Source of the DNA: Kiritimatiellia bacterium
GTDB taxonomy: Bacteria; Verrucomicrobiota; Kiritimatiellia; RFP12; UBA1067
Length of the DNA: 64,000 bases
Assembly (NCBI GenBank): GCA_017514235.1
Contig: JAFWKK010000012.1
Span: forward strand, 1-64,000
Direction: 5' to 3'
This document shows positions 1 to 64,000 of the stretch, piece after piece. A model generated the notes under the pieces. That model had not been told where the DNA came from, did not search any database, and worked only from the letters and a program-made list of their open reading frames with translations. The position numbers and the translations under genes were made by a program. How positions within the stretch are numbered: the first letter of the stretch is position 1; each line of letters opens with the position of its first letter.

Positions 1-89
1 AGGTAATCTGCACAGTCTTGATCGGTTGAGAACCAATCAAGGAACTCCTCAAAGTTCTTCGGATATGGATGTTCGGTAGTCGCTTTCAT
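1..89 (-). CDS. IS1595-family transposase, N-terminal fragment (cut by window edge)
   Basis: Reading leftward from an ATG at 89, the 29 visible codons begin MKATTEHPYPKNFEEFLDWF and continue to an Asp-Cys-Ala-Asp-Tyr-Leu stretch. This is how IS1595-family transposases usually begin: a short lead, then a conserved Trp-Phe-x-Thr-(Asp/Glu) and a Cys of the N-terminal zinc ribbon just before the edge. The rest, including the DDE-type catalytic domain, lies outside the window. A good sigma-70 promoter (TTGACG, 17-bp spacer, TACCAT) sits only 7 nt before the ATG. The family call rests on a short stretch and could shift to a related insertion-sequence family. Confidence 0.6.
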   Translation of the reverse strand, partial: MKATTEHPYPKNFEEFLDWFSTDQDCADY

Positions 90-96
90 GCCTGAA

Positions 97-125
97 ATGG
101 TATCACAATCTGCAAGGCCCGTCAA
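97..125 (-). promoter_or_regulatory. Promoter of the IS1595-like transposase
   Basis: On the minus strand TTGACG (125-120) is followed after 17 bp by TACCAT (102-97), preceded by TG-A (an extended -10). The -10 ends 7 nt before the ATG at 89, so transcription should begin at or next to the start codon. Confidence 0.5.
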
Positions 126-141
126 TCAGCCACCCAGTAAA

Positions 142-897
142 TTAAATTTCCAAAAAACTTGAAAAATGGTTAGGCAACAATTTCAGTAGGCAAGCAGAAT
201 CTCCGACATCAAAGAAATCACGTGTCATAGCCAATTGATCTATAACACGCACGAGATTTCTGGGAGCCGACGGTCCCTTTCCCCCTGCACCACGACGCAG
301 AATGCCCTTCTTTTTGTCAAAATAGAGCTCATTGACAACAGCCAAATACGCAGGGTTGTGAACAACATCATACCTTGATGTAATCTGTTCTGTTATATCC
401 GGCAGGGTGTTTATCTTATGGGTCAGAACTGCTCTGCAAATATCAGGCATTTCTCGATAATAGAAATATAAATAATACGGTCCTGCCAGAAAATGTCTGT
501 ATTGCCTCTGATAGTTGTCAGGTACATAAATTAACTTGGCTTGCTCTCCTAAGCAAACCTTCCCGCCCTTTGTCTTCACCGACTGCGGCAAATACACCAT
601 CACGAGCCAAGTCCAGAAGCCGACGTCTTCGCGGTAGGCCTGCGGGTTGTGGTCGTGGATGAGCGAGTCGAAGTATTCGCAGAAGGCGAAGGTCGTGTCG
701 AAGGTGCGCGTCTCGTCGAGGTCGAGGTCCGCGAGCGCGGGGATTACGTCGGAGTAGGCGGGCGAGGAAAGCAGCGTCGCGCGGGTGAACGGCTGGCCGT
801 CCAGCGTCACGTTCTCCACGTCGTTCGACTCCTTGACCGCCGCGAGGAACGCGCGCGTCTTCGCGACGCCGGCATCTGTAAAGCGACGCAGCTTCAT
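142..897 (-). CDS. Hypothetical protein, last gene of the ATPase cassette (DUF6339-like shape)
   Basis: A 251-residue protein with no signal peptide or membrane segment. The C-terminal part has a Gly-Ala-Gly-Gly-Lys-Gly-Pro-Ser loop (about 203-210) followed by a conserved-looking helix (about 213-230) and ends in Leu-Leu-Pro-Asn-His-Phe. From memory this resembles short DUF6339-type proteins of defence-like operons; I cannot confirm it and no function is known. Its ATG overlaps the stop of the ORF6N gene by 4 nt (ATGA), so it is the fourth gene of the leftward operon. The DNA is mosaic: the first 100 codons (about 600-897) are GC-rich like the ATPase gene, the rest (142-600) is clearly AT-richer. 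That suggests recombination within the gene or loss and replacement of its 3' part next to the insertion sequence. Confidence 0.6.
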   Translation of the reverse strand: MKLRRFTDAGVAKTRAFLAAVKESNDVENVTLDGQPFTRATLLSSPAYSDVIPALADLDLDETRTFDTTFAFCEYFDSLIHDHNPQAYREDVGFWTWLVMVYLPQSVKTKGGKVCLGEQAKLIYVPDNYQRQYRHFLAGPYYLYFYYREMPDICRAVLTHKINTLPDITEQITSRYDVVHNPAYLAVVNELYFDKKKGILRRGAGGKGPSAPRNLVRVIDQLAMTRDFFDVGDSACLLKLLPNHFSSFLEI

Positions 898-1877
898 TTG
901 GCATACTCCTTCCGCGCCGATGTCGCATTGCGCAGATTGGCAAGAAGTCCCGGTATCACGGAATCACCCATCTTCGAAATACCAAACGTGAGCCTTCCGG
1001 CATCCTTCAACGATGCACCAATTGCATAAATTTCAACATTGTCGATGATGATGAATCGATCATGGCAAATTCCGCATATCGACTTCGTGAACTTGCCGCA
1101 TTGCTTGCCGAACGCTTCGAAATCGCTCTCCTCAAGTTCTCCGTTAGAATGCGTGATAAGCTCGACTTTCACGCCGCGCCCGCGTTTCGCAAGGATGTCG
1201 AGCGTCGCTACGCCAGGATAGGCGTCTACCACGACAAGCTCTTTCTTTGCGCGGCGGATGATTTTGACAAGCAGAGACTTCGCATCCCAAAACCTGTTCT
1301 GGTAGAATATCTGGCAGTTTGGGACTTCGCCTTCTCCCATCTTCCTGAAAATCTCGTCAAACCGCGCCTCGTTGCGAGACTGGTCGGTTATCTGACGGCG
1401 TTCGACGGTCTCCAGCCTCGTCAACATGGGCACCATCATCGAAAGCGATCTTCTCATGTTAACAAAGGCATTCATTATCCGTATGCTTACGGCCACTGCC
1501 ACATCGCTTTTCAGCACTCCGGACAACATGGCTATGCCCTGTTCGGTAAATGCATAAGGCAACTTGTGATATCCGCCACGCGTTTCCTGCCCAGCATTTC
1601 GTTTTGATGTAACAATTTGTGATATCAAAACTTCGTTTTCTTCTTTTGACAATTGAAAGCGGAACCCTTCAGGGAAGCGATTGGCATTACGTTTGACAGC
1701 TTGATTAAACACGGAGGTTGTAACTTGATAAGCCGCAGCCAAATCTCTGTCGAGCATGACCTGAACGCCTCGAATCGTGTATATAACGGAACGAATGTCG
1801 AATTGATCGTCATTTATGATCACGTTGTCGCCCATGAGATCAACATCCTTCTTGATCATAGCGTTACCCTTCTTCAT
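894..1877 (-). CDS. ORF6N-domain protein with PLD-like C-terminal region
   Basis: A 327-residue protein starting at MKKGNAMIKK. This start is preferred over longer in-frame ones because its ATG forms an ATGA overlap with the stop of the upstream gene at 1874. Residues about 27-120 are an ORF6N domain (putative DNA-binding domain of phage and accessory proteins): Ile-Arg-Gly-Val-Gln-Val-Met-Leu-Asp-Arg-Asp-Leu-Ala, then a Phe-Pro-x-x-Phe-Arg-Phe-Gln-Leu segment and Ala-Phe-Thr-Glu-Gln-Gly-Ile-Ala-Met-Leu. A coiled stretch follows. The C-terminal half has HDRFIIID, matching the H-x-(K/R)-x4-D pattern of phospholipase-D-like proteins, then GASLKDAG. The architecture is known in accessory ORF6N proteins. 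The gene is AT-richer than the genes before it and looks inserted into the operon. Role in DNA binding or nucleic-acid cleavage is inferred only. Confidence 0.75.
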   Translation of the reverse strand: MKKGNAMIKKDVDLMGDNVIINDDQFDIRSVIYTIRGVQVMLDRDLAAAYQVTTSVFNQAVKRNANRFPEGFRFQLSKEENEVLISQIVTSKRNAGQETRGGYHKLPYAFTEQGIAMLSGVLKSDVAVAVSIRIMNAFVNMRRSLSMMVPMLTRLETVERRQITDQSRNEARFDEIFRKMGEGEVPNCQIFYQNRFWDAKSLLVKIIRRAKKELVVVDAYPGVATLDILAKRGRGVKVELITHSNGELEESDFEAFGKQCGKFTKSICGICHDRFIIIDNVEIYAIGASLKDAGRLTFGISKMGDSVIPGLLANLRNATSARKEYAK

Positions 1878-2629
1878 TCCGCATCGTCCTTCCACTGGTT
1901 CGCGATTTCGGCAAGGCCCTTGCCGCGCACGAACGCCTGGACCGCAGAGTCGATCCACTTCCTGATGGCGTCCTTGTCGTCATCGCGGTCGTCGCCGCCT
2001 GCAAGCTGCGGGAACTCCTCCGCGCCCAGCGCGCGGGCGAAGAGCTTCCAGTCTTCCGTCCATTCGCCCAGCTCGTCGGCGTCGTTTTCGATGAACGCGT
2101 ATGTCAGGATTTCGCGTATGACCGCCGGGAAGACAAGCGCGAGGAAGTAGTTCATCTGCACGACCTGCTTTTCCAGCGACGCGTTTATCGCGAGGTTCGG
2201 CCCGTCGTCCGTATAGACGATCTCCCAGACGTTCTCGTTCTCCTTCGGCAGGCGCATGAGCGGCAGGATGCAGTCCGCCGCGCCGCCCTCGTCGTTCTCC
2301 GCGCGAAACGACTTGCTCATTCCGAGGATCGTCTTGTCGGCATTGGCCGCGACGACCTTCGTCCGGAAGCGGATGCCCATCAGGTCGTCCCCGAACGCGG
2401 CCAGCGACGTGTCGCGCGGCGCGGCGATTGCGCCGACGGTGCCGAAGTCGAAGCGGAGCAGCTGGTTCTTGCGGTAGGCCTCGACGTACAGCTTGGCCGT
2501 CGGGTCGAAATCATATTGCGCCAGGTCGAACGCCGCGGAGAACGCGCTGCCGCCGATGGAGGACACGACGACGCGCAGCGAGGACTTCGCGATCTCCTTG
2601 CGCTTCGTGTAGTTAAAGCTCCGCGCCAT
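1874..2629 (-). CDS. Hypothetical protein of the ATPase cassette
   Basis: A 251-residue soluble protein beginning MARSFNYTKRKEI and rich in Asp/Glu near its C-terminus. I do not recognise a domain. Its ATG lies 17 nt inside the end of the ATPase gene, and its stop overlaps the ORF6N gene by 4 nt, so it should be translationally coupled to both and probably works with the ATPase. A hydrophobic stretch around residues 145-160 looks like a buried helix rather than a membrane segment. Base composition matches the ATPase gene, so the two probably travelled together. Likely a partner or adaptor of the GHKL ATPase, by position only. Confidence 0.55.
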   Translation of the reverse strand: MARSFNYTKRKEIAKSSLRVVVSSIGGSAFSAAFDLAQYDFDPTAKLYVEAYRKNQLLRFDFGTVGAIAAPRDTSLAAFGDDLMGIRFRTKVVAANADKTILGMSKSFRAENDEGGAADCILPLMRLPKENENVWEIVYTDDGPNLAINASLEKQVVQMNYFLALVFPAVIREILTYAFIENDADELGEWTEDWKLFARALGAEEFPQLAGGDDRDDDKDAIRKWIDSAVQAFVRGKGLAEIANQWKDDAE

Positions 2630-4619
2630 CGGCCTCCTCCTTCAGTTCCTCGGAATGGGGGATGACCCTGAGGTCCCTGTTGGCGTCAAAGCCGCGCACC
2701 GTCAGCTTGAAGTCCTTTGTCGCCTCCGTCACCCTGACGCGCAGCCTGTTTGCGGCGGGGAATTCCACAGGGAGCTCCACGGGCTCCCAGGACACGGAAA
2801 GCGATCCTTTCTTCTTGAACGAAAAGTCGTTCTCGTCGAACTTCACCTTGCCGCTCAGCGTCTCGTAGAAGAACGAGACCTTGAGGTCGAACGGCTTGAA
2901 GTTCTTTATGTTCGCCTTGATGGCTATGCCCGAGTCGTCTCCGTCCTTCACCGGGTAGATCGTGTAGGGCTTCGGCTTGGATTCCATCTCCTCGAAGTTC
3001 GGCGGCTGGTCCTTCTCGTTGGCCCCGCCGCTTTCCTGCGAGTCCTTCGCGCCGCCCTGTCCAAAGCCTTTCCCCGCGCCCTTGCCCTTGCGCAAGGTCG
3101 CGAGGCTCTTTGCGCGCGAGACGAAGAAGATGTTCTTCAGCGTCGAGCGGTCGAGCGCCTTCTCCGTCTCGTCGATGCGGTCCACGAGGCGGCGGACCGC
3201 CTTGACGACGAAGTCGATGTGTTCGCCGGGATACTTGTAGATTTCCTTGAACTCCCCGGTGTTGACGCGCCACTCGCTATGGCTTGGCGGTTCGGCCTGG
3301 TTGAGCATGTCGGAGACGGCTCCGTCGATCAGCACGACGGAGACGAAGTTGGCCACGGGGTGGGGCCGCACGCGGTTGATGTAGAGTCCGGCGCGATAGA
3401 ACCAAGGGCGGGCGACCGTTCCGGCGGAACGGCGGATGACGACCTTGAACTCTCCGAGCTTGTCCCGTTTCGCCTTCTTCTCCGCGACGCGCATCGGCAC
3501 CACGATCGTGACAGGCTTGCCTGTTTCGCCGTCCGCCTCGGTTTTGTCCAGTTCCTCGCGAATCGCGGCGAGGGTGGATTCCTCGAACACCTTGTCCTGC
3601 CATGCCGGGCATTCGCCCGGGTAGAGATTCAGAGGGAACGTGAGGGGTGACGTCATGCCCTCGCAGATCATCTGGAACGCCTGAAGAAGCTTCTTGGATT
3701 CCGGGTCCTGGACGGACAGGTCGGCGAGGAAGCGCTCGATGTTCTCAAGATGCGCGCTATCGTATACGACCTTGTCGCCGTCGCCATTCTCCAGCTCGAC
3801 CTGCAACTCGCCGCGCACGAACGAGACCATGTAGTTTTCTACGAGCACGCGCTGGATTTCGTTCCAGTCCAAGTCCTTCACGTATGGGACGACAACGGAG
3901 AGTCCCGGCTCGGTCGTGCGGCTCAGGTTGAATGCCTGCTTGAATTCCGCAATCGCCGACAAATCCGTCTCAGGCCTTGCATCGCCGGATGACAGCAAAC
4001 CCCACCAGCCGTCCGGCGTATAGCGGGTGTTGTCAACGGTGTGAAACGAAAGCAGGGCTTTCCCGCACAGGATTTCGCGTGGTTCGTCGAATTCGCGAAT
4101 CGAGTAGGCGAAGAACGAGCGCAGCTTGCTGGCAATCGGGAACACCACTTTGCCGATACCCCATCTGCCGCGGGTCCCGTCGCCTTTCTCCGACTGGTTT
4201 TCGCTCCAGAAGAAGCGGTAATACGGGGGCTTTTTCTTGATGTTTGTATAGTCCCAGTCGATGTGTCCGGTAAGACCGGTCGTATTGAAGTCCTCTATCG
4301 CGACAAACGGGCAGTCGCCGTCGGGAAGGTCGCCGATCTTGCAGTCCTCGGCCACGTAGTGTTCGGCTGCTCCGGCAAGATACTTGGCGTAGGCGGCCTT
4401 GTTGAGCGGTTTCGCCTTGCCGGAGTAATAAATGCGCACGAGGGCGGGGCTCGACTGGGACACGAGGCTTTCGCACTTCGCGTGGGCGTCAAGGGAGTTC
4501 TGGATGGCCTCGCGGACGAGGGATTCTTCGGTGGAGCGGTTCGAGGTGAAATACTCGTCCCAGCCGGGGTCGCGCTCGACCTCGACTTTGCTCTTCTTCC
4601 TGAAGAACCACTCCGCCAT
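2613..4619 (-). CDS. GHKL (HSP90/MutL-like) ATPase, probable defence-operon protein
   Basis: A 668-residue protein with the Bergerat ATP-binding fold at the N-terminus. The N box is REAIQNSLDA (about 36-45), where Asn should hold Mg-ATP; the G1 box is EDFNTTGL after residue 100; the glycine lid is GRWGIGK (about 150-157). The central part contains a MutL-like transducer-type region. A low-complexity Gly/Lys/Gln stretch (about 518-540) links to a C-terminal beta-rich domain. No histidine-kinase H box or MutL endonuclease motif is visible. Stand-alone GHKL ATPases followed by small unknown proteins are frequent in anti-phage islands, and an insertion sequence and ORF6N gene are next door; a defence role is therefore inferred. 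First gene of a four-gene overlapping operon. Confidence 0.75.
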   Translation of the reverse strand: MAEWFFRKKSKVEVERDPGWDEYFTSNRSTEESLVREAIQNSLDAHAKCESLVSQSSPALVRIYYSGKAKPLNKAAYAKYLAGAAEHYVAEDCKIGDLPDGDCPFVAIEDFNTTGLTGHIDWDYTNIKKKPPYYRFFWSENQSEKGDGTRGRWGIGKVVFPIASKLRSFFAYSIREFDEPREILCGKALLSFHTVDNTRYTPDGWWGLLSSGDARPETDLSAIAEFKQAFNLSRTTEPGLSVVVPYVKDLDWNEIQRVLVENYMVSFVRGELQVELENGDGDKVVYDSAHLENIERFLADLSVQDPESKKLLQAFQMICEGMTSPLTFPLNLYPGECPAWQDKVFEESTLAAIREELDKTEADGETGKPVTIVVPMRVAEKKAKRDKLGEFKVVIRRSAGTVARPWFYRAGLYINRVRPHPVANFVSVVLIDGAVSDMLNQAEPPSHSEWRVNTGEFKEIYKYPGEHIDFVVKAVRRLVDRIDETEKALDRSTLKNIFFVSRAKSLATLRKGKGAGKGFGQGGAKDSQESGGANEKDQPPNFEEMESKPKPYTIYPVKDGDDSGIAIKANIKNFKPFDLKVSFFYETLSGKVKFDENDFSFKKKGSLSVSWEPVELPVEFPAANRLRVRVTEATKDFKLTVRGFDANRDLRVIPHSEELKEEADGAEL

Positions 4620-4645
4620 CTATGTCTGCAGCCTGTCTCTCGTTT

Positions 4646-4907
4646 GCAAACAGAAAGGCGCGCCTCTCTGTTTTGGTTAGAGGGGCGCGCCTTGACACAT
4701 GCTCCTAAAGGCTTACGACGGCCTGCTCAAACACATGTCAAGACGACACCCCAAATTACAATAGGGTACCGTCTTGCAAACCATGCACGAGCTTCTTGAT
4801 GTCGTAATTTCAGGAGACCGGCTTGCAACCGATGGCCGATCCTGTCGGCCTCTCCGCGGCGGTTCTCGTCGCGAAGCTATGAGGTCAAAAGCGTTCCCGT
4901 TTTGACA
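4646..4907 (-). ncRNA. Candidate small RNA or structured leader (about 260 nt)
   Basis: The 397 bases between rtcB and the ATPase gene hold no convincing ORF. On the minus strand there is an extended -10 at 4922-4914, and the terminator at 4693-4655 closes the region. The sequence between is rich in small stems: GCCGA-loop-TCGGC, a CTTGACA/TGTCAAG pair about 40 nt apart, and GGC/GCC pairs. I could not match it to tmRNA, SRP RNA, RNase P RNA or a known riboswitch. It could be an independent small RNA, an attenuated leader of the ATPase cassette, or a decayed gene. Confidence 0.4.
4655..4693 (-). terminator. Strong intrinsic terminator upstream of the ATPase gene
   Basis: On the minus strand AAGGCGCGCC (4693-4684) pairs perfectly with GGCGCGCCTT (4664-4655), extended by CTCT/AGAG, with a 9-nt A-rich loop, and is followed by TTTCTGTTT. 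It lies 35 nt before the ATPase start, so it ends an upstream transcript or acts as an attenuator for the cassette. Confidence 0.6.
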
Positions 4908-4913
4908 ATGGGT

Positions 4914-4922
4914 ATTTTATCA
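4914..4922 (-). promoter_or_regulatory. Extended -10 promoter of the leader RNA
   Basis: Minus strand TGATAAAAT (TG-A plus TAAAAT) with a predicted start near 4907. No good -35 hexamer is visible 17 bp upstream, which is common for extended -10 promoters. It lies just downstream of the rtcB terminator. Confidence 0.4.
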
Positions 4923-4942
4923 AAATCCCCTGGCATTATGTG

Positions 4943-4963
4943 AAAAATCTGCCGAGTACGGCA
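4943..4963 (-). terminator. Intrinsic terminator of the rtc operon
   Basis: Minus strand TGCCG-TACT-CGGCA (4963-4950) followed by GATTTTT. It lies about 55 nt after the rtcB stop and separates the rtc operon from the next transcript. Confidence 0.6.
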
Positions 4964-5016
4964 TTTAGCCCGATGGAATTTACCTACAACATAACCCTGT
5001 GCGAGTTCACGGGCGG

Positions 5017-6252
5017 TCAGCCCTTGAGGCTGGCAAGCGGAATGAGGCGAACAAGCGGCTCTACAAGGTCGCGCTCGGACGCGATCACGTCCTCGATGTC
5101 CTTGTACGCCTGGGGCGCCTCGGAGAGATCAAGCCGCCCCTTCGCCTTGCCGAAGCCGCGGTACTTGTGCCACCGTTCGCACACGATGCCGTCCATCGCC
5201 TTGTCGCACTCTTCCACAGTGAGCGTGGTCGAGGCGGCGACGCGGCTCATGCGTCGGCCCGCGCCGTGCGAGCAGCTCGTGAACGAGTCGGGATTGCCGA
5301 GCCCGCGCACGACGTAGCTCGCCGTGCCCATCGAACCGGGAATGATCCCGATCTCGTCGAGCTTCGCCGACGTCGCGCCCTTGCGGTGCACGAACACCTT
5401 CCTCCCGAAGTGCTCCTCGCACGCCGCGTAGTTGTGGTGGATGTCGATCGTGCGGACGAAGTCCGCCTCCGGGACGAACTCCGCAACGGTCTCCTTCATC
5501 GCCTCCATCATGCGGCGGCGGTTCTCCTTCGCGTAGCGGAGCGCGAAGAGCATGTCAGTGAAGTAGTTTTGCCCGTCCTCCTCCGCCATCGGCAGGAACG
5601 CGAGGTCCGGATCGGCGAGCGGCACGCGGAAGTGCGTGCACAGGCGGTTCGCGATGCGGTGATAGTGCTCCTCGATTCGCTTGCCGAGGTTGCGCGAGCC
5701 GGAGTGGATCATGAGCCACACCTTCGCGCCTCCGGCGGGATCGCCCGAGCCGTCGAGCGAAGTCGTCTTCTGCAGCTCTATGAAGTGGTTGCCTCCGCCG
5801 AGCGTCCCGAGGTTCATGCGATCCAGTTTTGACGGCCAGAGGCTCGATCGCATGCCGTTGTTCGCCGCGTACTCCTCGAATCCCTCCCAGTCCTGCGCCG
5901 CCTTGTGCGATTCGCCCTCTCCGACGGGAATGCGCTCCTTCAGCCGCTCCTGGAACGCGCGGCGGAACGACATGTCCGCAAAGCGCTCCGCCGGGATGTC
6001 CGTCTCTGTCGCGATCATGCCGCAGCCGATGTCGACCCCGACGGCAGCCGGGATGACGGCGCCATCGGCCGCGATGACTCCGCCGATGGGCATGCCGTAG
6101 CCCTGATGCGCGTCAGGCATGAGCGCGACATGGTGGAAGAGCGCCGGGTGCCGCGCAAGGTTCGCGGCCTGCTTAACCGCGCCATCCTCGCAGTTCTCGC
6201 ACCAGCTCTTCACGGGCATCGCCCACCCGTCCTCGATCTTCGCCCACTTCAT
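5017..6252 (-). CDS. rtcB: RNA-splicing ligase RtcB
   Basis: A 411-residue GTP- and Mn-dependent RNA ligase that joins 2',3'-cyclic-phosphate or 3'-phosphate ends to 5'-OH ends, in tRNA or stress-damaged RNA repair. It aligns with E. coli RtcB nearly end to end, including the final Lys-Gly. Visible motifs: MPDAHQG (45-51), GVDIGCGM (72-79, metal-binding Cys77), GGGNHFIE (152-159), HSGSR (183-187), IHHNY (271-275), GSMGTASYVVRGLGN (306-320) and SCSHGAGR (326-333), whose His329 is the expected guanylation site. No archease gene is nearby. SD AAGGAAG precedes the ATG. It is the last gene of a sigma-54-driven operon, 35 nt after rtcA, so it should be made under RtcR control. Confidence 0.97.
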   Translation of the reverse strand: MKWAKIEDGWAMPVKSWCENCEDGAVKQAANLARHPALFHHVALMPDAHQGYGMPIGGVIAADGAVIPAAVGVDIGCGMIATETDIPAERFADMSFRRAFQERLKERIPVGEGESHKAAQDWEGFEEYAANNGMRSSLWPSKLDRMNLGTLGGGNHFIELQKTTSLDGSGDPAGGAKVWLMIHSGSRNLGKRIEEHYHRIANRLCTHFRVPLADPDLAFLPMAEEDGQNYFTDMLFALRYAKENRRRMMEAMKETVAEFVPEADFVRTIDIHHNYAACEEHFGRKVFVHRKGATSAKLDEIGIIPGSMGTASYVVRGLGNPDSFTSCSHGAGRRMSRVAASTTLTVEECDKAMDGIVCERWHKYRGFGKAKGRLDLSEAPQAYKDIEDVIASERDLVEPLVRLIPLASLKG

Positions 6253-6287
6253 TTTCTTCTTCCTTTCTTGCCAGTTTCACATCCCAC

Positions 6288-7313
6288 TCATGCATGCAAT
6301 CCGAACATCGATATAACGTCGCGGTTAGTCGTGTAGTGCAACGTCTCCTTCTTGACGGCGAGAGTCCAGTTGTCATGCCATTCGAACCCGGGGTTATACC
6401 TCGAATAACCTCCTACGAACATCTCCAGCGGCACAAGCAACTGGTCGGCGAGATGCTTCTCGCACGCCTTGTCGGACTTCACGAACTCGCGAACCTGCTT
6501 GACGACTTCGTGCGCGACCGCCTTGCGCGACTTCTCATAGGTGCCGACGGACGAGAAGACGACCGACGTGCGCTCGTAGTCGAGCTGCGCATAGCAGTAG
6601 TTGCCAGGTCCGAACGACTCCACGCGCCGCGTCTCGCATCGAAGGCCAAGGTCCGCAAGCTGCTTCGCGACGATGCCGACCTCCGCTTCCGCAATTGAAT
6701 CTGGAATCGCCGAGACGACACCGACGACCTTTCCGCCGCGATACGAGCCGAGGTCCGTGAGCGAGTAGTCCTTTGCTGTCTTCTCCTCGTCGAGCGGCCA
6801 CACTCCGAGCCTCGCGACGCCACCCGCCGCAGGATAGAATCCACACGTATCCAGCTCCGCCTCGACGCGCGCGCCAATCCGTCGAAGCTCGGGAAGGTAC
6901 GTTTCGGCGAAAAACTCCCAAATCGGCGCGAAAGGCACGTGCGTCCCGCCGGTGATCGTCACCGTCGAGGGCGCGTCAGCCTTCATCAGCACCGGCAGGA
7001 CCGTCTGTGCGACGAGCGTGACGCTGCCGGCCGTACCGACATCGAAGCGGTAGTCGCCGCCCCTGATTGCGCCCGGGACGAACTCCAGCTCGCCCGAGCC
7101 AACCTCGACGTCGGACGTTTTCGCGCCGCAAATCGCCGCGACGGCCTTCACGCACGTCAGGTGCTGGCGCTTCAGCCCCGGCTTCTCGCGTCCGGCGCGG
7201 ATCTTCTCGATCCAAACCGGATTCCCGGTGACCGCGCTCAGCGTCAGCGAGGTGCGGAGCACCTGGCCTCCGCCCTCGCCCTGCGCACCGTCTATCTCAA
7301 CGAAGTCTTTCAT
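6288..7313 (-). CDS. rtcA: RNA 3'-terminal phosphate cyclase RtcA
   Basis: A 341-residue enzyme that uses ATP to convert RNA 3'-phosphates to 2',3'-cyclic phosphates, making substrates for RtcB. Visible family features: GAQGEGGGQVLRTSL near the N-terminus, KPGLKRQHLTCV, GGDYRFDVGTAGSVTLVAQTVLP, and near the C-terminus LHYTTN, which places the adenylated catalytic His at about 326, as in the SCHLLTN region of E. coli RtcA. Length fits the family (338 in E. coli). The start is 19 nt after the stop of a 48-codon ORF, and its only SD-like sequence (AGGCGG) is inside a hairpin. Followed by rtcB after 35 nt. Confidence 0.96.
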   Translation of the reverse strand: MKDFVEIDGAQGEGGGQVLRTSLTLSAVTGNPVWIEKIRAGREKPGLKRQHLTCVKAVAAICGAKTSDVEVGSGELEFVPGAIRGGDYRFDVGTAGSVTLVAQTVLPVLMKADAPSTVTITGGTHVPFAPIWEFFAETYLPELRRIGARVEAELDTCGFYPAAGGVARLGVWPLDEEKTAKDYSLTDLGSYRGGKVVGVVSAIPDSIAEAEVGIVAKQLADLGLRCETRRVESFGPGNYCYAQLDYERTSVVFSSVGTYEKSRKAVAHEVVKQVREFVKSDKACEKHLADQLLVPLEMFVGGYSRYNPGFEWHDNWTLAVKKETLHYTTNRDVISMFGLHA

Positions 7314-7323
7314 TGCGCATCAA

Positions 7324-7340
7324 CCGCCTGCGTCAGGCGG
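7324..7340 (-). promoter_or_regulatory. Hairpin covering the small-ORF stop codon and the rtcA Shine-Dalgarno
   Basis: CCGCCTG and CAGGCGG form a 7-bp stem with a 3-nt loop. On the mRNA the TGA stop of the 48-codon ORF lies in the stem, and the AGGCGG that would serve rtcA is in its 3' arm. Ribosomes finishing the small ORF would open it, suggesting translational coupling. Confidence 0.5.
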
Positions 7341-7479
7341 ACTTTCGTTCTCGTTTGCGTTTCCTGCGCTCGATCTCGGCCTTGGCCAGCTTGCCGTATT
7401 CGCCGTCGGCGGCGGCCGCCTTGTCGAGCTCCTTTGTGTTCATCTTGCGCAGATGTCCCTTTATCCCGCATGCGTTCAT
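7333..7479 (-). CDS. 48-residue basic protein, first ORF of the rtc operon
   Basis: Begins MNACGIKGHLRKMNT and ends in a highly basic helix (Glu-Ile-Glu-Arg-Arg-Lys-Arg-Lys-Arg-Glu-Arg-Lys). I do not recognise the family. The start is well supported: GAAAGGAG lies 7 nt before the ATG, and the predicted sigma-54 start (about 7527) gives a 48-nt leader. Longer in-frame starts lie upstream of that transcription start. It is co-transcribed with rtcA and rtcB and sits first, so RtcR should induce it strongly. Its charge suggests RNA or ribosome binding; that is inference. It may instead act as a leader peptide controlling rtcA translation. Confidence 0.65.
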   Translation of the reverse strand: MNACGIKGHLRKMNTKELDKAAAADGEYGKLAKAEIERRKRKRERKSA

Positions 7480-7537
7480 TCGATTTCTCCTTTCGTTGGT
7501 GTTTTCGCGTTGTACCGTTGGCGACGACAATAGCATT

Positions 7538-7553
7538 AGCACAAGCCGTGCCA
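7538..7553 (-). promoter_or_regulatory. Sigma-54 promoter of the small ORF-rtcA-rtcB operon
   Basis: Minus strand TGGCACGGCTTGTGCT matches the sigma-54 consensus TGGCACG-N4-TTGC(A/T) with the -24 GG and -12 GC exactly 12 bp apart. It faces the operon, 48 nt of leader from the predicted start, and the divergent gene encodes RtcR, the expected sigma-54 activator. Confidence 0.85.
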
Positions 7554-7630
7554 ACGGCAGTATTCGAGGGAGTTCGCGGGGCTGGCGCGGCAGATGAGAG
7601 ATATGAAATTATAGACCCTATCCTACGGTA

Positions 7631-7659
7631 TAGACGCATGCGGCGTGATATGGTACAAT
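7631..7659 (+). promoter_or_regulatory. rtcR promoter, leaderless type
   Basis: TAGACG (7631-7636), 17-bp spacer, TACAAT (7654-7659) preceded by TG-G. The -10 ends 7 nt before the rtcR ATG, so the transcript should start at the start codon; no SD is present. Confidence 0.6.
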
Positions 7660-7666
7660 TCGCGCC

Positions 7667-9283
7667 ATGAAGACAACTGCCATATCGGTTCTCGGGACAC
7701 AAAAGGACGCACATGGCGGGGCCGGCCCCGCACGCTGGGACACGTGGCGGCCGACCATCGGCCTCGTCCAGCAGGAAAGCCTTCCCATCGACGAGCTGCA
7801 CCTCATACTCAACAAGGAGTTCATGCCGCTGGCGGAACGCGTCAAGGCGGACATCAAGTCGGTCTCGCCCGAGACCAAGGTCGTCTTCGACATAGTGCAG
7901 CTCAAGGATCCCTGGGACTTCGAGGAAGTGTACGGCAAGTTCTACGACTACGCGAAGTCCCCCTGCTTCCACAAGGAGAAAACCGACTACTACATCCACA
8001 TCTCCACCGGCTCGCACGTGGAGCAGATATGCCTGTTCCTGCTTGCGGAGTCGCGCCACCTCGCGGCAAAGCTCGTGCAGACTTCGCCGAAGGAGGGGCA
8101 CGTGCGCCACTCGCACGACCCAAAGGGCACGATCAACGTCATCGACCTCGACCTCTCGCGCTACGACAAGCTCGCCAAGCGCTTCGAGCTCGAGCGGCAG
8201 GACGACCTCTCCTTCCTGAAGAGGGGCATAGACACGAAAAACGCCGCGTTCAACAAGCTCATCGAGACGATCGAGCGGGTGGCGGTGCGATCCTCGTCGC
8301 CCATACTGCTGACAGGCCCGACAGGCGCAGGCAAAAGCCAGCTCGCGGAGCAGATTTACCTTCTCAAGAAGCAGTCCGGCAAGGTCAAGGGGACGTTCGT
8401 CGCCGTCAACTGCGCGACGCTCGGCGGAGATCTCGCGAAGTCAGCCCTGTTCGGACACAAGAAAGGCGCGTATTCCGGCGCGGGCGCGGACCACGACGGG
8501 TTCCTCAAGGAGGCCGACGGCGGCATCGTGTTCCTGGACGAGATCGGGGAGCTGCCGCTTGAAGCGCAGGCGATGCTGCTCAAGGCGATAGAGGAGAAGT
8601 GCTTCCGTCCGCTCGGCGCGGCAAAGGACGAACACAGCGACTTCCAGCTGATCTGCGGCACCAACCGCGACCTGGCGCTGGACGTGGCCGACAAGCGCTT
8701 CCGCGCGGACCTCCTCTCAAGGATCAACCTCTGGAGCTTCAGCCTGCCGGGGCTTGCCGAACGGCGCGAGGACATCGAGCCGAACCTGGCGTACGAGCTT
8801 GCACGGTTCTCGGAGAAGTCCGGCAAGCACATCTCCTTCAGCAAAGAGGCTCGCAAACGCTTCATGGACTTCGCGCTCGCCCCGTCCAACAGCTGGCCGG
8901 GGAACTTCCGCGACCTGAACGCCATGATAGTGCGAATGGCGACGCTTTCCGACGGCGGACGCATAACGGAGGATGTCGTGGCGGACGAAATCGCGCGATC
9001 TTCGCCAGGCGCACAAGCAGTCACGGCGCCATCGGCAGGCGCCATCGACGGCCAGACCCTCTCAGCGCTCCTGGGCAGCGACTACGCCGTGAGGTTCGAC
9101 GACTTCGACCTCGTGCAGTTCGCCCACGTCGCCGCAGTCTGCTGCGCTTCGGACTCCGCGGCGGACGCCGCGAAAAAGCTGTTCGCGGTCTCGCGCATGG
9201 CGAAGAAGTCGAACAACGACTCCGACAGGCTGACCAAGTATCTCTCCCGCTTCGGCGTCAAGTTCAAGGACATCAAGCAATAG
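7667..9283 (+). CDS. rtcR: Sigma-54-dependent transcriptional activator RtcR
   Basis: A 538-residue regulator of RNA repair genes. Residues 1-180 match the RtcR N-terminal domain (a CARF-type ligand-sensing fold): ISVLGTQKD at the start, IDELHLI, and THYYIH-like DYYIHISTGSHVEQI. The AAA+ domain has Walker A GPTGAGKS (about 226-233), a sigma-54 contact loop GAYSGA in place of GAFTGA (about 268-273), Walker B GGIVFLDEIGELP and an arginine-finger segment around FRADLLSRIN. The C-terminus holds the short DNA-binding region (AAKKLFAVSR onward). Family length is about 530. RtcR is thought to bind RNA ends bearing cyclic phosphates or related nucleotides and then activate sigma-54 RNA polymerase. 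Divergent from, and expected to activate, the promoter at 7538-7553. Confidence 0.95.
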   Translation: MKTTAISVLGTQKDAHGGAGPARWDTWRPTIGLVQQESLPIDELHLILNKEFMPLAERVKADIKSVSPETKVVFDIVQLKDPWDFEEVYGKFYDYAKSPCFHKEKTDYYIHISTGSHVEQICLFLLAESRHLAAKLVQTSPKEGHVRHSHDPKGTINVIDLDLSRYDKLAKRFELERQDDLSFLKRGIDTKNAAFNKLIETIERVAVRSSSPILLTGPTGAGKSQLAEQIYLLKKQSGKVKGTFVAVNCATLGGDLAKSALFGHKKGAYSGAGADHDGFLKEADGGIVFLDEIGELPLEAQAMLLKAIEEKCFRPLGAAKDEHSDFQLICGTNRDLALDVADKRFRADLLSRINLWSFSLPGLAERREDIEPNLAYELARFSEKSGKHISFSKEARKRFMDFALAPSNSWPGNFRDLNAMIVRMATLSDGGRITEDVVADEIARSSPGAQAVTAPSAGAIDGQTLSALLGSDYAVRFDDFDLVQFAHVAAVCCASDSAADAAKKLFAVSRMAKKSNNDSDRLTKYLSRFGVKFKDIKQ

Positions 9284-9293
9284 CCCGGTCGGG

Positions 9294-10142
9294 CTATGCG
9301 AGAAACGCCGCCGCCGCCGCAAGGGTGCTTTCGCCGGCACGGCGGCCGATGTCGTAGACGCGCTGCATCGTGTCGAGATCGTGGCAGACGCGAGATATCT
9401 CGAGCGGCTTCTCGGGCGCGATGAGCAGCGCGTCGCCGGACGCCACTCGCGAATCGACGTACTCCAACGCCGCGTTATACCACTTGTAGCGCGTCGCCAA
9501 CGCCTCGTACACATTCGGGTGGCGACGGAGAAGCGGCTTCAGCAACCGGATTTTCCATGTCGGGAACTTCCTGTAGCCGTGCGGACGCGTGGTGATGACC
9601 ACGTTGCGGCTGTAACCTAGCGATTCGAAATAGCGAAGAGGTATGCCGTCGGAGAGCCCGCCGTCAAGGTATTCTCCTCCGCCGATGCGCACGGGACGCG
9701 ATACGAGCGGCATGGACGCCGAAGCCTGAATCCACCTGAACGCCTCTTCGTCCGCCTTGTCGAGACGCTTGTACACGGCCTTGCCAGTCGCGCAGTCGGT
9801 CGCCACGACATGGAACTCCATCGGGTTCGCCGCATATGCCGCGCAATCGAACGGGTCAAGCTCCATCGGCAGCGCACGGTAGCAGAAGTCGGCGTTGAAA
9901 AGATCGCCCGTCCTAAGCAACGACGTCCACGAGCAATAGCGCGGATCCCTTGCGAAACGCTTGTTGTAGCGAATGACGCGCCCGGGCTGTCCGCTCTTGT
10001 AGTTGCAGCCGAAGCACGCTCCGGCGGAGACTCCGACGATGCCATCGAACCTGACGCCGTGCTCCATCAGCACGTCCAGCACGCCGGCCGTGAACAGCCC
10101 GCGCATCGCCCCGCCTTCAAGAACAAGTCCCCGCTTCGCCAT
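9294..10142 (-). CDS. Patatin-like phospholipase
   Basis: A 282-residue protein of the patatin family (RssA/YjjU-like acyl hydrolases). It has the oxyanion loop GGAMRG (10-15), the nucleophile elbow GVSAG (38-42, catalytic Ser40) and the catalytic Asp in Leu-Asp-Gly-Gly (about 177-179). No signal peptide, so likely cytoplasmic or membrane-peripheral. The start at MAKRGLVLEGG is chosen because it lies 4 nt after the stop of the GH16 gene and begins directly with the conserved strand; longer in-frame starts would lie within GH16. Last gene of the tadC-to-patatin operon; convergent with rtcR. Lipid substrate unknown. Confidence 0.88.
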   Translation of the reverse strand: MAKRGLVLEGGAMRGLFTAGVLDVLMEHGVRFDGIVGVSAGACFGCNYKSGQPGRVIRYNKRFARDPRYCSWTSLLRTGDLFNADFCYRALPMELDPFDCAAYAANPMEFHVVATDCATGKAVYKRLDKADEEAFRWIQASASMPLVSRPVRIGGGEYLDGGLSDGIPLRYFESLGYSRNVVITTRPHGYRKFPTWKIRLLKPLLRRHPNVYEALATRYKWYNAALEYVDSRVASGDALLIAPEKPLEISRVCHDLDTMQRVYDIGRRAGESTLAAAAAFLA

Positions 10143-10146
10143 CTTC

Positions 10147-11055
10147 TTAGTCCGCCAGGTCGTACACCCGCACGTGGTCGATGACGAACTCGTCGCCGGC
10201 CGCATAGGCCGCCGCCACCTCCGGATCGGGCGCGGCGTTCTGGCGGAACCCCTTCAGCTCGGTCGAGACCAAGATGAACTCCTCCGTCTCGGAGACAGCC
10301 TCGCCTTCGCCGCGCCCCACCTTGAAGCCGCTCTGCCGCCCGTCGACGTAAACCGTGTAGCCGTCGGGCTCCCACAGGAGGCCGAACGTATGGAACTCGC
10401 CCGTCGCGATCGGGAAGGTCACCTTCCAGGCGCTGTCGGGCGTGGGCGTGTACGGCGCGCGCTGGGCGTTGAAGCGCCTGTACTCCGGTCCGCAGCCGTT
10501 GTAGTGGAAGGCGTGCACGATGTGCCGCCCCGGGTCGAACGATTCCATGATGTCGCACTCCACCCCGCTGCGGCGCGGGTCGAGCGTTGCGCCGTTCATC
10601 GGCGACTGCATCCAGAATGCCGTCCACCACCCCTCCCGGCTCTGCAGCTTCGCCCGGCACTCGTAATAGCCGAAGCGGTGCATGAACTTCGGCTTCTCCC
10701 TCGGACGGAACGGCCACACGACGCCGTTTCCGGGCTTGGGGTCGAGCTCGTCCCAGAGAAGTCCGCCGGTCTGGAGCTGGGGCGAGCAGAACGAACCGTC
10801 CGAGCGCCTGACGATCTTCAGGTGGGCGAAGCCGTCCCGCACGACGACCGCGCCGTCCTCGGGCGCGGCGAACCACGTGGCGCGGCGCCCCCAGAAGTTG
10901 GTGCGGTAGGACCACTTCGATCCGTCAAGCCGGGTGCCGTCGAACTCGTCGCTCCAGACAAGGCGGAACTTGTGCCCGGCAGGCAGAATGCTGGGCGCGG
11001 CATGGCAGGCCGCTGCGACGGCGCAGGCGGCGAAAGCTACGGTTGTCTTTCTCAT
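10147..11055 (-). CDS. Secreted GH16 family glycoside hydrolase
   Basis: A 302-residue protein with a signal peptide (about 1-19; a Cys at the cleavage region, AVAAAC, leaves a lipoprotein possible). The GH16 beta-jelly-roll is clear: WSDEFDGTRLDGSKW at the start, a GxxxxR-type segment with Phe-Gly-Tyr-Tyr-Glu-Cys-Arg, WWTAFWM, and the active site ECDIME, matching E-x-D-x-x-E with nucleophile and acid/base Glu. GH16 enzymes cut beta-1,3/1,4-glucans, laminarin, agar, carrageenan or porphyran; substrate not assignable here. The ATG overlaps the tlyA stop by 4 nt (ATGA). Its placement in an operon with rRNA methyltransferase and patatin genes gives no functional clue. Confidence 0.93.
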   Translation of the reverse strand: MRKTTVAFAACAVAAACHAAPSILPAGHKFRLVWSDEFDGTRLDGSKWSYRTNFWGRRATWFAAPEDGAVVVRDGFAHLKIVRRSDGSFCSPQLQTGGLLWDELDPKPGNGVVWPFRPREKPKFMHRFGYYECRAKLQSREGWWTAFWMQSPMNGATLDPRRSGVECDIMESFDPGRHIVHAFHYNGCGPEYRRFNAQRAPYTPTPDSAWKVTFPIATGEFHTFGLLWEPDGYTVYVDGRQSGFKVGRGEGEAVSETEEFILVSTELKGFRQNAAPDPEVAAAYAAGDEFVIDHVRVYDLAD

Positions 11056-11804
11056 GACGGCTTCCTCCAGTATGAAAGATACTCTACGTTGCCCATCTCG
11101 CGCCCGCGGATCGGCGACTCCGCCAGCCCCAGGAGCGAAAGGCCAAGCTCCTCAGAGCTGAAGCGGACGATGCCGTCGCGCGTGGCGATGCGAAGCGTCT
11201 CGTCGCGGACGAGTCCGCCGGGCGCGTTGCCCCTGCCCACCTCGAACTGCGGCTTGATGAGCGCGACGATCCGTCCGCCGGGCGCAAGCACCTGCGCGAT
11301 CGGCGGCAGTATCAGCCTGAGCGAGATGAACGAGACGTCGGTCACGGCGACTTGCGGAACCTCGGGCAGGTCGTCCGGCGTCATGAACCGCGCGTTGAAG
11401 TTCTCTCGCACCCAGACCCTCGGGTCCGTCCGCAGGCTGTAGGCGAGCTGGTTGGTGCCGACGTCGACGGCCATCACGCGCGCGGCGCCGTGCTGCAGAA
11501 GGCAGTCGGTGAACCCGCCGGTCGACGAGCCGACGTCCAGGCACACTAGCCCGCGCACCTCAAGCGGACTTTCGGGGCGTTCGCCCCAGAGCGCGAACGC
11601 GCCCTCCAGCTTCTCCCCTCCGCGCGATACGAAGCGCGGCGGCGCCTCCACCTCGACCGCCGCGTCGTCGGGAACCTGCCGCGAAGCCTTTGCCTCCACC
11701 TGCCCGCCGACGCGGACCTTGCCCGCCAGCACGAGCGCCTGCGCACGCGTCCGCGAATCCGCAAGGCCGCGCTCCACCATCAGGACATCAAGCCGCTTCT
11801 TCAC
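11052..11804 (-). CDS. tlyA: TlyA-family rRNA 2'-O-methyltransferase (S4 + FtsJ-like)
   Basis: A 250-residue protein. Residues 1-60 form an S4-type RNA-binding domain (MKKRLDVLMVERGLADSRTRAQ). Then FVSRGGEKLEGAF leads into a Rossmann methyltransferase domain with the SAM loop CLDVGSSTGGFTDCLL, VDVGTNQLAYSLR, and a KPQFEVGR motif typical of TlyA. The family 2'-O-methylates cytidines in 16S and/or 23S rRNA; some members also show hemolysin activity. Length is normal. Overlaps PEGA (4 nt) and GH16 (4 nt) genes, so tightly coupled in the operon. Confidence 0.93.
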   Translation of the reverse strand: MKKRLDVLMVERGLADSRTRAQALVLAGKVRVGGQVEAKASRQVPDDAAVEVEAPPRFVSRGGEKLEGAFALWGERPESPLEVRGLVCLDVGSSTGGFTDCLLQHGAARVMAVDVGTNQLAYSLRTDPRVWVRENFNARFMTPDDLPEVPQVAVTDVSFISLRLILPPIAQVLAPGGRIVALIKPQFEVGRGNAPGGLVRDETLRIATRDGIVRFSSEELGLSLLGLAESPIRGREMGNVEYLSYWRKPS

Positions 11805-13117
11805 TTCTCATCGGCGATGGATTCCATCCGCCGTATCTCGTCCCTCGAGAAGCTGCGGTTTATTCCCGGCGAGACTTCAAGGACGACGTAGTCGGAATTG
11901 ACCGACACGAGAACGCCCTTGTAGCTTCCGCGGGCGGTGACGATCTCGGTGTCGGGACGGAATATGCGCTTCAGCCGCACGTTCGTCTGCGCCGTCTTTT
12001 CGCTGAGCACCTTCGGGTGGCGCACCGACTCGGTATAGCCGTCCTTGCGCACAACGAGCGTATGCTCGCCTTCGGACACGTCCTCGATGGCGAACACGTC
12101 GCTAAGCTCAGCACTTGGGTCGGACGACTTCGTCACGCCCAACGGCCGCCCGTCGAACGTCAGGTGGGCCCCGACTGGGCTGGTGCGGACCTCCAGCCGT
12201 CCCATCACGTTGGAAAGCCTGAACTCCTCGGCGAGCGACGCGCCGTTCTCGATCGTGACCGTCTTCGTCTGCGTGCCGTAGCCGTCCAGCTCAGCCCGGA
12301 CGGTGTAGTCGCCGGGCTTCAGCCCGGTCATCGTAACAGGCCCCTTGCCGCGCGACTCCTCGTTCACGTAGAAGCGCGCACCGTCCGGCACGGACGAGAG
12401 ACGCAGCGTGCCTGGCAGCCCCTTGAGCGCAATCTGAAGCGTCTGCCTGTCTCCGGCGTTCACCGACAGCTCGCGGGTCTCGTCCTCGAATCCGTCAAGA
12501 TGGAACTTCACCGTAGCCCTGCCCTTCGGCACTCCCGAAACCTCGACGGGCGTGGTGCCGCGCTCGATGCCGTTGACAGTCACCTCGGCTCCGGGAGGCT
12601 CGCTCGCGATGCTAATGACGCCAGAGGCGAGCACCATCGTCTCGGTGCGGACGAGCGGCTTGCGTCCCTCGAACCTGACGCTTATCGTCTGGTCCTGGTA
12701 GCCGGCCTTCCTGAGCCGCACGGAATAGGTGTCCTTGGCGGCAAGATGGGTGATGAGCCGCGGCGTCTGCCCGACGGAAACGCCGTCGATCAGGATGCTG
12801 CACCCTTCCGGCTCCGTTCGCAGCAGGAGCAGGCCCTTCTCCTCGGCCAGCGTCTCATTGCACTCGACGAACGGGCTCTCGCCTGTCTTGAAGAACCTGT
12901 CGCTCTCGACATAGCCGGCGAGGCGGCACCTCAGGTGATGCCGGCCCGGAGCGAGGTCGAAGAGCGTTATCGGGGTCGTCCCGCGGCCGTGTCCGTCGAC
13001 GGAGACGGTCGCGCCCGTCGGCTGGCTCGTGACGCTGACGCGCGTCGTCGAGGGCGGGTCGGCGAAGGCGGCAGACGCCAGAAGCAGAAGACCCGAGATT
13101 GCGGCAAGGCCCTTCAC
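11801..13117 (-). CDS. PEGA-repeat protein
   Basis: A 438-residue secreted protein with signal peptide (MKGLAAISGLLLLASAAFA). About five PEGA repeats follow, each with the pattern Ser-x-Pro-x-Gly-Ala-x-(Val/Leu)-x-(Val/Phe)-(Asp/Asn)-Gly, then Gly-Thr-Thr-Pro or similar, and a closing Asp-Gly-(Tyr/Phe): beginning near residues 30, 115, 195, 270 and 345. The last 50 residues form a separate short region. PEGA domains are beta-rich modules of surface-layer and envelope proteins. It lies 1 nt after the FHA gene and overlaps tlyA by 4 nt, so it probably belongs functionally with the FHA and TadC-like proteins at the envelope. Confidence 0.88.
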   Translation of the reverse strand: MKGLAAISGLLLLASAAFADPPSTTRVSVTSQPTGATVSVDGHGRGTTPITLFDLAPGRHHLRCRLAGYVESDRFFKTGESPFVECNETLAEEKGLLLLRTEPEGCSILIDGVSVGQTPRLITHLAAKDTYSVRLRKAGYQDQTISVRFEGRKPLVRTETMVLASGVISIASEPPGAEVTVNGIERGTTPVEVSGVPKGRATVKFHLDGFEDETRELSVNAGDRQTLQIALKGLPGTLRLSSVPDGARFYVNEESRGKGPVTMTGLKPGDYTVRAELDGYGTQTKTVTIENGASLAEEFRLSNVMGRLEVRTSPVGAHLTFDGRPLGVTKSSDPSAELSDVFAIEDVSEGEHTLVVRKDGYTESVRHPKVLSEKTAQTNVRLKRIFRPDTEIVTARGSYKGVLVSVNSDYVVLEVSPGINRSFSRDEIRRMESIADEK

Positions 13118-13118
13118 G

Positions 13119-14411
13119 TCACTTCCCTCCCTTCATGCGGCGCTCCACGTCGAGCAGCTTGGCGGCGGCTTCGCGGTGACGGTCGTCGTTGCGGTCGGGG
13201 ACCATTTCCAGCAGCACGGCGAGCTCGGCGCGAGCCTCCTCCCAGCGCGCCTGGTTGAGCGCCTTGTCGACGGTAAAGCGCTGGTCGGCGTAACGCTTGT
13301 CCAACTCCGCCTTCGCGGCGTCAAGGCCCTGACGCGCCGCAGTCGCGCAGTCGGGCTTCGGGTTCACAGTCTCTAGGTAGAACAGCGCCTCGCGGTAGGC
13401 AGAGACTGCGGCGAAAAGGTTGCCGTGGTTGACGTCGCGGTCCTCCCACTTCGCACGGCCTAGCGCAACGGACTCCTCGGCCAGCTCGACGAGCTTCTCG
13501 CGCGAGTACTGTATCGCCCAGACGCCAAGCTGGTTCTTCGAGAACGCCTCCAGCTTCTCGCGGATGGCGCGGAACGCCTCCGGCTCCTGCGTGTTGACGA
13601 CGCGGACCGTCCGCGCCTGCGTCGAATACACGACCCTCAGCTCGCAGCTGTCCAGGGCAGGCGGATCCGGCTCCGGACCGACGTACTCGCGGTCAAGCCC
13701 GCCAATGCGCTCGAACGACAGGATATCGTTCAGCTCGACGCGGGCATTGAGCCCCAGCGGCTCGCTCTTCGTGAAGCGGCGGTCGTTCTTCGGCACGTCG
13801 TCGACGGAGACGGACAGCACGCCGTCATCCGACAGGCGCAGCTCGTAGCGGAATATGCCCTGCGAATCGGCCTCGACCTTCTCGTAGTACATCTCGCAGA
13901 CGGCCGGGACCTCCTCGGCGACCGGCCGCGCCGGCGCTTCCTCGCTGACGCGCGGAACGAAGAGCGCGACGCCGATCGCCGCCAGCAGCGCGACGATCGC
14001 GACTATCCACAGCACGTTGGCGGCCGGAGCGCGACGCTTCCCGGCGTCCGGCTTCGGCGCAGCGGGGGAGCCCAGGCCGAGGTCGACCGGCGAGGGGCGC
14101 GCGGACCCGTTGCCTATGACCATCAGCACCGTCTTGCCGACCTCGATGCGGTCGCCGGCGTGAAGCGGCTGGGGATCAATGCCTATCGCCTGCCCGTTCA
14201 GCAGGGTGCCGTTCGCGCTGGCGAGATCCGTCACGCGGAGCCCGGTGTCGCCGGACGCCTCGAAGAGACAGTGGTTGCGCGAAAGCTCCTCATCGTTGAT
14301 GTGCACGTCATTCGACGAAGATCGCCCGAGACGGAGCCCGCCGGGCCCTACCGCATACCGACGGCCGGCCAGCTCGCCGTTCGTCACCAGAAGTTCGAGA
14401 CCGTCAGCCAT
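13119..14411 (-). CDS. FHA-domain membrane protein
   Basis: A 430-residue protein. Residues 1-95 are an FHA phosphothreonine-binding domain with Gly-Arg-Ser-Ser-Ser-Asn-Asp, Ser-Arg-Asn-His and Ala-Asn-Gly-Thr motifs. After a Pro-rich linker there is one transmembrane helix (about 128-150, VLWIVAIVALLAAIGVALFV); the remaining 280 residues should be extracytoplasmic and are helical in the last third. The start at MADGLELLVTNG is set by a 1-nt overlap (TGATG) with the tadC stop; longer in-frame starts lie in tadC. FHA proteins often accompany Tad pilus or type VI secretion genes, consistent with its neighbour. Confidence 0.85.
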   Translation of the reverse strand: MADGLELLVTNGELAGRRYAVGPGGLRLGRSSSNDVHINDEELSRNHCLFEASGDTGLRVTDLASANGTLLNGQAIGIDPQPLHAGDRIEVGKTVLMVIGNGSARPSPVDLGLGSPAAPKPDAGKRRAPAANVLWIVAIVALLAAIGVALFVPRVSEEAPARPVAEEVPAVCEMYYEKVEADSQGIFRYELRLSDDGVLSVSVDDVPKNDRRFTKSEPLGLNARVELNDILSFERIGGLDREYVGPEPDPPALDSCELRVVYSTQARTVRVVNTQEPEAFRAIREKLEAFSKNQLGVWAIQYSREKLVELAEESVALGRAKWEDRDVNHGNLFAAVSAYREALFYLETVNPKPDCATAARQGLDAAKAELDKRYADQRFTVDKALNQARWEEARAELAVLLEMVPDRNDDRHREAAAKLLDVERRMKGGK

Positions 14412-15217
14412 CAGAACAGACCTTTCATGGCCTGGGCTATCACAGGCCCCAGAAGCATGATGAAGACCGCAGGAAATATGCACAGCATAAGCGGGGCGAG
14501 CATCTTGACAGGAGCTTGCGCCGCCATGCGTTCCGCGCGGTCGAAGCGGCGCGAACGCAGCTGCTCCGACTGGATGCGCAGCATCGCGCCGATCGAAACG
14601 CCCAGCTCGTCGGCCTGTATGAGCGCATATGCAGCCGAACGCAGGTCGGGTTGCCGCACCCTGTCGGCCATGCGCCGGAGCGCCTCCTTGCGCGACGAGC
14701 CGACCTGAATCTCCTTCGTCATGCGCAGCAGCTCCTCGTCAAGCGGACTTAGGTTGCGCGAACGGCAATTGCGCTGCAGCGCGCTGATGAAGTCCATGCC
14801 GGCTTCGACCGAAAGCGTAAGCAGGTCGAGCACGAAAGGCAGCGACCGCTGTATGGAGAGATGGCGGCGGGCCACCGCGCCGCGCAGCCAGATGTCCGGC
14901 AGGACCCACAGCAGCATCAGCCGGAGGGCCACGAACTCCTCGCCGCTAAGCAACCCCTCGAACCCGCCTTGGACGAGCATCCTCTCGGCGCGTTCAACCG
15001 CGGGGCGGAAGGCCGGCCTGCGCACCAGCGCGAAGAAATTCGGCGCCAGCGGCAGCAGCACGCGGAAGAGAAGCGGTATAGAGCGCTCCTGCCGCCGCCC
15101 GTCAGCCAGCGTCACGTACGTGACGTCCTTGGCGACATCGGCGACATACCAAGCGACTCCGACAGCGCATAGCGCCCAGAATGCCATTGCCGCAATGCTG
15201 ATTGCCGATACTCCCAT
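14411..15217 (-). CDS. TadC-like type II/IV pilus assembly inner-membrane protein (T2SSF domain)
   Basis: A 268-residue membrane protein. It has an N-terminal helix (5-28), another near residues 95-115, a T2SSF cytoplasmic domain (about 118-230) with Leu-Pro-Phe-Val-Leu-Asp-Leu-Leu and Glu-Ala-Gly-Met-Asp-Phe, and a C-terminal helix (245-262) before Ala-Met-Lys-Gly-Leu-Phe. This matches TadC, a platform protein of Flp/Tad pilus machines. No TadA ATPase, TadB or prepilin is in the window, so any machine is encoded elsewhere or this is a relic. First gene of a six-gene operon. Its start-codon region is tandemly duplicated (15200-15237). Confidence 0.82.
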   Translation of the reverse strand: MGVSAISIAAMAFWALCAVGVAWYVADVAKDVTYVTLADGRRQERSIPLLFRVLLPLAPNFFALVRRPAFRPAVERAERMLVQGGFEGLLSGEEFVALRLMLLWVLPDIWLRGAVARRHLSIQRSLPFVLDLLTLSVEAGMDFISALQRNCRSRNLSPLDEELLRMTKEIQVGSSRKEALRRMADRVRQPDLRSAAYALIQADELGVSIGAMLRIQSEQLRSRRFDRAERMAAQAPVKMLAPLMLCIFPAVFIMLLGPVIAQAMKGLF

Positions 15218-15237
15218 CGATTGCCTATACTCCCATC
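15200..15237 (-). repeat. 19-bp tandem duplication of the tadC-like start region
   Basis: Two adjacent 19-bp copies (15200-15218 and 15219-15237) differ at one base. Each contains ATGGGAGTAT on the minus strand; the downstream copy is the gene start (Met-Gly-Val-Ser), while the upstream copy reads Met-Gly-Val-stop, a three-codon upstream ORF. Confidence 0.8.
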
Positions 15238-15386
15238 ACAAGGCCCTTCAGGTCCTCCAGATCCTTCCAGCCCTTCAGGTCTTCAGGTCTTCAGATCCTA
15301 CTTGTCTTCAGATCCTTCCAGTCTCCAGTCACCCAGTCCTTCAGACTCTCTAGGTTCTTGCTCTTCCAGCCCTTCAGGTCCTCCCG
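15238..15386 (-). repeat. Purine-rich degenerate short tandem repeats in the tadC leader
   Basis: On the minus strand the region is built from variants of CCTGAAG, CTGGAAG and ATCTGAAGA (for example GACCTGAAGGGCTGGAAG), repeated about 15 times with no fixed spacer. It lies between an extended -10 promoter (15404-15396) and the tadC-like start and so would be transcribed as untranslated leader. Confidence 0.7.
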
Positions 15387-15395
15387 CCTGCCGAT

Positions 15396-15404
15396 ATTAT
15401 AGCA
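15396..15404 (-). promoter_or_regulatory. Extended -10 promoter of the tadC-to-patatin operon
   Basis: Minus strand TGCTATAAT; predicted start near 15389. This gives a leader of about 170 nt made of the repeat array. Confidence 0.5.
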
Positions 15405-15455
15405 AAAAGCGAAAGTTACTGCACATCCCCGATCCACCTCTCTTCCCCGTAAGAT

Positions 15456-15476
15456 TTTTCCGCATAGAATTCTCAT
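15456..15476. repeat. Left copy of a 21-bp direct repeat flanking the 15532-16479 gene
   Basis: Begins TTTTCCGCA and ends ATTCTCAT. It matches 16420-16440 at 18 of 21 positions. The two copies bracket one gene. Confidence 0.5.
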
Positions 15477-15479
15477 TTA

Positions 15480-15488
15480 TGGTATAAT
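15480..15488 (+). promoter_or_regulatory. Extended -10 promoter of the Arg-rich gene
   Basis: TGGTATAAT; predicted start near 15495. An in-frame ATG at 15487 overlaps this -10 and so cannot be the translation start. Confidence 0.6.
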
Positions 15489-15496
15489 GTGCGGCA

Positions 15497-15517
15497 GGCG
15501 GGGTGGAAAGCCCCGCC
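15497..15517 (+). promoter_or_regulatory. 5' leader hairpin before the Arg-rich gene
   Basis: GGCGGGG (15497-15503) pairs with CCCCGCC (15511-15517) over a 7-nt loop. GGGAGG follows directly and lies 9 nt before the ATG, so the stem sits against the ribosome-binding site. Confidence 0.45.
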
Positions 15518-15531
15518 GGGAGGTGCGGAAG

Positions 15532-16479
15532 ATGGCAAGGTCGGGACATATGGCAAGGTCGGGACATTCTGTGCGCGCGCATTCGGCGTACTGGTACGCG
15601 AAGAACTACGGGTACACCCGCAGCGACAGGGAGACGTTCGCGGGGCGGTACGTGGACAGCTGCACGCGTCCGGCGGCGGGCGGGCGTGGGACGTGCCTCT
15701 ACGACTTCAACCCGTTCCTCATGGGCGCGTACATAGCGATGGACATAGGCGTTGCGATCAAGCGCGACGTGGACACGCTGCGCGACCCGGCGGAGCGTGA
15801 CAGGCTGAGGCGGGAGCTGATGCGCGACCTGCGGGCGGTGCGGCGGCCCCTATACTACGCCAGGGAGACGGAGCGCAGGCGCCGCCTCGCGGCGGAGAGG
15901 CGCAGGATCACGCGCCGCCGCACGACCGCGCCGATGCCGACGCCGGGGGCCCTTCTCGCGGCGTGGGAGGCCAGGAAGGAGTCCCGAGAGGCGATGGTGC
16001 GCCTGGGCGGGATGCTGCAGGACCTCGAGTGCTACGTGGACAGCGGGCTGAGGTTCGACGGGCGCGGGGACGTCGTCGGGCGCAACGGCGGCATACGCGG
16101 GTGGCTGAGGGAGAACCTTCCGGAGCTCTCACCGAAGTACAAGACGCTCATGCGCTACAAGGCGCTGGCGGTGCGCCTCAGGCAGGCGACGGACACGCGC
16201 GACCCGACGCCGACGGAGGCGATCCTCGCGGAGCCGCGCCATGAGGCGGCGGCGAAGCTGCTGTCCGGCCAGGAGCCGGTGTTTTCGCGCCTCTTCGGCG
16301 AACTGGACCGCATGCTCTCGCCCGACACGGTGTTCCTCGACGCGCCGGGAAGTGCGCCGCGGAGACCGCTGAAGGCCGCGAAGAGCCCGCGCAAGAAGCG
16401 TAAAAAGGTCAAGCTAGAATTTTCCGCACATGATTCTCATATTAAAAACGGCAAGTCGGGAAAACGACGGGGCCGATGA
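15532..16479 (+). CDS. Unrecognised Arg-rich protein between direct repeats
   Basis: A 315-residue, strongly basic protein. I recognise no domain. It starts MARSGHMARSGH because an 18-bp unit is perfectly duplicated at the start (15532-15549, 15550-15567); either ATG could initiate, and GGGAGG supports the first. Visible regions: an aromatic N-terminal block (AYWYAKNYGYTRSDRETF), a Phe-Asn-Pro-Phe-Leu-Met-Gly-Ala-Tyr segment with a short hydrophobic helix, an Arg-rich coiled stretch (about 80-135), a conserved-looking WLRENLPELSPKYKTLMRYK block and a Lys/Arg tail. The C-terminal coding end runs through the right direct repeat. It stands alone between two leftward operons. May be a lineage-specific mobile or multicopy gene; not assignable. 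Confidence 0.6.
   Translation: MARSGHMARSGHSVRAHSAYWYAKNYGYTRSDRETFAGRYVDSCTRPAAGGRGTCLYDFNPFLMGAYIAMDIGVAIKRDVDTLRDPAERDRLRRELMRDLRAVRRPLYYARETERRRRLAAERRRITRRRTTAPMPTPGALLAAWEARKESREAMVRLGGMLQDLECYVDSGLRFDGRGDVVGRNGGIRGWLRENLPELSPKYKTLMRYKALAVRLRQATDTRDPTPTEAILAEPRHEAAAKLLSGQEPVFSRLFGELDRMLSPDTVFLDAPGSAPRRPLKAAKSPRKKRKKVKLEFSAHDSHIKNGKSGKRRGR
16420..16440. repeat. Right copy of the 21-bp direct repeat
   Basis: Matches 15456-15476 at 18 of 21 positions and lies inside the last codons of the Arg-rich gene. Confidence 0.5.
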
Positions 16480-16500
16480 TGCGGATCACTGGAAATGCTT

Positions 16501-16538
16501 CACGGGAGAATCACGGGAGAATAACGAGAATCACGAGG
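16501..16538. repeat. Short tandem repeat CACGGGAGAAT
   Basis: Two perfect 11-bp copies (16501-16511, 16512-16522) followed by degenerate copies AACGAGAAT and CACGAGG. It lies between the ends of the Arg-rich gene and ribF. Nothing else is visible in 16480-16566. Confidence 0.7.
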
Positions 16539-16566
16539 AAAAAGCAGAGTCGGCACGACACGCCGT

Positions 16567-17430
16567 CTATATGGTGCGCAGTCGGAATGACGCGCAGTCG
16601 GACTCGATCTGGGACTTTAGGGCCGCAAGCGACGGGAATTGGCGCTCGGGACGTATGAAACTCAAGAACGACACCGTTACGGGCGGTTCCTTTGGAATTT
16701 CCGGTACGGCCGACGGCTCGCCTTCTGGGAAATGAACTTCAAGGACCGGCTTGGCCCATGCGCCGTCGCCCAGGGTCGGCGCCACACCGTAGTTGGCGAT
16801 GCCGCGCCTGCCGGACATCTCAACGGCATAGACGCCGCGGGGAAGAAGCTTCAGTACCGGCGCGTCGCTCTCAATGTTGACTGTCGGGAATCCGAGCGAG
16901 CCGCCGAGGCCCTTGCCGCGAAAGTGCCGTCCCGAAACACTCAGCGGACGCCCCGTCATGGCAGCAGCAGCCTCCACTTCGCCGCGCGACAGCGCGGCGC
17001 GTATGCGCGATGACGAAATCCTCTCGCCCTGCCATTCGGCGTATGGCGCGACCTCGACGGGCGTTCCGTGCGAACGCAGCCATTGCGCATTCCCCTCTCC
17101 GCCGCGTCCGAACCGCCAGTCGGCGCCGCACCTTACCGCGGAGAACGGGTGAAGCAGCCGGACCTTCACAAGGAAGGCGTCCGGCGTCAGGTCTGCCAGC
17201 TCTTGCGTGAAGTCAAGGACCAGCACGTCGCGGGCTCCGCACTCGCGCATTGCCGCAACGCGCTCATCAAGGGACATCATGAGCGGCGGCGCGCGGTCGG
17301 GCGCAAGGACGGACAGCGGATGGTTCCTGAACGTAAGCGCGGCGGACGCGCCTCGCAAGATGGCCTGGTGGCCAAGGTGGACTCCGTCGAAGAATCCTAT
17401 CGCAAGAACGCTGACATCGGCTTCACGCAC
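16567..17430 (-). CDS. ribF: Bifunctional riboflavin kinase/FMN adenylyltransferase
   Basis: A 287-residue enzyme making FMN and FAD from riboflavin. The N-terminal nucleotidyltransferase has GFFDGVHLGH (12-21) and ISSSRIR (the ISSTxIR motif). The C-terminal flavokinase has GRHFRGKGLGGSLGFPTVNI, Asn-Tyr-Gly-Val-Ala-Pro-Thr and LEVHF. Slightly shorter than the usual 300-315 residues because the adenylyltransferase lobe is compact. Overlaps the end of truB by 34 nt, the common truB-ribF order. Last gene of a leftward housekeeping run. Confidence 0.93.
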   Translation of the reverse strand: MREADVSVLAIGFFDGVHLGHQAILRGASAALTFRNHPLSVLAPDRAPPLMMSLDERVAAMRECGARDVLVLDFTQELADLTPDAFLVKVRLLHPFSAVRCGADWRFGRGGEGNAQWLRSHGTPVEVAPYAEWQGERISSSRIRAALSRGEVEAAAAMTGRPLSVSGRHFRGKGLGGSLGFPTVNIESDAPVLKLLPRGVYAVEMSGRRGIANYGVAPTLGDGAWAKPVLEVHFPEGEPSAVPEIPKEPPVTVSFLSFIRPERQFPSLAALKSQIESDCASFRLRTI

Positions 17431-18113
17431 GATGCAAAATCTCCGATGTCTGTCTCAAGCAGCCGCTCGAACGGCACGGCGTCAGCCACGTCGAACCTGC
17501 CGATTCGCACGCGGCGCAGCGACTCCAGGCACGCGCCGCAGCCGAGGACTTCGCCGAAACCGTCCACGAGCGCGCGCACGATCAGCGACCTGGTGCCCGA
17601 CACCTCGAAGTCGAGTCGTCCGCCCTCGGCAGTCCCGACCTTGAGGCGATAGACGTGGGCGAGGAACTGCGAATGTTCGCCTGTGTCGGCGATCTCGTAC
17701 ACGGAGCGGTCTTCGCGACGCACCGAGCAGAAGCGCGGCTCCGTCTGGAACAGGTCGCCGCGGAACTCGGCGAGCGCTGCGGCGAGGCGCTCTTCCGGGA
17801 ACGTCGGCTCGCTCTCGCGCACCGTCTCCCCGTGCGCGTCGCCGGTGTTCGTGCGACGGCCGAGGCGCATGGCGCCGACATAGTCGCGGTCGGCGCCCAT
17901 CACGTCGCTGACGAGCATGTTGGCGTCGTTCACAAGAATGACGAGCAGGCCCGACGCCATTGCGTCGAGCGATCCGCCGTGACCGACCTTGACGAGGTTG
18001 AACTTCCTCTTGACGGTCTTCACGACAGTCGTGAACGGGAGTCCGGCCGGCTTGTCAACGAGCAGCATGCCGTTCAGTCCCTCAAGCATCTTCAATCGAG
18101 TCAGGTTCGCCAT
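17397..18113 (-). CDS. truB: tRNA pseudouridine-55 synthase
   Basis: A 238-residue TruB-family protein. It begins with Gly-Met-Leu-Leu-Val-Asp-Lys-Pro-Ala-Gly and has the catalytic motif as GHGGSLDAMASGLL, a variant of GHGGTLDPMASGVL with catalytic Asp kept. TruB isomerises U55 in the tRNA T loop. It lacks an extended C-terminal PUA domain, as in short bacterial forms. Start overlaps the queE stop by 1 nt; end overlaps ribF. Confidence 0.9.
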   Translation of the reverse strand: MANLTRLKMLEGLNGMLLVDKPAGLPFTTVVKTVKRKFNLVKVGHGGSLDAMASGLLVILVNDANMLVSDVMGADRDYVGAMRLGRRTNTGDAHGETVRESEPTFPEERLAAALAEFRGDLFQTEPRFCSVRREDRSVYEIADTGEHSQFLAHVYRLKVGTAEGGRLDFEVSGTRSLIVRALVDGFGEVLGCGACLESLRRVRIGRFDVADAVPFERLLETDIGDFASCVKPMSAFLR

Positions 18114-18712
18114 CAGCGGAATCCAAGCAGTTTGTGCAGCTGCACAGAAAGCGACCAGCCGTCCAGCTGCGAAAGGACGCCCTTGGCCGTCACGAAATCG
18201 ATGTTCCCCGCCCTGTCGCAGGGCGACACGTAGTAGTCCGTCGCGACGATGCGGGACCGCACGTCGCGGCAGAAGCCGACGACAGCCTCCGACGAAGCGA
18301 CGACGCGGACCTCGTCAGCGCGGCGGAGCGCGATGCGGTCGGGGTACTCGGCCTTCGGCGAGCAGGACACGTAATCCACGAATGCGAGCCATTCGGCGTC
18401 GCACGAGCCGTTCGTCTCGGCTGCAATCCAGTAGCCGCGCTCCTTCAGGGCGGCTACGAGCTCCGGCATTTCCGCAACGAGCGTCGGCTCTCCGCCGGTG
18501 AGCACCACGCTCTTCGGCCTGTACTGCCCGATCTCGGCGAGGAGCCCTTCCAGCTTGAGCGAAAAGTTCCGCGCGACGTCGGTGTCGCACCACGGGCACG
18601 CGAGGTTGCATCCGGCGAAACGCACGAAAACGCACGGCCTGCCGGCGTTCCGCCCTTCGCCCTGAAGCGACTCAAATATCTCGACGAGGTCGTACATCGG
18701 ACGACGGGTCAC
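18113..18712 (-). CDS. queE: 7-carboxy-7-deazaguanine synthase
   Basis: A 199-residue radical-SAM enzyme of queuosine/preQ0 biosynthesis that makes 7-carboxy-7-deazaguanine from carboxytetrahydropterin. The cluster motif is C-x3-C-x2-C (Cys35, Cys39, Cys42) in GCNLACPWCDTD; TGGEPTL follows (about 72-78). EIFESLQGEGRNAGRP at the start matches the family. The start is GTG, with a 4-nt overlap (GTGA) with the nitroreductase stop; an ATG five codons later (MYDLVE) is an alternative. Other queuosine genes are not in the window. Confidence 0.93.
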   Translation of the reverse strand: MTRRPMYDLVEIFESLQGEGRNAGRPCVFVRFAGCNLACPWCDTDVARNFSLKLEGLLAEIGQYRPKSVVLTGGEPTLVAEMPELVAALKERGYWIAAETNGSCDAEWLAFVDYVSCSPKAEYPDRIALRRADEVRVVASSEAVVGFCRDVRSRIVATDYYVSPCDRAGNIDFVTAKGVLSQLDGWSLSVQLHKLLGFR

Positions 18713-19356
18713 GCCGTCTTCAGTACCTCGGCGACCTGCTTGCGCGGGACCTTAACCGGCGGCCGCTCCGCCTTGCCCACGGCGATGACAGCCATGAGTA
18801 TCTCGGATTCGGGAACGCCGAAGACTGCCTTCACCTTTGCGACGTCGCGCATGCCCATTATGAGCGTGTCCCAGCCGCGGTTCTTGGCGGCAAGAATGAA
18901 ATATGAGCTGGCAAGGCCGCAGTCGTACGCGCCCCACGTGTCGCCGAGGCCGTCGGTAGGCGCCCCGTCGCGGAAGCCGCTTTCGCCCGGCACGTACGTG
19001 ACGGCGACGAGCGCGGCGGCGTTCGCGGAGTTCGCGACGTTGAAGGCAGGCAGCGCATCCCACATCTTCTTCTTCGCGTCCTCACCGATCGCCGCGTAGT
19101 AGCGCGTCGTCTCGAAGTTCCGCCAGCTGGGCGCGTTCAGCGCGTCGGCGACGATCGCCTCCATCTCGCGGGCGGAGATCTCCGCCTTGGCGTACTGCCG
19201 GACGCTTCTCCGCGCCTCGATCAGATCGTTGAAGTCCATGCCATTGCCCTCCTTTTGTTGTTTTCCGCCAGTTGTCTCCGACGGCCTGTCCGAACAGCCT
19301 GCGGCCGCCAGGACCGCCGCCGCCGAAGCGTCAAGTATGAAGTTGCGCCTGTCCAT
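18709..19356 (-). CDS. Nitroreductase-family protein with Tat/lipoprotein-like leader
   Basis: A 215-residue protein. Residues 40-215 are an FMN-dependent nitroreductase fold: EARRSVRQY, NAPSWRN, and GAYDCGLASSYFILAAKNRGW. The first 39 residues look like a Tat-type lipoprotein signal, MDRRNF then a hydrophobic stretch ending AAAGC. The start is supported by AGAGGAGG. A second ATG at 19239 (MDFNDLIEARR) has an equally good AAAGGAGGG about 6 nt before it and would make a cytoplasmic 176-residue form. Reaction partner unknown. Lies 16 nt after the kinase gene and overlaps queE. Confidence 0.88.
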   Translation of the reverse strand: MDRRNFILDASAAAVLAAAGCSDRPSETTGGKQQKEGNGMDFNDLIEARRSVRQYAKAEISAREMEAIVADALNAPSWRNFETTRYYAAIGEDAKKKMWDALPAFNVANSANAAALVAVTYVPGESGFRDGAPTDGLGDTWGAYDCGLASSYFILAAKNRGWDTLIMGMRDVAKVKAVFGVPESEILMAVIAVGKAERPPVKVPRKQVAEVLKTA

Positions 19357-19372
19357 TGGTTCAAACCTCCTC

Positions 19373-20485
19373 TCACAATCGTCCGAGCGCGTTCCTGATT
19401 GAGTGCTCGCGGGCCTCGACCGACTCGCAGAGGCGGAACTGAACGCGCGCGCGGTTCAGGTTCTGCTCGGGCTGGGTTGTCTTGAAGTAGACGTTGCCGG
19501 CGAGATAGTCCTGGAAGAACCGCAACCCCAGCTCGAACGGCAGCAGCCGTATCGCGTCGTAGAAGTAGGCGCGGTCTGCGTCGGTGAGGAACGAGCCCGC
19601 CTCGCGCATGTAGCCCTTGCAGAACGCCATGCAAAGGTCTTCGTCGAACACCACCTTGGCGAGGTCGGTCTCCTCCTCGCCGGCGGGGTTGCAGATCGAG
19701 CGCAGGGCGTCGCCGAAATCCATGTGTATGAGGCCCGGCGAGACGGTGTCGAGATCAATCATCGCCGTGCCCTTGCCGGTCACGTCGTCGATCATTATGT
19801 TGTTCACCTTCGGATCGCCGTGGAACATGCGCTTGACGAGCTCGCCGGCCGTCTCGGCGCGTTCCAGGCTTACTGCGAGGCCGCGCCTCTCCTCTATGAA
19901 CTTCGCGAGACGACGCGCCTCCATCGACGTGCCGAGAAGCGCCTTTGCGGACGCGGAGCCGAGCGTCGCGTCGTAGTTGGCGAGGTAGCCCGAGGTTATG
20001 TGGAAGCCCGGCAGCGGATCCTCTATCAAGCCCGGATCCATGTCAGATATGAGGTAGTGGAAGTGGCCGAGCGCCGCGCCGCACTCCATGGCGTGCTCCG
20101 GGCCCTGCGCCACGTCGAAGGCGCGCGCCGACATGATGCGCGTTATGACGCGCCAGACGTCACCCTTCTCGTCGGTGACGTAGTCGCGGGAGTCCTTCGC
20201 CTTTATGATGCGCGGCATCTGCCACACGCGGTCGTCGGCGCCGCGCACGGCGTCAGCCTCCAGTTTCGCGTGGCAGTGCTTGGTGACCGCGTGCATGTTC
20301 GACATGATCGCCTCGGGATGCGGGAAGACGCGGCGGTTCACCTTCTGCAATATGACCTGGGTCTCGGTGAAGGTGTTGCGATATATGGCGAGGAACGTAT
20401 CGTTGATGTTGCCGTTGCCGAAGGGACTGAGCGCGACGAGCCGTCCCTTGACATTGAATAGGTTCATCAGTATCGAAAGCTCCAT
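19373..20485 (-). CDS. Phosphotransferase-family sugar kinase (NahK-like N-acetylhexosamine kinase)
   Basis: A 370-residue protein of the aminoglycoside phosphotransferase/choline kinase fold. It has GNGNINDTFL (nucleotide loop), ILQKVNRRVFPHP typical of N-acetylhexosamine 1-kinases, the catalytic loop HGDPKVNN (222-229) and the metal-binding Asp in MIDLDTV (242-248). NahK phosphorylates GlcNAc/GalNAc at C1, feeding glycan salvage; other members act on unrelated sugars, so substrate is uncertain. Start is well supported by AGGAGG 5 nt upstream. Sits 12 nt after the C39-like protease gene. Confidence 0.82.
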   Translation of the reverse strand: MELSILMNLFNVKGRLVALSPFGNGNINDTFLAIYRNTFTETQVILQKVNRRVFPHPEAIMSNMHAVTKHCHAKLEADAVRGADDRVWQMPRIIKAKDSRDYVTDEKGDVWRVITRIMSARAFDVAQGPEHAMECGAALGHFHYLISDMDPGLIEDPLPGFHITSGYLANYDATLGSASAKALLGTSMEARRLAKFIEERRGLAVSLERAETAGELVKRMFHGDPKVNNIMIDDVTGKGTAMIDLDTVSPGLIHMDFGDALRSICNPAGEEETDLAKVVFDEDLCMAFCKGYMREAGSFLTDADRAYFYDAIRLLPFELGLRFFQDYLAGNVYFKTTQPEQNLNRARVQFRLCESVEAREHSIRNALGRL

Positions 20486-20497
20486 GTTACCTCCTTG

Positions 20498-21802
20498 TCA
20501 GCGCGGTTTCAGGAAAAACGCGTCATGCGTGATCGAAAACGCCCAGTCCTCGGGCATGCGTTTCAGCTCGTGCCCCTCGCCCCACGTGTCGGTGAAGAGC
20601 ACCTCCTTCTTCTTGTCGTTGTAGCCGATGACGAGCCGCATATGTCCGCCCGTCGACTGCGGGTTTACGCCGCGCTCCGGGAAGATACCGAGCGTGACGC
20701 CCCAGAACACCGGTATGCCGGCGTTGACCTGCTGCCGGATGCCGGCAAGGAACTTCTTCATCCGGGGGTCCTTCTGGCGCATGCGATAGACGACCTTCTT
20801 GTCCATCGCCTCGCGCAGCTCAGAGACGTAGATCGTGTTTCCGCGGGTAAAGTCGGCGATCGACAGCGGCGGCTTCTTCTCGCTTTTCGCGGCCTTGTTG
20901 TAGCGGGCGACCTCGTCCTCCAGGTCGCCGAGCCCGGCGGCCATCGACACGATCTCCTGGTAGCCGAGGCCGTTCTTCTCCCCGATGGCGGTCACGGCCT
21001 TCTTCATCTCGGCGGTGCTGGTGCCTCCCTGCGCACGCGTACCGGCCTGCTGGGCGATCTCATGCTCGTCAACGGCGCTGCCGTAGTACCTGAGCACGCG
21101 CTCGGCTACGGCGGCGGCGCAGTATCCCTTCTGGCCCTGGTCCACCATCGGCACGTTGTCGATGAACACGTCGCCGTTCGGGCTCCTGGTCACGTTGTCG
21201 CGAATCTTCGCCTTGCCTGCCGCACCCGACGGCTTTCGCGCGGAAGAGGAGACGCGCGGCACAGGCTGTGCGGCGGACTCGCGCAGCGACAGCGTGAGGC
21301 GCAGGTATTCCACCTCGCGCACGCCCTTCGCGCCAGGTGCGGAAAGGCCCCACACCAGCTCCGCCGCCGGATCCGCCTTCGCGAACGTGCGCATGTAGCG
21401 CACCGAGCCGTTGCGAAGCGTCGTTTTCTCCGGGTTCGACCACTTCGCCCCGGGGGCCAGGCGCTTGGCGACTTCCGCGATGGCCGCCTTGAGCTGCGGA
21501 ACGTCCATCAGCGCCAGCCCGGCGTCGCCCCGGTTGTAGAGCGACAGCTCCACGCGGGAGATACGCTCCTCCTCGCCGCCCTTGTCGAAGAACACGCGCG
21601 TCTCCCATACCTTCATGCCGTACCACGTGCAAGTGTCGTGCTTGAGGCAGTTGACGACGTCACGCCGCTCGCTGGCGAAGACAAAGCCTTCCTTCGCGTG
21701 TTCGACCGCGAAGAACTCCGCCTTGCCGGACCAGGCGTCCTTTGCAGAGAAAAGGGACCCTAGATCCAAGGCCGCGACCAGCAATGTAGCGAAAAGCGCC
21801 AT
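20498..21802 (-). CDS. Exported C39-like cysteine peptidase
   Basis: A 434-residue protein with a short hydrophobic N-terminus (signal peptide or anchor). Residues 1-200 are a domain I do not recognise. From about 215 a papain-fold C39-like domain is visible: Val-Pro-Met-Val-Asp-Gln-Gly-Gln-Lys-Gly-Tyr-Cys-Ala-Ala, giving oxyanion Gln and nucleophile Cys228, then His in GGHMRLVIGY and Asp in LFTDTWG. Such proteins cleave peptides in the envelope; target unknown. A TGGTATAAT promoter lies 9 nt before the ATG, so the mRNA is nearly leaderless. Confidence 0.82.
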   Translation of the reverse strand: MALFATLLVAALDLGSLFSAKDAWSGKAEFFAVEHAKEGFVFASERRDVVNCLKHDTCTWYGMKVWETRVFFDKGGEEERISRVELSLYNRGDAGLALMDVPQLKAAIAEVAKRLAPGAKWSNPEKTTLRNGSVRYMRTFAKADPAAELVWGLSAPGAKGVREVEYLRLTLSLRESAAQPVPRVSSSARKPSGAAGKAKIRDNVTRSPNGDVFIDNVPMVDQGQKGYCAAAVAERVLRYYGSAVDEHEIAQQAGTRAQGGTSTAEMKKAVTAIGEKNGLGYQEIVSMAAGLGDLEDEVARYNKAAKSEKKPPLSIADFTRGNTIYVSELREAMDKKVVYRMRQKDPRMKKFLAGIRQQVNAGIPVFWGVTLGIFPERGVNPQSTGGHMRLVIGYNDKKKEVLFTDTWGEGHELKRMPEDWAFSITHDAFFLKPR

Positions 21803-21811
21803 AACTGTTCA

Positions 21812-21820
21812 ATTATACCA
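21812..21820 (-). promoter_or_regulatory. Extended -10 promoter of the C39-like gene
   Basis: Minus strand TGGTATAAT (21820-21812), 9 nt before the ATG; no SD. Confidence 0.6.
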
Positions 21821-21832
21821 AATGCCCCTGCG

Positions 21833-22537
21833 CTACGGCAAACGCGCGTCGCCGCCGCATGCCATCAGCAGGCGCATTGCCGCAAGTGCCTCGGCCTCCT
21901 TGAGCGTGCGCGCGACGGCCTCGGCACTGCCCATGCCGTCGACGGACACCCTTACGGAGAATCTCGGCTCGTGTGCCGTCCCCTCCGTGCGGAGCAGCTC
22001 GTACGAGGGGTGGCGCGGCGGCTTCATGGCCTGTGCGCGCACCTGAAGCTCTCCCTTCGGGTTCGCGGACCATTCCGGCTGCTCGGCGTTACCGTCCAGC
22101 CCCAGGGACGCGAACACCTGCCGCGCCGCATCGAGTCCGCCGTCCAGATACGCCGCCCCGATGACCGCCTCCACGGCGTCCGCCAGCGTCTTGGCGCCGG
22201 GCGACAGCTCTTCCGCATGCCTGTTGCGCCGCAGGTGCGCGGCCAGCCCAAGCCGTCCTGCCGCCGCGCAGAGCGCTGAGGACGAGACCATGTGGGCACG
22301 GCGGACGGTGAGGGAGCCCTCCTGGTCGTTGGGAAACGCCCCGAACACCCGCTCCGCGCTCAACAGGCCGAGTATCGCATCCCCAAGGAACTCGAGCCGC
22401 TGGTTGTCGCGCACATCCGGCGCGTCCATGCGGCACGCCGGCGTGGTCAGCGCCTCCTGCAGCAGTGCGCCGTTCCTGAACTTGTAGCCGAATATCTCCA
22501 TTGCTTCGTTCATCGCTCCGTCAGAACCTGTCTTCAT
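21833..22537 (-). CDS. rnc: Ribonuclease III
   Basis: A 234-residue dsRNA endonuclease for rRNA and mRNA processing. The signature is NQRLEFLGDAIL (45-56; usually begins with Glu-Arg), with catalytic Glu49 and Asp53; the second acidic cluster is in ADAVEAVIGAAYLDGG (about 118-133). A dsRNA-binding domain fills the last 75 residues, ending ALAAMRLL. Size is normal. TGCTATAAT lies 6 nt before the ATG at 22537, so leaderless; MNEAMEIFGY eight codons in is an alternative start. Confidence 0.93.
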   Translation of the reverse strand: MKTGSDGAMNEAMEIFGYKFRNGALLQEALTTPACRMDAPDVRDNQRLEFLGDAILGLLSAERVFGAFPNDQEGSLTVRRAHMVSSSALCAAAGRLGLAAHLRRNRHAEELSPGAKTLADAVEAVIGAAYLDGGLDAARQVFASLGLDGNAEQPEWSANPKGELQVRAQAMKPPRHPSYELLRTEGTAHEPRFSVRVSVDGMGSAEAVARTLKEAEALAAMRLLMACGGDARLP

Positions 22538-22543
22538 GCGAAA

Positions 22544-22552
22544 ATTATAGCA
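22544..22552 (-). promoter_or_regulatory. Extended -10 promoter of rnc
   Basis: Minus strand TGCTATAAT, 6 nt before the ATG; predicted transcription start at the start codon. Confidence 0.6.
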
Positions 22553-22568
22553 AATTCCAAGATGCCGC

Positions 22569-24587
22569 TCACATCACCCCGAGCAGGTCCTTAAGGGCCG
22601 CGACTTGCCCGGCGTCGCCGAGCACGAGCAACGTGTCGCCGATCCTGAACTCCCATTCGGGGCCGATGTTCCGCACCGTGCGTCCGTCGCGCAAGACCGC
22701 CACCACAGTGGCGCCGGTCTTCGCTCGGATGTTCAGCGTAACGACGGTGCCGCCGACCGCAGGAGACCCTGCGCCGAGCACAAGGCGATGCACGTCGCCC
22801 GGCGGTTCCGGCAGCGTCATAGTCACCGCGAGGCTTTCGCGGCGCTCCTCGGCCGTAAGCGCCTCGTGAAAGCGCTGCGCCGCGCGTTGTCCCGCCTTTG
22901 AGAAAAAATGCCAGCCGAGCACTCCCGTCACGACGATGACGGCGTACGACGCGACCTTCACCGCCGTACCGTCCGGCATGATCGACACGTTGATCATCAC
23001 CCATTCTAGGAAGAACAGGCCTACGGCCGCTGCTGTCGCGACGTAGCGCACGAGCTGCCGCACGTGCGTCTGCCATTTCGCGTTCCCCTCACCCGCCAGC
23101 AGCGTCGCGACCGAATCGCCGAGCGCACGCGCCGCCGACGGCACAAGCGAGAACAGCCCGACATCCACAAGGTTCGCCGCAAGGAAGAGGAAAATCCGCT
23201 TGTGCGTCTCGAAGAAGACCAGGAACCGCGAGTAGTCGTGAAGCCCGAGCAGCCTGAAAGTCACCGAGACCGCCAGCATCAGCACCGCGTAGACCCCCAG
23301 CCGCAGCGCCGCAACGCGCAGGCTCTCGAACGCAGGCGACCCGCTGCTCGCGCGAATCTTCTCAAGCCACGCCTGATAGGACACGAGCAGCCGGCGGACG
23401 CGGCCGGGAGTCTTCGCCTCCGCCCAGTCTCCGACGTGCGACGACACGCGGACGAGAGTCGGGCTCAGGAGCGTCGTCAGCAGGGACGCCCCGACCGCCA
23501 CCTGGAAGAGCGGAACCTGGGCGGCGTCCTTCAGCGCGGCGTACAGCATCGCCACCATGAACGCGAACTCCCCGATCTGCGCGAGCGCCAGGGCGTTCTG
23601 GACCGACTCCTTGATTTCCCTGCCCGCCGCGACAGAGGCAATGAAAACGTTCACCGTCTTGCCGACGACGATTGCCGTCGACACAACGAGTATGGCGGGC
23701 AGGCTGTGCAGAAGCGCGGCGGGATCGACCAGCAGGCCGATGGACACGAAGAAGACAGACGAGAACATCGCCTTGAGCGGGTCGGAAAGCGCCACGAGAC
23801 GGTCGCGGACGCCGCTTGACGTGGCGATGAGGCCGACGAGGAACGCGCCTAGGGCGAGCGAGAAGTCGAACTTGTAGGCGAGGTAGGAAATGAAGAAGCA
23901 TACGCCGAGCGCCGTCAGCACGAGCGCCTCGTCGTCGCCGCGCTTGCCGACCGAGTCAAGGAGGCGCGGCACGAGCACGAAGCCGAAGACGAGCACGGTG
24001 AGAAAGAAAAGGGCGAGGCTGCCGAGCGACGTGCCGAGCGCGGCGAGCGACATTCCCTCGCCCGCCGCAAAGCCCGTCGCCACGGCGATCGCGCCGACGC
24101 AGATCACGTCTTCGCAGACGGAGATGCTGAGCACGTTCGTCACGAACGGCCTTCGCGACCAGCCCAGCTCGTCAAAGACCTTCGCAAGTAGCGTCGTCGC
24201 GGAGTCGCATACCGCGACGCCGAGGAACAGCGACGGCACGGCGGGCCAGCCGAAGAAGCGCGTGCCGACCGTGTAGCCTATCCACGTCATCACCATCGTG
24301 TCTATGACGGCCGCAGGCAGCGCGACGGCGCGTGCGCGCCGCATGTCCTTCGGCGAGAAAGACAGGCCCATGCCGAACATGAGGAACACGACGCCCAGCT
24401 GTCCGATGGTACGTGTCGAACCGACGTCCTTGAGGAAAAGCCCGCCCCACGTGTGCTCGTTAAGCAGGATGCCGGCGAGTATGTAGCCAAGGACCTTCGG
24501 CCAGCCCAAGCGAGAGAAGACCGCCGCGACCACGCCTGCGACGGCCATCAGGATCGCCAGGTCCTGGAAGAACGCGCCTTCGGTCAC
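22569..24587 (-). CDS. Kef-type (CPA2) cation/proton antiporter with TrkA-C domain
   Basis: A 672-residue inner-membrane protein. The first 390 residues contain about 12-13 transmembrane helices of the Na+/H+ exchanger fold (GYILAGILLNEHTWGG, LGVVFLMFGMGLSF, GVAVCDSATTLL). A second membrane block lies around 420-560 and is unusual for the family. Residues about 595-672 are a TrkA-C-like regulatory domain (VHRLVLGAGSPAVGGTV, WEFRIGDTLLVLGD). No TrkA-N (NAD-binding) domain is seen. Probably K+ or Na+ efflux in exchange for protons. Lies 23 nt after dapL. Confidence 0.88.
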   Translation of the reverse strand: MTEGAFFQDLAILMAVAGVVAAVFSRLGWPKVLGYILAGILLNEHTWGGLFLKDVGSTRTIGQLGVVFLMFGMGLSFSPKDMRRARAVALPAAVIDTMVMTWIGYTVGTRFFGWPAVPSLFLGVAVCDSATTLLAKVFDELGWSRRPFVTNVLSISVCEDVICVGAIAVATGFAAGEGMSLAALGTSLGSLALFFLTVLVFGFVLVPRLLDSVGKRGDDEALVLTALGVCFFISYLAYKFDFSLALGAFLVGLIATSSGVRDRLVALSDPLKAMFSSVFFVSIGLLVDPAALLHSLPAILVVSTAIVVGKTVNVFIASVAAGREIKESVQNALALAQIGEFAFMVAMLYAALKDAAQVPLFQVAVGASLLTTLLSPTLVRVSSHVGDWAEAKTPGRVRRLLVSYQAWLEKIRASSGSPAFESLRVAALRLGVYAVLMLAVSVTFRLLGLHDYSRFLVFFETHKRIFLFLAANLVDVGLFSLVPSAARALGDSVATLLAGEGNAKWQTHVRQLVRYVATAAAVGLFFLEWVMINVSIMPDGTAVKVASYAVIVVTGVLGWHFFSKAGQRAAQRFHEALTAEERRESLAVTMTLPEPPGDVHRLVLGAGSPAVGGTVVTLNIRAKTGATVVAVLRDGRTVRNIGPEWEFRIGDTLLVLGDAGQVAALKDLLGVM

Positions 24588-24610
24588 CCCAGCCTCCCGG
24601 AGCCTTACGC

Positions 24611-25804
24611 CTACAGCACCTTCTTCAGGCGCGAGACCGCCTCAAGCACGTTTTCGCGCGAGTTGAACGCGGATATGCGGATATAGCCCTCGCCTGCCGC
24701 GCCAAAGCCGGCGCCCGGCGTGGTGACGACGTTCGCCTCGGAGAGCAGGCGGTCGAAGAACGCCCAGCTGTCGCCCTTCACGTCGACCCAGAGGTAAGGG
24801 GAGTCGTCGCCGCCTGCGACCGTGTAGCCGAGGCCGCGCAGGGCGTCCTTCATGATTGCCGCGTTGCCCAGGTAGAAGTCGACCGTCGCCCGCGTCTCCG
24901 CCTGGCCCTCCGGCGAAAAGACCGCCTCGGCGGCGCGCTGGGTGAGGTAGCTTGCGCCGTTGAACTTCGTCGTCTGGCGACGCGTCCACATGCCGCGAAG
25001 CTCCACGGGGCGCCCGTCGGCGGCGTATGCCGACAGCCCGGCGGGCACGACCGTGTAGCCGCATCGTATGCCGGTGAAGCCCGCAGTCTTGGAGAACGAG
25101 CGTATCTCGACCGCGCACGTCCTCGCGCCGGCGCATTCGTAGATGGAGTGCGGTATGCCCGGGGTGCGTATGAACGCCTCGTAGGCGGCGTCGAAGATGA
25201 CGAGCGCCTTGCGCTCGTTCGCCCAGTCGACCCAGGCCTGAAGCTGGGCCCTGGTGGCTACGGCTCCGGTCGGGTTGTTGGGGTAGCAGAGGTAGACGAT
25301 GTCGGCGTCACAGCCCTCCGGACCCGGCACGAAGCCGTTCGCCGCCGTGCATGGCAAAAGACGTATGTCGTGGCGCCCGGCCATCACGTTCGTGTCGACA
25401 TATACCGGATAGACCGGGTCGCCGACCGCTATGCGCACGTCGCCGGCGAAAAGCTCCTGAAAGTTCCCGCAGTCGCACTTGGCGCCGTCGGAAACGAGTA
25501 TCTCGTCCGCCGAGACCTCGACGCCGTGTGCGCGGAAGTCGACCTCGGCGATCTTCTCGCGCAGGAAGGCGTAGCCCTGCTCTGGGCCGTAGCCGTGGAA
25601 GCGCGAGCGGTCGGCCTCGTCGTCGACGGCGCGGTGAAGCGCGGCAACGACGGACGGCGCGAGCGGCTCGGTCACGTCGCCAATGCCGAGGCGGATCACC
25701 TTCGCCTCCGGGTGAGCGGCCTGGTGGGCGGCGACGCGGTGGGCGATCTCCGCGAACAGGTAGGTGGGCTTGATCTTCGAATAGTTCTCGTTTACGTGTA
25801 GCAT
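24611..25804 (-). CDS. dapL: LL-diaminopimelate aminotransferase
   Basis: A 397-residue PLP enzyme converting tetrahydrodipicolinate directly to LL-diaminopimelate for lysine and peptidoglycan synthesis; typical of plants, Chlamydiae and relatives. MLHVNENYSKIKPTYLF, VIRLGIGDVTEPL, FHGYGPEQGY, YPNNPTGAVAT and SFSKTAGFTGIRCGYTVVP (Schiff-base Lys) are all visible. The start at MLHVNENY is set by a 1-nt overlap with the ligase stop; the longer frame runs into that gene. Supports the PVC-group guess. Confidence 0.95.
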   Translation of the reverse strand: MLHVNENYSKIKPTYLFAEIAHRVAAHQAAHPEAKVIRLGIGDVTEPLAPSVVAALHRAVDDEADRSRFHGYGPEQGYAFLREKIAEVDFRAHGVEVSADEILVSDGAKCDCGNFQELFAGDVRIAVGDPVYPVYVDTNVMAGRHDIRLLPCTAANGFVPGPEGCDADIVYLCYPNNPTGAVATRAQLQAWVDWANERKALVIFDAAYEAFIRTPGIPHSIYECAGARTCAVEIRSFSKTAGFTGIRCGYTVVPAGLSAYAADGRPVELRGMWTRRQTTKFNGASYLTQRAAEAVFSPEGQAETRATVDFYLGNAAIMKDALRGLGYTVAGGDDSPYLWVDVKGDSWAFFDRLLSEANVVTTPGAGFGAAGEGYIRISAFNSRENVLEAVSRLKKVL

Positions 25805-27321
25805 CAATTTCCTTTCTCGGGCATGAAGCCCGGCAACGCTGCGAGGGTGACGAGGAAGAGGGTCAGCACGGCCGGCGACCGCAGCGGACAGTCGCCGAAG
25901 GCATGTATAAGCGTGCAGACCGTCGCGAAAAGCATGCAAAACACCGGCGCCGGCAGCACGAATATCTGCACCGGGCGCGGAGGCAGGTCCTTAGCCTTCA
26001 TGAAGCGTGTGTCGCGGACGAGGCGCCGCCAGGCGCTCCCGATCGGCCAGACGAGCAGCACGACCATCGCCACAAGCGCCCCGAAGCCGGCCACGCCGTG
26101 CTCGGCGAGGAACTGAAGGTAGTCGTTGTGCACGTTTATGCCGCCGATGATCTGCAGCTTTGACAGCTCTTCCGGCGTCATCATCGGCATGCAGAAGTGG
26201 ACGTATCCCCAGCCGCCGACGCCGAAGAGCTTGTGCTCGCGCCAGATTGCGGAGGCCACGCGCACGTGGTACTGTCCGCGTCCGGAGACACGGTCCAGCA
26301 CCTCGGTCGTGCCGATGGTGTCGACCTCGCGCCGGAGGTCGTCCGGCGCGAACAGCGACGCGGCGAACACGATGGTCCCCACTATGAGGATTCCGAGCGC
26401 GACCGCCTTGACCCGCTGCGCACGGTGCAGCTTAGCGAGGTAGGTTATGAAGGCATGGAGGAAATAGGCGACCGCACTCAGCGTGACCAGCATGATCGCC
26501 GCGCGCGACAGCGTATTGAGCGCCGCATAGAAGAAGATCACCGACGGGATAAGGAAGTAGTGCTTGGTCCAGAACATGCGCGGACGCGCGGTCGCGCTGC
26601 TCGAAATGTCCTTGGACTTCCGCTCCTCATGAATCCGCGCACAGCAGTCGCGCCATAGGGCGACGGCGATGCCGAAGAGCAGCGTGAAGTAGTCGCCGGC
26701 CATGTTGGGGTAGCCGAAGGTGGAGAAGAAGTCGCGCGCAGAACCGGCGATTCCGCTGGCCTCGCTCCAGAGCGGCCCCGGCGCATCCATCGCATGCTGC
26801 ACGAAGCCAAGCACCGCAAGCGCGCAGCCGTTCCAGACCGCAAGTTCCATGACCAGCCGCTTGCCGTGGCGATTCAAGCTCTGCCGCACTACAAGCATCG
26901 CCGGCAGGGCCGTCAAGAACCACAGGAACACGTTCAGGTGATCAAGCCGGTTCACGCAGAACGGCAGGAACCGGATCGGGGGCTCCGCGCTCAGTCCCTG
27001 CGCTATGGCATCCGCGTCACAGGTGACGCAAAGCCCGTTGTTCGCGAACGGTATCGCCAGGATTGCCAGGAAACCGACAACGACCCAGGTCAACGGGTCC
27101 TTCTTCAGCCCGCGCCAGACGCGGTCGCGCGCGTCGTACGTGTTCTCGCCGACGTGCCTCTGCGGGAAACACACCAGGACCTCGATCATCAGCAAGAACA
27201 GCCAGGGCACGACCGGTATCAGCAATTCGCCGCGCGTGCCGCCGAACACCCACCCCATCACCGATACGACCGCGGCGACCGCGATCGCCGCCGCGTTATT
27301 GACAAGAAACGACATGCTCAA
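25804..27321 (-). CDS. O-antigen ligase-like (Wzy_C) membrane protein
   Basis: A 505-residue membrane protein with about 11 hydrophobic helices and one large periplasmic loop after residue 320. Near the loop end is VHNDYLQFLAEHGVAGF, the hallmark of Wzy/WaaL-type polymerases and ligases, preceded by RGQYHVRVASAIWREHKLFGVGGWGY. Likely polymerises or transfers surface polysaccharide to lipid carrier or lipid A. Start overlaps the ispG end by 26 nt. No glycosyltransferases nearby, so the polysaccharide is unknown. Confidence 0.85.
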   Translation of the reverse strand: MSMSFLVNNAAAIAVAAVVSVMGWVFGGTRGELLIPVVPWLFLLMIEVLVCFPQRHVGENTYDARDRVWRGLKKDPLTWVVVGFLAILAIPFANNGLCVTCDADAIAQGLSAEPPIRFLPFCVNRLDHLNVFLWFLTALPAMLVVRQSLNRHGKRLVMELAVWNGCALAVLGFVQHAMDAPGPLWSEASGIAGSARDFFSTFGYPNMAGDYFTLLFGIAVALWRDCCARIHEERKSKDISSSATARPRMFWTKHYFLIPSVIFFYAALNTLSRAAIMLVTLSAVAYFLHAFITYLAKLHRAQRVKAVALGILIVGTIVFAASLFAPDDLRREVDTIGTTEVLDRVSGRGQYHVRVASAIWREHKLFGVGGWGYVHFCMPMMTPEELSKLQIIGGINVHNDYLQFLAEHGVAGFGALVAMVVLLVWPIGSAWRRLVRDTRFMKAKDLPPRPVQIFVLPAPVFCMLFATVCTLIHAFGDCPLRSPAVLTLFLVTLAALPGFMPEKGN

Positions 27322-28333
27322 CCACCTTTCTCACAGCCTCATCTTCACTTACCTTCTCAACCAGCCTGCCGCGGACATACAGCAGGAACTCGCCTTCGCC
27401 GCCGCAGAGCGCGATGTCCGCCCCTTTGGCCTCGCCGGGCCCGTTCACGGCGCAACCCATGACCGCAACCTTCGGCACGGGCCGGCCGTCCAGGGCCAGG
27501 GTCTCGAGGGCGTCCTCGACCTGCGAGGCGACGCGGACGAGATCCACCCGCGTTCGCCCGCACGTCGGGCAGCTCGTTATCGCCGGACCCTGTGCGCGCA
27601 AGCCGAGCGCACGCAGTATCTCCTGCGCGACCTTGACCTCCTTCTCCGGCTTGCCGGTCAGCGACACGCGTACCGTGTCGCCTATGCCGTCGTCAAGCAG
27701 TATGCCTAGCGCCACCGAACTGCGGACGGTTCCCGGTATGAGAGTGCCGGCCTCGGTTACGCCGAGGTGGAGCGGACAGTCCGTGCACTCGGCGAGCTCC
27801 CGGTATGCCGCGACGGTCTTTCGCGCGTCCGAGAGCTTTACCGACAAGACTATGTCGCGCAACCCTTCGCCTTCGAGAAGCCGCAGGTGCTTCAGCGCCG
27901 AGCCGACCGGCGTCTCGCCCGGCTCCAGCGACCCGCCGTTGACGCCTATGCGCACCGGCGCACCCTTCTCCTTCGCCGCGCGGGCTACGGCCTGCACGCG
28001 GTCGCGTCCGCCGATGTTGCCGGGGTTGAGCCGCAAGGCGTCCGCCCCGGCCGCCAGCGCGGCAAGCGCACAGCGGTAGTCGAAGTGGACGTCGGCCACG
28101 ATCGGGATCGGCGACGACCGCCTCACCTCGCCCAGCGTCTCGGCGGCCTCCACATCGGGCACCGCCATCCGGAACAGGTCGCAGCCGCGCTCCGCGCAGC
28201 TGACTAGCTGCGCGAGACACGCCTTCGCGTCGTGCGGGTCGGCGGTGCCCATCGTCTGGACGCTCACCGGCGCGCCGCCGCCCATCGGCAGGCTACCGAC
28301 TTTCAGCGCTCTTGTCTGGGTTCGCGTGAACAT
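27296..28333 (-). CDS. ispG: 4-hydroxy-3-methylbut-2-enyl diphosphate synthase
   Basis: A 345-residue iron-sulfur enzyme of the MEP isoprenoid pathway. It begins RTQTRALKVGSLPMGGGAPVSVQTM, and the cluster-binding Cys residues lie in TSCPTCGR (about 264-271) and MGCAVNGPGEA (about 303-313). Short bacterial type without the extra domain of plant and chlamydial forms. Overlaps rseP by 41 nt and the ligase by 26 nt; the neighbouring dxr belongs to the same pathway. Confidence 0.95.
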   Translation of the reverse strand: MFTRTQTRALKVGSLPMGGGAPVSVQTMGTADPHDAKACLAQLVSCAERGCDLFRMAVPDVEAAETLGEVRRSSPIPIVADVHFDYRCALAALAAGADALRLNPGNIGGRDRVQAVARAAKEKGAPVRIGVNGGSLEPGETPVGSALKHLRLLEGEGLRDIVLSVKLSDARKTVAAYRELAECTDCPLHLGVTEAGTLIPGTVRSSVALGILLDDGIGDTVRVSLTGKPEKEVKVAQEILRALGLRAQGPAITSCPTCGRTRVDLVRVASQVEDALETLALDGRPVPKVAVMGCAVNGPGEAKGADIALCGGEGEFLLYVRGRLVEKVSEDEAVRKVVEHVVSCQ

Positions 28334-29441
28334 TCTCCTCGGTATCGGGCTTGAAGGTGTGAATCTTGTAGCTGCGCCAGCTGTCGCGGATTATCAGAAG
28401 CCCCATGAGACCCATAAGCAGCACCATGAAGGCCAGGGAGACGTGCTTGACCACGGCGTCCGGTATCCGCCGCCTGAAGACGAGCGCAATGAGAGAAAAG
28501 AGTATCAGCCCGCCGTCCAGAACAGGTATCGGCAGCAGGTTCAGAACCGCCAGGTTGACGTTCAGGAAACGGAGGAAGCCCAGCCCGTCCAGCGGGTCGC
28601 GCCGGACTTGCCTGTACAGCCCTTCTGCAATCATCACCGGCCCGCCGAGAGCCGCGCTCGTAGCCTTCGCCTCCTTCGGCGTCACAAGGCCCCTCAGCAC
28701 GCGGAAGATCGACCCGGCGTCCCATGCAAGCTGCCTGATCGGATTGCGATCCGGCATCCAGGCCGCCGCGCCCGTCGCGTTCGTTACGCTGACGGCAAGT
28801 ATGTACCACGCGCCCGACACCTCGTCGCGCCTCGGCATCACCCCGAGCGTCGTCTCGGCGCCGTCGCGCAGGACTACGAACGGCGTCTCGCGCCCGGCGT
28901 TGATCTGTATCTCGGTCATCATCTCGGTCCACGTGCGCACGGCGTGTCCGCCGACGGACTTGACTACGTCGCCCTTGCGCATTCCCGCGGCGGCAGCCGG
29001 TCCGTCGGGGAGCACGTCGCCTATCTCCGTGGACAGCTCGCCGAACTTTGCGCCGGGCGCAAGCGACAGCGCGACCGCCAGTACAACCGCCAGTACAACA
29101 TTCATCAGCGGCCCCGCGACGGCGACCAGTATCTCCTTCCACGCCGGTATGCGGACTCTTGGCTCCCCGTCGCCGCCATCCGAGCCCTCAAGCGCCTTCG
29201 TGCCTTCGGGGTCGACATCGGGTATCGACACGTAGCCGCCGAGCGGAATCGCCGATATCCGGTACTCGACGCCGTTCACGCGCTTCTTCCAGAGCGCAGG
29301 GCCGAAGCCGACGGAGAACGCGTCGACGCGAAGCCCGAGCTTCAGCGCAACGATGAAGTGGCCGAACTCGTGGATTATGATCGCCAGCGCGAACAGCAGC
29401 ACGCAGACGCAGATGTAAGCTATCGTGACAAGTGTTTCCAT
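28293..29441 (-). CDS. rseP: Site-2 metalloprotease, RseP family
   Basis: A 382-residue inner-membrane zinc protease. HEFGHF (about 24-29) carries the zinc ligands and catalytic Glu; NLLPIPVLDGG near residue 305 holds the third ligand; a PDZ domain lies around 130-205 (DGPAAAAGMRKGDVVKSVGG). RseP cleaves membrane anti-sigma factors and leftover signal peptides. Placed between dxr and ispG, an order seen in many bacteria. Its regulatory target is not in the window. Confidence 0.92.
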   Translation of the reverse strand: METLVTIAYICVCVLLFALAIIIHEFGHFIVALKLGLRVDAFSVGFGPALWKKRVNGVEYRISAIPLGGYVSIPDVDPEGTKALEGSDGGDGEPRVRIPAWKEILVAVAGPLMNVVLAVVLAVALSLAPGAKFGELSTEIGDVLPDGPAAAAGMRKGDVVKSVGGHAVRTWTEMMTEIQINAGRETPFVVLRDGAETTLGVMPRRDEVSGAWYILAVSVTNATGAAAWMPDRNPIRQLAWDAGSIFRVLRGLVTPKEAKATSAALGGPVMIAEGLYRQVRRDPLDGLGFLRFLNVNLAVLNLLPIPVLDGGLILFSLIALVFRRRIPDAVVKHVSLAFMVLLMGLMGLLIIRDSWRSYKIHTFKPDTEENVHANPDKSAESR

Positions 29442-30490
29442 GTCCAGTCGTTCGCCTCGTAGACAGCCTCCGGCGACGTCAGCTCGATGCGAGGCGCGTT
29501 CGCCAGCGCGTCTTCGACGGCCTTGGCCATGTCGGTGTACCTTATCCTACCCTTCAGAAACGCGTCCACCGCCCACTCGTCCGCCGCAGCAAGCACTGCC
29601 GGCGCGCAACCGTCCGCAACGCACGCCTCGCGGACGAACCGCAGGCACGGGAACCGATCGGGGTCTGGGCGCCTGAACGTCAGCGCTCCAAGCGCGGCAA
29701 GGTCGAGCGACGCACGCTCCGCCGGCAGCCTGTCGGGCCAGGAAAGCGCATACTGGATGGGCACTCGCATGTCCGGCGGGCAGAGCTGGGCCAGCGTCGA
29801 GCCGTCCGCAAACGTCACAAGGGAATGCACGACCGACTCGGGGTGCACCACGACCTCCACGGCGTCCACCGGCACGTCGAACAGCCACCTTGCCTCGACG
29901 ACCTCGAAGACCTTGTTCATCATCGTCGCGGAATCGACCGACACCTTCGGCCCCATCGCCCAGCGCGGGTGACGCAGCGCCTGCTCGACCGTGACGGACG
30001 ACAGGTCGGCGGGGCCGTCCAGGAACGGGCCGCCGCTCGCGGTCAGCGTCAACTTCGCCACCGACCCGCCGCGCGCCCCCTGCAGGCATTGGAACACCGC
30101 GCTATGCTCGCTGTCGACCGGAAGTATCCTTACGCCCTTCGCCCGCGCACGGCCCATGACGAGCCCGCCGGCCATGACAAGCACTTCCTTCGTGGCGAGC
30201 GCGACGTCCATGCCCTTCTCTATGGCCGCAAGCGTCGGGCGCAGCCCGGAGACCCCGACCGTAGCCACGAGGCACACGTCGGCGTCGTTCTCCTCGACAG
30301 CGCGCAACGCCGCGCCTTCGCCGACGTAGGCGCGCGCACCGAGCTCGGCGGCTATCTCTTCGCACCGGTCCTTCGAGCGAAGCGCGGACACTGCAACGAC
30401 GTCAAAATCGGCCGGGTGCGAGCGCACGACGTCGACCGCTCCAGACCCGATCGACCCAGTCGCCCCAAGAATGATTGTCCGCTTCGGCAT
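29420..30490 (-). CDS. dxr: 1-deoxy-D-xylulose 5-phosphate reductoisomerase
   Basis: A 356-residue NADPH enzyme committing carbon to isoprenoids. The N-terminal Rossmann motif is ILGATGSIGSGAVDVV; ALATKEVLVMAGGLVM, LPVDSEHSAVFQCL (metal-binding Asp/Glu) and SGGPFLDGP follow in the expected order, then the HPRWAMGPKVSVDSATMMNK catalytic region. Overlaps rseP by 22 nt, 31 nt after purA. Confidence 0.95.
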   Translation of the reverse strand: MPKRTIILGATGSIGSGAVDVVRSHPADFDVVAVSALRSKDRCEEIAAELGARAYVGEGAALRAVEENDADVCLVATVGVSGLRPTLAAIEKGMDVALATKEVLVMAGGLVMGRARAKGVRILPVDSEHSAVFQCLQGARGGSVAKLTLTASGGPFLDGPADLSSVTVEQALRHPRWAMGPKVSVDSATMMNKVFEVVEARWLFDVPVDAVEVVVHPESVVHSLVTFADGSTLAQLCPPDMRVPIQYALSWPDRLPAERASLDLAALGALTFRRPDPDRFPCLRFVREACVADGCAPAVLAAADEWAVDAFLKGRIRYTDMAKAVEDALANAPRIELTSPEAVYEANDWTWKHLSR

Positions 30491-30521
30491 GCCCGGCCCT
30501 GCTTCCGGCGAAATGTCCGCG

Positions 30522-31799
30522 TCAGATGCCGACGCGCAGCGTTGTCTCGCGGGCGGGGCCGACCGAGAGAACCCCGAGCTTGCCGCCTATGAGCTCGAGG
30601 ATCCTGTTCACGTAAGCCTTGGCGTTCTCGGGCAGCTCCGAGTAGTCGGTGACGGACGACGTGCTGCACTGCCAGCCCGGCAGGTCCTCGTACACCGGCT
30701 CGCACGCCGCAAGCGCGTCAAGGTCGGCCGGGAACGTCGTGTACACGAAGCCGTCGGCGCGGCGGTAGCCAGTGCATATCCGCACGACCGGGAACTCGTC
30801 GAGCACGTCGAGCTTGGTCATGGCCCAGTAGTCTACGCCGTTCACGCGCTGCGCGTAGCGGGCGATGACCGCGTCGAACCAGCCGCAGCGGCGCGGACGG
30901 CCCGTGGTCGCACCGAACTCGCCGCCCCTGCGGCGGAGGACCTCTCCCTCGGCGCCGGTCAGCTCGGTCGGGAACGGGCCCTCGCCCACGCGCGTCGTGT
31001 AAAGCTTCAGCACTCCGATTACGCGGTCGATGGCGCGCGGCGAGACGCCCGAGCCGGTGCAGGCGCCGCCGGCCGTCGGGTTGGACGACGTAACGAACGG
31101 ATACGTACCGAAGTCGATGTCGAGCATCGTCGCCTGAGCCCCCTCGAACAGGATCGACTTCTTCGCCTCGAGGTTCTGGTGCAGAAACTGGATCGTATCG
31201 GTGACGTACGGCATGAGCGCAGGCACCATCGGCGCGTACAGCTTCGCCATCTCGCCGGGATCGATCGGCTGTGCGCCGAGGGCGCGCAGCTTCAGGTTCG
31301 CCTCCTCCACGCAGTCGCGGACGAGGTCGAGGAAGTTCGGCTTCAGTATGTCGCCGACGCGCATGCCGCAGCGCCCGACCTTAGCGGCGTAGGCCGGACC
31401 GATTCCTCGGCCGGTCGTGCCGATCTTCTTCCCGGCAGGCCGCGCCGCCTCCTCCGCCCGGTCGAGCGCACGGTGCCACTGCATCACCATCTGGGCGCGC
31501 TCCGAGATGTGGAAGCGCCCGCGCAGGTCGAAGCCCCAGCTCTCCACCTGCTCGAGTTCCTTCATCAAGTCGAACGGATCCATCACCACGCCGTTGCCTA
31601 TCACGCAGTGCTTGCCGTCGTGAAGCACCCCGGACGGAACAAGATGGAGTACGTACTTCTTGTCCCCTACGACCACGGTGTGCCCCGCGTTCGAGCCGCC
31701 CTGAAAGCGGACGACTACGTCCGCCTCCTCGGTAAGGAAATCGATGACCTTGCCCTTGCCTTCATCGCCCCACTGGGCGCCAACGAGTACTGTGTTCAT
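30522..31799 (-). CDS. purA: Adenylosuccinate synthetase
   Basis: A 425-residue GTP-dependent enzyme of AMP synthesis. It has GAQWGDEGKGKVIDFL (catalytic Asp and phosphate loop), RFQGGSNAGHTVV with catalytic His, TTGRGIGPAYAAK and TSSNPTAGGACTGSGVSPR. Size normal. The first gene of the leftward housekeeping series; TGATATAAT lies 11 nt before the ATG, so its mRNA is nearly leaderless. Confidence 0.96.
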   Translation of the reverse strand: MNTVLVGAQWGDEGKGKVIDFLTEEADVVVRFQGGSNAGHTVVVGDKKYVLHLVPSGVLHDGKHCVIGNGVVMDPFDLMKELEQVESWGFDLRGRFHISERAQMVMQWHRALDRAEEAARPAGKKIGTTGRGIGPAYAAKVGRCGMRVGDILKPNFLDLVRDCVEEANLKLRALGAQPIDPGEMAKLYAPMVPALMPYVTDTIQFLHQNLEAKKSILFEGAQATMLDIDFGTYPFVTSSNPTAGGACTGSGVSPRAIDRVIGVLKLYTTRVGEGPFPTELTGAEGEVLRRRGGEFGATTGRPRRCGWFDAVIARYAQRVNGVDYWAMTKLDVLDEFPVVRICTGYRRADGFVYTTFPADLDALAACEPVYEDLPGWQCSTSSVTDYSELPENAKAYVNRILELIGGKLGVLSVGPARETTLRVGI

Positions 31800-31810
31800 G
31801 ACTGTCGCAT

Positions 31811-31819
31811 ATTATATCA
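31811..31819 (-). promoter_or_regulatory. Extended -10 promoter of purA
   Basis: Minus strand TGATATAAT, 11 nt before the ATG; predicted leader about 4 nt. Confidence 0.6.
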
Positions 31820-31849
31820 TAATTTTGCGAGCCACCTTGCTGTCTCGCC

Positions 31850-31874
31850 CTTATCCCGGAAAATCCGGGATAAG
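31850..31874. repeat. Perfect 11-bp inverted repeat near the ATPase pseudogene
   Basis: Arms CTTATCCCGGA and TCCGGGATAAG around AAA. A similar arm pair occurs at 50580-50610 next to another broken ATPase gene. Could be an operator or a terminator-like stem. Confidence 0.75.
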
Positions 31875-32027
31875 GTAGACTTGCTCAGGCGCGTCGAGTT
31901 CTTCTGCTGCGTGAAGGTGCTCGCCTACTGCTGCATGTCGAACCACATCCACATCTTCATCTTTCCTGAAGAGGCGCGGGAGCTGTCCGACGGCAGATTG
32001 TCACTCTCAAGGAACATCACAAGATAG
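31875..32027 (+). pseudogene. Remnant of a REP-associated tyrosine transposase (Y1_Tnp, IS200-like)
   Basis: About 50 codons read ...RVEFFCCVKVLAYCCMSNHI, then His-Ile-Phe-Ile-Phe and a Pro-Glu-Glu-Ala-Arg-Glu-Leu-Ser-Asp-Gly tail. The Ala-Tyr-Cys-x-Met-x-Asn-His-x-His block is the HUH metal-binding motif of RAYT proteins. No N-terminal start and no catalytic Tyr region remain, so it is a decayed fragment. No matching REP sequence was identified. Confidence 0.6.
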
Positions 32028-32092
32028 ACCGAACCGCCTACCCTCACCCTCCATGAGACCTCCCCTCTCCCCCCGTTGCGTCACCGCTACGT

Positions 32093-32883
32093 CATGCCGG
32101 TGTTCGCCAATGCGGAAAGACCACACTTACGCGACAGCTTGAAGTCGATGGCGAAATCCGCTCTCTCGACGACTCTGCATTGCTTGACGTAGCGAACGAG
32201 GATCCAGCGGGGTTCGTCAAACGTCCTTCTGGGAAGACCATGATTGTGGACGAGGTGCAAAAGGCGCCCAAACTCCTGCCCGAAATCAAGAGAGTGCTTG
32301 ATTCCGACAACACGAAGGGGCAATATCTGCTCACCGGATCGGCTGACATCAAGACGTTGCCTGCCGTGACTGAAAGCCTTGCTGGCAGGATGGGAACGAT
32401 TCGACTTAGGCCGCTTGCCAGGGGTGAGATTGACGGCAAGTCTCCGACTTTCTTCAAAAGGGCGTTCGCCGAAGACTTCCCCGCAACCGTGAAAGGCTTC
32501 GACAAGGCGGCGATCCTTGAATTCGCCTTTGACGGTGGATATCCAGAGGCCCTTGGCCTGCGCCCGAGAGCCAAGCGCCAATTGACGAGCGCGCGCTCCA
32601 GATCAAGCACGAGACGTTCGTGCGTTTCCTTGCCATACTCAAGACGCTCTACCTCATAGACGAAATCCCGCCGTGGCAGGAGTCCGACGACGAATGCATC
32701 CTCGGAATAGAGGTCAAGAGCGGCTCCGCAGTCGGCAAGGGAGACTTTGCCCATCTTGCATGGCTCAGGGACAACATCGTCAAGCAGCGGCGATTCATCG
32801 GCATTGTGCTGTACACGGGGGAACACACTCTTCCTTTCGGCAAGAACCTCTATGCAGTCCCCATGGGGACACTCTGCACATAG
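32093..32883 (+). pseudogene. Broken AAA+ ATPase of the AAA_14/DUF4143 family
   Basis: Pieces of one protein lie in two frames. From 32099 a Walker A (VRQCGKTTLTRQL) leads into LDDSALLDVANEDPAGFV, a Walker B IVDEVQKAPKLLPEIK and LLTGSADIK, up to FDGGYPEAL near 32550. The frame then shifts and residues jump to FLAILKTLYLIDEIPPW, then to IEVKSG and a C-terminal FIGIVLYTGEHTLPFG-type ending. Compared with an intact family member (about 380-430 residues) the start and roughly 150 internal residues are missing. The rest of 31800-33086, including 32884-33086, shows no further gene. Confidence 0.82.
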
Positions 32884-33086
32884 CAGCCAACCGCCCCCTT
32901 CTCGGCGGTCGGCACGGGCGACGGCGGCTTCTCAAAACCAAACATCAGCGGCACCTTCGGTATGCGGCGGGCTGTCCCTCCGCCGACTCAATATCTTGCC
33001 AGAAATGTCGAAAACGTCATCATTTCAAAGTCCGCTCCCGGGGTCTGTCCCCACATGGTTTCTAAATTTCAATCAGCCTGTCAATA

Positions 33087-36000
33087 CTACCGGAAACAAA
33101 GAATCGTGCCGCGGCTGAACTTAACTCCCAGTATGCCGTTGCGGGATTCAAAGACAGCCTCTCCATTGCCATCTCCAAGCACCAGCGCCTTTACCTGTTC
33201 GCCAATTACAGCCGTATCGCATGCAACGAGCGGCTGCCAGTTCCTCAAGGCATGGCTGGCACCGGCGACCTCGACGGTAATCGTGCCGGAAGGAATAATC
33301 AGCTTCTCTATCGAAGCACTGTCGACAGCGGAAAGATCAACCTTCAGCTTGGCGCCATTCTCCAACGCCAATGTCCCAGAAACGCTACCGCAAACATGAA
33401 TGCAACCGCCGTTGCGCATTGTGACAGGAGATTCAGCCGCCGCTGGCAATACCAGCGAAGCTCCTGCTGCCACCCTAACCGTCGATGCACCCAAACCACA
33501 CGCCAACTCGGAACCATAGCCGTAGTCTCCCTGCGGATGCAGTCGGACAGCATATTTCTCAGACAATTCCTTCACAACAGCATTCATCTGTTGGATGCTG
33601 ATCGATCCCGTGCCAGACGTTGAGTAAATCCTGACTTCTGCGATCTCGCCGCTGAAAAGCCCATTGTCGCCGACAATACAACCAAGATTCAAACTGAAAC
33701 CACTGCGGCATCCTGTTTCAGGATTCTGTCCAAGATTCACGACATCATAGACTCCGTCAACATTGATAATGCGCCGACGTTTAGAATCCCAACTATAGCA
33801 ACGACCGTACACATCGCTCGTCACAAGTGCAACATGCGGACGCCCATCGTCTAAGGACATGGGTCTGTGGCATGCCGTAATTGTGCTGGAGGACACTGTC
33901 TTGAGTTCGCCATTGGTCACCATTGATATCTGGAACGAATTTGCAACCGTATCATCCTTGGCAATGGAGACAATGCCGTTGCCGTCCGTTACACCTTTCA
34001 GTCCTGTCGCTCCCTGCGTCGTGCGAAACACGACGGCAATAGTCCAGTTGTTCCAATCAGGCAACCATGCGCTGGATGACGTCGGCATCGACAGAGCCGT
34101 TCTGCCAAGCGCGTCAAACCGGACTGTCGCATGGCCGTTCAGGGCGTTCTTGACAAGTTCCGGCGCATTTAACCCCACTGATGTTGACAACTCATCTCCC
34201 TGATTCTCGACTGAACACCAAGAAGAAACCGCCGCACCATCGTTCGCTACAATCGCATCCGCCGTCCAGGTGCGAAACGCCGTCGGAACCTGCCCATAGT
34301 CCGGAACAGTCCTTGTGGACGCCTCTCCCGCCAGCGCGACATCCGTTCCGCTCCAGCAAGACAGAGCAAGTTCCGCCGAGCCATTGTACTTGAGAGAGAG
34401 TTCCGAAGCAAGCCCTGCGCGTTCGTCGTCTTCCAACGCACGTGTGTATAACCTCAATTCGGCAATGTTCATGCCGGCAAGCGTATAGTTGCAACCCGGC
34501 TCACTGGATACGGCGCCAATCAGAATAGGCAAGGCCTCGCTCCAAGAATTGCCGTTGCGTCGATAAAGATTCTTGAAGTCGCCAGACCATGGAATCTTGA
34601 TTGTCTCACCCTCCGTCGTCAGAACAATCCTGTTGCGGTCAACCGTTGCAACACAGACGTGAACCATGTCCTTGAGAGAGCCTTTTGAAGAGGTCACGCG
34701 ATGCGCGTCGGCTGTATAGTAGCCGGAATCTACGGTAAACTGCACACGGTTGCCTGTGACCCAGTTGAACCACGGCGCCCACCCACCGTTGAACGTTCCG
34801 TCTGTACCGTTCATCATATGGGTATTTGACGTATAGAAACGGTGTCCTGTAAGGGAGGCCGTGGCCTCGTTGTCCATTCTGAACACGAGGGCAATTGTCA
34901 ACGACTCTGCATCCACCAACGGATTCTGGTTGGCGGAAACCTGCAACATCGACGAATTGAACGCCAAGGCGGCGTGGCCATTAAAGATCGCCTTCTTCAG
35001 CACCGGAGACGAAAACGGCGTTTGCTGTCCACTCAATGTCGCATTGACTGCCGTCACGCCATGCATGACATCAGCCCACGAACTCACCGCCTCGCCGTCC
35101 GCCACTCCGGCATCGCTCAACGAATCCGCCGTCCACTGCCAGCAGTCGCCCAGTGCGGCATTCCCGCCAACAGTCCCTGTCATTACCCTCACTTTACCTT
35201 CCCGTATGTCGAGACTACCCTTGAAGTCGTTTGCATCGGTCAGCACAAGCGAACCTACGCCGCGTTTCACCAAAGTTCCCTCTCCAGAAACTGGCGCAAA
35301 CACCGACATGGTCTTGTCATATGGAACGTCAATCTCCAATGTCTTTCCTGGCTTCGCCAGCTGCATTGGCAAACTCAAGAAGGAATCTGCAGTAGCGGTG
35401 ACCGTTCCCGCGTCCAGATGAACGTCCGCCAATGACGAACTGTCCCAGGCGCGAGAAGCGGCCGGATTCCACTTCGATCCCATTGCGATGCCTCCTCCGC
35501 CGAGATTCAGCGTTCCTCCATTCAGGCAGAACAAGCCGTAGGTGTTCACACTGTCGAGATCCCCGCTCTCGTTGCCCCCGAACATGACGCGGTCGAAATC
35601 TGCCGTGCCGCCGTCGATTCTCATAAAGCTTCGTCCGCTTCCGGCAGTCCCTTTGGCATGGCCCAGCACAAGCCCACCGTCACCGGCAGTCGCGCCGCTG
35701 ACGGTCAACGAACCGCCGCCGAGCACATAGCCAGCCAGACAGGTATAGTCTGTGGCATCACCACATCCAATTGCAAGCAGTCTGGAAATGGCTGCACTGC
35801 CGTCACGCTGTTCAAAGGATATCTCGCCCATGCCACGATCACCCAGCCTCACGGTCTTTGCCTTGAGAACACCGTCATTCAAATAATAACGGCACGGCGC
35901 ATTCCAGACATAGTCATACATGTGCATGTTACCGAGAACCAACGATTCGTTCGCATTGTCAAATTCAATTGAACCACCGTTCTGAAGCACTGTACCGCCG

Positions 36001-36767
36001 CCGTTTATGAGCGTGTCGAGGAAGATATTCTCGCCAGAGCCGATTGTTAGGGTCGGCATACCCGCCCCGCTGGCACCGCCCTCGTCTCCGACCTTACCCA
36101 TCCATACGGTCCACCAGTCATATATCCTGTTCATGCCAGGGAAAAGCGTTGCAAACGAAGTCTCGCCGTTGAAGAACAAGCCGAACTTCCAAACGCCTAT
36201 CGAATCAGCCCATGGAGCGTTTGCCTCGTAGAAATTGATCCGCGTCGGTTTACCATACGAGCTGTTGTTCCATTCAGCGTTGCTTGAATAGGAAATCTTT
36301 CCGGAATACCGGGGGGCGACGTAATGCCAGAGACCCTTCGTATTCGTAATCTTAAGTCCAGATGTTCCGGAAATCGTGCCGTAGAATTTCGTCGGACCGC
36401 CGCCGAAGTCCCATGTTGACGCTGCCGAAACGGCAAGCGGCAACTTAAGCGTCAATCCGCCATTGGAACCTGCAACAATGCCACCGCCGCCTACTGTCAG
36501 CATATGCGTCGACTCCACCGTCACCAACGAGGAATTGCCTGAAAAACTAAGTCCGCCAAATGACACATCACTGGACAGCACGAAGTCGTTGCCATAACTG
36601 GCGACGTCAATCACGCCGACATCGTCTGTTCCCGGCAAACTACCACCCCAGTTCGCAGCATCGGCAATATCACCCGGCGCACCTGCGCCGGTATACGCAA
36701 CATTTGCGGCATTAATTAGTCCTGTCGATGTCAGGAAAAACATAAGCAATACAACCTTTGATTTCAT
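33087..36767 (-). CDS. Large secreted beta-repeat protein with two LamG-like domains
   Basis: A 1226-residue protein with a signal peptide (MKSKVVLLMFFLTSTGLINA). Residues 20-560 are Gly/Ser-rich beta-solenoid-like sequence of the autotransporter-associated strand type (GGGLTLKLPLAVSAASTWDF). Two concanavalin/LamG-like domains follow, about 580-790 and 830-1050, each beginning with a Trp-Thr-Ala-Asp segment and ending with an Ile-Ala-Glu-(Leu/Val)-Arg-(Leu/Ile)-Tyr strand. The last 120 residues end GVKFSRGTILCFR. No outer-membrane barrel. Likely a surface or extracellular polysaccharide-binding protein. Good SD AAAGGAG. Lies 32 nt after the GH-like gene in the same leftward operon; codon use is less GC-rich than the housekeeping genes. 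Confidence 0.8.
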   Translation of the reverse strand: MKSKVVLLMFFLTSTGLINAANVAYTGAGAPGDIADAANWGGSLPGTDDVGVIDVASYGNDFVLSSDVSFGGLSFSGNSSLVTVESTHMLTVGGGGIVAGSNGGLTLKLPLAVSAASTWDFGGGPTKFYGTISGTSGLKITNTKGLWHYVAPRYSGKISYSSNAEWNNSSYGKPTRINFYEANAPWADSIGVWKFGLFFNGETSFATLFPGMNRIYDWWTVWMGKVGDEGGASGAGMPTLTIGSGENIFLDTLINGGGTVLQNGGSIEFDNANESLVLGNMHMYDYVWNAPCRYYLNDGVLKAKTVRLGDRGMGEISFEQRDGSAAISRLLAIGCGDATDYTCLAGYVLGGGSLTVSGATAGDGGLVLGHAKGTAGSGRSFMRIDGGTADFDRVMFGGNESGDLDSVNTYGLFCLNGGTLNLGGGGIAMGSKWNPAASRAWDSSSLADVHLDAGTVTATADSFLSLPMQLAKPGKTLEIDVPYDKTMSVFAPVSGEGTLVKRGVGSLVLTDANDFKGSLDIREGKVRVMTGTVGGNAALGDCWQWTADSLSDAGVADGEAVSSWADVMHGVTAVNATLSGQQTPFSSPVLKKAIFNGHAALAFNSSMLQVSANQNPLVDAESLTIALVFRMDNEATASLTGHRFYTSNTHMMNGTDGTFNGGWAPWFNWVTGNRVQFTVDSGYYTADAHRVTSSKGSLKDMVHVCVATVDRNRIVLTTEGETIKIPWSGDFKNLYRRNGNSWSEALPILIGAVSSEPGCNYTLAGMNIAELRLYTRALEDDERAGLASELSLKYNGSAELALSCWSGTDVALAGEASTRTVPDYGQVPTAFRTWTADAIVANDGAAVSSWCSVENQGDELSTSVGLNAPELVKNALNGHATVRFDALGRTALSMPTSSSAWLPDWNNWTIAVVFRTTQGATGLKGVTDGNGIVSIAKDDTVANSFQISMVTNGELKTVSSSTITACHRPMSLDDGRPHVALVTSDVYGRCYSWDSKRRRIINVDGVYDVVNLGQNPETGCRSGFSLNLGCIVGDNGLFSGEIAEVRIYSTSGTGSISIQQMNAVVKELSEKYAVRLHPQGDYGYGSELACGLGASTVRVAAGASLVLPAAAESPVTMRNGGCIHVCGSVSGTLALENGAKLKVDLSAVDSASIEKLIIPSGTITVEVAGASHALRNWQPLVACDTAVIGEQVKALVLGDGNGEAVFESRNGILGVKFSRGTILCFR

Positions 36768-36799
36768 TTGTTCGCTCCTTTCTTCTTGTTGTGGTCAAG

Positions 36800-38914
36800 T
36801 CATTTGCCGCCAACCTGGCGGACCTCATATCCATCAAGGGCTATCTTTCGACAGCCAATGCCCGGCAAGTTCAAATTAACCTCCGCAGACTTATCCGACG
36901 TATTGACGACAAATGCCACTGTACAGGAAGACGTTTTCTTTGCCCACCAGACAACTTCTGATCCCGGATCGCCACAAACACCACGCGACACTTCACCTGC
37001 TTCCGCAAGCAGAGGTCTTAGCGCGGCAATCTCGCGCACTACCGTCGTCAAGTCACGCCAGGCGCGCGGCGACTTGCTGGCAGAGTAGTAGCTGCCATCT
37101 TCTTTGGCGAACCACCACCACATAAGTCCGTTTGCCCCGTTGGCAATGCCAATGTTGGCAGACGCTCGGAAACATGCGGCATCCAACCAGAAGTCGCAAG
37201 GGTCAATTGGTTCCTTTTGCCTAAGCTTACGGGACAAGCCGTCGTCATACGCTCCGAGTATCAGCGTAATCGGACTGTCACCCAGCTTGGCACGATACTT
37301 GCCAAAATCGGTGAAGACATCATGTGGCCGCCCGTAGCTTTGCGTCCAATGCGAATCCCAGGCACGGCGGTAATTGGCGTTCGCCCAGGTCGACATGACC
37401 ACTGGATGCCACGGATCAAGCGCACGAATCAGGTTTGCGTAGTCTTCCATCATGTCAGGGGAAACGAACTGACTCAAGAGTTCCGGCTCGTCGTAAAGAT
37501 ACCAGCAAAAGAGGGCGGAATGGTCAGCCAACGCCTCGATTCGACTTACAATTGCGCGTTGGTTTCCATCCTTCAGGCCGTTCTTGGTGTAAATGCCACG
37601 GTCAAAGCCGACGAACGCACGAAGTCCCACTTCGGCGCAGGCATTCAGATAATCTCGACATGGTTCGCTCTCGGCGATTTTTTCCCAGCGATACATGTGG
37701 ACGACATCAAAACCCGCGTCTCTCACTTCCCGAAGATAGGGCTTCGTAACCTGATATATGCCCAATGGGAAGTATGGCGCACCATTCAGCCGATAGTTCC
37801 CATTATGATCCATTGTCACTGTATTCGCGGGTTTAGGGGCGTTCAGTAGATAAAACCGAAATCGTCCAATGTTTCCGGCGGCATCACAAGTGATCATTTC
37901 CGCATCAGTCACACCACGCTTCCAACCTTCTGGCGGCGGCGAGATGACAAGTTTGGACTTGCCGTCTCGACCATCCCTCCACGCCGACGATTTTCCGCCG
38001 GCGTACTCAACAGAAGGCATCACACCAGAAGGATCACTAATCCGAACGGAGAATGACTGCTTGGAGTCCGTGACGCGTGCCGCCGGATCAATGACAAGCG
38101 GCGGCAGGCAATCGGAAGACTCCTCCGCCTCTTGCGCAAAACTCCATGGATTATTGTCGTCCATACCGGTCGCCGTCACCTTCCAATACCATCGCCCTTT
38201 TGCCAACGGTCGCCTGAGCTGATAGCGGAGACGTCCCCCACAGTTAATGACAATCTCGCCTCCGTCGGGGAATGTCCGATTCCTCGAAAGGCGAAGCACA
38301 TAGTTAGTTACGCCCGTGCACATGGTCCATGCGAACACCGGAGTATTGTTTGTCAGCACTATACCGTCTACCGGACTCTCCTTTTTGACAGATTCAAGAG
38401 CCTTGTTGAAGGAGAAGTCATCAAACCATGCAGTCCCCTTGCCACGCAAACAAAGTGTAATCAAGGCACGAGCGGCGTTCGAAGGTGCGCGCAATGGACC
38501 ACTCTTAATTTGAAACCAGTCCCTAGTGCCAAAATTATTGTAGGTGCTCGATCCCCAGCCGATATAACTGCCGCCAGCATCTGCCCATTCAATAATCATG
38601 CCCGCTCCTACCGACGTGTCGCGGCATTTTGCCAACTCTACGTTCTCCGTCCTAATCCAGCATGACGCTGCATACCCTGCGCCTCCGATAACCGGCAAAG
38701 TCCGCGATAAATAAATCTCATCTTTGAGCGGATCGGCCACAACAACCTTCGCCGAAGCTCTGCCAGAATGGAACACCTCTCCATCTATTGACATGTTCCT
38801 GCCAGCCGTCCAATTGTCGAAACCACCTTCAAACGACGGATTGTCAACAGCATAGCCCACAACTCCGCAAGCTGCCGCAAAAAACAGAATCCATATTCGA
38901 TTCAACTTGCCCAT
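36800..38914 (-). CDS. Secreted glycoside-hydrolase-like protein with N-terminal carbohydrate-binding domain
   Basis: A 704-residue protein with a signal peptide (1-22). Residues 24-170 look like a CBM4/9-type jelly roll (Asn-Pro-Ser-Phe-Glu-Gly-Gly-Phe-Asp-Asn-Trp ... Ala-Trp-Phe-Asp-Asp-Phe-Ser). Residues 185-360 are beta-sandwich, including a fibronectin-like part. A TIM-barrel of the GH2/GH5/GH42 clan type spans about 370-640: NGNYRLNGAPYFPLGIYQ, GFDVVHMYRW, and CWYLYDEPEL, where the Glu after Asp is the likely acid/base. The second catalytic Glu is not certain. A short beta domain ends the protein. Substrate unknown. Promoter TGGTATACT at 38952-38944; divergent from the histidine kinase. 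Confidence 0.75.
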   Translation of the reverse strand: MGKLNRIWILFFAAACGVVGYAVDNPSFEGGFDNWTAGRNMSIDGEVFHSGRASAKVVVADPLKDEIYLSRTLPVIGGAGYAASCWIRTENVELAKCRDTSVGAGMIIEWADAGGSYIGWGSSTYNNFGTRDWFQIKSGPLRAPSNAARALITLCLRGKGTAWFDDFSFNKALESVKKESPVDGIVLTNNTPVFAWTMCTGVTNYVLRLSRNRTFPDGGEIVINCGGRLRYQLRRPLAKGRWYWKVTATGMDDNNPWSFAQEAEESSDCLPPLVIDPAARVTDSKQSFSVRISDPSGVMPSVEYAGGKSSAWRDGRDGKSKLVISPPPEGWKRGVTDAEMITCDAAGNIGRFRFYLLNAPKPANTVTMDHNGNYRLNGAPYFPLGIYQVTKPYLREVRDAGFDVVHMYRWEKIAESEPCRDYLNACAEVGLRAFVGFDRGIYTKNGLKDGNQRAIVSRIEALADHSALFCWYLYDEPELLSQFVSPDMMEDYANLIRALDPWHPVVMSTWANANYRRAWDSHWTQSYGRPHDVFTDFGKYRAKLGDSPITLILGAYDDGLSRKLRQKEPIDPCDFWLDAACFRASANIGIANGANGLMWWWFAKEDGSYYSASKSPRAWRDLTTVVREIAALRPLLAEAGEVSRGVCGDPGSEVVWWAKKTSSCTVAFVVNTSDKSAEVNLNLPGIGCRKIALDGYEVRQVGGK

Positions 38915-38943
38915 CCTCTCCTATTTATTTCTTTTTTGCAGCA

Positions 38944-38952
38944 AGTATACCA
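38944..38952 (-). promoter_or_regulatory. Extended -10 promoter of the GH-like/LamG operon
   Basis: Minus strand TGGTATACT, 29 nt before the ATG; SD AGGAGAGG lies next to the ATG. Confidence 0.55.
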
Positions 38953-38972
38953 CAATCCATTAGCCAAACGAA

Positions 38973-38990
38973 CCCCCTAACATTAGGGGG
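38973..38990. promoter_or_regulatory. Palindromic operator candidate between divergent genes
   Basis: CCCCCTAA and TTAGGGGG form a perfect 8-bp inverted repeat with a 2-bp centre. It lies about 25 bp upstream of both extended -10 elements (38952-38944 and 39013-39021), where an activator or repressor could act on both. The response regulator encoded by 41105-41728 is the obvious candidate. Confidence 0.55.
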
Positions 38991-39012
38991 GGGTATGCGG
39001 ATGCGAGGAATA

Positions 39013-39021
39013 TGCTAAAAT
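39013..39021 (+). promoter_or_regulatory. Extended -10 promoter of the kinase/regulator pair
   Basis: TGCTAAAAT, 11 nt before the ATG at 39033; predicted leader about 5 nt; no SD. Confidence 0.55.
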
Positions 39022-39032
39022 AGTAGGCAGAA

Positions 39033-41102
39033 ATGGGGACGCTGTCTTTTCTGTTCGCATCAGTCGTCATGCTGACAAACGCAATCGATGTCACCTCTGC
39101 CGTACATCGGTCGGTCAAAGGTGCGTCTTTCGATTTGCACGGTATGATATCCCCCTATGTGCCAAATCATTCCTGTTTTCTACTGACAGACGCCTCTGGT
39201 TCAACACGCATCGAATATCAGGGCAATGCCAATGCCGAACAACTTCAGAACGGCGACATAGTGCATGCCGTTGGCACGATTGACCCATACCCATCTGGAA
39301 TGGGCATTGCCATCTGTTCGCAGTTCACAGTCGAAGCGCACAGAAAGCCGCCGCCAGTCGTCAAAGTGTCGATCGCAGAGATCAAGAGCGGAGAATACGA
39401 CAATCTTCCTGTAAAGGTACAGGGCACAATCAAGGAAGTGTTTCGCGACGACATCGACCCGCTGTGGTATTACATGATTTTGACTGACGGAGCCAAATCC
39501 ATCTACATGACGCTACATTCTGACTGCGCAGACCTTGACGCTGTGCAGAAGATGACCGGCGCGTTCGTCGCCACCACAGGGCTGTGCGCTCCATGGGATT
39601 ATGGCTTCCGCGTCACGCTCGGGCGGTTCATAAACCTTCTGGATTTCAAAGACATTGCAGTCATCCGCCCAGCACCTCCCGATCCGTTTGACGTCCCAGA
39701 AGTCGTCACCATCAGGTTTCCTAACCCTGAAGACATCCCGCCGCTGGAACGACGACGGCTTTCCGGCAAGGTGATTGCAGTATGGCATGGCAACCGCATC
39801 CTTGTCAAAGGCGCGAACGGCAACGTCCACACCGTGGAGCTTTCCGGCGGCCCAGTCCCCGAATACGGCGCGATGATTGAGGCGGCTGGACTTCTGAAGA
39901 CCGACCTCTACCGCATGAACCTTTCCGACGCCATCTGGCGACATGCCAATCTCGCCGCAGCAAAGGAAGACGCTGCTGAGGATGTTCACGCCTTCCTGCG
40001 GGATGAAAACGGCTCGGGACGCATAATCCCAACCCTCCATGGTCGTACATTCCGTATGCGCGGAACCGTACAGGACAGGCCGTCAAGCGACACGCAGTAC
40101 GCGCTCATCACGCTGAAATGCGACGCCGAGACGATTCCTGTCGACGTAAGCGCCAACAGATCGGTTCTTGGCGACATCAGCATCGACAGCGTAATCGAGG
40201 TGACTGGCACGTGCGTCGTGGAATGCGACAACTGGCACTCCTATTCCGCCTTTCCGCATGTCACCGGCATAACGTTGGTAGTCCGAAAGCCATCTGATAT
40301 CAGAATCCTGAAGCGCCCGCCATGGTGGACGCCAGGTCGCCTCGCCGCCACGATTGGAATCCTCATCGTCGTCATCATCGGGATCTTCCTCTGGAACAGG
40401 ACGCTCCGGCGCATCATCGAGAAGCGCGGACGGCAGCTGTTCAAGGAGCAGGTCGCGCGCATCGGCTCGGAACTGCGCATCGACGAGCGGACGCGGCTCG
40501 CGATTGAGCTGCACGACTCCATCGCCCAGAACCTCACCGGCGTGGCTCTGGAAATCAACGCGGCGAACCGCACTGCGGACACCGACATCGCAAAAGCGCA
40601 TAAGCACCTCAACATCGCCTCGACGTCGCTGAAGTCCTGCCGCAACGAACTTCGCTACTGCCTCTGGGACCTGCGCAACAGCGCACTTGAGAAACCGAAC
40701 ATGGACGACGCCATACGGCAGGCGCTGGCTCCGCACCTGGGCGACACCGCGCTTTACGTGCGCTTCAACGTGCCGCGCGAGCGAATCTCCGACAAGACCG
40801 CGCACGCCATCATACGCATCGTCCGAGAACTCTCCGTCAACGCCGTGCGCCACGGCGCCGCCACTTCCCTTTGGGTCGCCGGCAGCGTTGACGGCGACAA
40901 GCTCCTTTTCTCGGTCAGGGACAACGGCTCCGGCTTCGACCCTGACAAGTGCCCCGGAGCCGCACAAGGCCATTTCGGGCTGACAGGAATACGCGAACGG
41001 GTGGACGTGTTCGAGGGTGAAATGAAGATCGACTCCATAATCGGTCGGGGCACGAAGATTATCATCAGGCTCAACATCCCGCAGGAAAAGGAAAAGGGCT
41101 GA
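39033..41102 (+). CDS. NarL-type sensor histidine kinase with repeated OB-fold-like periplasmic domains
   Basis: A 689-residue kinase. After a signal/anchor helix (1-20), residues 25-430 contain four beta-rich units of about 80-100 residues that look like OB-folds: each has a hydrophobic Gly-x-(Ile/Val) strand, a variable middle and a closing Val-x-(Val/Ala)-x-Gly strand (for example GDIVHAVGTIDPYP, VKVQGTIKEVF, LSGKVIAVWHGNRILVKG, FRMRGTVQDRPSS). One transmembrane helix follows (about 436-454). The HisKA_3 domain has ELHDSIAQNLTG with His494; the HATPase domain has the N box and DNGSGFD-type G box. The ligand is unknown. Stop and next start are 2 nt apart. Confidence 0.85.
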   Translation: MGTLSFLFASVVMLTNAIDVTSAVHRSVKGASFDLHGMISPYVPNHSCFLLTDASGSTRIEYQGNANAEQLQNGDIVHAVGTIDPYPSGMGIAICSQFTVEAHRKPPPVVKVSIAEIKSGEYDNLPVKVQGTIKEVFRDDIDPLWYYMILTDGAKSIYMTLHSDCADLDAVQKMTGAFVATTGLCAPWDYGFRVTLGRFINLLDFKDIAVIRPAPPDPFDVPEVVTIRFPNPEDIPPLERRRLSGKVIAVWHGNRILVKGANGNVHTVELSGGPVPEYGAMIEAAGLLKTDLYRMNLSDAIWRHANLAAAKEDAAEDVHAFLRDENGSGRIIPTLHGRTFRMRGTVQDRPSSDTQYALITLKCDAETIPVDVSANRSVLGDISIDSVIEVTGTCVVECDNWHSYSAFPHVTGITLVVRKPSDIRILKRPPWWTPGRLAATIGILIVVIIGIFLWNRTLRRIIEKRGRQLFKEQVARIGSELRIDERTRLAIELHDSIAQNLTGVALEINAANRTADTDIAKAHKHLNIASTSLKSCRNELRYCLWDLRNSALEKPNMDDAIRQALAPHLGDTALYVRFNVPRERISDKTAHAIIRIVRELSVNAVRHGAATSLWVAGSVDGDKLLFSVRDNGSGFDPDKCPGAAQGHFGLTGIRERVDVFEGEMKIDSIIGRGTKIIIRLNIPQEKEKG

Positions 41103-41104
41103 CC

Positions 41105-41728
41105 ATGCCGGAAAAGATCAGAGTACTCATCGCCGACGACCATACCATCGTGAGAATGGGCCTTACTGCCCTTCTGGAAACCGAGACCGACATACAGGTG
41201 GTCGGCCAGGCGAAGAACGGCGTCGAGGCGCTTGCGGAAGCACGGCGGCTCAATCCCGACATCGTCATCATGGACCTTATGATGCCGAAGAAGGACGGCG
41301 TAGAGGCTACGGCCGAGATGAGGGAACAGCTGCCCGACGTGAAGGTCATAATCCTTACGACCTTCGGCACCTCAGACGGCATCGCCCACACCATCGAATG
41401 CGGCGCGGTTGGAGCCGTATTGAAGAGCGCCGAAGATACCGAGCTGGTCGCCGCCATCCGCAAGGTCGCGGCAGGCGGCAGCTATCTTTCGCCGGAAATC
41501 AAGCGGCAGATGGCCAAAGACCCTCCGGTGCCGGAGCTGACGCCGCGTCAGATGCAGGTTCTGCAATCGATGACCAGAGGGCTGACGAACCGAGACATCG
41601 CCAAGCAGTTGGGAATCCGACAGGACGGAGTGAACCTTCACGTCAACGCCATCCTGCAGAAGATCGGCGCGGCGAACCGCACGGAGGCCGTTGCCATCGC
41701 CCTCCGAAAGCACCTGCTGAAAATGTAA
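41105..41728 (+). CDS. NarL/LuxR-family response regulator
   Basis: A 207-residue two-domain regulator. The receiver domain has the acidic pair DD (11-12), phosphoacceptor Asp57 in IVIMDLMMP and Lys in AVLKSAED. The LuxR-type helix-turn-helix is at about 143-200 (LTPRQMQVLQSMTRGLTNRDIAKQLGIRQDGVNLHV, in pieces). Encoded 2 nt after the kinase, so a cognate pair. Likely controls the divergent GH-like/LamG genes through the palindrome at 38973-38990, by position only. Confidence 0.93.
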   Translation: MPEKIRVLIADDHTIVRMGLTALLETETDIQVVGQAKNGVEALAEARRLNPDIVIMDLMMPKKDGVEATAEMREQLPDVKVIILTTFGTSDGIAHTIECGAVGAVLKSAEDTELVAAIRKVAAGGSYLSPEIKRQMAKDPPVPELTPRQMQVLQSMTRGLTNRDIAKQLGIRQDGVNLHVNAILQKIGAANRTEAVAIALRKHLLKM

Positions 41729-41822
41729 TCCGTCCTGCCTGTTACGACTTCAAGGCTTTTGTGATGTCTCGCAAATCCTGAAATGGGCCGCAGGGAGACG
41801 ATGAGACAGGACGCAGAGCGAC

Positions 41823-43010
41823 TTACAAGACCCGCCGGCGGCGGCGTTCCGCCAAAAGGAGAAACGCAAGGAAAAGCCCGCCGTACCACAAGGCGCAGGC
41901 TGAGAGCGGCCAGGGGCGAACGGCAAAGTCGGCCCCGGGCAGCCGCGCGACCGCAGCGGCGACGCCCGCCATCGCTTCGGCGGACAGCGCCGCCAGGTTG
42001 TTGACGTGCGCGGCCAGCCTGTCCGACAAGACACCTGTCAGCACCCCGACGACGCCGGACGAGACCGTAACGACGGCCGCCGGTATCAGTGCCAGGTTGG
42101 CCAGCAAGCCACCTGGCGTAACATGTCCGAAAACGCGGGCGGTTATCGGAACGCCGGCCAGCCAGGCGGAGGACGTCATCCACACCCCGGCCTTGATGGC
42201 GCCGTCGCCGGAACGCAGGCAGGCTCCCGCAAGTATCAGCGCCAGCATCACCGTGAACGACAGCAGGCAGCCTACGTCGGCGATCATCAGCGGATCGACG
42301 GCACAGACCGCCAGAAGCGTAACCGCCCACGCCGCAGTCAGGTTCGGCCGCCGCCAGAATATGGGGCCTAGAAGGCATACGCTTGCCATCAGCGCCGCCC
42401 GCACCGCGCTCGGCGGCGCGCCGATGAGCCAGACGTAGCCCCATACCGCAGGCATGGCCGCCGCGCCGGCCAGCCGCCGCGGAACGAACGCCAGCCTCAG
42501 CAAGAGCGCTAGCATCCCCGCGACAGCCGTCACGTGAAGGCCGGAGACCGCAAAGACATGCATCGCCCCGGACGCTGCGAAGGCGCGGCGCTGCCCCTGG
42601 GGCAACCTGCCGCGCTCGCCGAGCAGGATCGCCCTGTTCAGCGCGGATGCGCCGCAGTCGCGGTCAAGGCCGATCGAAAGCCTGCGCGCCAGTTCCGCAC
42701 GTGCCCGCGCCACCCTGGCCGAGGCGGGGCGGAGCGACCGTGCGCGACGCTCCGACCTCGCCCGCAGCCATGGGTTAAGCTGAAAGCACCGCTCCCGCTC
42801 CACCGACGCATGAAGGAACAGCGCCGCGCCAGCGAGAAACAGGAAGGCGAAGTGCCAGCCGCGAACCGCGGCGCCGTACCCGAACAGCGCGACAAGCGTT
42901 GCGGCGACAGCCACGGCCGGCCAGGCCTCGGCAAAATTAGACGCACACGATGCGGCTAGTTCCCCGGCGGCCACGGTCGCGGCGACAAGCAACCATCTTT
43001 TCTCCGGCAT
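41823..43010 (-). CDS. ComEC/Rec2-type competence membrane protein, short form
   Basis: A 395-residue membrane protein with about ten helices. The competence domain is recognised by MHVFAVSGLHVTAVAGM (around residue 170), GAPPSAVRAALMASV, and GCLLSFTVMLALI. Full ComEC has an N-terminal DUF4131/OB region and a C-terminal metallo-beta-lactamase domain; here the first is reduced and the second is absent. It may still form the DNA channel, as in some short homologues, or be degraded. Promoter TGATATGAT at 43046-43038 and SD GGGAGGGG. Confidence 0.85.
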   Translation of the reverse strand: MPEKRWLLVAATVAAGELAASCASNFAEAWPAVAVAATLVALFGYGAAVRGWHFAFLFLAGAALFLHASVERERCFQLNPWLRARSERRARSLRPASARVARARAELARRLSIGLDRDCGASALNRAILLGERGRLPQGQRRAFAASGAMHVFAVSGLHVTAVAGMLALLLRLAFVPRRLAGAAAMPAVWGYVWLIGAPPSAVRAALMASVCLLGPIFWRRPNLTAAWAVTLLAVCAVDPLMIADVGCLLSFTVMLALILAGACLRSGDGAIKAGVWMTSSAWLAGVPITARVFGHVTPGGLLANLALIPAAVVTVSSGVVGVLTGVLSDRLAAHVNNLAALSAEAMAGVAAAVARLPGADFAVRPWPLSACALWYGGLFLAFLLLAERRRRRVL

Positions 43011-43037
43011 GATTCCCCCTCCCTTTCGGACGGAAGA

Positions 43038-43046
43038 ATCATATCA
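43038..43046 (-). promoter_or_regulatory. Extended -10 promoter of the comEC-like gene
   Basis: Minus strand TGATATGAT, 27 nt before the ATG; this one has a normal leader with SD. Confidence 0.5.
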
Positions 43047-43076
43047 CATTTCCGGAAAAGAATTATTTCCCGACGA

Positions 43077-44141
43077 TTAGCACCCCTGGGCGGTGACCGC
43101 CAGCGCGGCGGCCATGGCCTGGTCCATGTCGTAATAGCGGTAGTCGCCAAGACGTCCGCCGACGACGAGGTTGGGAACCTTCGCCGCCTCGGCGCGGTAC
43201 TTAGCCAAAAGCGCGGCGGACGATTCGTCGTTGACAGGGTAATACGGCTCGTCGCCGGGCTTCCACGGCTGCGGATACTCGCGGCAGATGATCGTCTGCC
43301 CGCAGGCCATTACGTCCCTGCGTTCCGGGTGGTAGTGCTTGAACTCGTGAATGCGGGTATAGGGTATCTCCGCTTCCGTGTAGTTCATGACGCTCGTCCC
43401 CTGAAAGTCGGCGACATCAAGCCGCTCCGTCTCGAAGCGCAGGCTGCGCCATGGCAGCGCACCGTAGCGGTAGCCGAAGAGCGCGTCAATCGGTCCCGAG
43501 TAGTAGACGCGCGTGCGGCCGTCCCAGTCGTCGAGGCGGAACGCCTTCCCGCACTCCACGGACACGTTCGGGTGGTCGAGCAGGCGTTCGAAGAGCGAGT
43601 TGTATCCGCTCGCCGGAATGCCCTGCCAGTAGTCGTTGTAGTAGTTCGTGTCGTAGTTGTCGCGAACGGGGACGCGCTTGATGACACTCGGGTCTATCTC
43701 CTCCGGGGGGCGGCCCCACTGCTTGCTCGTGTAGCCCCTGAAGAACGCGTCGAAGACGGCGGCGGAATGCGCCTCGTCGGCCATGAAATCCCTGACCTCG
43801 CCTGGGCTCAGCTCCACTCCGAAGAACTTGTTCACGAGCGTGAGCCCGAGCGGAAGGTGGTAGACCCTGCCGCGGTATTTCGCCAGCACCTTGTGCTGAT
43901 AGCCGTTGAATTCAACGAACCGTCTCACGAAGTCCCAGACGGCCGGGTCGTGCGTATGGAAAATGTGCGAGCCGTAGGCGTGCACCTCGATGCCCGTCTC
44001 GGCATCCGTCTCGCAGCGCGTGTTTCCGCCTATCGCGGCCCTTGCCTCGACTACGCGGACGCGCCGCCCCGCCTCGGCGAGCCGCCTGGCGACCGTGCAG
44101 CCCCATATTCCGGCACCGGCCACTATCGCTTCTTCAGACAT
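43077..44141 (-). CDS. glf: UDP-galactopyranose mutase
   Basis: A 354-residue flavoenzyme that interconverts UDP-galactopyranose and UDP-galactofuranose for surface glycans. The FAD motif is VAGAGIWGCTVARRLAEAG, followed by Ile-Gly-Gly-Asn and GSHIFHTHDPAVWDF. KQWGRPPEEIDPSVIKRVPVR and YYNDYWQGIPASGYN match the family, as does GGRLGDYRYYDMDQA near the C-terminus. A few residues short of E. coli Glf (367). Supports galactofuranose in the cell envelope. Confidence 0.95.
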   Translation of the reverse strand: MSEEAIVAGAGIWGCTVARRLAEAGRRVRVVEARAAIGGNTRCETDAETGIEVHAYGSHIFHTHDPAVWDFVRRFVEFNGYQHKVLAKYRGRVYHLPLGLTLVNKFFGVELSPGEVRDFMADEAHSAAVFDAFFRGYTSKQWGRPPEEIDPSVIKRVPVRDNYDTNYYNDYWQGIPASGYNSLFERLLDHPNVSVECGKAFRLDDWDGRTRVYYSGPIDALFGYRYGALPWRSLRFETERLDVADFQGTSVMNYTEAEIPYTRIHEFKHYHPERRDVMACGQTIICREYPQPWKPGDEPYYPVNDESSAALLAKYRAEAAKVPNLVVGGRLGDYRYYDMDQAMAAALAVTAQGC

Positions 44142-44181
44142 CAGCCTTCACTTTCCTTTCCCCTGGACTTCTCGAACTGTA

Positions 44182-47100
44182 CTACGGCCTGCCGCCGATG
44201 CGTTCGCGCATGCGCTGGAAGAGCGCATACAGGCCAGGCACGAACACTATTCCCACGAGCGTGGCGGCCAGCATGCCGCCCATTGTGCAGATGCCCACCG
44301 ACTTCATAGCCCCGGCTCCAGCCGACCGTGCGAAGACGAGCGGCAGCACGCCTATGACGAAGCTCCACGCCGTCATCAGCACGGCACGGTAGCGGAGGCT
44401 CGCGCCGTTGAGCGCCGCCTCGGCGACCGGCTTGCCGTTGGCGCGTTCCTGCTTCGAGAACTCGACCATGAGGATCGCGTTCTTGGCCGCGAGGCCGATG
44501 AGCATCACGCAGCCGAGCTGAGCGTAGACGGAAGCCTGGGTGCCGGTCAGCCACAGCGCGAAGTAGGCTCCGACAAGCGCGAAAACGACCGAAATCATCA
44601 CGCTGACGGGAACGGTCCAGCTCTCGTACTTGGCCACGAGGAAGAGGTAGGCGAAGAGCATTGCGAGCGTCATCAGCCAGAACAGGCGGCCCTCGTTCTC
44701 CTTTTCCTGCAGCTGCACCGGGCCCCACTCAACGTCGAAGCCCTTCGGCTTGGGCATCTTCTCAACCAAGCGCATCAGCTCCGAGGACGCCACTCCTTCC
44801 GCCGGCGTCACGTCGAACCACGCCGCCAGCATCTTGTTGTAGCTCATCGTCTCTCTGGTGCCGCCGACGTATTCGAGGCGTCCGATCGACGAGAGCGGCA
44901 CCGACTCGCCGTTTGGCGCAGGTATGCGTATCGACTCCACGTCGGCGACTCCGCCGCGGTAGTCTGGGTCGTTCTGCAGCTTCACCTGGTAGACGCCGCC
45001 CTTGATGTTGAAGTCGTTCACGTAGTAGGAGGCGAGCTTGTTCTGGAGCGTGGAGAAGATCACCTTCGGCGTGAGGCCGAGCATCTCCGCCTTGCGGCGG
45101 TCGAGCTTCAGGTCAAGCTGCGGAGTGGAGCACGTGAAGCCGTGCACAGCGGACTTGACGAGCGGACTTGTCCGCAGCGAGGCGAGGAACTCGTCCGCCG
45201 CCGCCAGCAGCTCCTGCGGCTCGCACCCCGTGACGGAGCAGAAGTTGAAGCCGACGCCCGACGAGCCTCCGAGCCCCTTAATCGCCGGCGGCTGGTTGAA
45301 GAAGAACTCGCCTGCGTAGAGGTTCGTCACGGCCGCGCGGAGCGCGTCCGACACGCGGTCGATTTGCAGATCGGGCGTCCGGCGCTCGTTCCAGTGGGCA
45401 AGGCGTATGAGGCCGCCGCAGAGGTTCTCGCCCGACCCCCACATGCGGTTCTGGCCGCAGAGCGACGACATTGACTGCACGCCTGGCGTGCGGGCTGCGA
45501 TCTCGTGGAGTGCGTCGGCCATCTCGATCGTCCGCTCCAGGGCCTGTCCCTCGGAGAGCCTGCAGTACCAGGAGATGTAGCCGCGGTCCTCCTTCGGCAG
45601 GAACGTGGTCGGCACGCGGCCCGAGAGAGCCTTCAGCGCGAAGGCGGCGGCGGCCACGGCCAGCAGGGTGAGGATTCCTCGGCGCACGAACAGGCGCACG
45701 AGGAAGAGATAGACGCTGCGCGAGCATCCGAGCGCGAAGTTGAAAGGCGCGAAGAACGGCGAGGGGCGGCTGCGCGGCGGCTTGAGCATGTAGGCGCACA
45801 GGACTGGCGAAAGGACGAGCGCCACGACGGTCGAGAGCATGAGCGCGATGCACATCGTAACGGCGAACTGCACGTACATCATGCCGGCCATGCCGGAGTA
45901 GAATGCGAGCGGCAGGTAGCATGAGACGGTGACGAGCGTCGTCGCCACGATCGCGCCGGTGATCTGGCGCATGGACTTCACTGCCGCCTCCTTTGGAGAA
46001 AGCCCTTCGCGCGCCATCAGCGCCTGGCAGTTCTCCGCGACGACGATCGCGTCGTCCACCAGCGAGCCGATGACGAGTATCAGCCCGAACATCGTCAGCA
46101 CGTTTATGGTGTAGCCGAGCGGATAGAGAAACGCGAACGTGCCGAGCAGCGCTATCGGTATCGCGATCGCCGGCACGAACGTCGCGCGCCAGTCCTGCAG
46201 GAAGAGGTATGTGATCAGCACCACCAGCGCGAGCGCGACGAGCAGCGTCTTGAAGGTCTCCCTGAGGAACACCAGCGTGAACGCCGTAGAGTCGTCGGCG
46301 AGGACGCCCTTGACGCCTGCGGGCATCCGTGCGATCCACTTCTCGACCTCCTTCTTGACGCGCGCCGCCGTCTCGACCGAGTTCGCGTCCGGCGACTTGT
46401 AAACCTCCAGGTACACCGCCGGGCTCTCGTTGAACCGCGACCTCACCGTGTAGCCCTTGCACCCCAGCTCCACGCGCGCGACGTCCCGCACCAGTATCTG
46501 CGCGCCCGTCTCCGGGTCGCTGCGCACGACGATGTTCTCGAACTCCTCCTTGGTCGCAAGCCGTCCCTTCACGTTGAGCTTGAAGCTCAGGTAGCGGTTT
46601 GCGTACTCGCCGCCGACGGTGCCGGCCGCCGCCTGGATGTTCTGCGACTCGATGGCGCTCTTGAGCTCGGCTATCCGCACGTTGAGCCCGGCGAGCCTGA
46701 CGGGGTCCAGCCAGATGCGCATGGCGTAGCTGCGGCCCGACGTCTCGACCTGGCCCACGCCGTCCACGCGCGAGATGGCGTCGGCCACCTGTTTCTCGAC
46801 GAAGTTCGAGAGGTCCATCAGGTCCATCTCGCGCCCGTCGGTCAGGAAGCAGTACATCACCATGCGGTCCTCGGGGCGCTTCTTGACGATGATGCCGTTC
46901 TGCGTCACCTCCGTCGGCAGCTTAGGCTCGGCGCGCTTGACCGCGTTCTGCACGTTCATCAGCGCGATGTTCGACGGCGTGCCCGGCCTGAAGGTACAGT
47001 AGCAGCTGTACAGACCCTTCATGGTGCAGGTAGACTTGTAGTACCAGATGTCCTCGACGCCGTTGATCTGGTCCTCCAGGATCGTGGCGACCGAGTCGGA

Positions 47101-47280
47101 GAGGTCCTTGACCCCGGCGCCAGTGTAGCTGCATGTGACGGTGATCGTCACCGGCGTGACGTTAGGGTATTCCGCCACGGCCATGCGCGAAAGGCAGATG
47201 GCCCCGCAGAGCGCGATCAGTATCGCCACCACCCACGCGGCGCGCGGGTGGCTTATGAATATCTCGGACGGCGCCCTCAT
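44182..47280 (-). CDS. RND multidrug/solute efflux transporter (AcrB-like)
   Basis: A 1032-residue inner-membrane pump. It has 12 predicted transmembrane helices and two large periplasmic loops. The proton-relay Asp pair is in GSLVDDAIVVAEN (about 409-410) of helix 4. RND hallmark segments include ISHPRAAWVVAILIALCG at the start and FLQDWRATFVPAIAIPIALLGTFA. It belongs to the HAE1 drug-efflux branch. Its start overlaps the membrane-fusion gene by 4 nt. No TolC-type outer-membrane factor is encoded next to it. Confidence 0.94.
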   Translation of the reverse strand: MRAPSEIFISHPRAAWVVAILIALCGAICLSRMAVAEYPNVTPVTITVTCSYTGAGVKDLSDSVATILEDQINGVEDIWYYKSTCTMKGLYSCYCTFRPGTPSNIALMNVQNAVKRAEPKLPTEVTQNGIIVKKRPEDRMVMYCFLTDGREMDLMDLSNFVEKQVADAISRVDGVGQVETSGRSYAMRIWLDPVRLAGLNVRIAELKSAIESQNIQAAAGTVGGEYANRYLSFKLNVKGRLATKEEFENIVVRSDPETGAQILVRDVARVELGCKGYTVRSRFNESPAVYLEVYKSPDANSVETAARVKKEVEKWIARMPAGVKGVLADDSTAFTLVFLRETFKTLLVALALVVLITYLFLQDWRATFVPAIAIPIALLGTFAFLYPLGYTINVLTMFGLILVIGSLVDDAIVVAENCQALMAREGLSPKEAAVKSMRQITGAIVATTLVTVSCYLPLAFYSGMAGMMYVQFAVTMCIALMLSTVVALVLSPVLCAYMLKPPRSRPSPFFAPFNFALGCSRSVYLFLVRLFVRRGILTLLAVAAAAFALKALSGRVPTTFLPKEDRGYISWYCRLSEGQALERTIEMADALHEIAARTPGVQSMSSLCGQNRMWGSGENLCGGLIRLAHWNERRTPDLQIDRVSDALRAAVTNLYAGEFFFNQPPAIKGLGGSSGVGFNFCSVTGCEPQELLAAADEFLASLRTSPLVKSAVHGFTCSTPQLDLKLDRRKAEMLGLTPKVIFSTLQNKLASYYVNDFNIKGGVYQVKLQNDPDYRGGVADVESIRIPAPNGESVPLSSIGRLEYVGGTRETMSYNKMLAAWFDVTPAEGVASSELMRLVEKMPKPKGFDVEWGPVQLQEKENEGRLFWLMTLAMLFAYLFLVAKYESWTVPVSVMISVVFALVGAYFALWLTGTQASVYAQLGCVMLIGLAAKNAILMVEFSKQERANGKPVAEAALNGASLRYRAVLMTAWSFVIGVLPLVFARSAGAGAMKSVGICTMGGMLAATLVGIVFVPGLYALFQRMRERIGGRP

Positions 47281-48320
47281 CGGGCCGCGGGCGCCGGTTT
47301 CACCACGTCGCCCTTCCTGACCTTGTGAGCCCCGTCGGCCACGACGCGCTCGCCGACGCGCAGCCCCTTCTCAATGAAAAGCCAGTCTCCGCTCAGGTCG
47401 CCGCGCGCGACGGTTCGCCGCGCCGCCCGCCCTTCCGCGTCAAGCACCCAGACGTACGGGCCCTGCGTGTCCTGCAGGATCGCCGTTGGCGGAATCGCCG
47501 GGCGCATCACGCCCTCCGAGGGGCGCACCGTCACGGCGACAGTTCCGCCGACCTTGAGGAGGCCGTCGGGGTTTGCGAACCTCACGAACACCTGCACCGT
47601 GTCGGTCATCTCGTCCGCCGCGTTCTCCATGTACTCGGGAACGCCGCCTCCGACCTTCGTGATGCCGTCGGCCAGGGTCAGCTCCACCTCCGCTCCGTCG
47701 GCGCGGAACGAGCCCCGGAACGTCTCCAGCAGCTCGCCGTTCGAGATGGCGAACCTGACGCGCACAGGATCCTGCTGGACGAGCGTCACGAGCGTCTCCG
47801 CGCCCTTGTTCACGTAGTTGCCCCTGGTCTTGCCAGTGGTCCCGAGGCGCCCGGCCACAGGAGCGACGATCACGCAGTGCTCGAGGTCGTCCCTTGCCGC
47901 GACGAGCTCCGCCTGGGCGGCCGCAAGAGCGGCCCGCGAACTGTCGCGCTGCGACAGGGCGTTGTCAACCGCATCCAGCGAGACGGCTCTCGTCTCAAGC
48001 AGCTTGTTGTGGCGCGCGTAGGAAAGCTCGGCGTACTTCACGTTCGCCTTCGCCTCGGCCAGCTTCGACTCGGCGTTCTTCACCGCCGCCTCGTACTTCA
48101 CCGGATCCAGGCGGTAGAGCGCGTCGCCCTCCTTCACGTCCGCCCCGTTCTCGAAGCAGACCTCGAGGATCTCGCCGGAAACCTGGGGCACCACGTCGAC
48201 CTTCTGTATCGCGACGACGCGGCCAGGATAGCTGCGCTCGCGGAGGTCGGCCACGCTGGACACCTCCGCGACCGGAAGCACGATCTCCGCCGCAAGAAGG
48301 ACGAGGGCCCCGGCGCTCAT
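47277..48320 (-). CDS. RND membrane-fusion (periplasmic adaptor) protein
   Basis: A 347-residue HlyD/AcrA-type adaptor with a hydrophobic N-terminus acting as signal or anchor. It has the lipoyl-like half-motifs (VVPQVSGEILEVCFENGADVKEG and HCVIVAPVAGRLGTTGK, in part), a helical hairpin between (about 80-145, Ala/Glu/Lys-rich), and a C-terminal beta-barrel. Together with the AcrB-like pump it forms two-thirds of a tripartite system. Its ATG is directly adjacent to the rhaT stop (TAAATG), so the three genes form one operon. Confidence 0.92.
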   Translation of the reverse strand: MSAGALVLLAAEIVLPVAEVSSVADLRERSYPGRVVAIQKVDVVPQVSGEILEVCFENGADVKEGDALYRLDPVKYEAAVKNAESKLAEAKANVKYAELSYARHNKLLETRAVSLDAVDNALSQRDSSRAALAAAQAELVAARDDLEHCVIVAPVAGRLGTTGKTRGNYVNKGAETLVTLVQQDPVRVRFAISNGELLETFRGSFRADGAEVELTLADGITKVGGGVPEYMENAADEMTDTVQVFVRFANPDGLLKVGGTVAVTVRPSEGVMRPAIPPTAILQDTQGPYVWVLDAEGRAARRTVARGDLSGDWLFIEKGLRVGERVVADGAHKVRKGDVVKPAPAAR

Positions 48321-49391
48321 TTACTTCGACCCGATGGATATCACGCAGAAGCTGGCGATCAGGACGACCGTCCCCAGCGCAAGCAGTCCCTTCGTCCCGG
48401 AGCCCGTCCCCTTCCACTCGCCGGTGAACACGCCGATTATGGTGGAGAACAGTATCGTGGACGCCATCACGATCGCGAACGAGATGTACTTGAGCTCGCC
48501 CATCATCGGCTCGCCCGCCTTCTGGCAGACGAACTGCAACACCCATATCACGCCGACAAGGGACGCGAACACCCAGTTCCTGGCCACCGGGCCCCGCCGG
48601 AAGTAGTCGCCGAACGTGCCGTTCTTGACGTGCTGCTGCAACACCCAGGCCGCCTGCACCGCGAAGCCGCCCCACAGCACGACCATGATCACGGGCATGC
48701 CCTGCCACGACCACGCTGCCCCATCGGCGACCGCGCCGGCCTTGACCGCCGCGTCGTATGCGGCCTTCTCGATCACGCCGCCGGACTGCAGCCCGAGATT
48801 CATGCAGGCCGAGCACACGCCGGAGACGACGGCGACGATCATGCCCTTCTTGAAGTCGAACTCAGCCACTGCCTTCTTCTTAGCCTCCTCGGGCAGCTCG
48901 TTCTCCTTGAACTTGCCGGCGAGCCCCACGAACACGATGCCGACGAGCGACCCCGCCACTCCGCCGAGGACGACCAGCTTCGACGCAGAAACCGCCCCGT
49001 CCACATAGAGCAGCGTCGCCGCCTCGCCGTTCATGATCGGCGGCAGGACAGTTCCAGTCGCCGCACAGAGCCCGCATCCTATCGCGAGGCCCAGGCCGAT
49101 GCCGAGATATCGCACCATCAGCCCCCACGTAAGGCCGCCGATGCCCCAGATGGCGCCGAACGCGACGCACTTCAGGACAGTCGCGGCCGGCGCGGACGCG
49201 ATGACATTCAAGAAGTCAGGGACGGCGACCGCGCATACTAGCGTGGGCATCAGTATCAGCCCCACGACGCAGTAGAACATCCACCACGTCTCGTAAGCCC
49301 ACCCCTTTACGCCGCGCGCGGGGAGAAGGAACGTCGCGCCGGCCAGTCCGCCAAGCGCAAATGTCGCCATGCCGATGAATGTCGTATCCAT
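48321..49391 (-). CDS. rhaT: L-rhamnose/proton symporter-like transporter
   Basis: A 356-residue membrane protein of the RhaT family with about 10 helices. Matching features: WWMFYCVVGLILMPTLVCAV, KCVAFGAIWGIGGLTWGLMVRYLGIGLG and YISFAIVMASTILFSTIIGV. The start MDTTFIGMATF follows SD AGGAGC and promoter TGGGATAAT at 49430-49422; longer in-frame starts lie upstream of that. In other bacteria RhaT brings rhamnose into cells with rhamnose-catabolism genes; none are near, and pairing with an RND pump is odd, so another sugar or export role is possible. Confidence 0.88.
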   Translation of the reverse strand: MDTTFIGMATFALGGLAGATFLLPARGVKGWAYETWWMFYCVVGLILMPTLVCAVAVPDFLNVIASAPAATVLKCVAFGAIWGIGGLTWGLMVRYLGIGLGLAIGCGLCAATGTVLPPIMNGEAATLLYVDGAVSASKLVVLGGVAGSLVGIVFVGLAGKFKENELPEEAKKKAVAEFDFKKGMIVAVVSGVCSACMNLGLQSGGVIEKAAYDAAVKAGAVADGAAWSWQGMPVIMVVLWGGFAVQAAWVLQQHVKNGTFGDYFRRGPVARNWVFASLVGVIWVLQFVCQKAGEPMMGELKYISFAIVMASTILFSTIIGVFTGEWKGTGSGTKGLLALGTVVLIASFCVISIGSK

Positions 49392-49421
49392 GCTTGTATG
49401 CTCCTGTAGGTGTTTTGTGAC

Positions 49422-49430
49422 ATTATCCCA
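49422..49430 (-). promoter_or_regulatory. Extended -10 promoter of the rhaT-RND operon
   Basis: Minus strand TGGGATAAT, 30 nt before the rhaT ATG. Confidence 0.5.
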
Positions 49431-49495
49431 CAATCCGCCCCCGCCGTCAAGGAGCACCCGTCACTTTCCGGGACAAAGTGCAAGCACGTCAGGCC

Positions 49496-49744
49496 TTACG
49501 GCAACTGCAACAAACGATGTGTCCACACGCCAGCCACGCTCGCCGCCGACAGAAACATGCCGGCTACAAGCCAGTAATGACATGACGGATAGCGAACGCC
49601 GCGCACTTTCGTTTCCCCCAAGGCGCCAAGCATCTGCATGAGCGGGTTGTATCCACTGCCTGGATAAAGCGTCATGGCCACGAAGAAACAGGCAAAACCC
49701 GCAAGCATAAACCAACGACGGTACGGCAAAGGAATTTTCATCAT
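49496..49744 (-). CDS. Small membrane protein, probably truncated
   Basis: An 82-residue protein with two hydrophobic segments (about 8-28 and 56-76) around a Gly-Ser-Gly-Tyr-Asn-Pro-Leu-Met-Gln-Met-Leu-Gly-Ala-Leu-Gly stretch. The layout recalls the first part of DUF998-type integral membrane proteins, which are about twice as long, so a truncation is possible. It starts 7 nt after the ATPase-fragment stop; GGGAGG is too close to the ATG to be a normal SD. No function proposed. Confidence 0.4.
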   Translation of the reverse strand: MMKIPLPYRRWFMLAGFACFFVAMTLYPGSGYNPLMQMLGALGETKVRGVRYPSCHYWLVAGMFLSAASVAGVWTHRLLQLP

Positions 49745-49751
49745 CCTCCCA

Positions 49752-50486
49752 TCAGGTGAAGAGATCATTGAGCACAACCTCCGTCTGCACGCGCCCAGAA
49801 TGGGCGTTGCGAAGCATTCCGAAGGGCGTCACCATTGTAAGGTGCACCGCCTTGCGTGTTCGTGTAACAGATGAAAACACGGCAAGCTTTCGCATGAGCC
49901 CCTCCTCCGTCTTCGCATCAATGACGAAGATTTCCGGCGAGAACTTCATTTCACAGACGTTGATCACGCCATCGGAACGGTCAAGTAACAGATCTATCTG
50001 CGCGCCGACAGGACAAGTCTCGTCTGGAGCATGGCTCCATGCATACGCCTCAACATGGATTCCCGATATTCCAAGCGCCATGCGAATCTGCCGAACATGT
50101 TGAAGGCAAAGCCGCTCGAACGAAAGACCTTTCCATGTAGCCCTTGCATGTGACAGTGCCGTGGACTGCCAAAAGCCATCGTCAGACGTTGCGCCACGAA
50201 GAAACTTGAAATGAAACAGCGTGAAGTTGTCCATGAGCTGGTATATGCTGTCCCGCGTCCTCTTGCCCATTGAACGGTAGCGACGGATGAATCCACTGCT
50301 CTCCAGCGTTTCAAGTATTCCAGTAAGCCCACTGGCAATGCCGCAGCCAACCTCCGCCAAGATTTCAGCCCTGCTCATTCCGGCCTTTTTCCCGGCAAGT
50401 GCAGCAACAACCTTCTCATACGCGGCAGCCTTCCCGAACAGCGACTTGTAAAGTTCTCCAAACTCACCCTTCAATCTGCCAATCAT
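49752..50486 (-). pseudogene. C-terminal half of an archaeal-type AAA ATPase (DUF234-like), N-terminus lost
   Basis: The 244 readable residues begin MIGRLKGEFGELYKSLF and contain a winged-helix region (KKAGMSRAEILAEVGCGIASGLTGILETLESSGFI, in pieces) and a C-terminal nuclease-like domain with GAQIDLLLDR and CEMKFSPE. Those features fit the C-terminal half of about 460-residue ATPases whose N-terminal Walker A/B domain is missing here. Upstream DNA shows no Walker motif. It may be a dead fragment, or a residual nuclease-like protein if still expressed. The 11-nt-loop inverted repeat at 50580-50610 lies upstream. Confidence 0.7.
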
Positions 50487-50579
50487 GCTTTCCCTCTCGA
50501 TCTCGTTGTTGAACGAGACATATTACACCATATATACATGGTAAAACACAAGTTCACGCCAACATATCATCGAACTAAT

Positions 50580-50610
50580 GTTTTATCTCTATGAAAAACC
50601 GAGATAAAAC
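50580..50610. repeat. Perfect 10-bp inverted repeat upstream of the ATPase fragment
   Basis: Arms GTTTTATCTC and GAGATAAAAC with an 11-nt spacer. Resembles the pair at 31850-31874 beside the other broken ATPase. The region 50487-50725 contains no gene. Confidence 0.75.
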
Positions 50611-50725
50611 ACTGGTTCAGCATATGCCTTCTTTCTGCATCACTTGTTGCCCCGCGCACAAGAGACTCTGCCTGACCAAAGGCAGAAGTTTCCGCGCCAT
50701 GGCGATTTAGTTCATGGTGTGTCCC

Positions 50726-53113
50726 TCACTGGGTTCGAACAGAAACTGATGATATCTCGAACGCCTTTGGCGAAGCTGGATCATCATAAAGGGCCGTGCC
50801 AAACTCCAATCTCATGCATGCAAGGCGGCGGACGTCAGGTTTTGCTTCGGGCGTAAGTTTCGGCACCCACGGCCAATCGCCACAGTAGATGCCGGAATCC
50901 GCAGGAATGCGGACGTCGCGCCACTCCGCCGACAACGGGACATGATAACGCCAGCTTTTTAAGTCGGGCTCGACAAGCACAATATCCATCGTGGTGGTGG
51001 ACGGTGTGGCGGCCCGTGCCCGAACAACGACCGTGGAACCCGTTGGCGCCGACGGAAAGAATGTCCCATAGTCGGCACTGTTGCACCTGAACTGCAAGAC
51101 GGTCCATTCCTTTTCCCCGAACCCGCCGCACGAGACTCGCACTGCACGGCATCCACCGTCGTCAGCTACGAGTTCCCGCTCCACAGCGCGGCCTTCGGGA
51201 CGAGTCGACACCGCAAGTTCCGCATCCAGATAGTTCCAGTCATCCGGTCCTTTTGCAAGATTGAGACGCAGCCTGCCTGTGCCCGGGAAACGGACGCGTC
51301 CCCCGCGCCCCTTCGCAGCAAACGCCACATCCCACGCACCGGCTGCGAGGCATGCCGAAGAAAGCGCTGTCCGCCCATCGAACCTAAAGCGCCGCGACTC
51401 ACCGCCATCCGCCGGTTTCGCGTCAATCCAGACTTCATCCGCGAAGACGCTCTCTATGCGCATCGGCACATCCGCCCCAGAGAACCACTGCGCTGGCAAC
51501 GTCGCGTACAGGCGCGGTTCCGCCTCGCCCTTCGGAACAGACGGCGCAACATATGGCGGCACGTCCGCAAGTCGCGCCGCCCGCGCAATCCCCTCGTCTG
51601 AGACGTTCATGTCCCGCGTCAGCACATAATCGCCCGGCGACAACACGACACGGCCATCCTTCGCCCTCGCAACGGCCTTGCCTCCAGATGGCCTGCGCAC
51701 CATAAATTCATCGCCAAGCCCGGGCAAGCGCACGCAAATGGAAACATCGCCGGGAACAAGCGCAGTCTTCATGTCCGCAGAGCCAGAGAACGGATTTGCA
51801 ACTGTGATGACGTTCGGGTATATCTGGAGCCGCCACATGCCAGTTTCGGCCTTGTCGAGAAAATACGCGCCCGAGCCGTCGGACGCGACAACCGACGACC
51901 GTCCGCATCCGTACACGCGTCGCAGCGCGGCGGGATTCGGCGGAGGCGTGACAGGATTGTTAGAGTAGAAGTATTCCGTTTCCGTTGCCATCTCAGACAG
52001 GTCGCGTTCTGCATCAGCCAAAAACGGCGGAAACACAAGACGCTTCGCATCAGGCACATACGACGCGCCACGCGGCAAAGACTTGAAAGCGCGTCCTGCA
52101 ATTAGGAATGACAACGCCTTCTTCGGGGTAAAGACGAGGTTCATGTAGTGCGTGTGCCAGTTGCGGTTCTCATCCGCGAGCGCGAGCGGGTCGTACTGGA
52201 ACTGCGCCGCCAGCTCCACTCCTTCGCCGCGCAGCATCTTCGCAATCGCCGGATAGAGATACGAGTCGAGCGTATCAGCGGCGTCGAACTCATAGGCCAT
52301 GCGTCGCTTCCCGGCAATATGCGCGTCAGGCTTCAGCGTCGATTCGCGTATCTTCGAAAGCTGCGGACCGACTAGCGGGCGCCCGGCTAAAAGTCCGAGC
52401 GGATAAGCAGAACACGATACTCCATCAGCCCTTGACGCTCCAGCCGCCTCGTTGTAGCCATTGAACGGGTTGTAGAAAACCGGCTGCCTCGCGCCGCCGC
52501 GGCGCAAGGCAGCCACGAGCATGTCGATATAGGCAGTCACGTTCGTCTGCGGCCAGTTGTCCGGATACATCGGCTCGTTCACGCACTCGAACGCGGCAAC
52601 AGCCGGGTCATTGCCGTACGACAGCCCCGTATACCGATTTGTGTGGGAAGCGAACTCCGACAGGAATTTCGCCTGAATCCTCCATAGGTCGCGGCGCGAC
52701 GTGAAGTCCTGCATCCGCGCGATGTTCGAAAACCCCTCCTTCGCAACGTCGTCCATGGGACTCCACCCATACCATGCGATCGGCGTGAGGACGGTTCTAA
52801 TCCCGTTCGACGCGGCAACGCACAAAAGATAGTCAAGCAGGTCCAGATGAACGGTGTCTGCAAGCGAACCGTCACGGCGCGAAACCTGCCTGTCGAAACA
52901 GTGCACGCGCAGGAGATCAAGGCCAAGGCGGCGGAAATGCGCCACGTCGCAGCGTATCGCAGACTTGTGATCCGCGCCTCGCCGCGCAAGCTCATTGTAG
53001 TCAAGCGCAAACGGCGCATAGTAGTTTACGCCCCACAGCCCGTCAATGGGCCGTGCCGCCGCCATCGTTCCGACGACGACAGCTGCGGCGAACATGCCGA
53101 CGCACACCTTCAT
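50726..53113 (-). CDS. Secreted GH5-like glycoside hydrolase
   Basis: A 795-residue protein with signal peptide (1-20). Residues about 25-370 form a cellulase-type TIM barrel: GVNYYAPFALDY, HFRRLGLDLLRVHCF, the acid/base Glu in FECVNEP (about 173-179) and a likely nucleophile Glu in MAYEFDAAD (about 270-278). The C-terminal 400 residues are beta-sandwich domains, the last resembling a carbohydrate-binding module. Substrate unknown. The ATG overlaps the adhesin stop by 4 nt (ATGA), so it is translated from the same message. Confidence 0.75.
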   Translation of the reverse strand: MKVCVGMFAAAVVVGTMAAARPIDGLWGVNYYAPFALDYNELARRGADHKSAIRCDVAHFRRLGLDLLRVHCFDRQVSRRDGSLADTVHLDLLDYLLCVAASNGIRTVLTPIAWYGWSPMDDVAKEGFSNIARMQDFTSRRDLWRIQAKFLSEFASHTNRYTGLSYGNDPAVAAFECVNEPMYPDNWPQTNVTAYIDMLVAALRRGGARQPVFYNPFNGYNEAAGASRADGVSCSAYPLGLLAGRPLVGPQLSKIRESTLKPDAHIAGKRRMAYEFDAADTLDSYLYPAIAKMLRGEGVELAAQFQYDPLALADENRNWHTHYMNLVFTPKKALSFLIAGRAFKSLPRGASYVPDAKRLVFPPFLADAERDLSEMATETEYFYSNNPVTPPPNPAALRRVYGCGRSSVVASDGSGAYFLDKAETGMWRLQIYPNVITVANPFSGSADMKTALVPGDVSICVRLPGLGDEFMVRRPSGGKAVARAKDGRVVLSPGDYVLTRDMNVSDEGIARAARLADVPPYVAPSVPKGEAEPRLYATLPAQWFSGADVPMRIESVFADEVWIDAKPADGGESRRFRFDGRTALSSACLAAGAWDVAFAAKGRGGRVRFPGTGRLRLNLAKGPDDWNYLDAELAVSTRPEGRAVERELVADDGGCRAVRVSCGGFGEKEWTVLQFRCNSADYGTFFPSAPTGSTVVVRARAATPSTTTMDIVLVEPDLKSWRYHVPLSAEWRDVRIPADSGIYCGDWPWVPKLTPEAKPDVRRLACMRLEFGTALYDDPASPKAFEISSVSVRTQ

Positions 53114-55539
53114 TGGAGTCTGATGACAGTGCCTTTCTGCGGAACAACCTTGAGTTCATGCGAACTCGCGTAGTAGCGCACCCTCCAGTTGCCAGGCAGA
53201 TTGGTGGACTTGAACAACGCACCGTTTGCAATGCCATTGGGCAACTCGGCAATTATGTACTTGTTGGCGTCGTTCAACTTCGTGACATCGTTGACGTGAA
53301 GCATCATCTTGGAGAGATCGAGTTGTGCAGGATAGTTGAAGCAGTCGCTTGTGCCGTCAGCCGCGACATCCACCTCCAGCGTCGTGTTGTCTGCAATGTT
53401 GCATCCGCCATCCAATGTCAGCGCACCTGGCGAGTCCGCGCCCATGCCAGGCGCAATGGCCGTAGTGACGGAGAGCAGCGGCGTCCCGGTGTTTACGCTA
53501 ACGAAACTTCCGGTCCCTTCAATGCGGGCCAGAGTCTGGGATCGGCCGTTCATGTTGAACCTCGCGCCCGAATTGACGCGAACGGTGGCGGTCGCGGGAA
53601 GCGCGCCGTTCGCGCCGAGCGAGACCGTGCCCTGCATGACGACAAGAGGGCCGTTGAACGTGTTGCCCGTGTTCATGAGCGCAAATGTGCTCGTTCCCCA
53701 TTTCGTAAGTCCGCCGTCGGTCTCGCCATCGTCCACGCCACTCTTGACGGCAGGATAGAACCACATCTCAACGTCATTGGTAACGTTCATGCCGCCCGCC
53801 AACACGTTATATGCAATATTGTCCCTCGTTGCGTCATTGTCGTTTCCAAATGGGCTGTCTTCCCAGGAATTGTGCGGCCTCGCCCATTCCAACGCACCGC
53901 CGTTGAAGTTCACCGTGCCCTTGTATGACTGCTGGCTGCCTTCTATGTAGAGGCTGCCCTTCACGCGCACCACGCCGCCAGTCTCGATGTTGAGGACGGA
54001 TCTCGATGCATCGTCCCTGCAGCCGTCACCAGCCATGCGTATCCGGCTGACATTGAGGCGTCCGCCGTTTCTGACCGTCGTGATTGCCGGAACTTGGGTG
54101 GAGCCGATCCAGCTTCCCGCATGGGCGTGGAGCATCTGGTGACCATCGAAATCAACAAGACCGCCGTCGACGACGAGGATTGCGCTCTGGGTGACGGGAC
54201 GATCGCCAACTGGGGCGCTGAGAACGCCGCCGCGTACCGTAAGTTGACCGCCGCCGGAAATGTTCAGGGGCGATCCATTGTTGATCCCGTATGTTTCGTC
54301 GTTCTCGGACGCCACGCCGATGTCCGTAGAATTCATGAGCAGTGTCGTGCCGCTGGCGACGACCGTCGGCTGTCCGATCCAAAAACGGCCAAGCGTGTTG
54401 GTGCGGCCTTCGCCGGGGTCGAACGTGACAGGACCGGCCAGGCTTGTGGCAGACTGCGAATAAGGGTAGGTCTGGAGTATGCCGTTTTCCGGGTTATCGC
54501 TTGAAATCGTTCCCTTGACCGTCAGACTCGAGCCTGCTGCGTATGCACCCATTCTGGCCAGAGCGCCATCTGCGATGCGGATGCCGCGGTTTGCGTCAAG
54601 CGTCACCCCGTTGCCGTGGCCAATCAGTATGGTGCTGGCGCCGGAGGCGTTGAAGAAAATGTTGTCCGTCGCCGATTCCGGAACGGCGCCAAGGTTGTTG
54701 TCGTTACGGATGCCGATATGCCCTCCGGTTCCGTTGACATGAAGCCCGCCGCGATAGGTGCAGGCGTAGTTGGGAAGGATCATGTAGCCAAGGTGTGAAT
54801 CGACGATGATGCCGCCGTCAGTCGGCAATTCCGCGTCAGTCCCGATGGGACCCGGCAAAAAAGACCATGTCTCAGCCGATGCAGTGGCCTCTTGGAAATG
54901 AAGGCCTCCGGCACCGAGGATCAAATGAGCCGCGTCAAATTTCTGATCACGGTTCCCCTTGTGGATGAAGACGCCGCCGTCAAAGTAGAGAGTGGCCTTG
55001 TATCCGCTGTCGTTCACATACCAGGACGAGAACGACGTCTTCAGGATGCCGTTGGTAAGAACAGTCAGGCACGTGTCGTATGAATCCGCATTCCACGGGT
55101 AGAATGTCGTGTCGAGAGTGCCTCCGTCCCCGACAGTCAGCCTGCCGCCCATCATGCGGACGCCGAACCCCGTGTTGTCCACAGTGTTCAAGATGGTGAG
55201 TTTGCCGCCCCGAGCATCAAGATAGCTTACAGTGACGGGACCGCCTCTTAAGATGCGGTCGCCGTTTCTCACCTCGATGCCGTATGTCGCGATGCCTCCT
55301 GCATCTACCGACACATCCATTGCGGCCCATTCATAGAACTGGGCCCACGTGTTGCTGTTGTAGAACGATGTCCAATTCGATCCGTCGTACCAGTTGGATG
55401 TCGTGCTGTCCCAGACAGGATTTGAGTCGCTGCCAAGCCATTGGAGATATACATCGGCATTGGCGGCAATGGCGCCGCCAATCAGGATCGCCATCGCAAG
55501 CATGGCTGCATGCTTGTCAAAGCCATCGGTCATTTTCAT
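53110..55539 (-). CDS. Surface beta-repeat (autotransporter-associated strand) protein
   Basis: An 809-residue secreted protein. The start MKMTDGFDKHAAMLAMA gives a signal peptide ending near ANADVYLQ and suits the promoter at 55581-55573; longer in-frame starts are upstream of it. Most of the chain is Gly/Asp/Asn-rich beta-solenoid; residues about 620-700 contain a clear autotransporter-associated strand repeat (TGNTFNGPLVVMQGTVSLG). Ends VVPQKGTVIRLQ, without a barrel. Likely binds or displays on the surface for glycan breakdown, coupled to the GH5-like gene after it. Confidence 0.75.
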   Translation of the reverse strand: MKMTDGFDKHAAMLAMAILIGGAIAANADVYLQWLGSDSNPVWDSTTSNWYDGSNWTSFYNSNTWAQFYEWAAMDVSVDAGGIATYGIEVRNGDRILRGGPVTVSYLDARGGKLTILNTVDNTGFGVRMMGGRLTVGDGGTLDTTFYPWNADSYDTCLTVLTNGILKTSFSSWYVNDSGYKATLYFDGGVFIHKGNRDQKFDAAHLILGAGGLHFQEATASAETWSFLPGPIGTDAELPTDGGIIVDSHLGYMILPNYACTYRGGLHVNGTGGHIGIRNDNNLGAVPESATDNIFFNASGASTILIGHGNGVTLDANRGIRIADGALARMGAYAAGSSLTVKGTISSDNPENGILQTYPYSQSATSLAGPVTFDPGEGRTNTLGRFWIGQPTVVASGTTLLMNSTDIGVASENDETYGINNGSPLNISGGGQLTVRGGVLSAPVGDRPVTQSAILVVDGGLVDFDGHQMLHAHAGSWIGSTQVPAITTVRNGGRLNVSRIRMAGDGCRDDASRSVLNIETGGVVRVKGSLYIEGSQQSYKGTVNFNGGALEWARPHNSWEDSPFGNDNDATRDNIAYNVLAGGMNVTNDVEMWFYPAVKSGVDDGETDGGLTKWGTSTFALMNTGNTFNGPLVVMQGTVSLGANGALPATATVRVNSGARFNMNGRSQTLARIEGTGSFVSVNTGTPLLSVTTAIAPGMGADSPGALTLDGGCNIADNTTLEVDVAADGTSDCFNYPAQLDLSKMMLHVNDVTKLNDANKYIIAELPNGIANGALFKSTNLPGNWRVRYYASSHELKVVPQKGTVIRLQ

Positions 55540-55572
55540 CTGCTTCTTATCCCTGCTTTTGGAAATGTCCGC

Positions 55573-55581
55573 ATTATCCCA
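55573..55581 (-). promoter_or_regulatory. Extended -10 promoter of the adhesin/GH5-like operon
   Basis: Minus strand TGGGATAAT, 33 nt before the ATG at 55539. Confidence 0.5.
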
Positions 55582-55608
55582 TATCGGCGCAATAAGTGCA
55601 ACAGAATC

Positions 55609-55620
55609 GATATGCATATC
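55609..55620. promoter_or_regulatory. Palindromic operator candidate in the adhesin/xylR intergenic region
   Basis: GATATGCATATC is a perfect 12-bp palindrome between the divergent promoters. A second inverted repeat, CATATT/AATATG, lies at 55638-55656 over the xylR promoter. Either could be the XylR-type site. Confidence 0.4.
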
Positions 55621-55654
55621 ACGCAAAGAAAAATTACCATATTAGGAAAGAATA

Positions 55655-55663
55655 TGATATACT
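55655..55663 (+). promoter_or_regulatory. xylR promoter, leaderless type
   Basis: TGATATACT; the -10 ends 7 nt before the ATG at 55671. Confidence 0.55.
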
Positions 55664-55670
55664 TGCGGCC

Positions 55671-57116
55671 ATGAAGCCTCAACTCTGCGCACCAAGGAAG
55701 ATCGCCGTCATAGTAACCGCTTCCGGCATGGCTGGGCGCGACTACCTTTCAGGCGTATTCAGATACGTGAACACCAAGACCCAATGGATGCTGGAGCTCT
55801 TCAACAATGTCGAGGAGTGCCTGAGGTGGCAGAAGCTGCACGGCAAGCCAGACGGCGTGATTTCACTGCTTCCGCATGACCGCAACTCCCTGCGTGCGCT
55901 ACTGAAGGCCAACGTCCCTACGGTGATAGTCGATACGCCCTTGCCTGTCGGCAGAATCCGTACGGACAAGATATCGTTCATTCAGCTCAATGACGAGGCC
56001 ATTGGCAGCGCTGCCGCAGAACACCTGCTGTCACGCGGACGTTTCAATTCGTTCGCCTGCCTGATTGACGAACCATACTTCAAGTATCCGTTCTGCCGCG
56101 AGCAAGGATTCAGAAACCGTCTCGCAAAAGCAGGGGAATCCGTTAAGACCGTCATCCTTCCGGAAAAGAACGCCACCGATCGCGACATGGAAGCGTTTGA
56201 TCTTACCATCGCCCGGCTGCCACGTCCAATCGCAGCCTTTGCAGTTCGCGACAGGGCCTCGCTGAAACTTTACGACGCCTGCCGCCGGCTTAAGCTTTCA
56301 ATACCCGACGAGATTGCCATCCTTGGCGTGGACAACGATGAATTGTTCTGCAACTCCCTGCCAGTCCCGCTTTCCAGCATCCTACCCGATCATGAGCAAG
56401 TCGGATTTATCACCGCGCAGACAATGGCACGCATCCTTCGTGGAGCCAAGGTGACTGACATGATCTTTGCCAAGCCTGTTAAGGACATAGTTCTCCGTGC
56501 CTCGACGAGGATTGTGCCGCCCACCGCCAGAATCGTATCCGAAGCCATGTCCTATATCGAGAAGAACGTATCAGGCTCGCTGCACGTGTCGGAAATTGCC
56601 ACCAACCTCGGGATTTCACGCCGTCTCCTTGACCTTCGGTTCCGCCAGATCCAGAACATGACAGTGCTTAATGCCATCGCCAAGGCACGAATCGGGCAAA
56701 TCAAGAAGATGCTTCTAGCGACCTCCAATTCCATCATGCAAATATCTTCGGACTGCGGCTTTTCGTCTCCGGCCGCGCTCGTCCGATTCTTCAGGAGGCA
56801 AACCGGCATGACACCCAACCGCTGGCGGCAGATGCGAGAACCACGCGCGTCCTTCCTGTGGCGAAACGCAGAACTCGACCTTGCTGGACGTCGCAGGGTC
56901 GGTGAAGAGCAGGCGAAACTTGCGATCGGTGTGAAGGTCCGTACGCGAAATCGTCAAGGCAATGCACTTCACCTCCGCCAACCAGCTCTACCGCATCTAC
57001 AAGCGCCACTTCGGGCACACCATCCGACAAACCGACATATAGAAGCCCCATGCCGCGAATGCTGCGGGCACATTTCACGACGAGAGAACCTTTCCCGCGC
57101 CGCCGTCATTCTATAG
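55671..57116 (+). CDS. XylR-type transcriptional regulator (periplasmic-binding fold + AraC HTH) with an abnormal tail
   Basis: A 481-residue regulator starting MKPQLCAPRKIAV. Residues 10-280 are a LacI/periplasmic-binding-like sensor domain (VIVTASGMAGRDYLSGVFRY; FAVRDRASLKLYDACRRL; EIAILGVDNDELFC). Residues 285-385 are an AraC DNA-binding domain with two helix-turn-helix units (LHVSEIATNLGISRRLLDLRF and MQISSDCGFSSPAALVRFFRR, in pieces). The normal family end is at about residue 385 (MTPNRWRQM). The last 95 residues look like random reading of another gene: a second AraC C-terminus lies in a different frame at 56941-57042. It probably senses a sugar and controls the divergent adhesin-GH operon. 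Confidence 0.85.
   Translation: MKPQLCAPRKIAVIVTASGMAGRDYLSGVFRYVNTKTQWMLELFNNVEECLRWQKLHGKPDGVISLLPHDRNSLRALLKANVPTVIVDTPLPVGRIRTDKISFIQLNDEAIGSAAAEHLLSRGRFNSFACLIDEPYFKYPFCREQGFRNRLAKAGESVKTVILPEKNATDRDMEAFDLTIARLPRPIAAFAVRDRASLKLYDACRRLKLSIPDEIAILGVDNDELFCNSLPVPLSSILPDHEQVGFITAQTMARILRGAKVTDMIFAKPVKDIVLRASTRIVPPTARIVSEAMSYIEKNVSGSLHVSEIATNLGISRRLLDLRFRQIQNMTVLNAIAKARIGQIKKMLLATSNSIMQISSDCGFSSPAALVRFFRRQTGMTPNRWRQMREPRASFLWRNAELDLAGRRRVGEEQAKLAIGVKVRTRNRQGNALHLRQPALPHLQAPLRAHHPTNRHIEAPCRECCGHISRRENLSRAAVIL
56941..57042 (+). pseudogene. Remnant of a second AraC-type DNA-binding C-terminus
   Basis: In a frame different from xylR, VREIVKAMHFTSANQLYRIY continues to Lys-Arg-His-Phe-Gly-His-Thr-Ile-Arg and a TAG at 57040-57042. 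It matches the second helix-turn-helix of an AraC family protein, but is preceded by frame breaks. It is read out of frame as the tail of xylR. Confidence 0.65.
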
Positions 57117-57128
57117 CCCACGACAACT

Positions 57129-58853
57129 TTATTCCGTTGGTGCGGAAGGCATCGGACAGTCGTGCGTGCCGACAGACAGGAATGCCGTATCGTGCGGGGC
57201 TATGCGCACCTGGAGAATCGTCTTGACCGGCAGAGACGGGAAGTCCGAATGCACTAGCACGTCGGAGACCGTGCCCGTATTGCGCCGTACATCGAAACCG
57301 ACATTCGCATTCACGTAGGCGTCGGTCTCGTTTCGCCCAAACACGGCAAGCCGTCCGTTCGGCATGCGGTATCCGAACAGGCGGATCTCCTGACGGACGT
57401 CCGACATGAACGGCATCGAATACCGGGCTATCAGGTCGGCCGCACGCTCCATGTCGATCTCCTGCGGCATGTTCTGGGGAATCGGACGCTTCCAGTAGCA
57501 GGAATCCTCGTTCGGCATGCCCGGGAACTGCGGCATGCCCGCCGGAAGCTTCACGTATTCCGAGGCATACGGACGGCGCGCGCCGCGTCCAAGCTCTCCG
57601 ACGAAGGCCGGCCTGGCGCGCAACGCATCCAGTTCGTCCTTCGGAAAGAACTCGGGGTTCAGCAGCACGATGGGCATGTTCTTGTCCGCGAGCGCCTGCC
57701 CGACGGATACGATTGCGTTCAATCCCGCACGATGGTGTATGAGCTCGTAGAGAAGCGTGTTAGACGAGGCGTCTCGCGACACGGTGCAGGCGTCGAACTC
57801 GGCGTCAAACGCACGGTCGCTCCACACCACGCGCGCACCGATCGGACCTTGCGCGGGCGTGAACGCGAGCTTCCACGTCTTTGACAGCGCCGCCCACTCT
57901 TCATGCGTAAGACCGTCGCCCAGACAGGCCAGCACGCCATCGAGCGCGCGCTTCTCTCCGTAGAACACGCTTCCAAGCGCCAGCGCCTCGGACGCGGTGC
58001 GGGCGGGATCGTGCCTGAGTGCGCTCCACTGCTCCGTCCCGTCGTTGATGCCGTGCAGGAGGACAAGCGGCATTTCCGGTACGCATGCCTTCAGGCGCAT
58101 CAGCATCGCCGTGGAGCGATCGACAGGCGACGATTCCTCGTAGTCCCATCCGTGGATGGACTGCGCGGCGGCGGAGGATTCCACGATGAACCCGTCGATA
58201 CCCGTTTTCGCCAGAAGCCGGTAGTCCACGCCATAGCGGTACAACGCCTCGAACGGATCACGCGTCCAGCACGTGTTGATCCAGCACTTGAGGCCGTGAG
58301 GCTTCAACGCGGCGACAATCGTCCGCCAGTTTTCCGCATACTGCACCGCTGTCTCGCGGGCGATGCGCGGGCGGTCGGCATCGGCGCATTCTGGCAAGAG
58401 GTAACGCGGCGGCGCGTAGCCGTCGGAACCGTGAAGCCCGTTGAACCCGTAGTCGGAGAGGAACGCGGCGAGCTTGCCGGACACGACTTTCGCGCGCTCT
58501 GCCGAAACGGGATACTGCTCACGCGCGAAGAACGACGCGAAGACCTCCACGTTGTGCCGCTTCAGCTCGGCGACCAGCCCCTTGAGCTGGAACGCCGTCC
58601 AGGTCTGCCGACGCCGTTCGCGGTTGAACGGCCGTCCCCCGTATGCTGCGACATTCGGCGGGAACGCAAAGTCCGCCGGAAGCCCTTTCGCGTGCGAAAG
58701 GAAAAGTCCGTCATTGTCCAAGAGCAGCGAAACCATCTGCGGCTTCACAGCCATGCGGTTTAGATAGTCGCCCACGCCGAAGTCAGGCTTGGCGTTGTCG
58801 AAGCCGATAAGCTCGACCCACACGAAAAACGCATATGCTAAAAGTGCAGTCAT
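57129..58853 (-). CDS. Putative glycoside-hydrolase-like TIM-barrel protein
   Basis: A 574-residue protein with a hydrophobic N-terminus (MTALLAYAFFVWVELIGF), likely a signal peptide. Barrel-like motifs include YGFNGLHGSDGYAPP, WINTCWTRDPFEALYRYGVDY and GIDGFIVESSAAAQSIHGWD. Candidate catalytic acids are Asp in HGSDGY and Glu in IVESSA, but I cannot assign a GH family. The C-terminal 200 residues look beta-rich. It starts 9 nt after its upstream neighbour, so it is part of the three-gene leftward series. Confidence 0.55.
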   Translation of the reverse strand: MTALLAYAFFVWVELIGFDNAKPDFGVGDYLNRMAVKPQMVSLLLDNDGLFLSHAKGLPADFAFPPNVAAYGGRPFNRERRRQTWTAFQLKGLVAELKRHNVEVFASFFAREQYPVSAERAKVVSGKLAAFLSDYGFNGLHGSDGYAPPRYLLPECADADRPRIARETAVQYAENWRTIVAALKPHGLKCWINTCWTRDPFEALYRYGVDYRLLAKTGIDGFIVESSAAAQSIHGWDYEESSPVDRSTAMLMRLKACVPEMPLVLLHGINDGTEQWSALRHDPARTASEALALGSVFYGEKRALDGVLACLGDGLTHEEWAALSKTWKLAFTPAQGPIGARVVWSDRAFDAEFDACTVSRDASSNTLLYELIHHRAGLNAIVSVGQALADKNMPIVLLNPEFFPKDELDALRARPAFVGELGRGARRPYASEYVKLPAGMPQFPGMPNEDSCYWKRPIPQNMPQEIDMERAADLIARYSMPFMSDVRQEIRLFGYRMPNGRLAVFGRNETDAYVNANVGFDVRRNTGTVSDVLVHSDFPSLPVKTILQVRIAPHDTAFLSVGTHDCPMPSAPTE

Positions 58854-58862
58854 TTTTAGCCC

Positions 58863-61481
58863 TCAGTGGTTGGTTGTTAGTGATTTGACCGAGCGTTCAG
58901 CGGTTAGGCCGGAAGCGCGGTCGCGGCAGACGATCCTGTAGTCGCCTGCGGCATCGTTGATGTTCGTGACGAATTCGACAGTGCAGGTGCCGCCCTGAAG
59001 GCAGACCCACCCCGCGCCGTCGATCTCGCGTCCCGCACCGTCATAGAGGCGAATCTCGGCAGGAAGAAGAGCCTCGACCGGCCGCCCGTCCGCATCGAGC
59101 GCAGAGAACGTCACCTTTACGGTGTCGCCCATGCGCACCACATCCGGCGCTTTGACCTCTACCGACGCGATCCGCTTCTTGAGGAATGCGAAAAGCCGCC
59201 CGTCGTTGGTGGAGAACTTCACAGGCACCTTCACACGCCCGTCAGCGCGGGTGAACGGCACTTCTCCTCCGCGTGAAAGCTCGTACACAACATTCACCGC
59301 GCCGTCGCCGTCCGCCAGCGAAACCTCGCCCTCGTACGGCAGGCCCTTCTCCATCACAAGCCCCCACTGGCCAACGTAGTCGCCGAACGTGCGTTTGTCG
59401 TTGACGGCAAAGACGTAGCGCGCGTCGTTCCAGCGGCGGATGTAAGTCACGATTTCGGGCGACGAGCTGTCCGCCTCCGGCGTGAAACGCGCGGCAAGGC
59501 TCTTGCGAAGGTCGTTCGCCTGCTCAACCATCAGGGACTTGGCGCGGAGCGTCCCGGCGCGCGTCTTGGCATCGCCCTCGCGCGCCGCCTCCATCGCATT
59601 TACGTCCTCGAAGTGGTCCGAGGCCGGCGGCGGCTCGAAGCTAACCACGGGCACCTCAACATCCGGCTTGAGCGCAGTCAGCAGCTGGGCGTCAGCCACG
59701 AGGATGCCGCCCCTCGCCTGGAACTCCTTGATCTTCGCAACGACGTCCGGAGTGAGGAAGATGCATTGCGGCGCGTAGAGGACCTTCGCATCGTCAAGCC
59801 CGTCGCGCAGGATCGTTTCCTCGTACACAACGCGAGGGTCGAGACGCGCGCGCTGCAGGAACGTGATCGATGGCGCCTTCCATCCGCGCGAGGCGGGGCC
59901 GCCGAGTGCGCACGTGGTGAAGCTTTCGAGCAGCGCGACGGGAGGCGTGGCGCGTCCGAGACGCTTCAGCATGGGACCGAGCGGCGCCACGACATCCTTC
60001 AACAGCTGGCGGAGACGATCGGCGGATTCCGGATTCGTGTAAACATAGCCGATTGTCGAACCCATATCGTAGATCGTCCCCCAGCCGTGGTACATGATGG
60101 ACTGCACGGGCTTGGCAATCATCGACCAGGTCGCTTCCTGAAGAACATCCGGCGGAATGGTCGGGAATCTCGCCTTTGGACACCGCTTCACCCATTCCGG
60201 CTCCGGCGACACCTTCTTGTCCATCGGCGCCATCTGCGAACGGTAGCAGATGAGCTGCGTCATGATGGACGGCTTCTGTCCGGGACGACCCGCAGACATC
60301 GCCAGAATCTCCTCCGCCGGACCCGCCACGTTCATCGGCTCCGGTATCGCATAGACCCATTGATTGATCATATCGACCGCGCCGCCCGAAACCCAGATCG
60401 GCGGGCACCGCACGGCCGGATCCCAGAAGACGAAGAAGTCCGGCCGCGAAATGCCACGATGATACATGTCCGCAATGCCGCCCGTATAGGCAGGCCAGCC
60501 GTCGCCGCCCTTCCAGAACCAACGGTAGTACGAGAGGACGGGATCATCATTCGGCACCACGCCATCCGGGAAACGCTTCTTGAACTCGTCAAGTTTGCTT
60601 GGATGGATCGTCCGCCACTCGGCCTCCGGCGGCACGTCCCTGCCCGTCTCATTCTTGTACCTCAGATGCTCGGTGTTGAACGACGGACCTGTCAGGTCGC
60701 GCTGTTCGGAACTTGGAAGCGCTCCTACGAACGCCGGATGGTCTCCGTGCTGTCTGACGTCCTTCTCGACGATCGGCTTCATCGCCTCAAGCAGCTTTGG
60801 ATTGGACACCTCTACGCCTTTGCTTCCGCCGCCGAAGTCGATCAGCTTGCCTGTGCGGTCTTTTCGCATGTAGTCATCGTCTTCCGCCTTGCCGGACGGG
60901 AACACGACGCGCGTGGTGTGCGCAAGTCCAACGCCCGCCACGAGCGCCTCGTCGTACATCTGGAGGTCGGATTTCTCGCCCGTCCAATCGCACACAAGCC
61001 CATGCGAAAAGCCGAAGTCGGCCAGCACCTTGGGCGATGCGTGAAAGCCCCACATGAGCGCAGTCATTCGGTCTCCTTGATGAGATCCGATGCCCATGCG
61101 CACGTCATGCACTTCACGTAAGTCTGCGCCGTCATCCCTGCGTCCGATTACGGTTACACGGAGCAAATGCCAGCCAGGGCGAACCCGAGTCTCGATCTCG
61201 CATGGCGCCACAGTCTCCGCATCCGCCGAGAGATCACCAAGCGCAACCTCCTGCATCCGCACGCAGCGCTCCTCCGCAAGCTGCTCCACAGTCATGCATA
61301 CACCGGAGATGCCGTCCTTAGATGCGTTCTTCACCTTCAGCCGAACAGTAGCCGACATCTCCCCGCGCCTAAACGCGGCGCGCCCTTCCGTCGTGACGTT
61401 GATCGTTTCGCTGCCGGCGACCGCGACCAGCGCCACTGCCACAAACATTCCAGAGAGGGCCATCCTCATATCCTTTCTCAT
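58863..61481 (-). CDS. Large secreted putative beta-galactosidase-like glycosidase
   Basis: An 872-residue protein, signal peptide 1-27 (MRKDMRMALSGMFVAVALVAV). Residues 30-130 are a beta-sandwich. Residues 150-520 look like a TIM barrel (ALMWGFHASPKVLADFGFSHG; RWFWKGGDGWPAYTGGIADM; FFVFWDPAVRCPP). Residues about 540-640 resemble the GATase-like trimerisation domain of GH42 enzymes (KVLYAPQCIFLTPDVVAKIKEF and GGILVADAQLL). The rest is beta-rich. GH42-like is the nearest idea, without catalytic residues identified with confidence. The start at 61481 follows a GGAG and is preferred over longer frames. Gap of 14 nt to the upstream gene. Confidence 0.6.
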   Translation of the reverse strand: MRKDMRMALSGMFVAVALVAVAGSETINVTTEGRAAFRRGEMSATVRLKVKNASKDGISGVCMTVEQLAEERCVRMQEVALGDLSADAETVAPCEIETRVRPGWHLLRVTVIGRRDDGADLREVHDVRMGIGSHQGDRMTALMWGFHASPKVLADFGFSHGLVCDWTGEKSDLQMYDEALVAGVGLAHTTRVVFPSGKAEDDDYMRKDRTGKLIDFGGGSKGVEVSNPKLLEAMKPIVEKDVRQHGDHPAFVGALPSSEQRDLTGPSFNTEHLRYKNETGRDVPPEAEWRTIHPSKLDEFKKRFPDGVVPNDDPVLSYYRWFWKGGDGWPAYTGGIADMYHRGISRPDFFVFWDPAVRCPPIWVSGGAVDMINQWVYAIPEPMNVAGPAEEILAMSAGRPGQKPSIMTQLICYRSQMAPMDKKVSPEPEWVKRCPKARFPTIPPDVLQEATWSMIAKPVQSIMYHGWGTIYDMGSTIGYVYTNPESADRLRQLLKDVVAPLGPMLKRLGRATPPVALLESFTTCALGGPASRGWKAPSITFLQRARLDPRVVYEETILRDGLDDAKVLYAPQCIFLTPDVVAKIKEFQARGGILVADAQLLTALKPDVEVPVVSFEPPPASDHFEDVNAMEAAREGDAKTRAGTLRAKSLMVEQANDLRKSLAARFTPEADSSSPEIVTYIRRWNDARYVFAVNDKRTFGDYVGQWGLVMEKGLPYEGEVSLADGDGAVNVVYELSRGGEVPFTRADGRVKVPVKFSTNDGRLFAFLKKRIASVEVKAPDVVRMGDTVKVTFSALDADGRPVEALLPAEIRLYDGAGREIDGAGWVCLQGGTCTVEFVTNINDAAGDYRIVCRDRASGLTAERSVKSLTTNH

Positions 61482-61495
61482 CTTGAACACTCCAT

Positions 61496-64000
61496 CTACC
61501 TGATGATTAACTTCATGCCGACAATCGGGCGCACCTGCACATTCGAAAAGCGCCATCTATAGTACGGAACGGCAAGATTGCCGGTGCCGGCACCTTCGCC
61601 AAACGCCGCCGGCCCGACATAGACCGTTTCCCCATATTCGCCATTCGTGTCCTCATACTCATAGAGCTTTGTCCACGGTGCGGCGGATGACGTCCTATAG
61701 AAGAAGGTGAAGGTGTTGCCGACACGCTGCAATTTGGCATGTGTCAATGTCGGGGCGTAGCTGATGGAGGACCCCTCCTTCCCATCGATCATCTTTTGCT
61801 CGTAGATGGAAGACGGCGCCGCCAAGGTCTTCTGTCTGCCGACGACATAAAGGTACCCTCCCGACCGCTTCACCCCATACACACGCATCATGGAAGAGGC
61901 ATCCAAAGAACTGCGCACCATCAGTCCCGCCTTGGGGCCCCACCAGCTATTGTCCCACGCAAGGGACTGCATCACGGCCTTCAGCGTGAAGTCGCCTTTG
62001 ACCGCCTGCCACATGAAATTGTATCCATTGTTGGAGTATGACAGGTCTTCGCCGCCGTAGGCGAAATCAAGCGTTCCGTCTCCGTTCACGCGCACATCGC
62101 CAACGCATGTCGCGCTCTCGGACCGCGCAAACAGACGGGCATTCGTCCAACCCTCCGGCAACGCCTGTGGCGCGACCGGCACAAGCTGCGTGGATGGGAT
62201 CACCCCACGCGGGACGATGCCGCCCCAAAGGAGGCTGCAATGACCGGACCCGCTCCCATGCAGCCATGTAACCGTTATGTCATGCTCACCTGCCGTCAGA
62301 GCAACGGTTCCGGACGCCGCAGTTTTATGAAGGGCAGGACTGCCGTCGATCCAAAGGCACAAGACACCGTCGGCATCCGCCTCGAACGTGAAGTCGCCCG
62401 CATACGGAGCGATGAGCTTGCCGGACCAGCGGGCGAAGATGTTTTCGGTCGCACCGCCGACATTGGCATTCGCAATATCGACCGCCGCGTTCGTAGCGAC
62501 AAGCGCCAGCGTCTCGCCGCCCGTCGTGACACCGTAGTTCGTCCACCATTCACCGTGCAAACCGGTTCCATTACCCGCAACGTAGGGGCGGATTTCGATT
62601 TCCTCCGAATACGCCTCGTTCGCGCCGTTGACCGTTGTCACGCGGTAGGTGTAGCGCGTGCCGTCGCAGACGACGCCAGTGTCGGTCCATGTCGTCGCCG
62701 AAACAGAAAGGTCGCTCGCAACCGTCGTCCATGCGCCATCGCCTGTCTTGCGATCGATCTTGTAGGTGCTGCCGTACTTGACAGGCGTCCACGTCAGCGT
62801 CACCGAAGGCGACGTGCCGCAAGTCAGGGAAATATCGGTGGCGCCAACCGCAAGCCCCGCAACCTCGGACTCCAGCCAGCCGTAGAACTGAAGTTCCGAG
62901 ACGTTGTTGTTCCATCCGTTATAGATGGTGCTGTGGCAGAAGAGATAACGGTACGCGGTCTCCGTATCGAAACTTTCAAGCTCAATCCATCTGACCGTGC
63001 TGCTGTCCCCCTGCTCGACGCCGCTTGTTTCTTTCGTGAGGATTGTGAAATTACCTCTCGTACTCCAGTTTTCGCTGTTCGAGCCTGTGCCAACAACACT
63101 ATTGCAGCCTGCACGTGCTACAGGGTAGAAGCGAAGGTGGGTGAAGTGGGCAGGTTCACCAAGATCAACACCAATGCATGTCGGATTGGACGCTTTGGTG
63201 TCGGCGAAGTCGTAGTAATATTGATAGCCAGCCGGCGAATACGCACCTGAGTCGCGCCAAAGGACATCATTGAACGCAAACATGAGGCTATTGGTGACGG
63301 CCGTCAACGTGATTCCGGTCGTTGGCGTCCAGCACAAATTTCCTCCGGTTCCGCACGTGTATATCAGATTCACGCCGGAACGCAGCTGCGTCATGTCGCT
63401 CGGATCGCGTTCCAGAAGACGCCAGCGGAGAGGGGCGGCAACAGCCGTTTGGTTCGTAATCAAAACGTCATCGCCGTCGCAGACGAACCGGGTGATGGCA
63501 CGGTAGTAGCAGATGGTACCGCCGGGAGCGGTCGTGTCAGCCCATGTGTTGACGCCGTTCAGCCTCGCCACTTCCGTCCACGGACCGCCCGCGCCAAACG
63601 CACGAAGGATTGTCGTTTCTGACGACGAGGCGACGAACGCCGGACTCCACTTGAGGACATTGGCGACTTCAGGGTAGTCGCCTCGGGCGGTCGAGAGGTT
63701 CAACTGGAAGCTCCCGTCGTCCACACCGTAGAATTCGAGTTCAGCGGTGTTGCCGGCAAACGTATTTTCAGTCCCTGTCCGCCGTTGGTAGATGCGGAAG
63801 TAGCTGAACGAGGCCGCAATGGTCGGCTCCACCTCAAGCCACCTCAAATTGGGATACAGGTCGGCAGGGACTTTTCCGCTAAAATCGTAAAGAACGATCG
63901 CATCGGAGAAGTCGCTTGAGTTCGCGCCCTGGATGACGCAATTCTGCAAGCGGCCAGGCGTTTCACTGGCATTACGCGGATAGTAGCGAATGCGCGTCAG
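61496..64000 (-). CDS. Large secreted PA14/discoidin-like protein, N-terminus beyond the window
   Basis: At least 834 residues; the frame stays open to the right edge, so the true start is outside. Visible domains: an F5/8-type (discoidin) beta-sandwich near the start (FRIYQRRTGTENTFAGN; ELEFYG), a second copy with Trp-Ile-Glu-Leu-Glu-Ser-Phe-Asp and ELQFYGWLES, a fibronectin type III unit (VTLTWTPVKYGSTYKIDR), a PA14 domain (GLHGEWWTNYGVTTGG to HCSLLWGGIVP) and a C-terminal concanavalin-like part. It ends VRPIVGMKLIIR. Probably binds glycans outside the cell in the same system as the two enzymes after it. Confidence 0.8.
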   Translation of the reverse strand: MTRIRYYPRNASETPGRLQNCVIQGANSSDFSDAIVLYDFSGKVPADLYPNLRWLEVEPTIAASFSYFRIYQRRTGTENTFAGNTAELEFYGVDDGSFQLNLSTARGDYPEVANVLKWSPAFVASSSETTILRAFGAGGPWTEVARLNGVNTWADTTAPGGTICYYRAITRFVCDGDDVLITNQTAVAAPLRWRLLERDPSDMTQLRSGVNLIYTCGTGGNLCWTPTTGITLTAVTNSLMFAFNDVLWRDSGAYSPAGYQYYYDFADTKASNPTCIGVDLGEPAHFTHLRFYPVARAGCNSVVGTGSNSENWSTRGNFTILTKETSGVEQGDSSTVRWIELESFDTETAYRYLFCHSTIYNGWNNNVSELQFYGWLESEVAGLAVGATDISLTCGTSPSVTLTWTPVKYGSTYKIDRKTGDGAWTTVASDLSVSATTWTDTGVVCDGTRYTYRVTTVNGANEAYSEEIEIRPYVAGNGTGLHGEWWTNYGVTTGGETLALVATNAAVDIANANVGGATENIFARWSGKLIAPYAGDFTFEADADGVLCLWIDGSPALHKTAASGTVALTAGEHDITVTWLHGSGSGHCSLLWGGIVPRGVIPSTQLVPVAPQALPEGWTNARLFARSESATCVGDVRVNGDGTLDFAYGGEDLSYSNNGYNFMWQAVKGDFTLKAVMQSLAWDNSWWGPKAGLMVRSSLDASSMMRVYGVKRSGGYLYVVGRQKTLAAPSSIYEQKMIDGKEGSSISYAPTLTHAKLQRVGNTFTFFYRTSSAAPWTKLYEYEDTNGEYGETVYVGPAAFGEGAGTGNLAVPYYRWRFSNVQVRPIVGMKLIIR

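Follow-up and report, generated by a model that had tools for sequence, protein, structure and literature searches.

The cassette at positions 142-4619 of the window (the whole 64,000-nucleotide stretch that was analysed) is probably a divergent PDC-M33-like module, linked to restriction-modification (R-M), carrying PLD-like cargo and predicted to act against phage. Our account is built on what was observed: the gene set, its conservation, its overlaps, its neighbours and an RNA structure seen through covariation. On balance we lean slightly toward a mobile, R-M-linked defence module in which a GHKL ATPase of the paraMORC2 type would work with two partner proteins (here called U2 and U4) under the control of a leader RNA. 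The features are as follows.

1..138, minus strand: insertion-element end with the first transposase codons, 3 bp after the U4 stop; contig end
142..897, minus strand: U4, 251 aa, conserved partner with weak profile similarity to PDC-M33C/DUF6339
894..1877, minus strand: ORF6N domain plus PLD-like end (HxRx4D), apparent cargo, PADLOC PDC-S05 (from ORF, Pfam and PADLOC)
1874..2629, minus strand: U2, conserved partner protein of 251 aa that matches no family model
2613..4619, minus strand: GHKL-type ATPase, paraMORC2-like, 668 aa (from ORF, PDC-M33A match and motif alignment)
4638..4922, minus strand: structured leader RNA, about 285 nt; its 5' end bears a -10-like box and an intrinsic terminator lies close to the 3' end (from fold and covariation)
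4656..4692, minus strand: leader terminator hairpin, then TTTCTGTTT; 37 nt separate the end of the stem from the start of the ATPase gene

The four ORFs exist at these coordinates and overlap as the initial annotation had described (ATPase/U2 by 17 nt, U2/ORF6N and ORF6N/U4 by 4 nt each), but they do not form a four-gene unit; that candidate was rejected, with an ORF6N gene between U2 and U4 at 0 of the 91 fetched loci. What is conserved is the set ATPase-U2-U4, to which the ORF6N gene is an extra. These three genes are consecutive on one strand, across many phyla, in 69 of 91 related loci (a set that includes at least two repeated contigs, L013/L026 and L014/L073; the best 80 of at least 323 relatives were kept, and flanks reach at most about 10 kb, with many contigs short). 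The ATPase and U2 are consecutive in 77 of the 91, and the pairing of the ATPase with an unrecognised protein recurs in unrelated genomes. U2 and U4 overlap in 49 of the 69 triad loci and lie no more than 26 nt apart in 67 of them, counts for which start codons were picked near the U2 end, a choice that favours overlap and short spacing.

The ATPase and its two partners

No Pfam model matches the ATPase at E values up to 1, and sequence searches against solved structures gave no credible match for it. The PADLOC model PDC-M33A does match (E 1.1e-19, best stretch residues 22-278), and a comparison of the ATPase profile with the PDC-M33A profile indicates homology (E 1.2e-30). The residues that we take to constitute the GHKL motifs (E37/N41/D44, D110 and G151/G154/G156/K157) are invariant in six of six aligned ATPases, which bears out the GHKL identity first assigned to this protein. 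Equally invariant in the six is a late ExxxH motif (E443-x-x-x-H447) together with W450, and the ExxxHxxW pattern is found in PDC-M33A as well. GHKL and ExxxH motifs, in neighbourhoods with C5 methylase and Vsr genes, are the description of paraMORC2 in the available part of Iyer, Abhiman and Aravind 2008 (PMC2292703); the late ExxxH fits the S5-domain motif of that family, with a putative placement in an S5 fold. With its fit to paraMORC2 and its homology to PDC-M33A, the ATPase stands on familiar ground.

U2 and U4, by comparison, stay as unrecognised as they were at the outset. Neither window protein matches any Pfam, NCBIfam or PADLOC model, Pfam searches with 60 U4 and 66 U2 rows gave chance-level scattered matches only, and sequence searches against solved structures returned nothing credible for either. 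The U2 profile has no similarity to the PDC-M33B profile (E 0.011, probability 4%), and a five-member U4 profile matches PDC-M33C/DUF6339 at E 1.3e-4 with 54% probability (mismatched controls, E 0.28 and 0.31). An outright identification of U4 as DUF6339, hinted at by locus L022, was rejected: there is no match in 60 members, and the L022 protein alone is not significant. Our literature search on DUF6339 and on PDC-M33 found no paper.

We propose the following mode of action for the module. Translational coupling would make the ATPase, U2 and U4 together, an ATPase dimer would close on DNA in the manner of MutL or MORC, and U2 and U4 would supply recognition or assembly within a predicted complex. 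With a C5 methyltransferase and Vsr or Mrr alongside, this complex would single out unmarked DNA for the nuclease. The window's own genome yielded no C5 methyltransferase, and there the PLD-like cargo would be the likely effector.

Restriction-modification neighbours and known systems

Of the 91 fetched loci, 40 have a C5-methyltransferase gene nearby, 27 a Vsr gene and 4 an Mrr gene (Vsr and Mrr being the nuclease kinds searched). Directly flanking the module, C5 is found in 24 of 91 loci (a recount of a hand count of 25, L013 and L026 being one contig) and Vsr in 6 of 91. A search of the window's own genome (92% complete) for PF00145, the methyltransferase family searched, found no match; no complete C5-type R-M system is therefore seen there, and the cognate C5 methyltransferase of a type II R-M system of this kind did not appear in that search.

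No named system with the cassette's gene set was seen in this analysis either, and PDC-M33 is among the closest known ones. Besides the homologous ATPase with its ExxxHxxW, it shares the order ATPase, protein of about 280 aa, protein of about 250 aa, with short overlaps or gaps, and it has C5 methyltransferase and Vsr genes as neighbours. Loci of PDC-M33 on two plasmids have the same gene order as the module, one beside Vsr, a C5 methyltransferase and an AlwI-family nuclease, the other beside an N-6 methylase, an S subunit and other R-M genes. The differences lie in the partners, because models B and C do not match the window U2 and U4, and the weak profile similarity of U4 to C has no counterpart between U2 and B. 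Since PDC-M33B fails on U2, we do not claim membership in PDC-M33 proper, a candidate that was considered and rejected. The comparison with defence-system models that the initial annotation had proposed gave PADLOC matches for the ATPase (PDC-M33A) and the ORF6N gene (PDC-S05) and none for U2 or U4.

Among published families, paraMORC2 shares with the module ATPases the GHKL motifs, the ExxxH motif and the C5/Vsr neighbourhoods; in the available text (PMC2292703) the two partners are not treated as a fixed pair, although its figure 2 may show them, and neither a cargo slot nor a leader is mentioned. VcSduA (Shedu type I-D), a tested defence protein with a domain organisation that used to be annotated as paraMORC3 according to the part of the source available (PMC12137116), likewise joins GHKL ATPase and nuclease in defence against phage, but there the nuclease is fused, whereas the window ATPase has no Pfam match at all within the cut-off used. 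In HEF_HK/Response_reg_2 systems, as far as the available portion of the source goes (PMC8011034), a GHKL protein also adjoins a C5 methylase, with a different ATPase family and different partners.

The leader RNA

The candidate leader proposed upstream of the ATPase gene is upheld by its fold (z -5.1) and by strong covariation, with structure kept along the whole length; one of five covariation measures is weaker (further pair types 51 versus 46.7, with 20 of 500 shuffles as high). Rfam 15 has no match over the leader at E up to 1, and across 18 loci around core copies (E up to 0.5) it returned two tRNAs only; the leader belongs to a class without an Rfam 15 match. We found eight full-length leaders, all before R-M or GHKL genes (three preceding the window cassette or its remnant, five preceding other operons); several come from one genus, and the eight copies are therefore not independent. 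A shorter core is found throughout the phylum, ahead of genes of many kinds. Among 25 loci with core copies a restriction or DNA-modification gene comes first in 5, including C5 in L206, Nmad3 in L217 and Type ISP in L229 (tested at the same place as L194, with a start that L213 and L214 share), and, L232 aside, the remaining loci have other or unknown genes, for example a glycosyltransferase or a GFO/IDH oxidoreductase; a reading of the core as confined to R-M was dropped on this count. The core match in L232, one of the 25 and kept out of the core-helix test, looks like a false one within a coding gene. In L149, an operon of the HEF_HK/Response_reg_2 type sits behind short leader copies.

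Two leader models, R1 (run on 86 sources) and R2 (run on 83), found no leader at the searched module loci of other lineages or in the nearest Kiritimatiellae relatives (L013/L026, L025, L029 and L085), with two exceptions: L024 and, for a copy of the core, L108. The leader does not belong to the module in general.

Expression would start at the leader's own predicted promoter and then meet the terminator before the ATPase gene; the leader RNA may pair with the 5' arm of this terminator in a competing helix. Of 17 leaders, 11 give this helix a z of -3 or below and 6 do not; the segments were chosen by a pattern whose position was shifted in several rows, and L226 lacked an anchor. Helix HA is less perfect than HB (6/7 in L157, 6/7 in L195, 5/7 in L108); the strands, here and in the core-helix test, were picked by eye, which favours pairing, and the control swapped partners among copies. 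L123 has a mismatched, mosaic leader (HB 6/7, HA 5/7 pairs) and was for that reason left out of the helix shuffle; it stands outside the later HA/HB pairing count too. Given the competing helix, the leader is probably an attenuator, which would hold the module low until a signal arrives. More tentatively, and at a little under even confidence, we propose that the class is a phylum-wide pseudoknotted two-state regulatory RNA whose long version controls exchangeable R-M/GHKL modules, a swapped-in operon coming under the same attenuator. A 2017 survey reportedly comprised 224 RNA motifs. As far as our own literature search went, no paper turned up that treats attenuation of R-M by a leader, or an RNA motif of this kind.

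Mobility, cargo and alternative readings

In the phylum sample of 387 genomes the ATPase has matches in 12 (its own genome and three weak matches included), a patchy distribution, and the module is spread over many phyla and two archaeal bins. The ATPase tree has 33 phylum-label changes, where the minimum possible is 19 and shuffled labels give 52.7. A tblastn search with the ATPase against phage and plasmid records had no match; a first scan of viral contigs found none and a second found one relative, L109. On that contig U2- and U4-like genes were noted, by eye, behind the ATPase relative. Of the transposase reported beside the cassette, the first codons are present; they belong to an insertion element that ends at base 138 and that we take to be IS1595-like. 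The same genome has 13 nearly full copies of this end, and 9 of these lie right where a contig begins. One Planctomycetota branch differs: 11 of its 14 loci are without U4, C5, Vsr or Mrr is nearby at 0 of 14, and L031 and L043 (L030 in part) have common flanking genes. Conserved, non-island positions, which had been named as an argument against a defence system, may hold for this branch.

The gene between U2 and U4 encodes 327 aa, provided that translation begins at the ATG overlapping the U2 stop. Its ORF6N domain is clear (Pfam E 1.9e-31) and its end has HxRx4D (HDRFIIID), as had been described; the PLD-like part falls below the Pfam cut-off (PLDc_2 17.3 bits versus 27). Because a DUF4062 gene occupies the same slot in a 71%-identical relative, the ORF6N/PLD-like gene looks like cargo. 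Among the fetched loci an ORF6N gene occurs outside the triad once, in L027, and beyond the 91 the decayed relatives of the window cassette (L123, L192) retain ORF6N sequence. There is an appreciable minority chance that the gene is an unrelated passenger, inserted by chance and unused by the module, as might be expected from its absence inside the triad at all 69 other full-triad loci, from further copies of its family on two other contigs of the same genome, and from its persistence at the G390 rtcB site, where most of the ATPase and U2 is gone. Its junctions on both sides are exact ATGA overlaps, however, the slot in L024 holds a different gene with the identical overlap, and a comparison of L123 with the window has the ORF6N part divergent and the C-terminal part almost unchanged, all of which count against a chance passenger. 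The leader, for its part, might be a common promoter and recombination platform for operon exchange rather than a regulator of R-M, which we think rather unlikely. ATPase-start remnants behind the leader (L144, L148, L149, L192 and L123, by eye), short 5'-domain copies before genes of other kinds and phylum core copies whose following genes are mostly not recognised as R-M would all suit such a platform; a mere recombination site would need neither a structure conserved end to end nor the covarying helix that the core keeps before unrelated genes across the phylum.

A function in methylation-tied DNA repair or chromosome maintenance (MutL/Vsr-like), with a defence-like spread owed to the accompanying R-M genes, seems to us improbable. 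The excess of Vsr over Mrr, between the two nuclease kinds searched, speaks for it, as Vsr is well known for the repair of deamination at methylated sites (so too the available part of PMC8011034), and so does the Planctomycetota branch, which retains the ATPase mostly without U4 and without R-M neighbours, two or three of its loci lying in common surroundings. It is opposed by the patchy spread, by the different operons behind the same leader, by the cargo slot in both L024 and the window, and by a host without a PF00145 enzyme. The R-M-linked defence module stays our preferred reading. It brings an orphan PADLOC candidate together with an old prediction about paraMORC in a single conserved module of three genes, two of whose proteins, U2 and U4, span many phyla yet match no family model searched. 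If the proposal for the leader is true, it would be the first shared RNA switch for restriction systems and may indicate how arriving mobile restriction systems are held in check.

Cassette layout and protein families

The four overlapping genes described in the initial annotation are real: on the minus strand, between 142 and 4619, they follow one another with successive overlaps of 17, 4 and 4 nt. The features are as follows.

1-138: insertion-element end, at the contig start, 3 bp past the U4 stop
142-897, minus: U4
894-1877, minus: ORF6N/PLD-like gene, in the slot between U2 and U4
1874-2629, minus: U2
2613-4619, minus: GHKL-type ATPase
4638-4922, minus: leader RNA, its terminator just before the ATPase

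The window begins at the first base of its contig in a 3.96 Mb, 92% complete assembly, and the sequence beyond U4 is hidden because the contig breaks off in the insertion-element end, where the assembly breaks (of the 13 nearly full copies genome-wide, 9 open a contig from its first bases). The U4 C-terminus retains the family-conserved L241, P242 and F245. RNA-repair genes (RtcB, RtcA and a divergent RtcR; 5017-9283) adjoin the cassette. The cassette site follows rtcB both in the window and in a genome of the same genus (G390, with one extra gene between); in locus L024 it does not.

The ORF6N domain was recognized by Pfam (E 1.9e-31), with the PLD-like end of the same protein below threshold; the protein matches the PADLOC candidate family PDC-S05 (E 8.4e-100), and the ATPase matches PDC-M33A (E 1.1e-19). 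U2 and U4 had no match in Pfam, NCBIfam or PADLOC.

The conserved triad and its restriction-modification neighbours

The ATPase was matched in 12 of 387 genomes of the phylum, including its own and three weak matches. We took the best 80 of at least 323 relatives found by a genome scan and added 11 earlier loci, giving 91. Homologues of U2 (77 loci) and U4 (69 loci) are always consecutive with the ATPase and on its strand; with start codons picked near the U2 end, U4 overlaps U2 in 49 of the 69 loci that have it, and in 67 the two genes are at most 26 nt apart. The single ORF6N gene among the 91 loci stands outside the triad. By record title, near relatives are Verrucomicrobia and Kiritimatiellae, and the relatives as a whole include Verrucomicrobia, Planctomycetes, Proteobacteria, Bacteroidota, Chloroflexi, Nitrospirae, Desulfobacterales, Actinobacteria (Arthrobacter, Paenarthrobacter) and two archaeal bins. 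A quick tree of 80 ATPases with 20 phylum labels required 33 label changes, against a minimum of 19 and a shuffled value of 52.7, so that their spread is partly vertical and partly mixed; its details are unsure because of long branches.

Of the 91 loci, 40 have a C5 methyltransferase near the module, 27 have Vsr and 4 have Mrr; 41 have C5 or Vsr. A C5 gene flanks the module directly in 24 loci and a Vsr gene in 6 (representative C5, Mrr and further partners were identified, and Vsr was spotted by eye, then by similarity). The window's own genome, in its 92% complete assembly, gave no PF00145 hit for a C5 methyltransferase, although such a gene is frequent close to related modules. Among 14 loci of a Planctomycetota branch, 11 lack U4 and 7 of those also lack U2, and C5, Vsr and Mrr occur in none; two (L031 and L043) have flanking genes in common, and the ATPase-U2 pair without U4 in the shared chromosomal surroundings of these and L030 is possibly a domesticated form.

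Iyer et al. 2008 (PMC2292703) use an ExxxH motif to characterise paraMORC2, and they predict a restriction-modification role for MORC/paraMORC ATPases; the motif is invariant in the six ATPases of the module that were aligned and present in PDC-M33A. One locus (L023) matches PDC-M33 genes A, B and C in that order, behind a C5 methyltransferase, and the same PDC-M33 triad lies on two plasmids, whose records label gene C as DUF6339, alongside Vsr, a C5 methyltransferase and an AlwI-family nuclease on one and an N-6 methylase and S subunit on the other. In profile comparisons (mismatched controls, E 0.28 and 0.31), PDC-M33A is homologous to the ATPase (E 1.2e-30), PDC-M33C weakly similar to U4 (E 1.3e-4, probability 54%) and PDC-M33B without similarity to U2 (E 0.011). 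The module thus shares the ATPase and layout of PDC-M33, and probably works like it, but was not assigned to that family.

The slot between U2 and U4

Comparison of sequences indicates that this slot is exchangeable in the lineage, because it holds different genes in related copies. In L024 (ATPase 71% identical) a DUF4062 + HATPase_c_4 gene follows U2 with the same ATGA overlap, on a contig that stops before the expected U4 position. At the G390 locus (L123, at the same rtcB site) the ATPase and U2 are mostly missing, as is the end of U4, and a retained stretch spans the U4 start and the C-terminal portion of ORF6N/PLD (92% identity over 781 bp); between its gene (7318-8268) and ours (894-1877) the C-terminal part is nearly identical and the ORF6N part a different variant, an apparent domain swap by recombination. 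Further PDC-S05 copies lie on two other contigs of the window's genome. The cargo gene is the putative effector. In L192 (8203-8338) a leader copy precedes a chimeric ORF, by eye the ATPase start plus an ORF6N fragment and another fragment, apparently the deletion scar of a window-like cassette.

The leader RNA and the reading of the cassette

The leader appears to be a new RNA family. Our hand-drawn model of eight helices, one pseudoknotted, pairs 94.0% of 553 cells, with 19 of 70 pairs varying on both sides and covariation of 0.294 versus 0.189 shuffled; none of 500 shuffles was equally high in pairing, two-sided changes or covariation, and further pair types were just slightly above shuffles (20 of 500 equally high). 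Sliding the partners lowered pairing to 36-48%. The central helix (HB) pairs 7/7 in all 13 copies, with 11 distinct 5' strands (91/91 positions; best among 100,000 swaps, 85), and is mismatched in the decayed L123.

A model of the shorter core matched 26 of 387 genomes phylum-wide (E up to 0.01), with the central helix fully paired in 20 of 24 loci read (164/168 positions; shuffled mean 97.5). Core copies stand upstream of many kinds of gene, the first being a restriction or DNA-modification gene in 5 of 25 read, and one (L108) lies between the third PDC-M33 gene and a C5 methyltransferase. In L194, L213, L214 and L229 the core is immediately upstream of a Type ISP restriction-modification gene (called by Pfam in L194, of which L229 is the same place, and by shared start in L213 and L214). 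Short copies of the 5' domain (L144, L145, L149, L154, L155, L189, L190, L191) precede genes that by eye appear HNH-like, Nudix-like, nucleotidyltransferase-like and others.

In the proposed switch, the 3' half of hairpin H5 and the linker would pair with the 5' arm of the terminator; in the core form this competing helix would itself form the terminator. Of the 17 copies tested, 11 give this helix a z of -3 or lower; the other 6 fall short, several because the segment was misplaced. Where the gap is short, the natural reading is predicted expression by regulated read-through. The cassette is real and largely uncharacterised; we read it as a divergent form of an already known candidate kind, and probably as a defence linked to restriction-modification.
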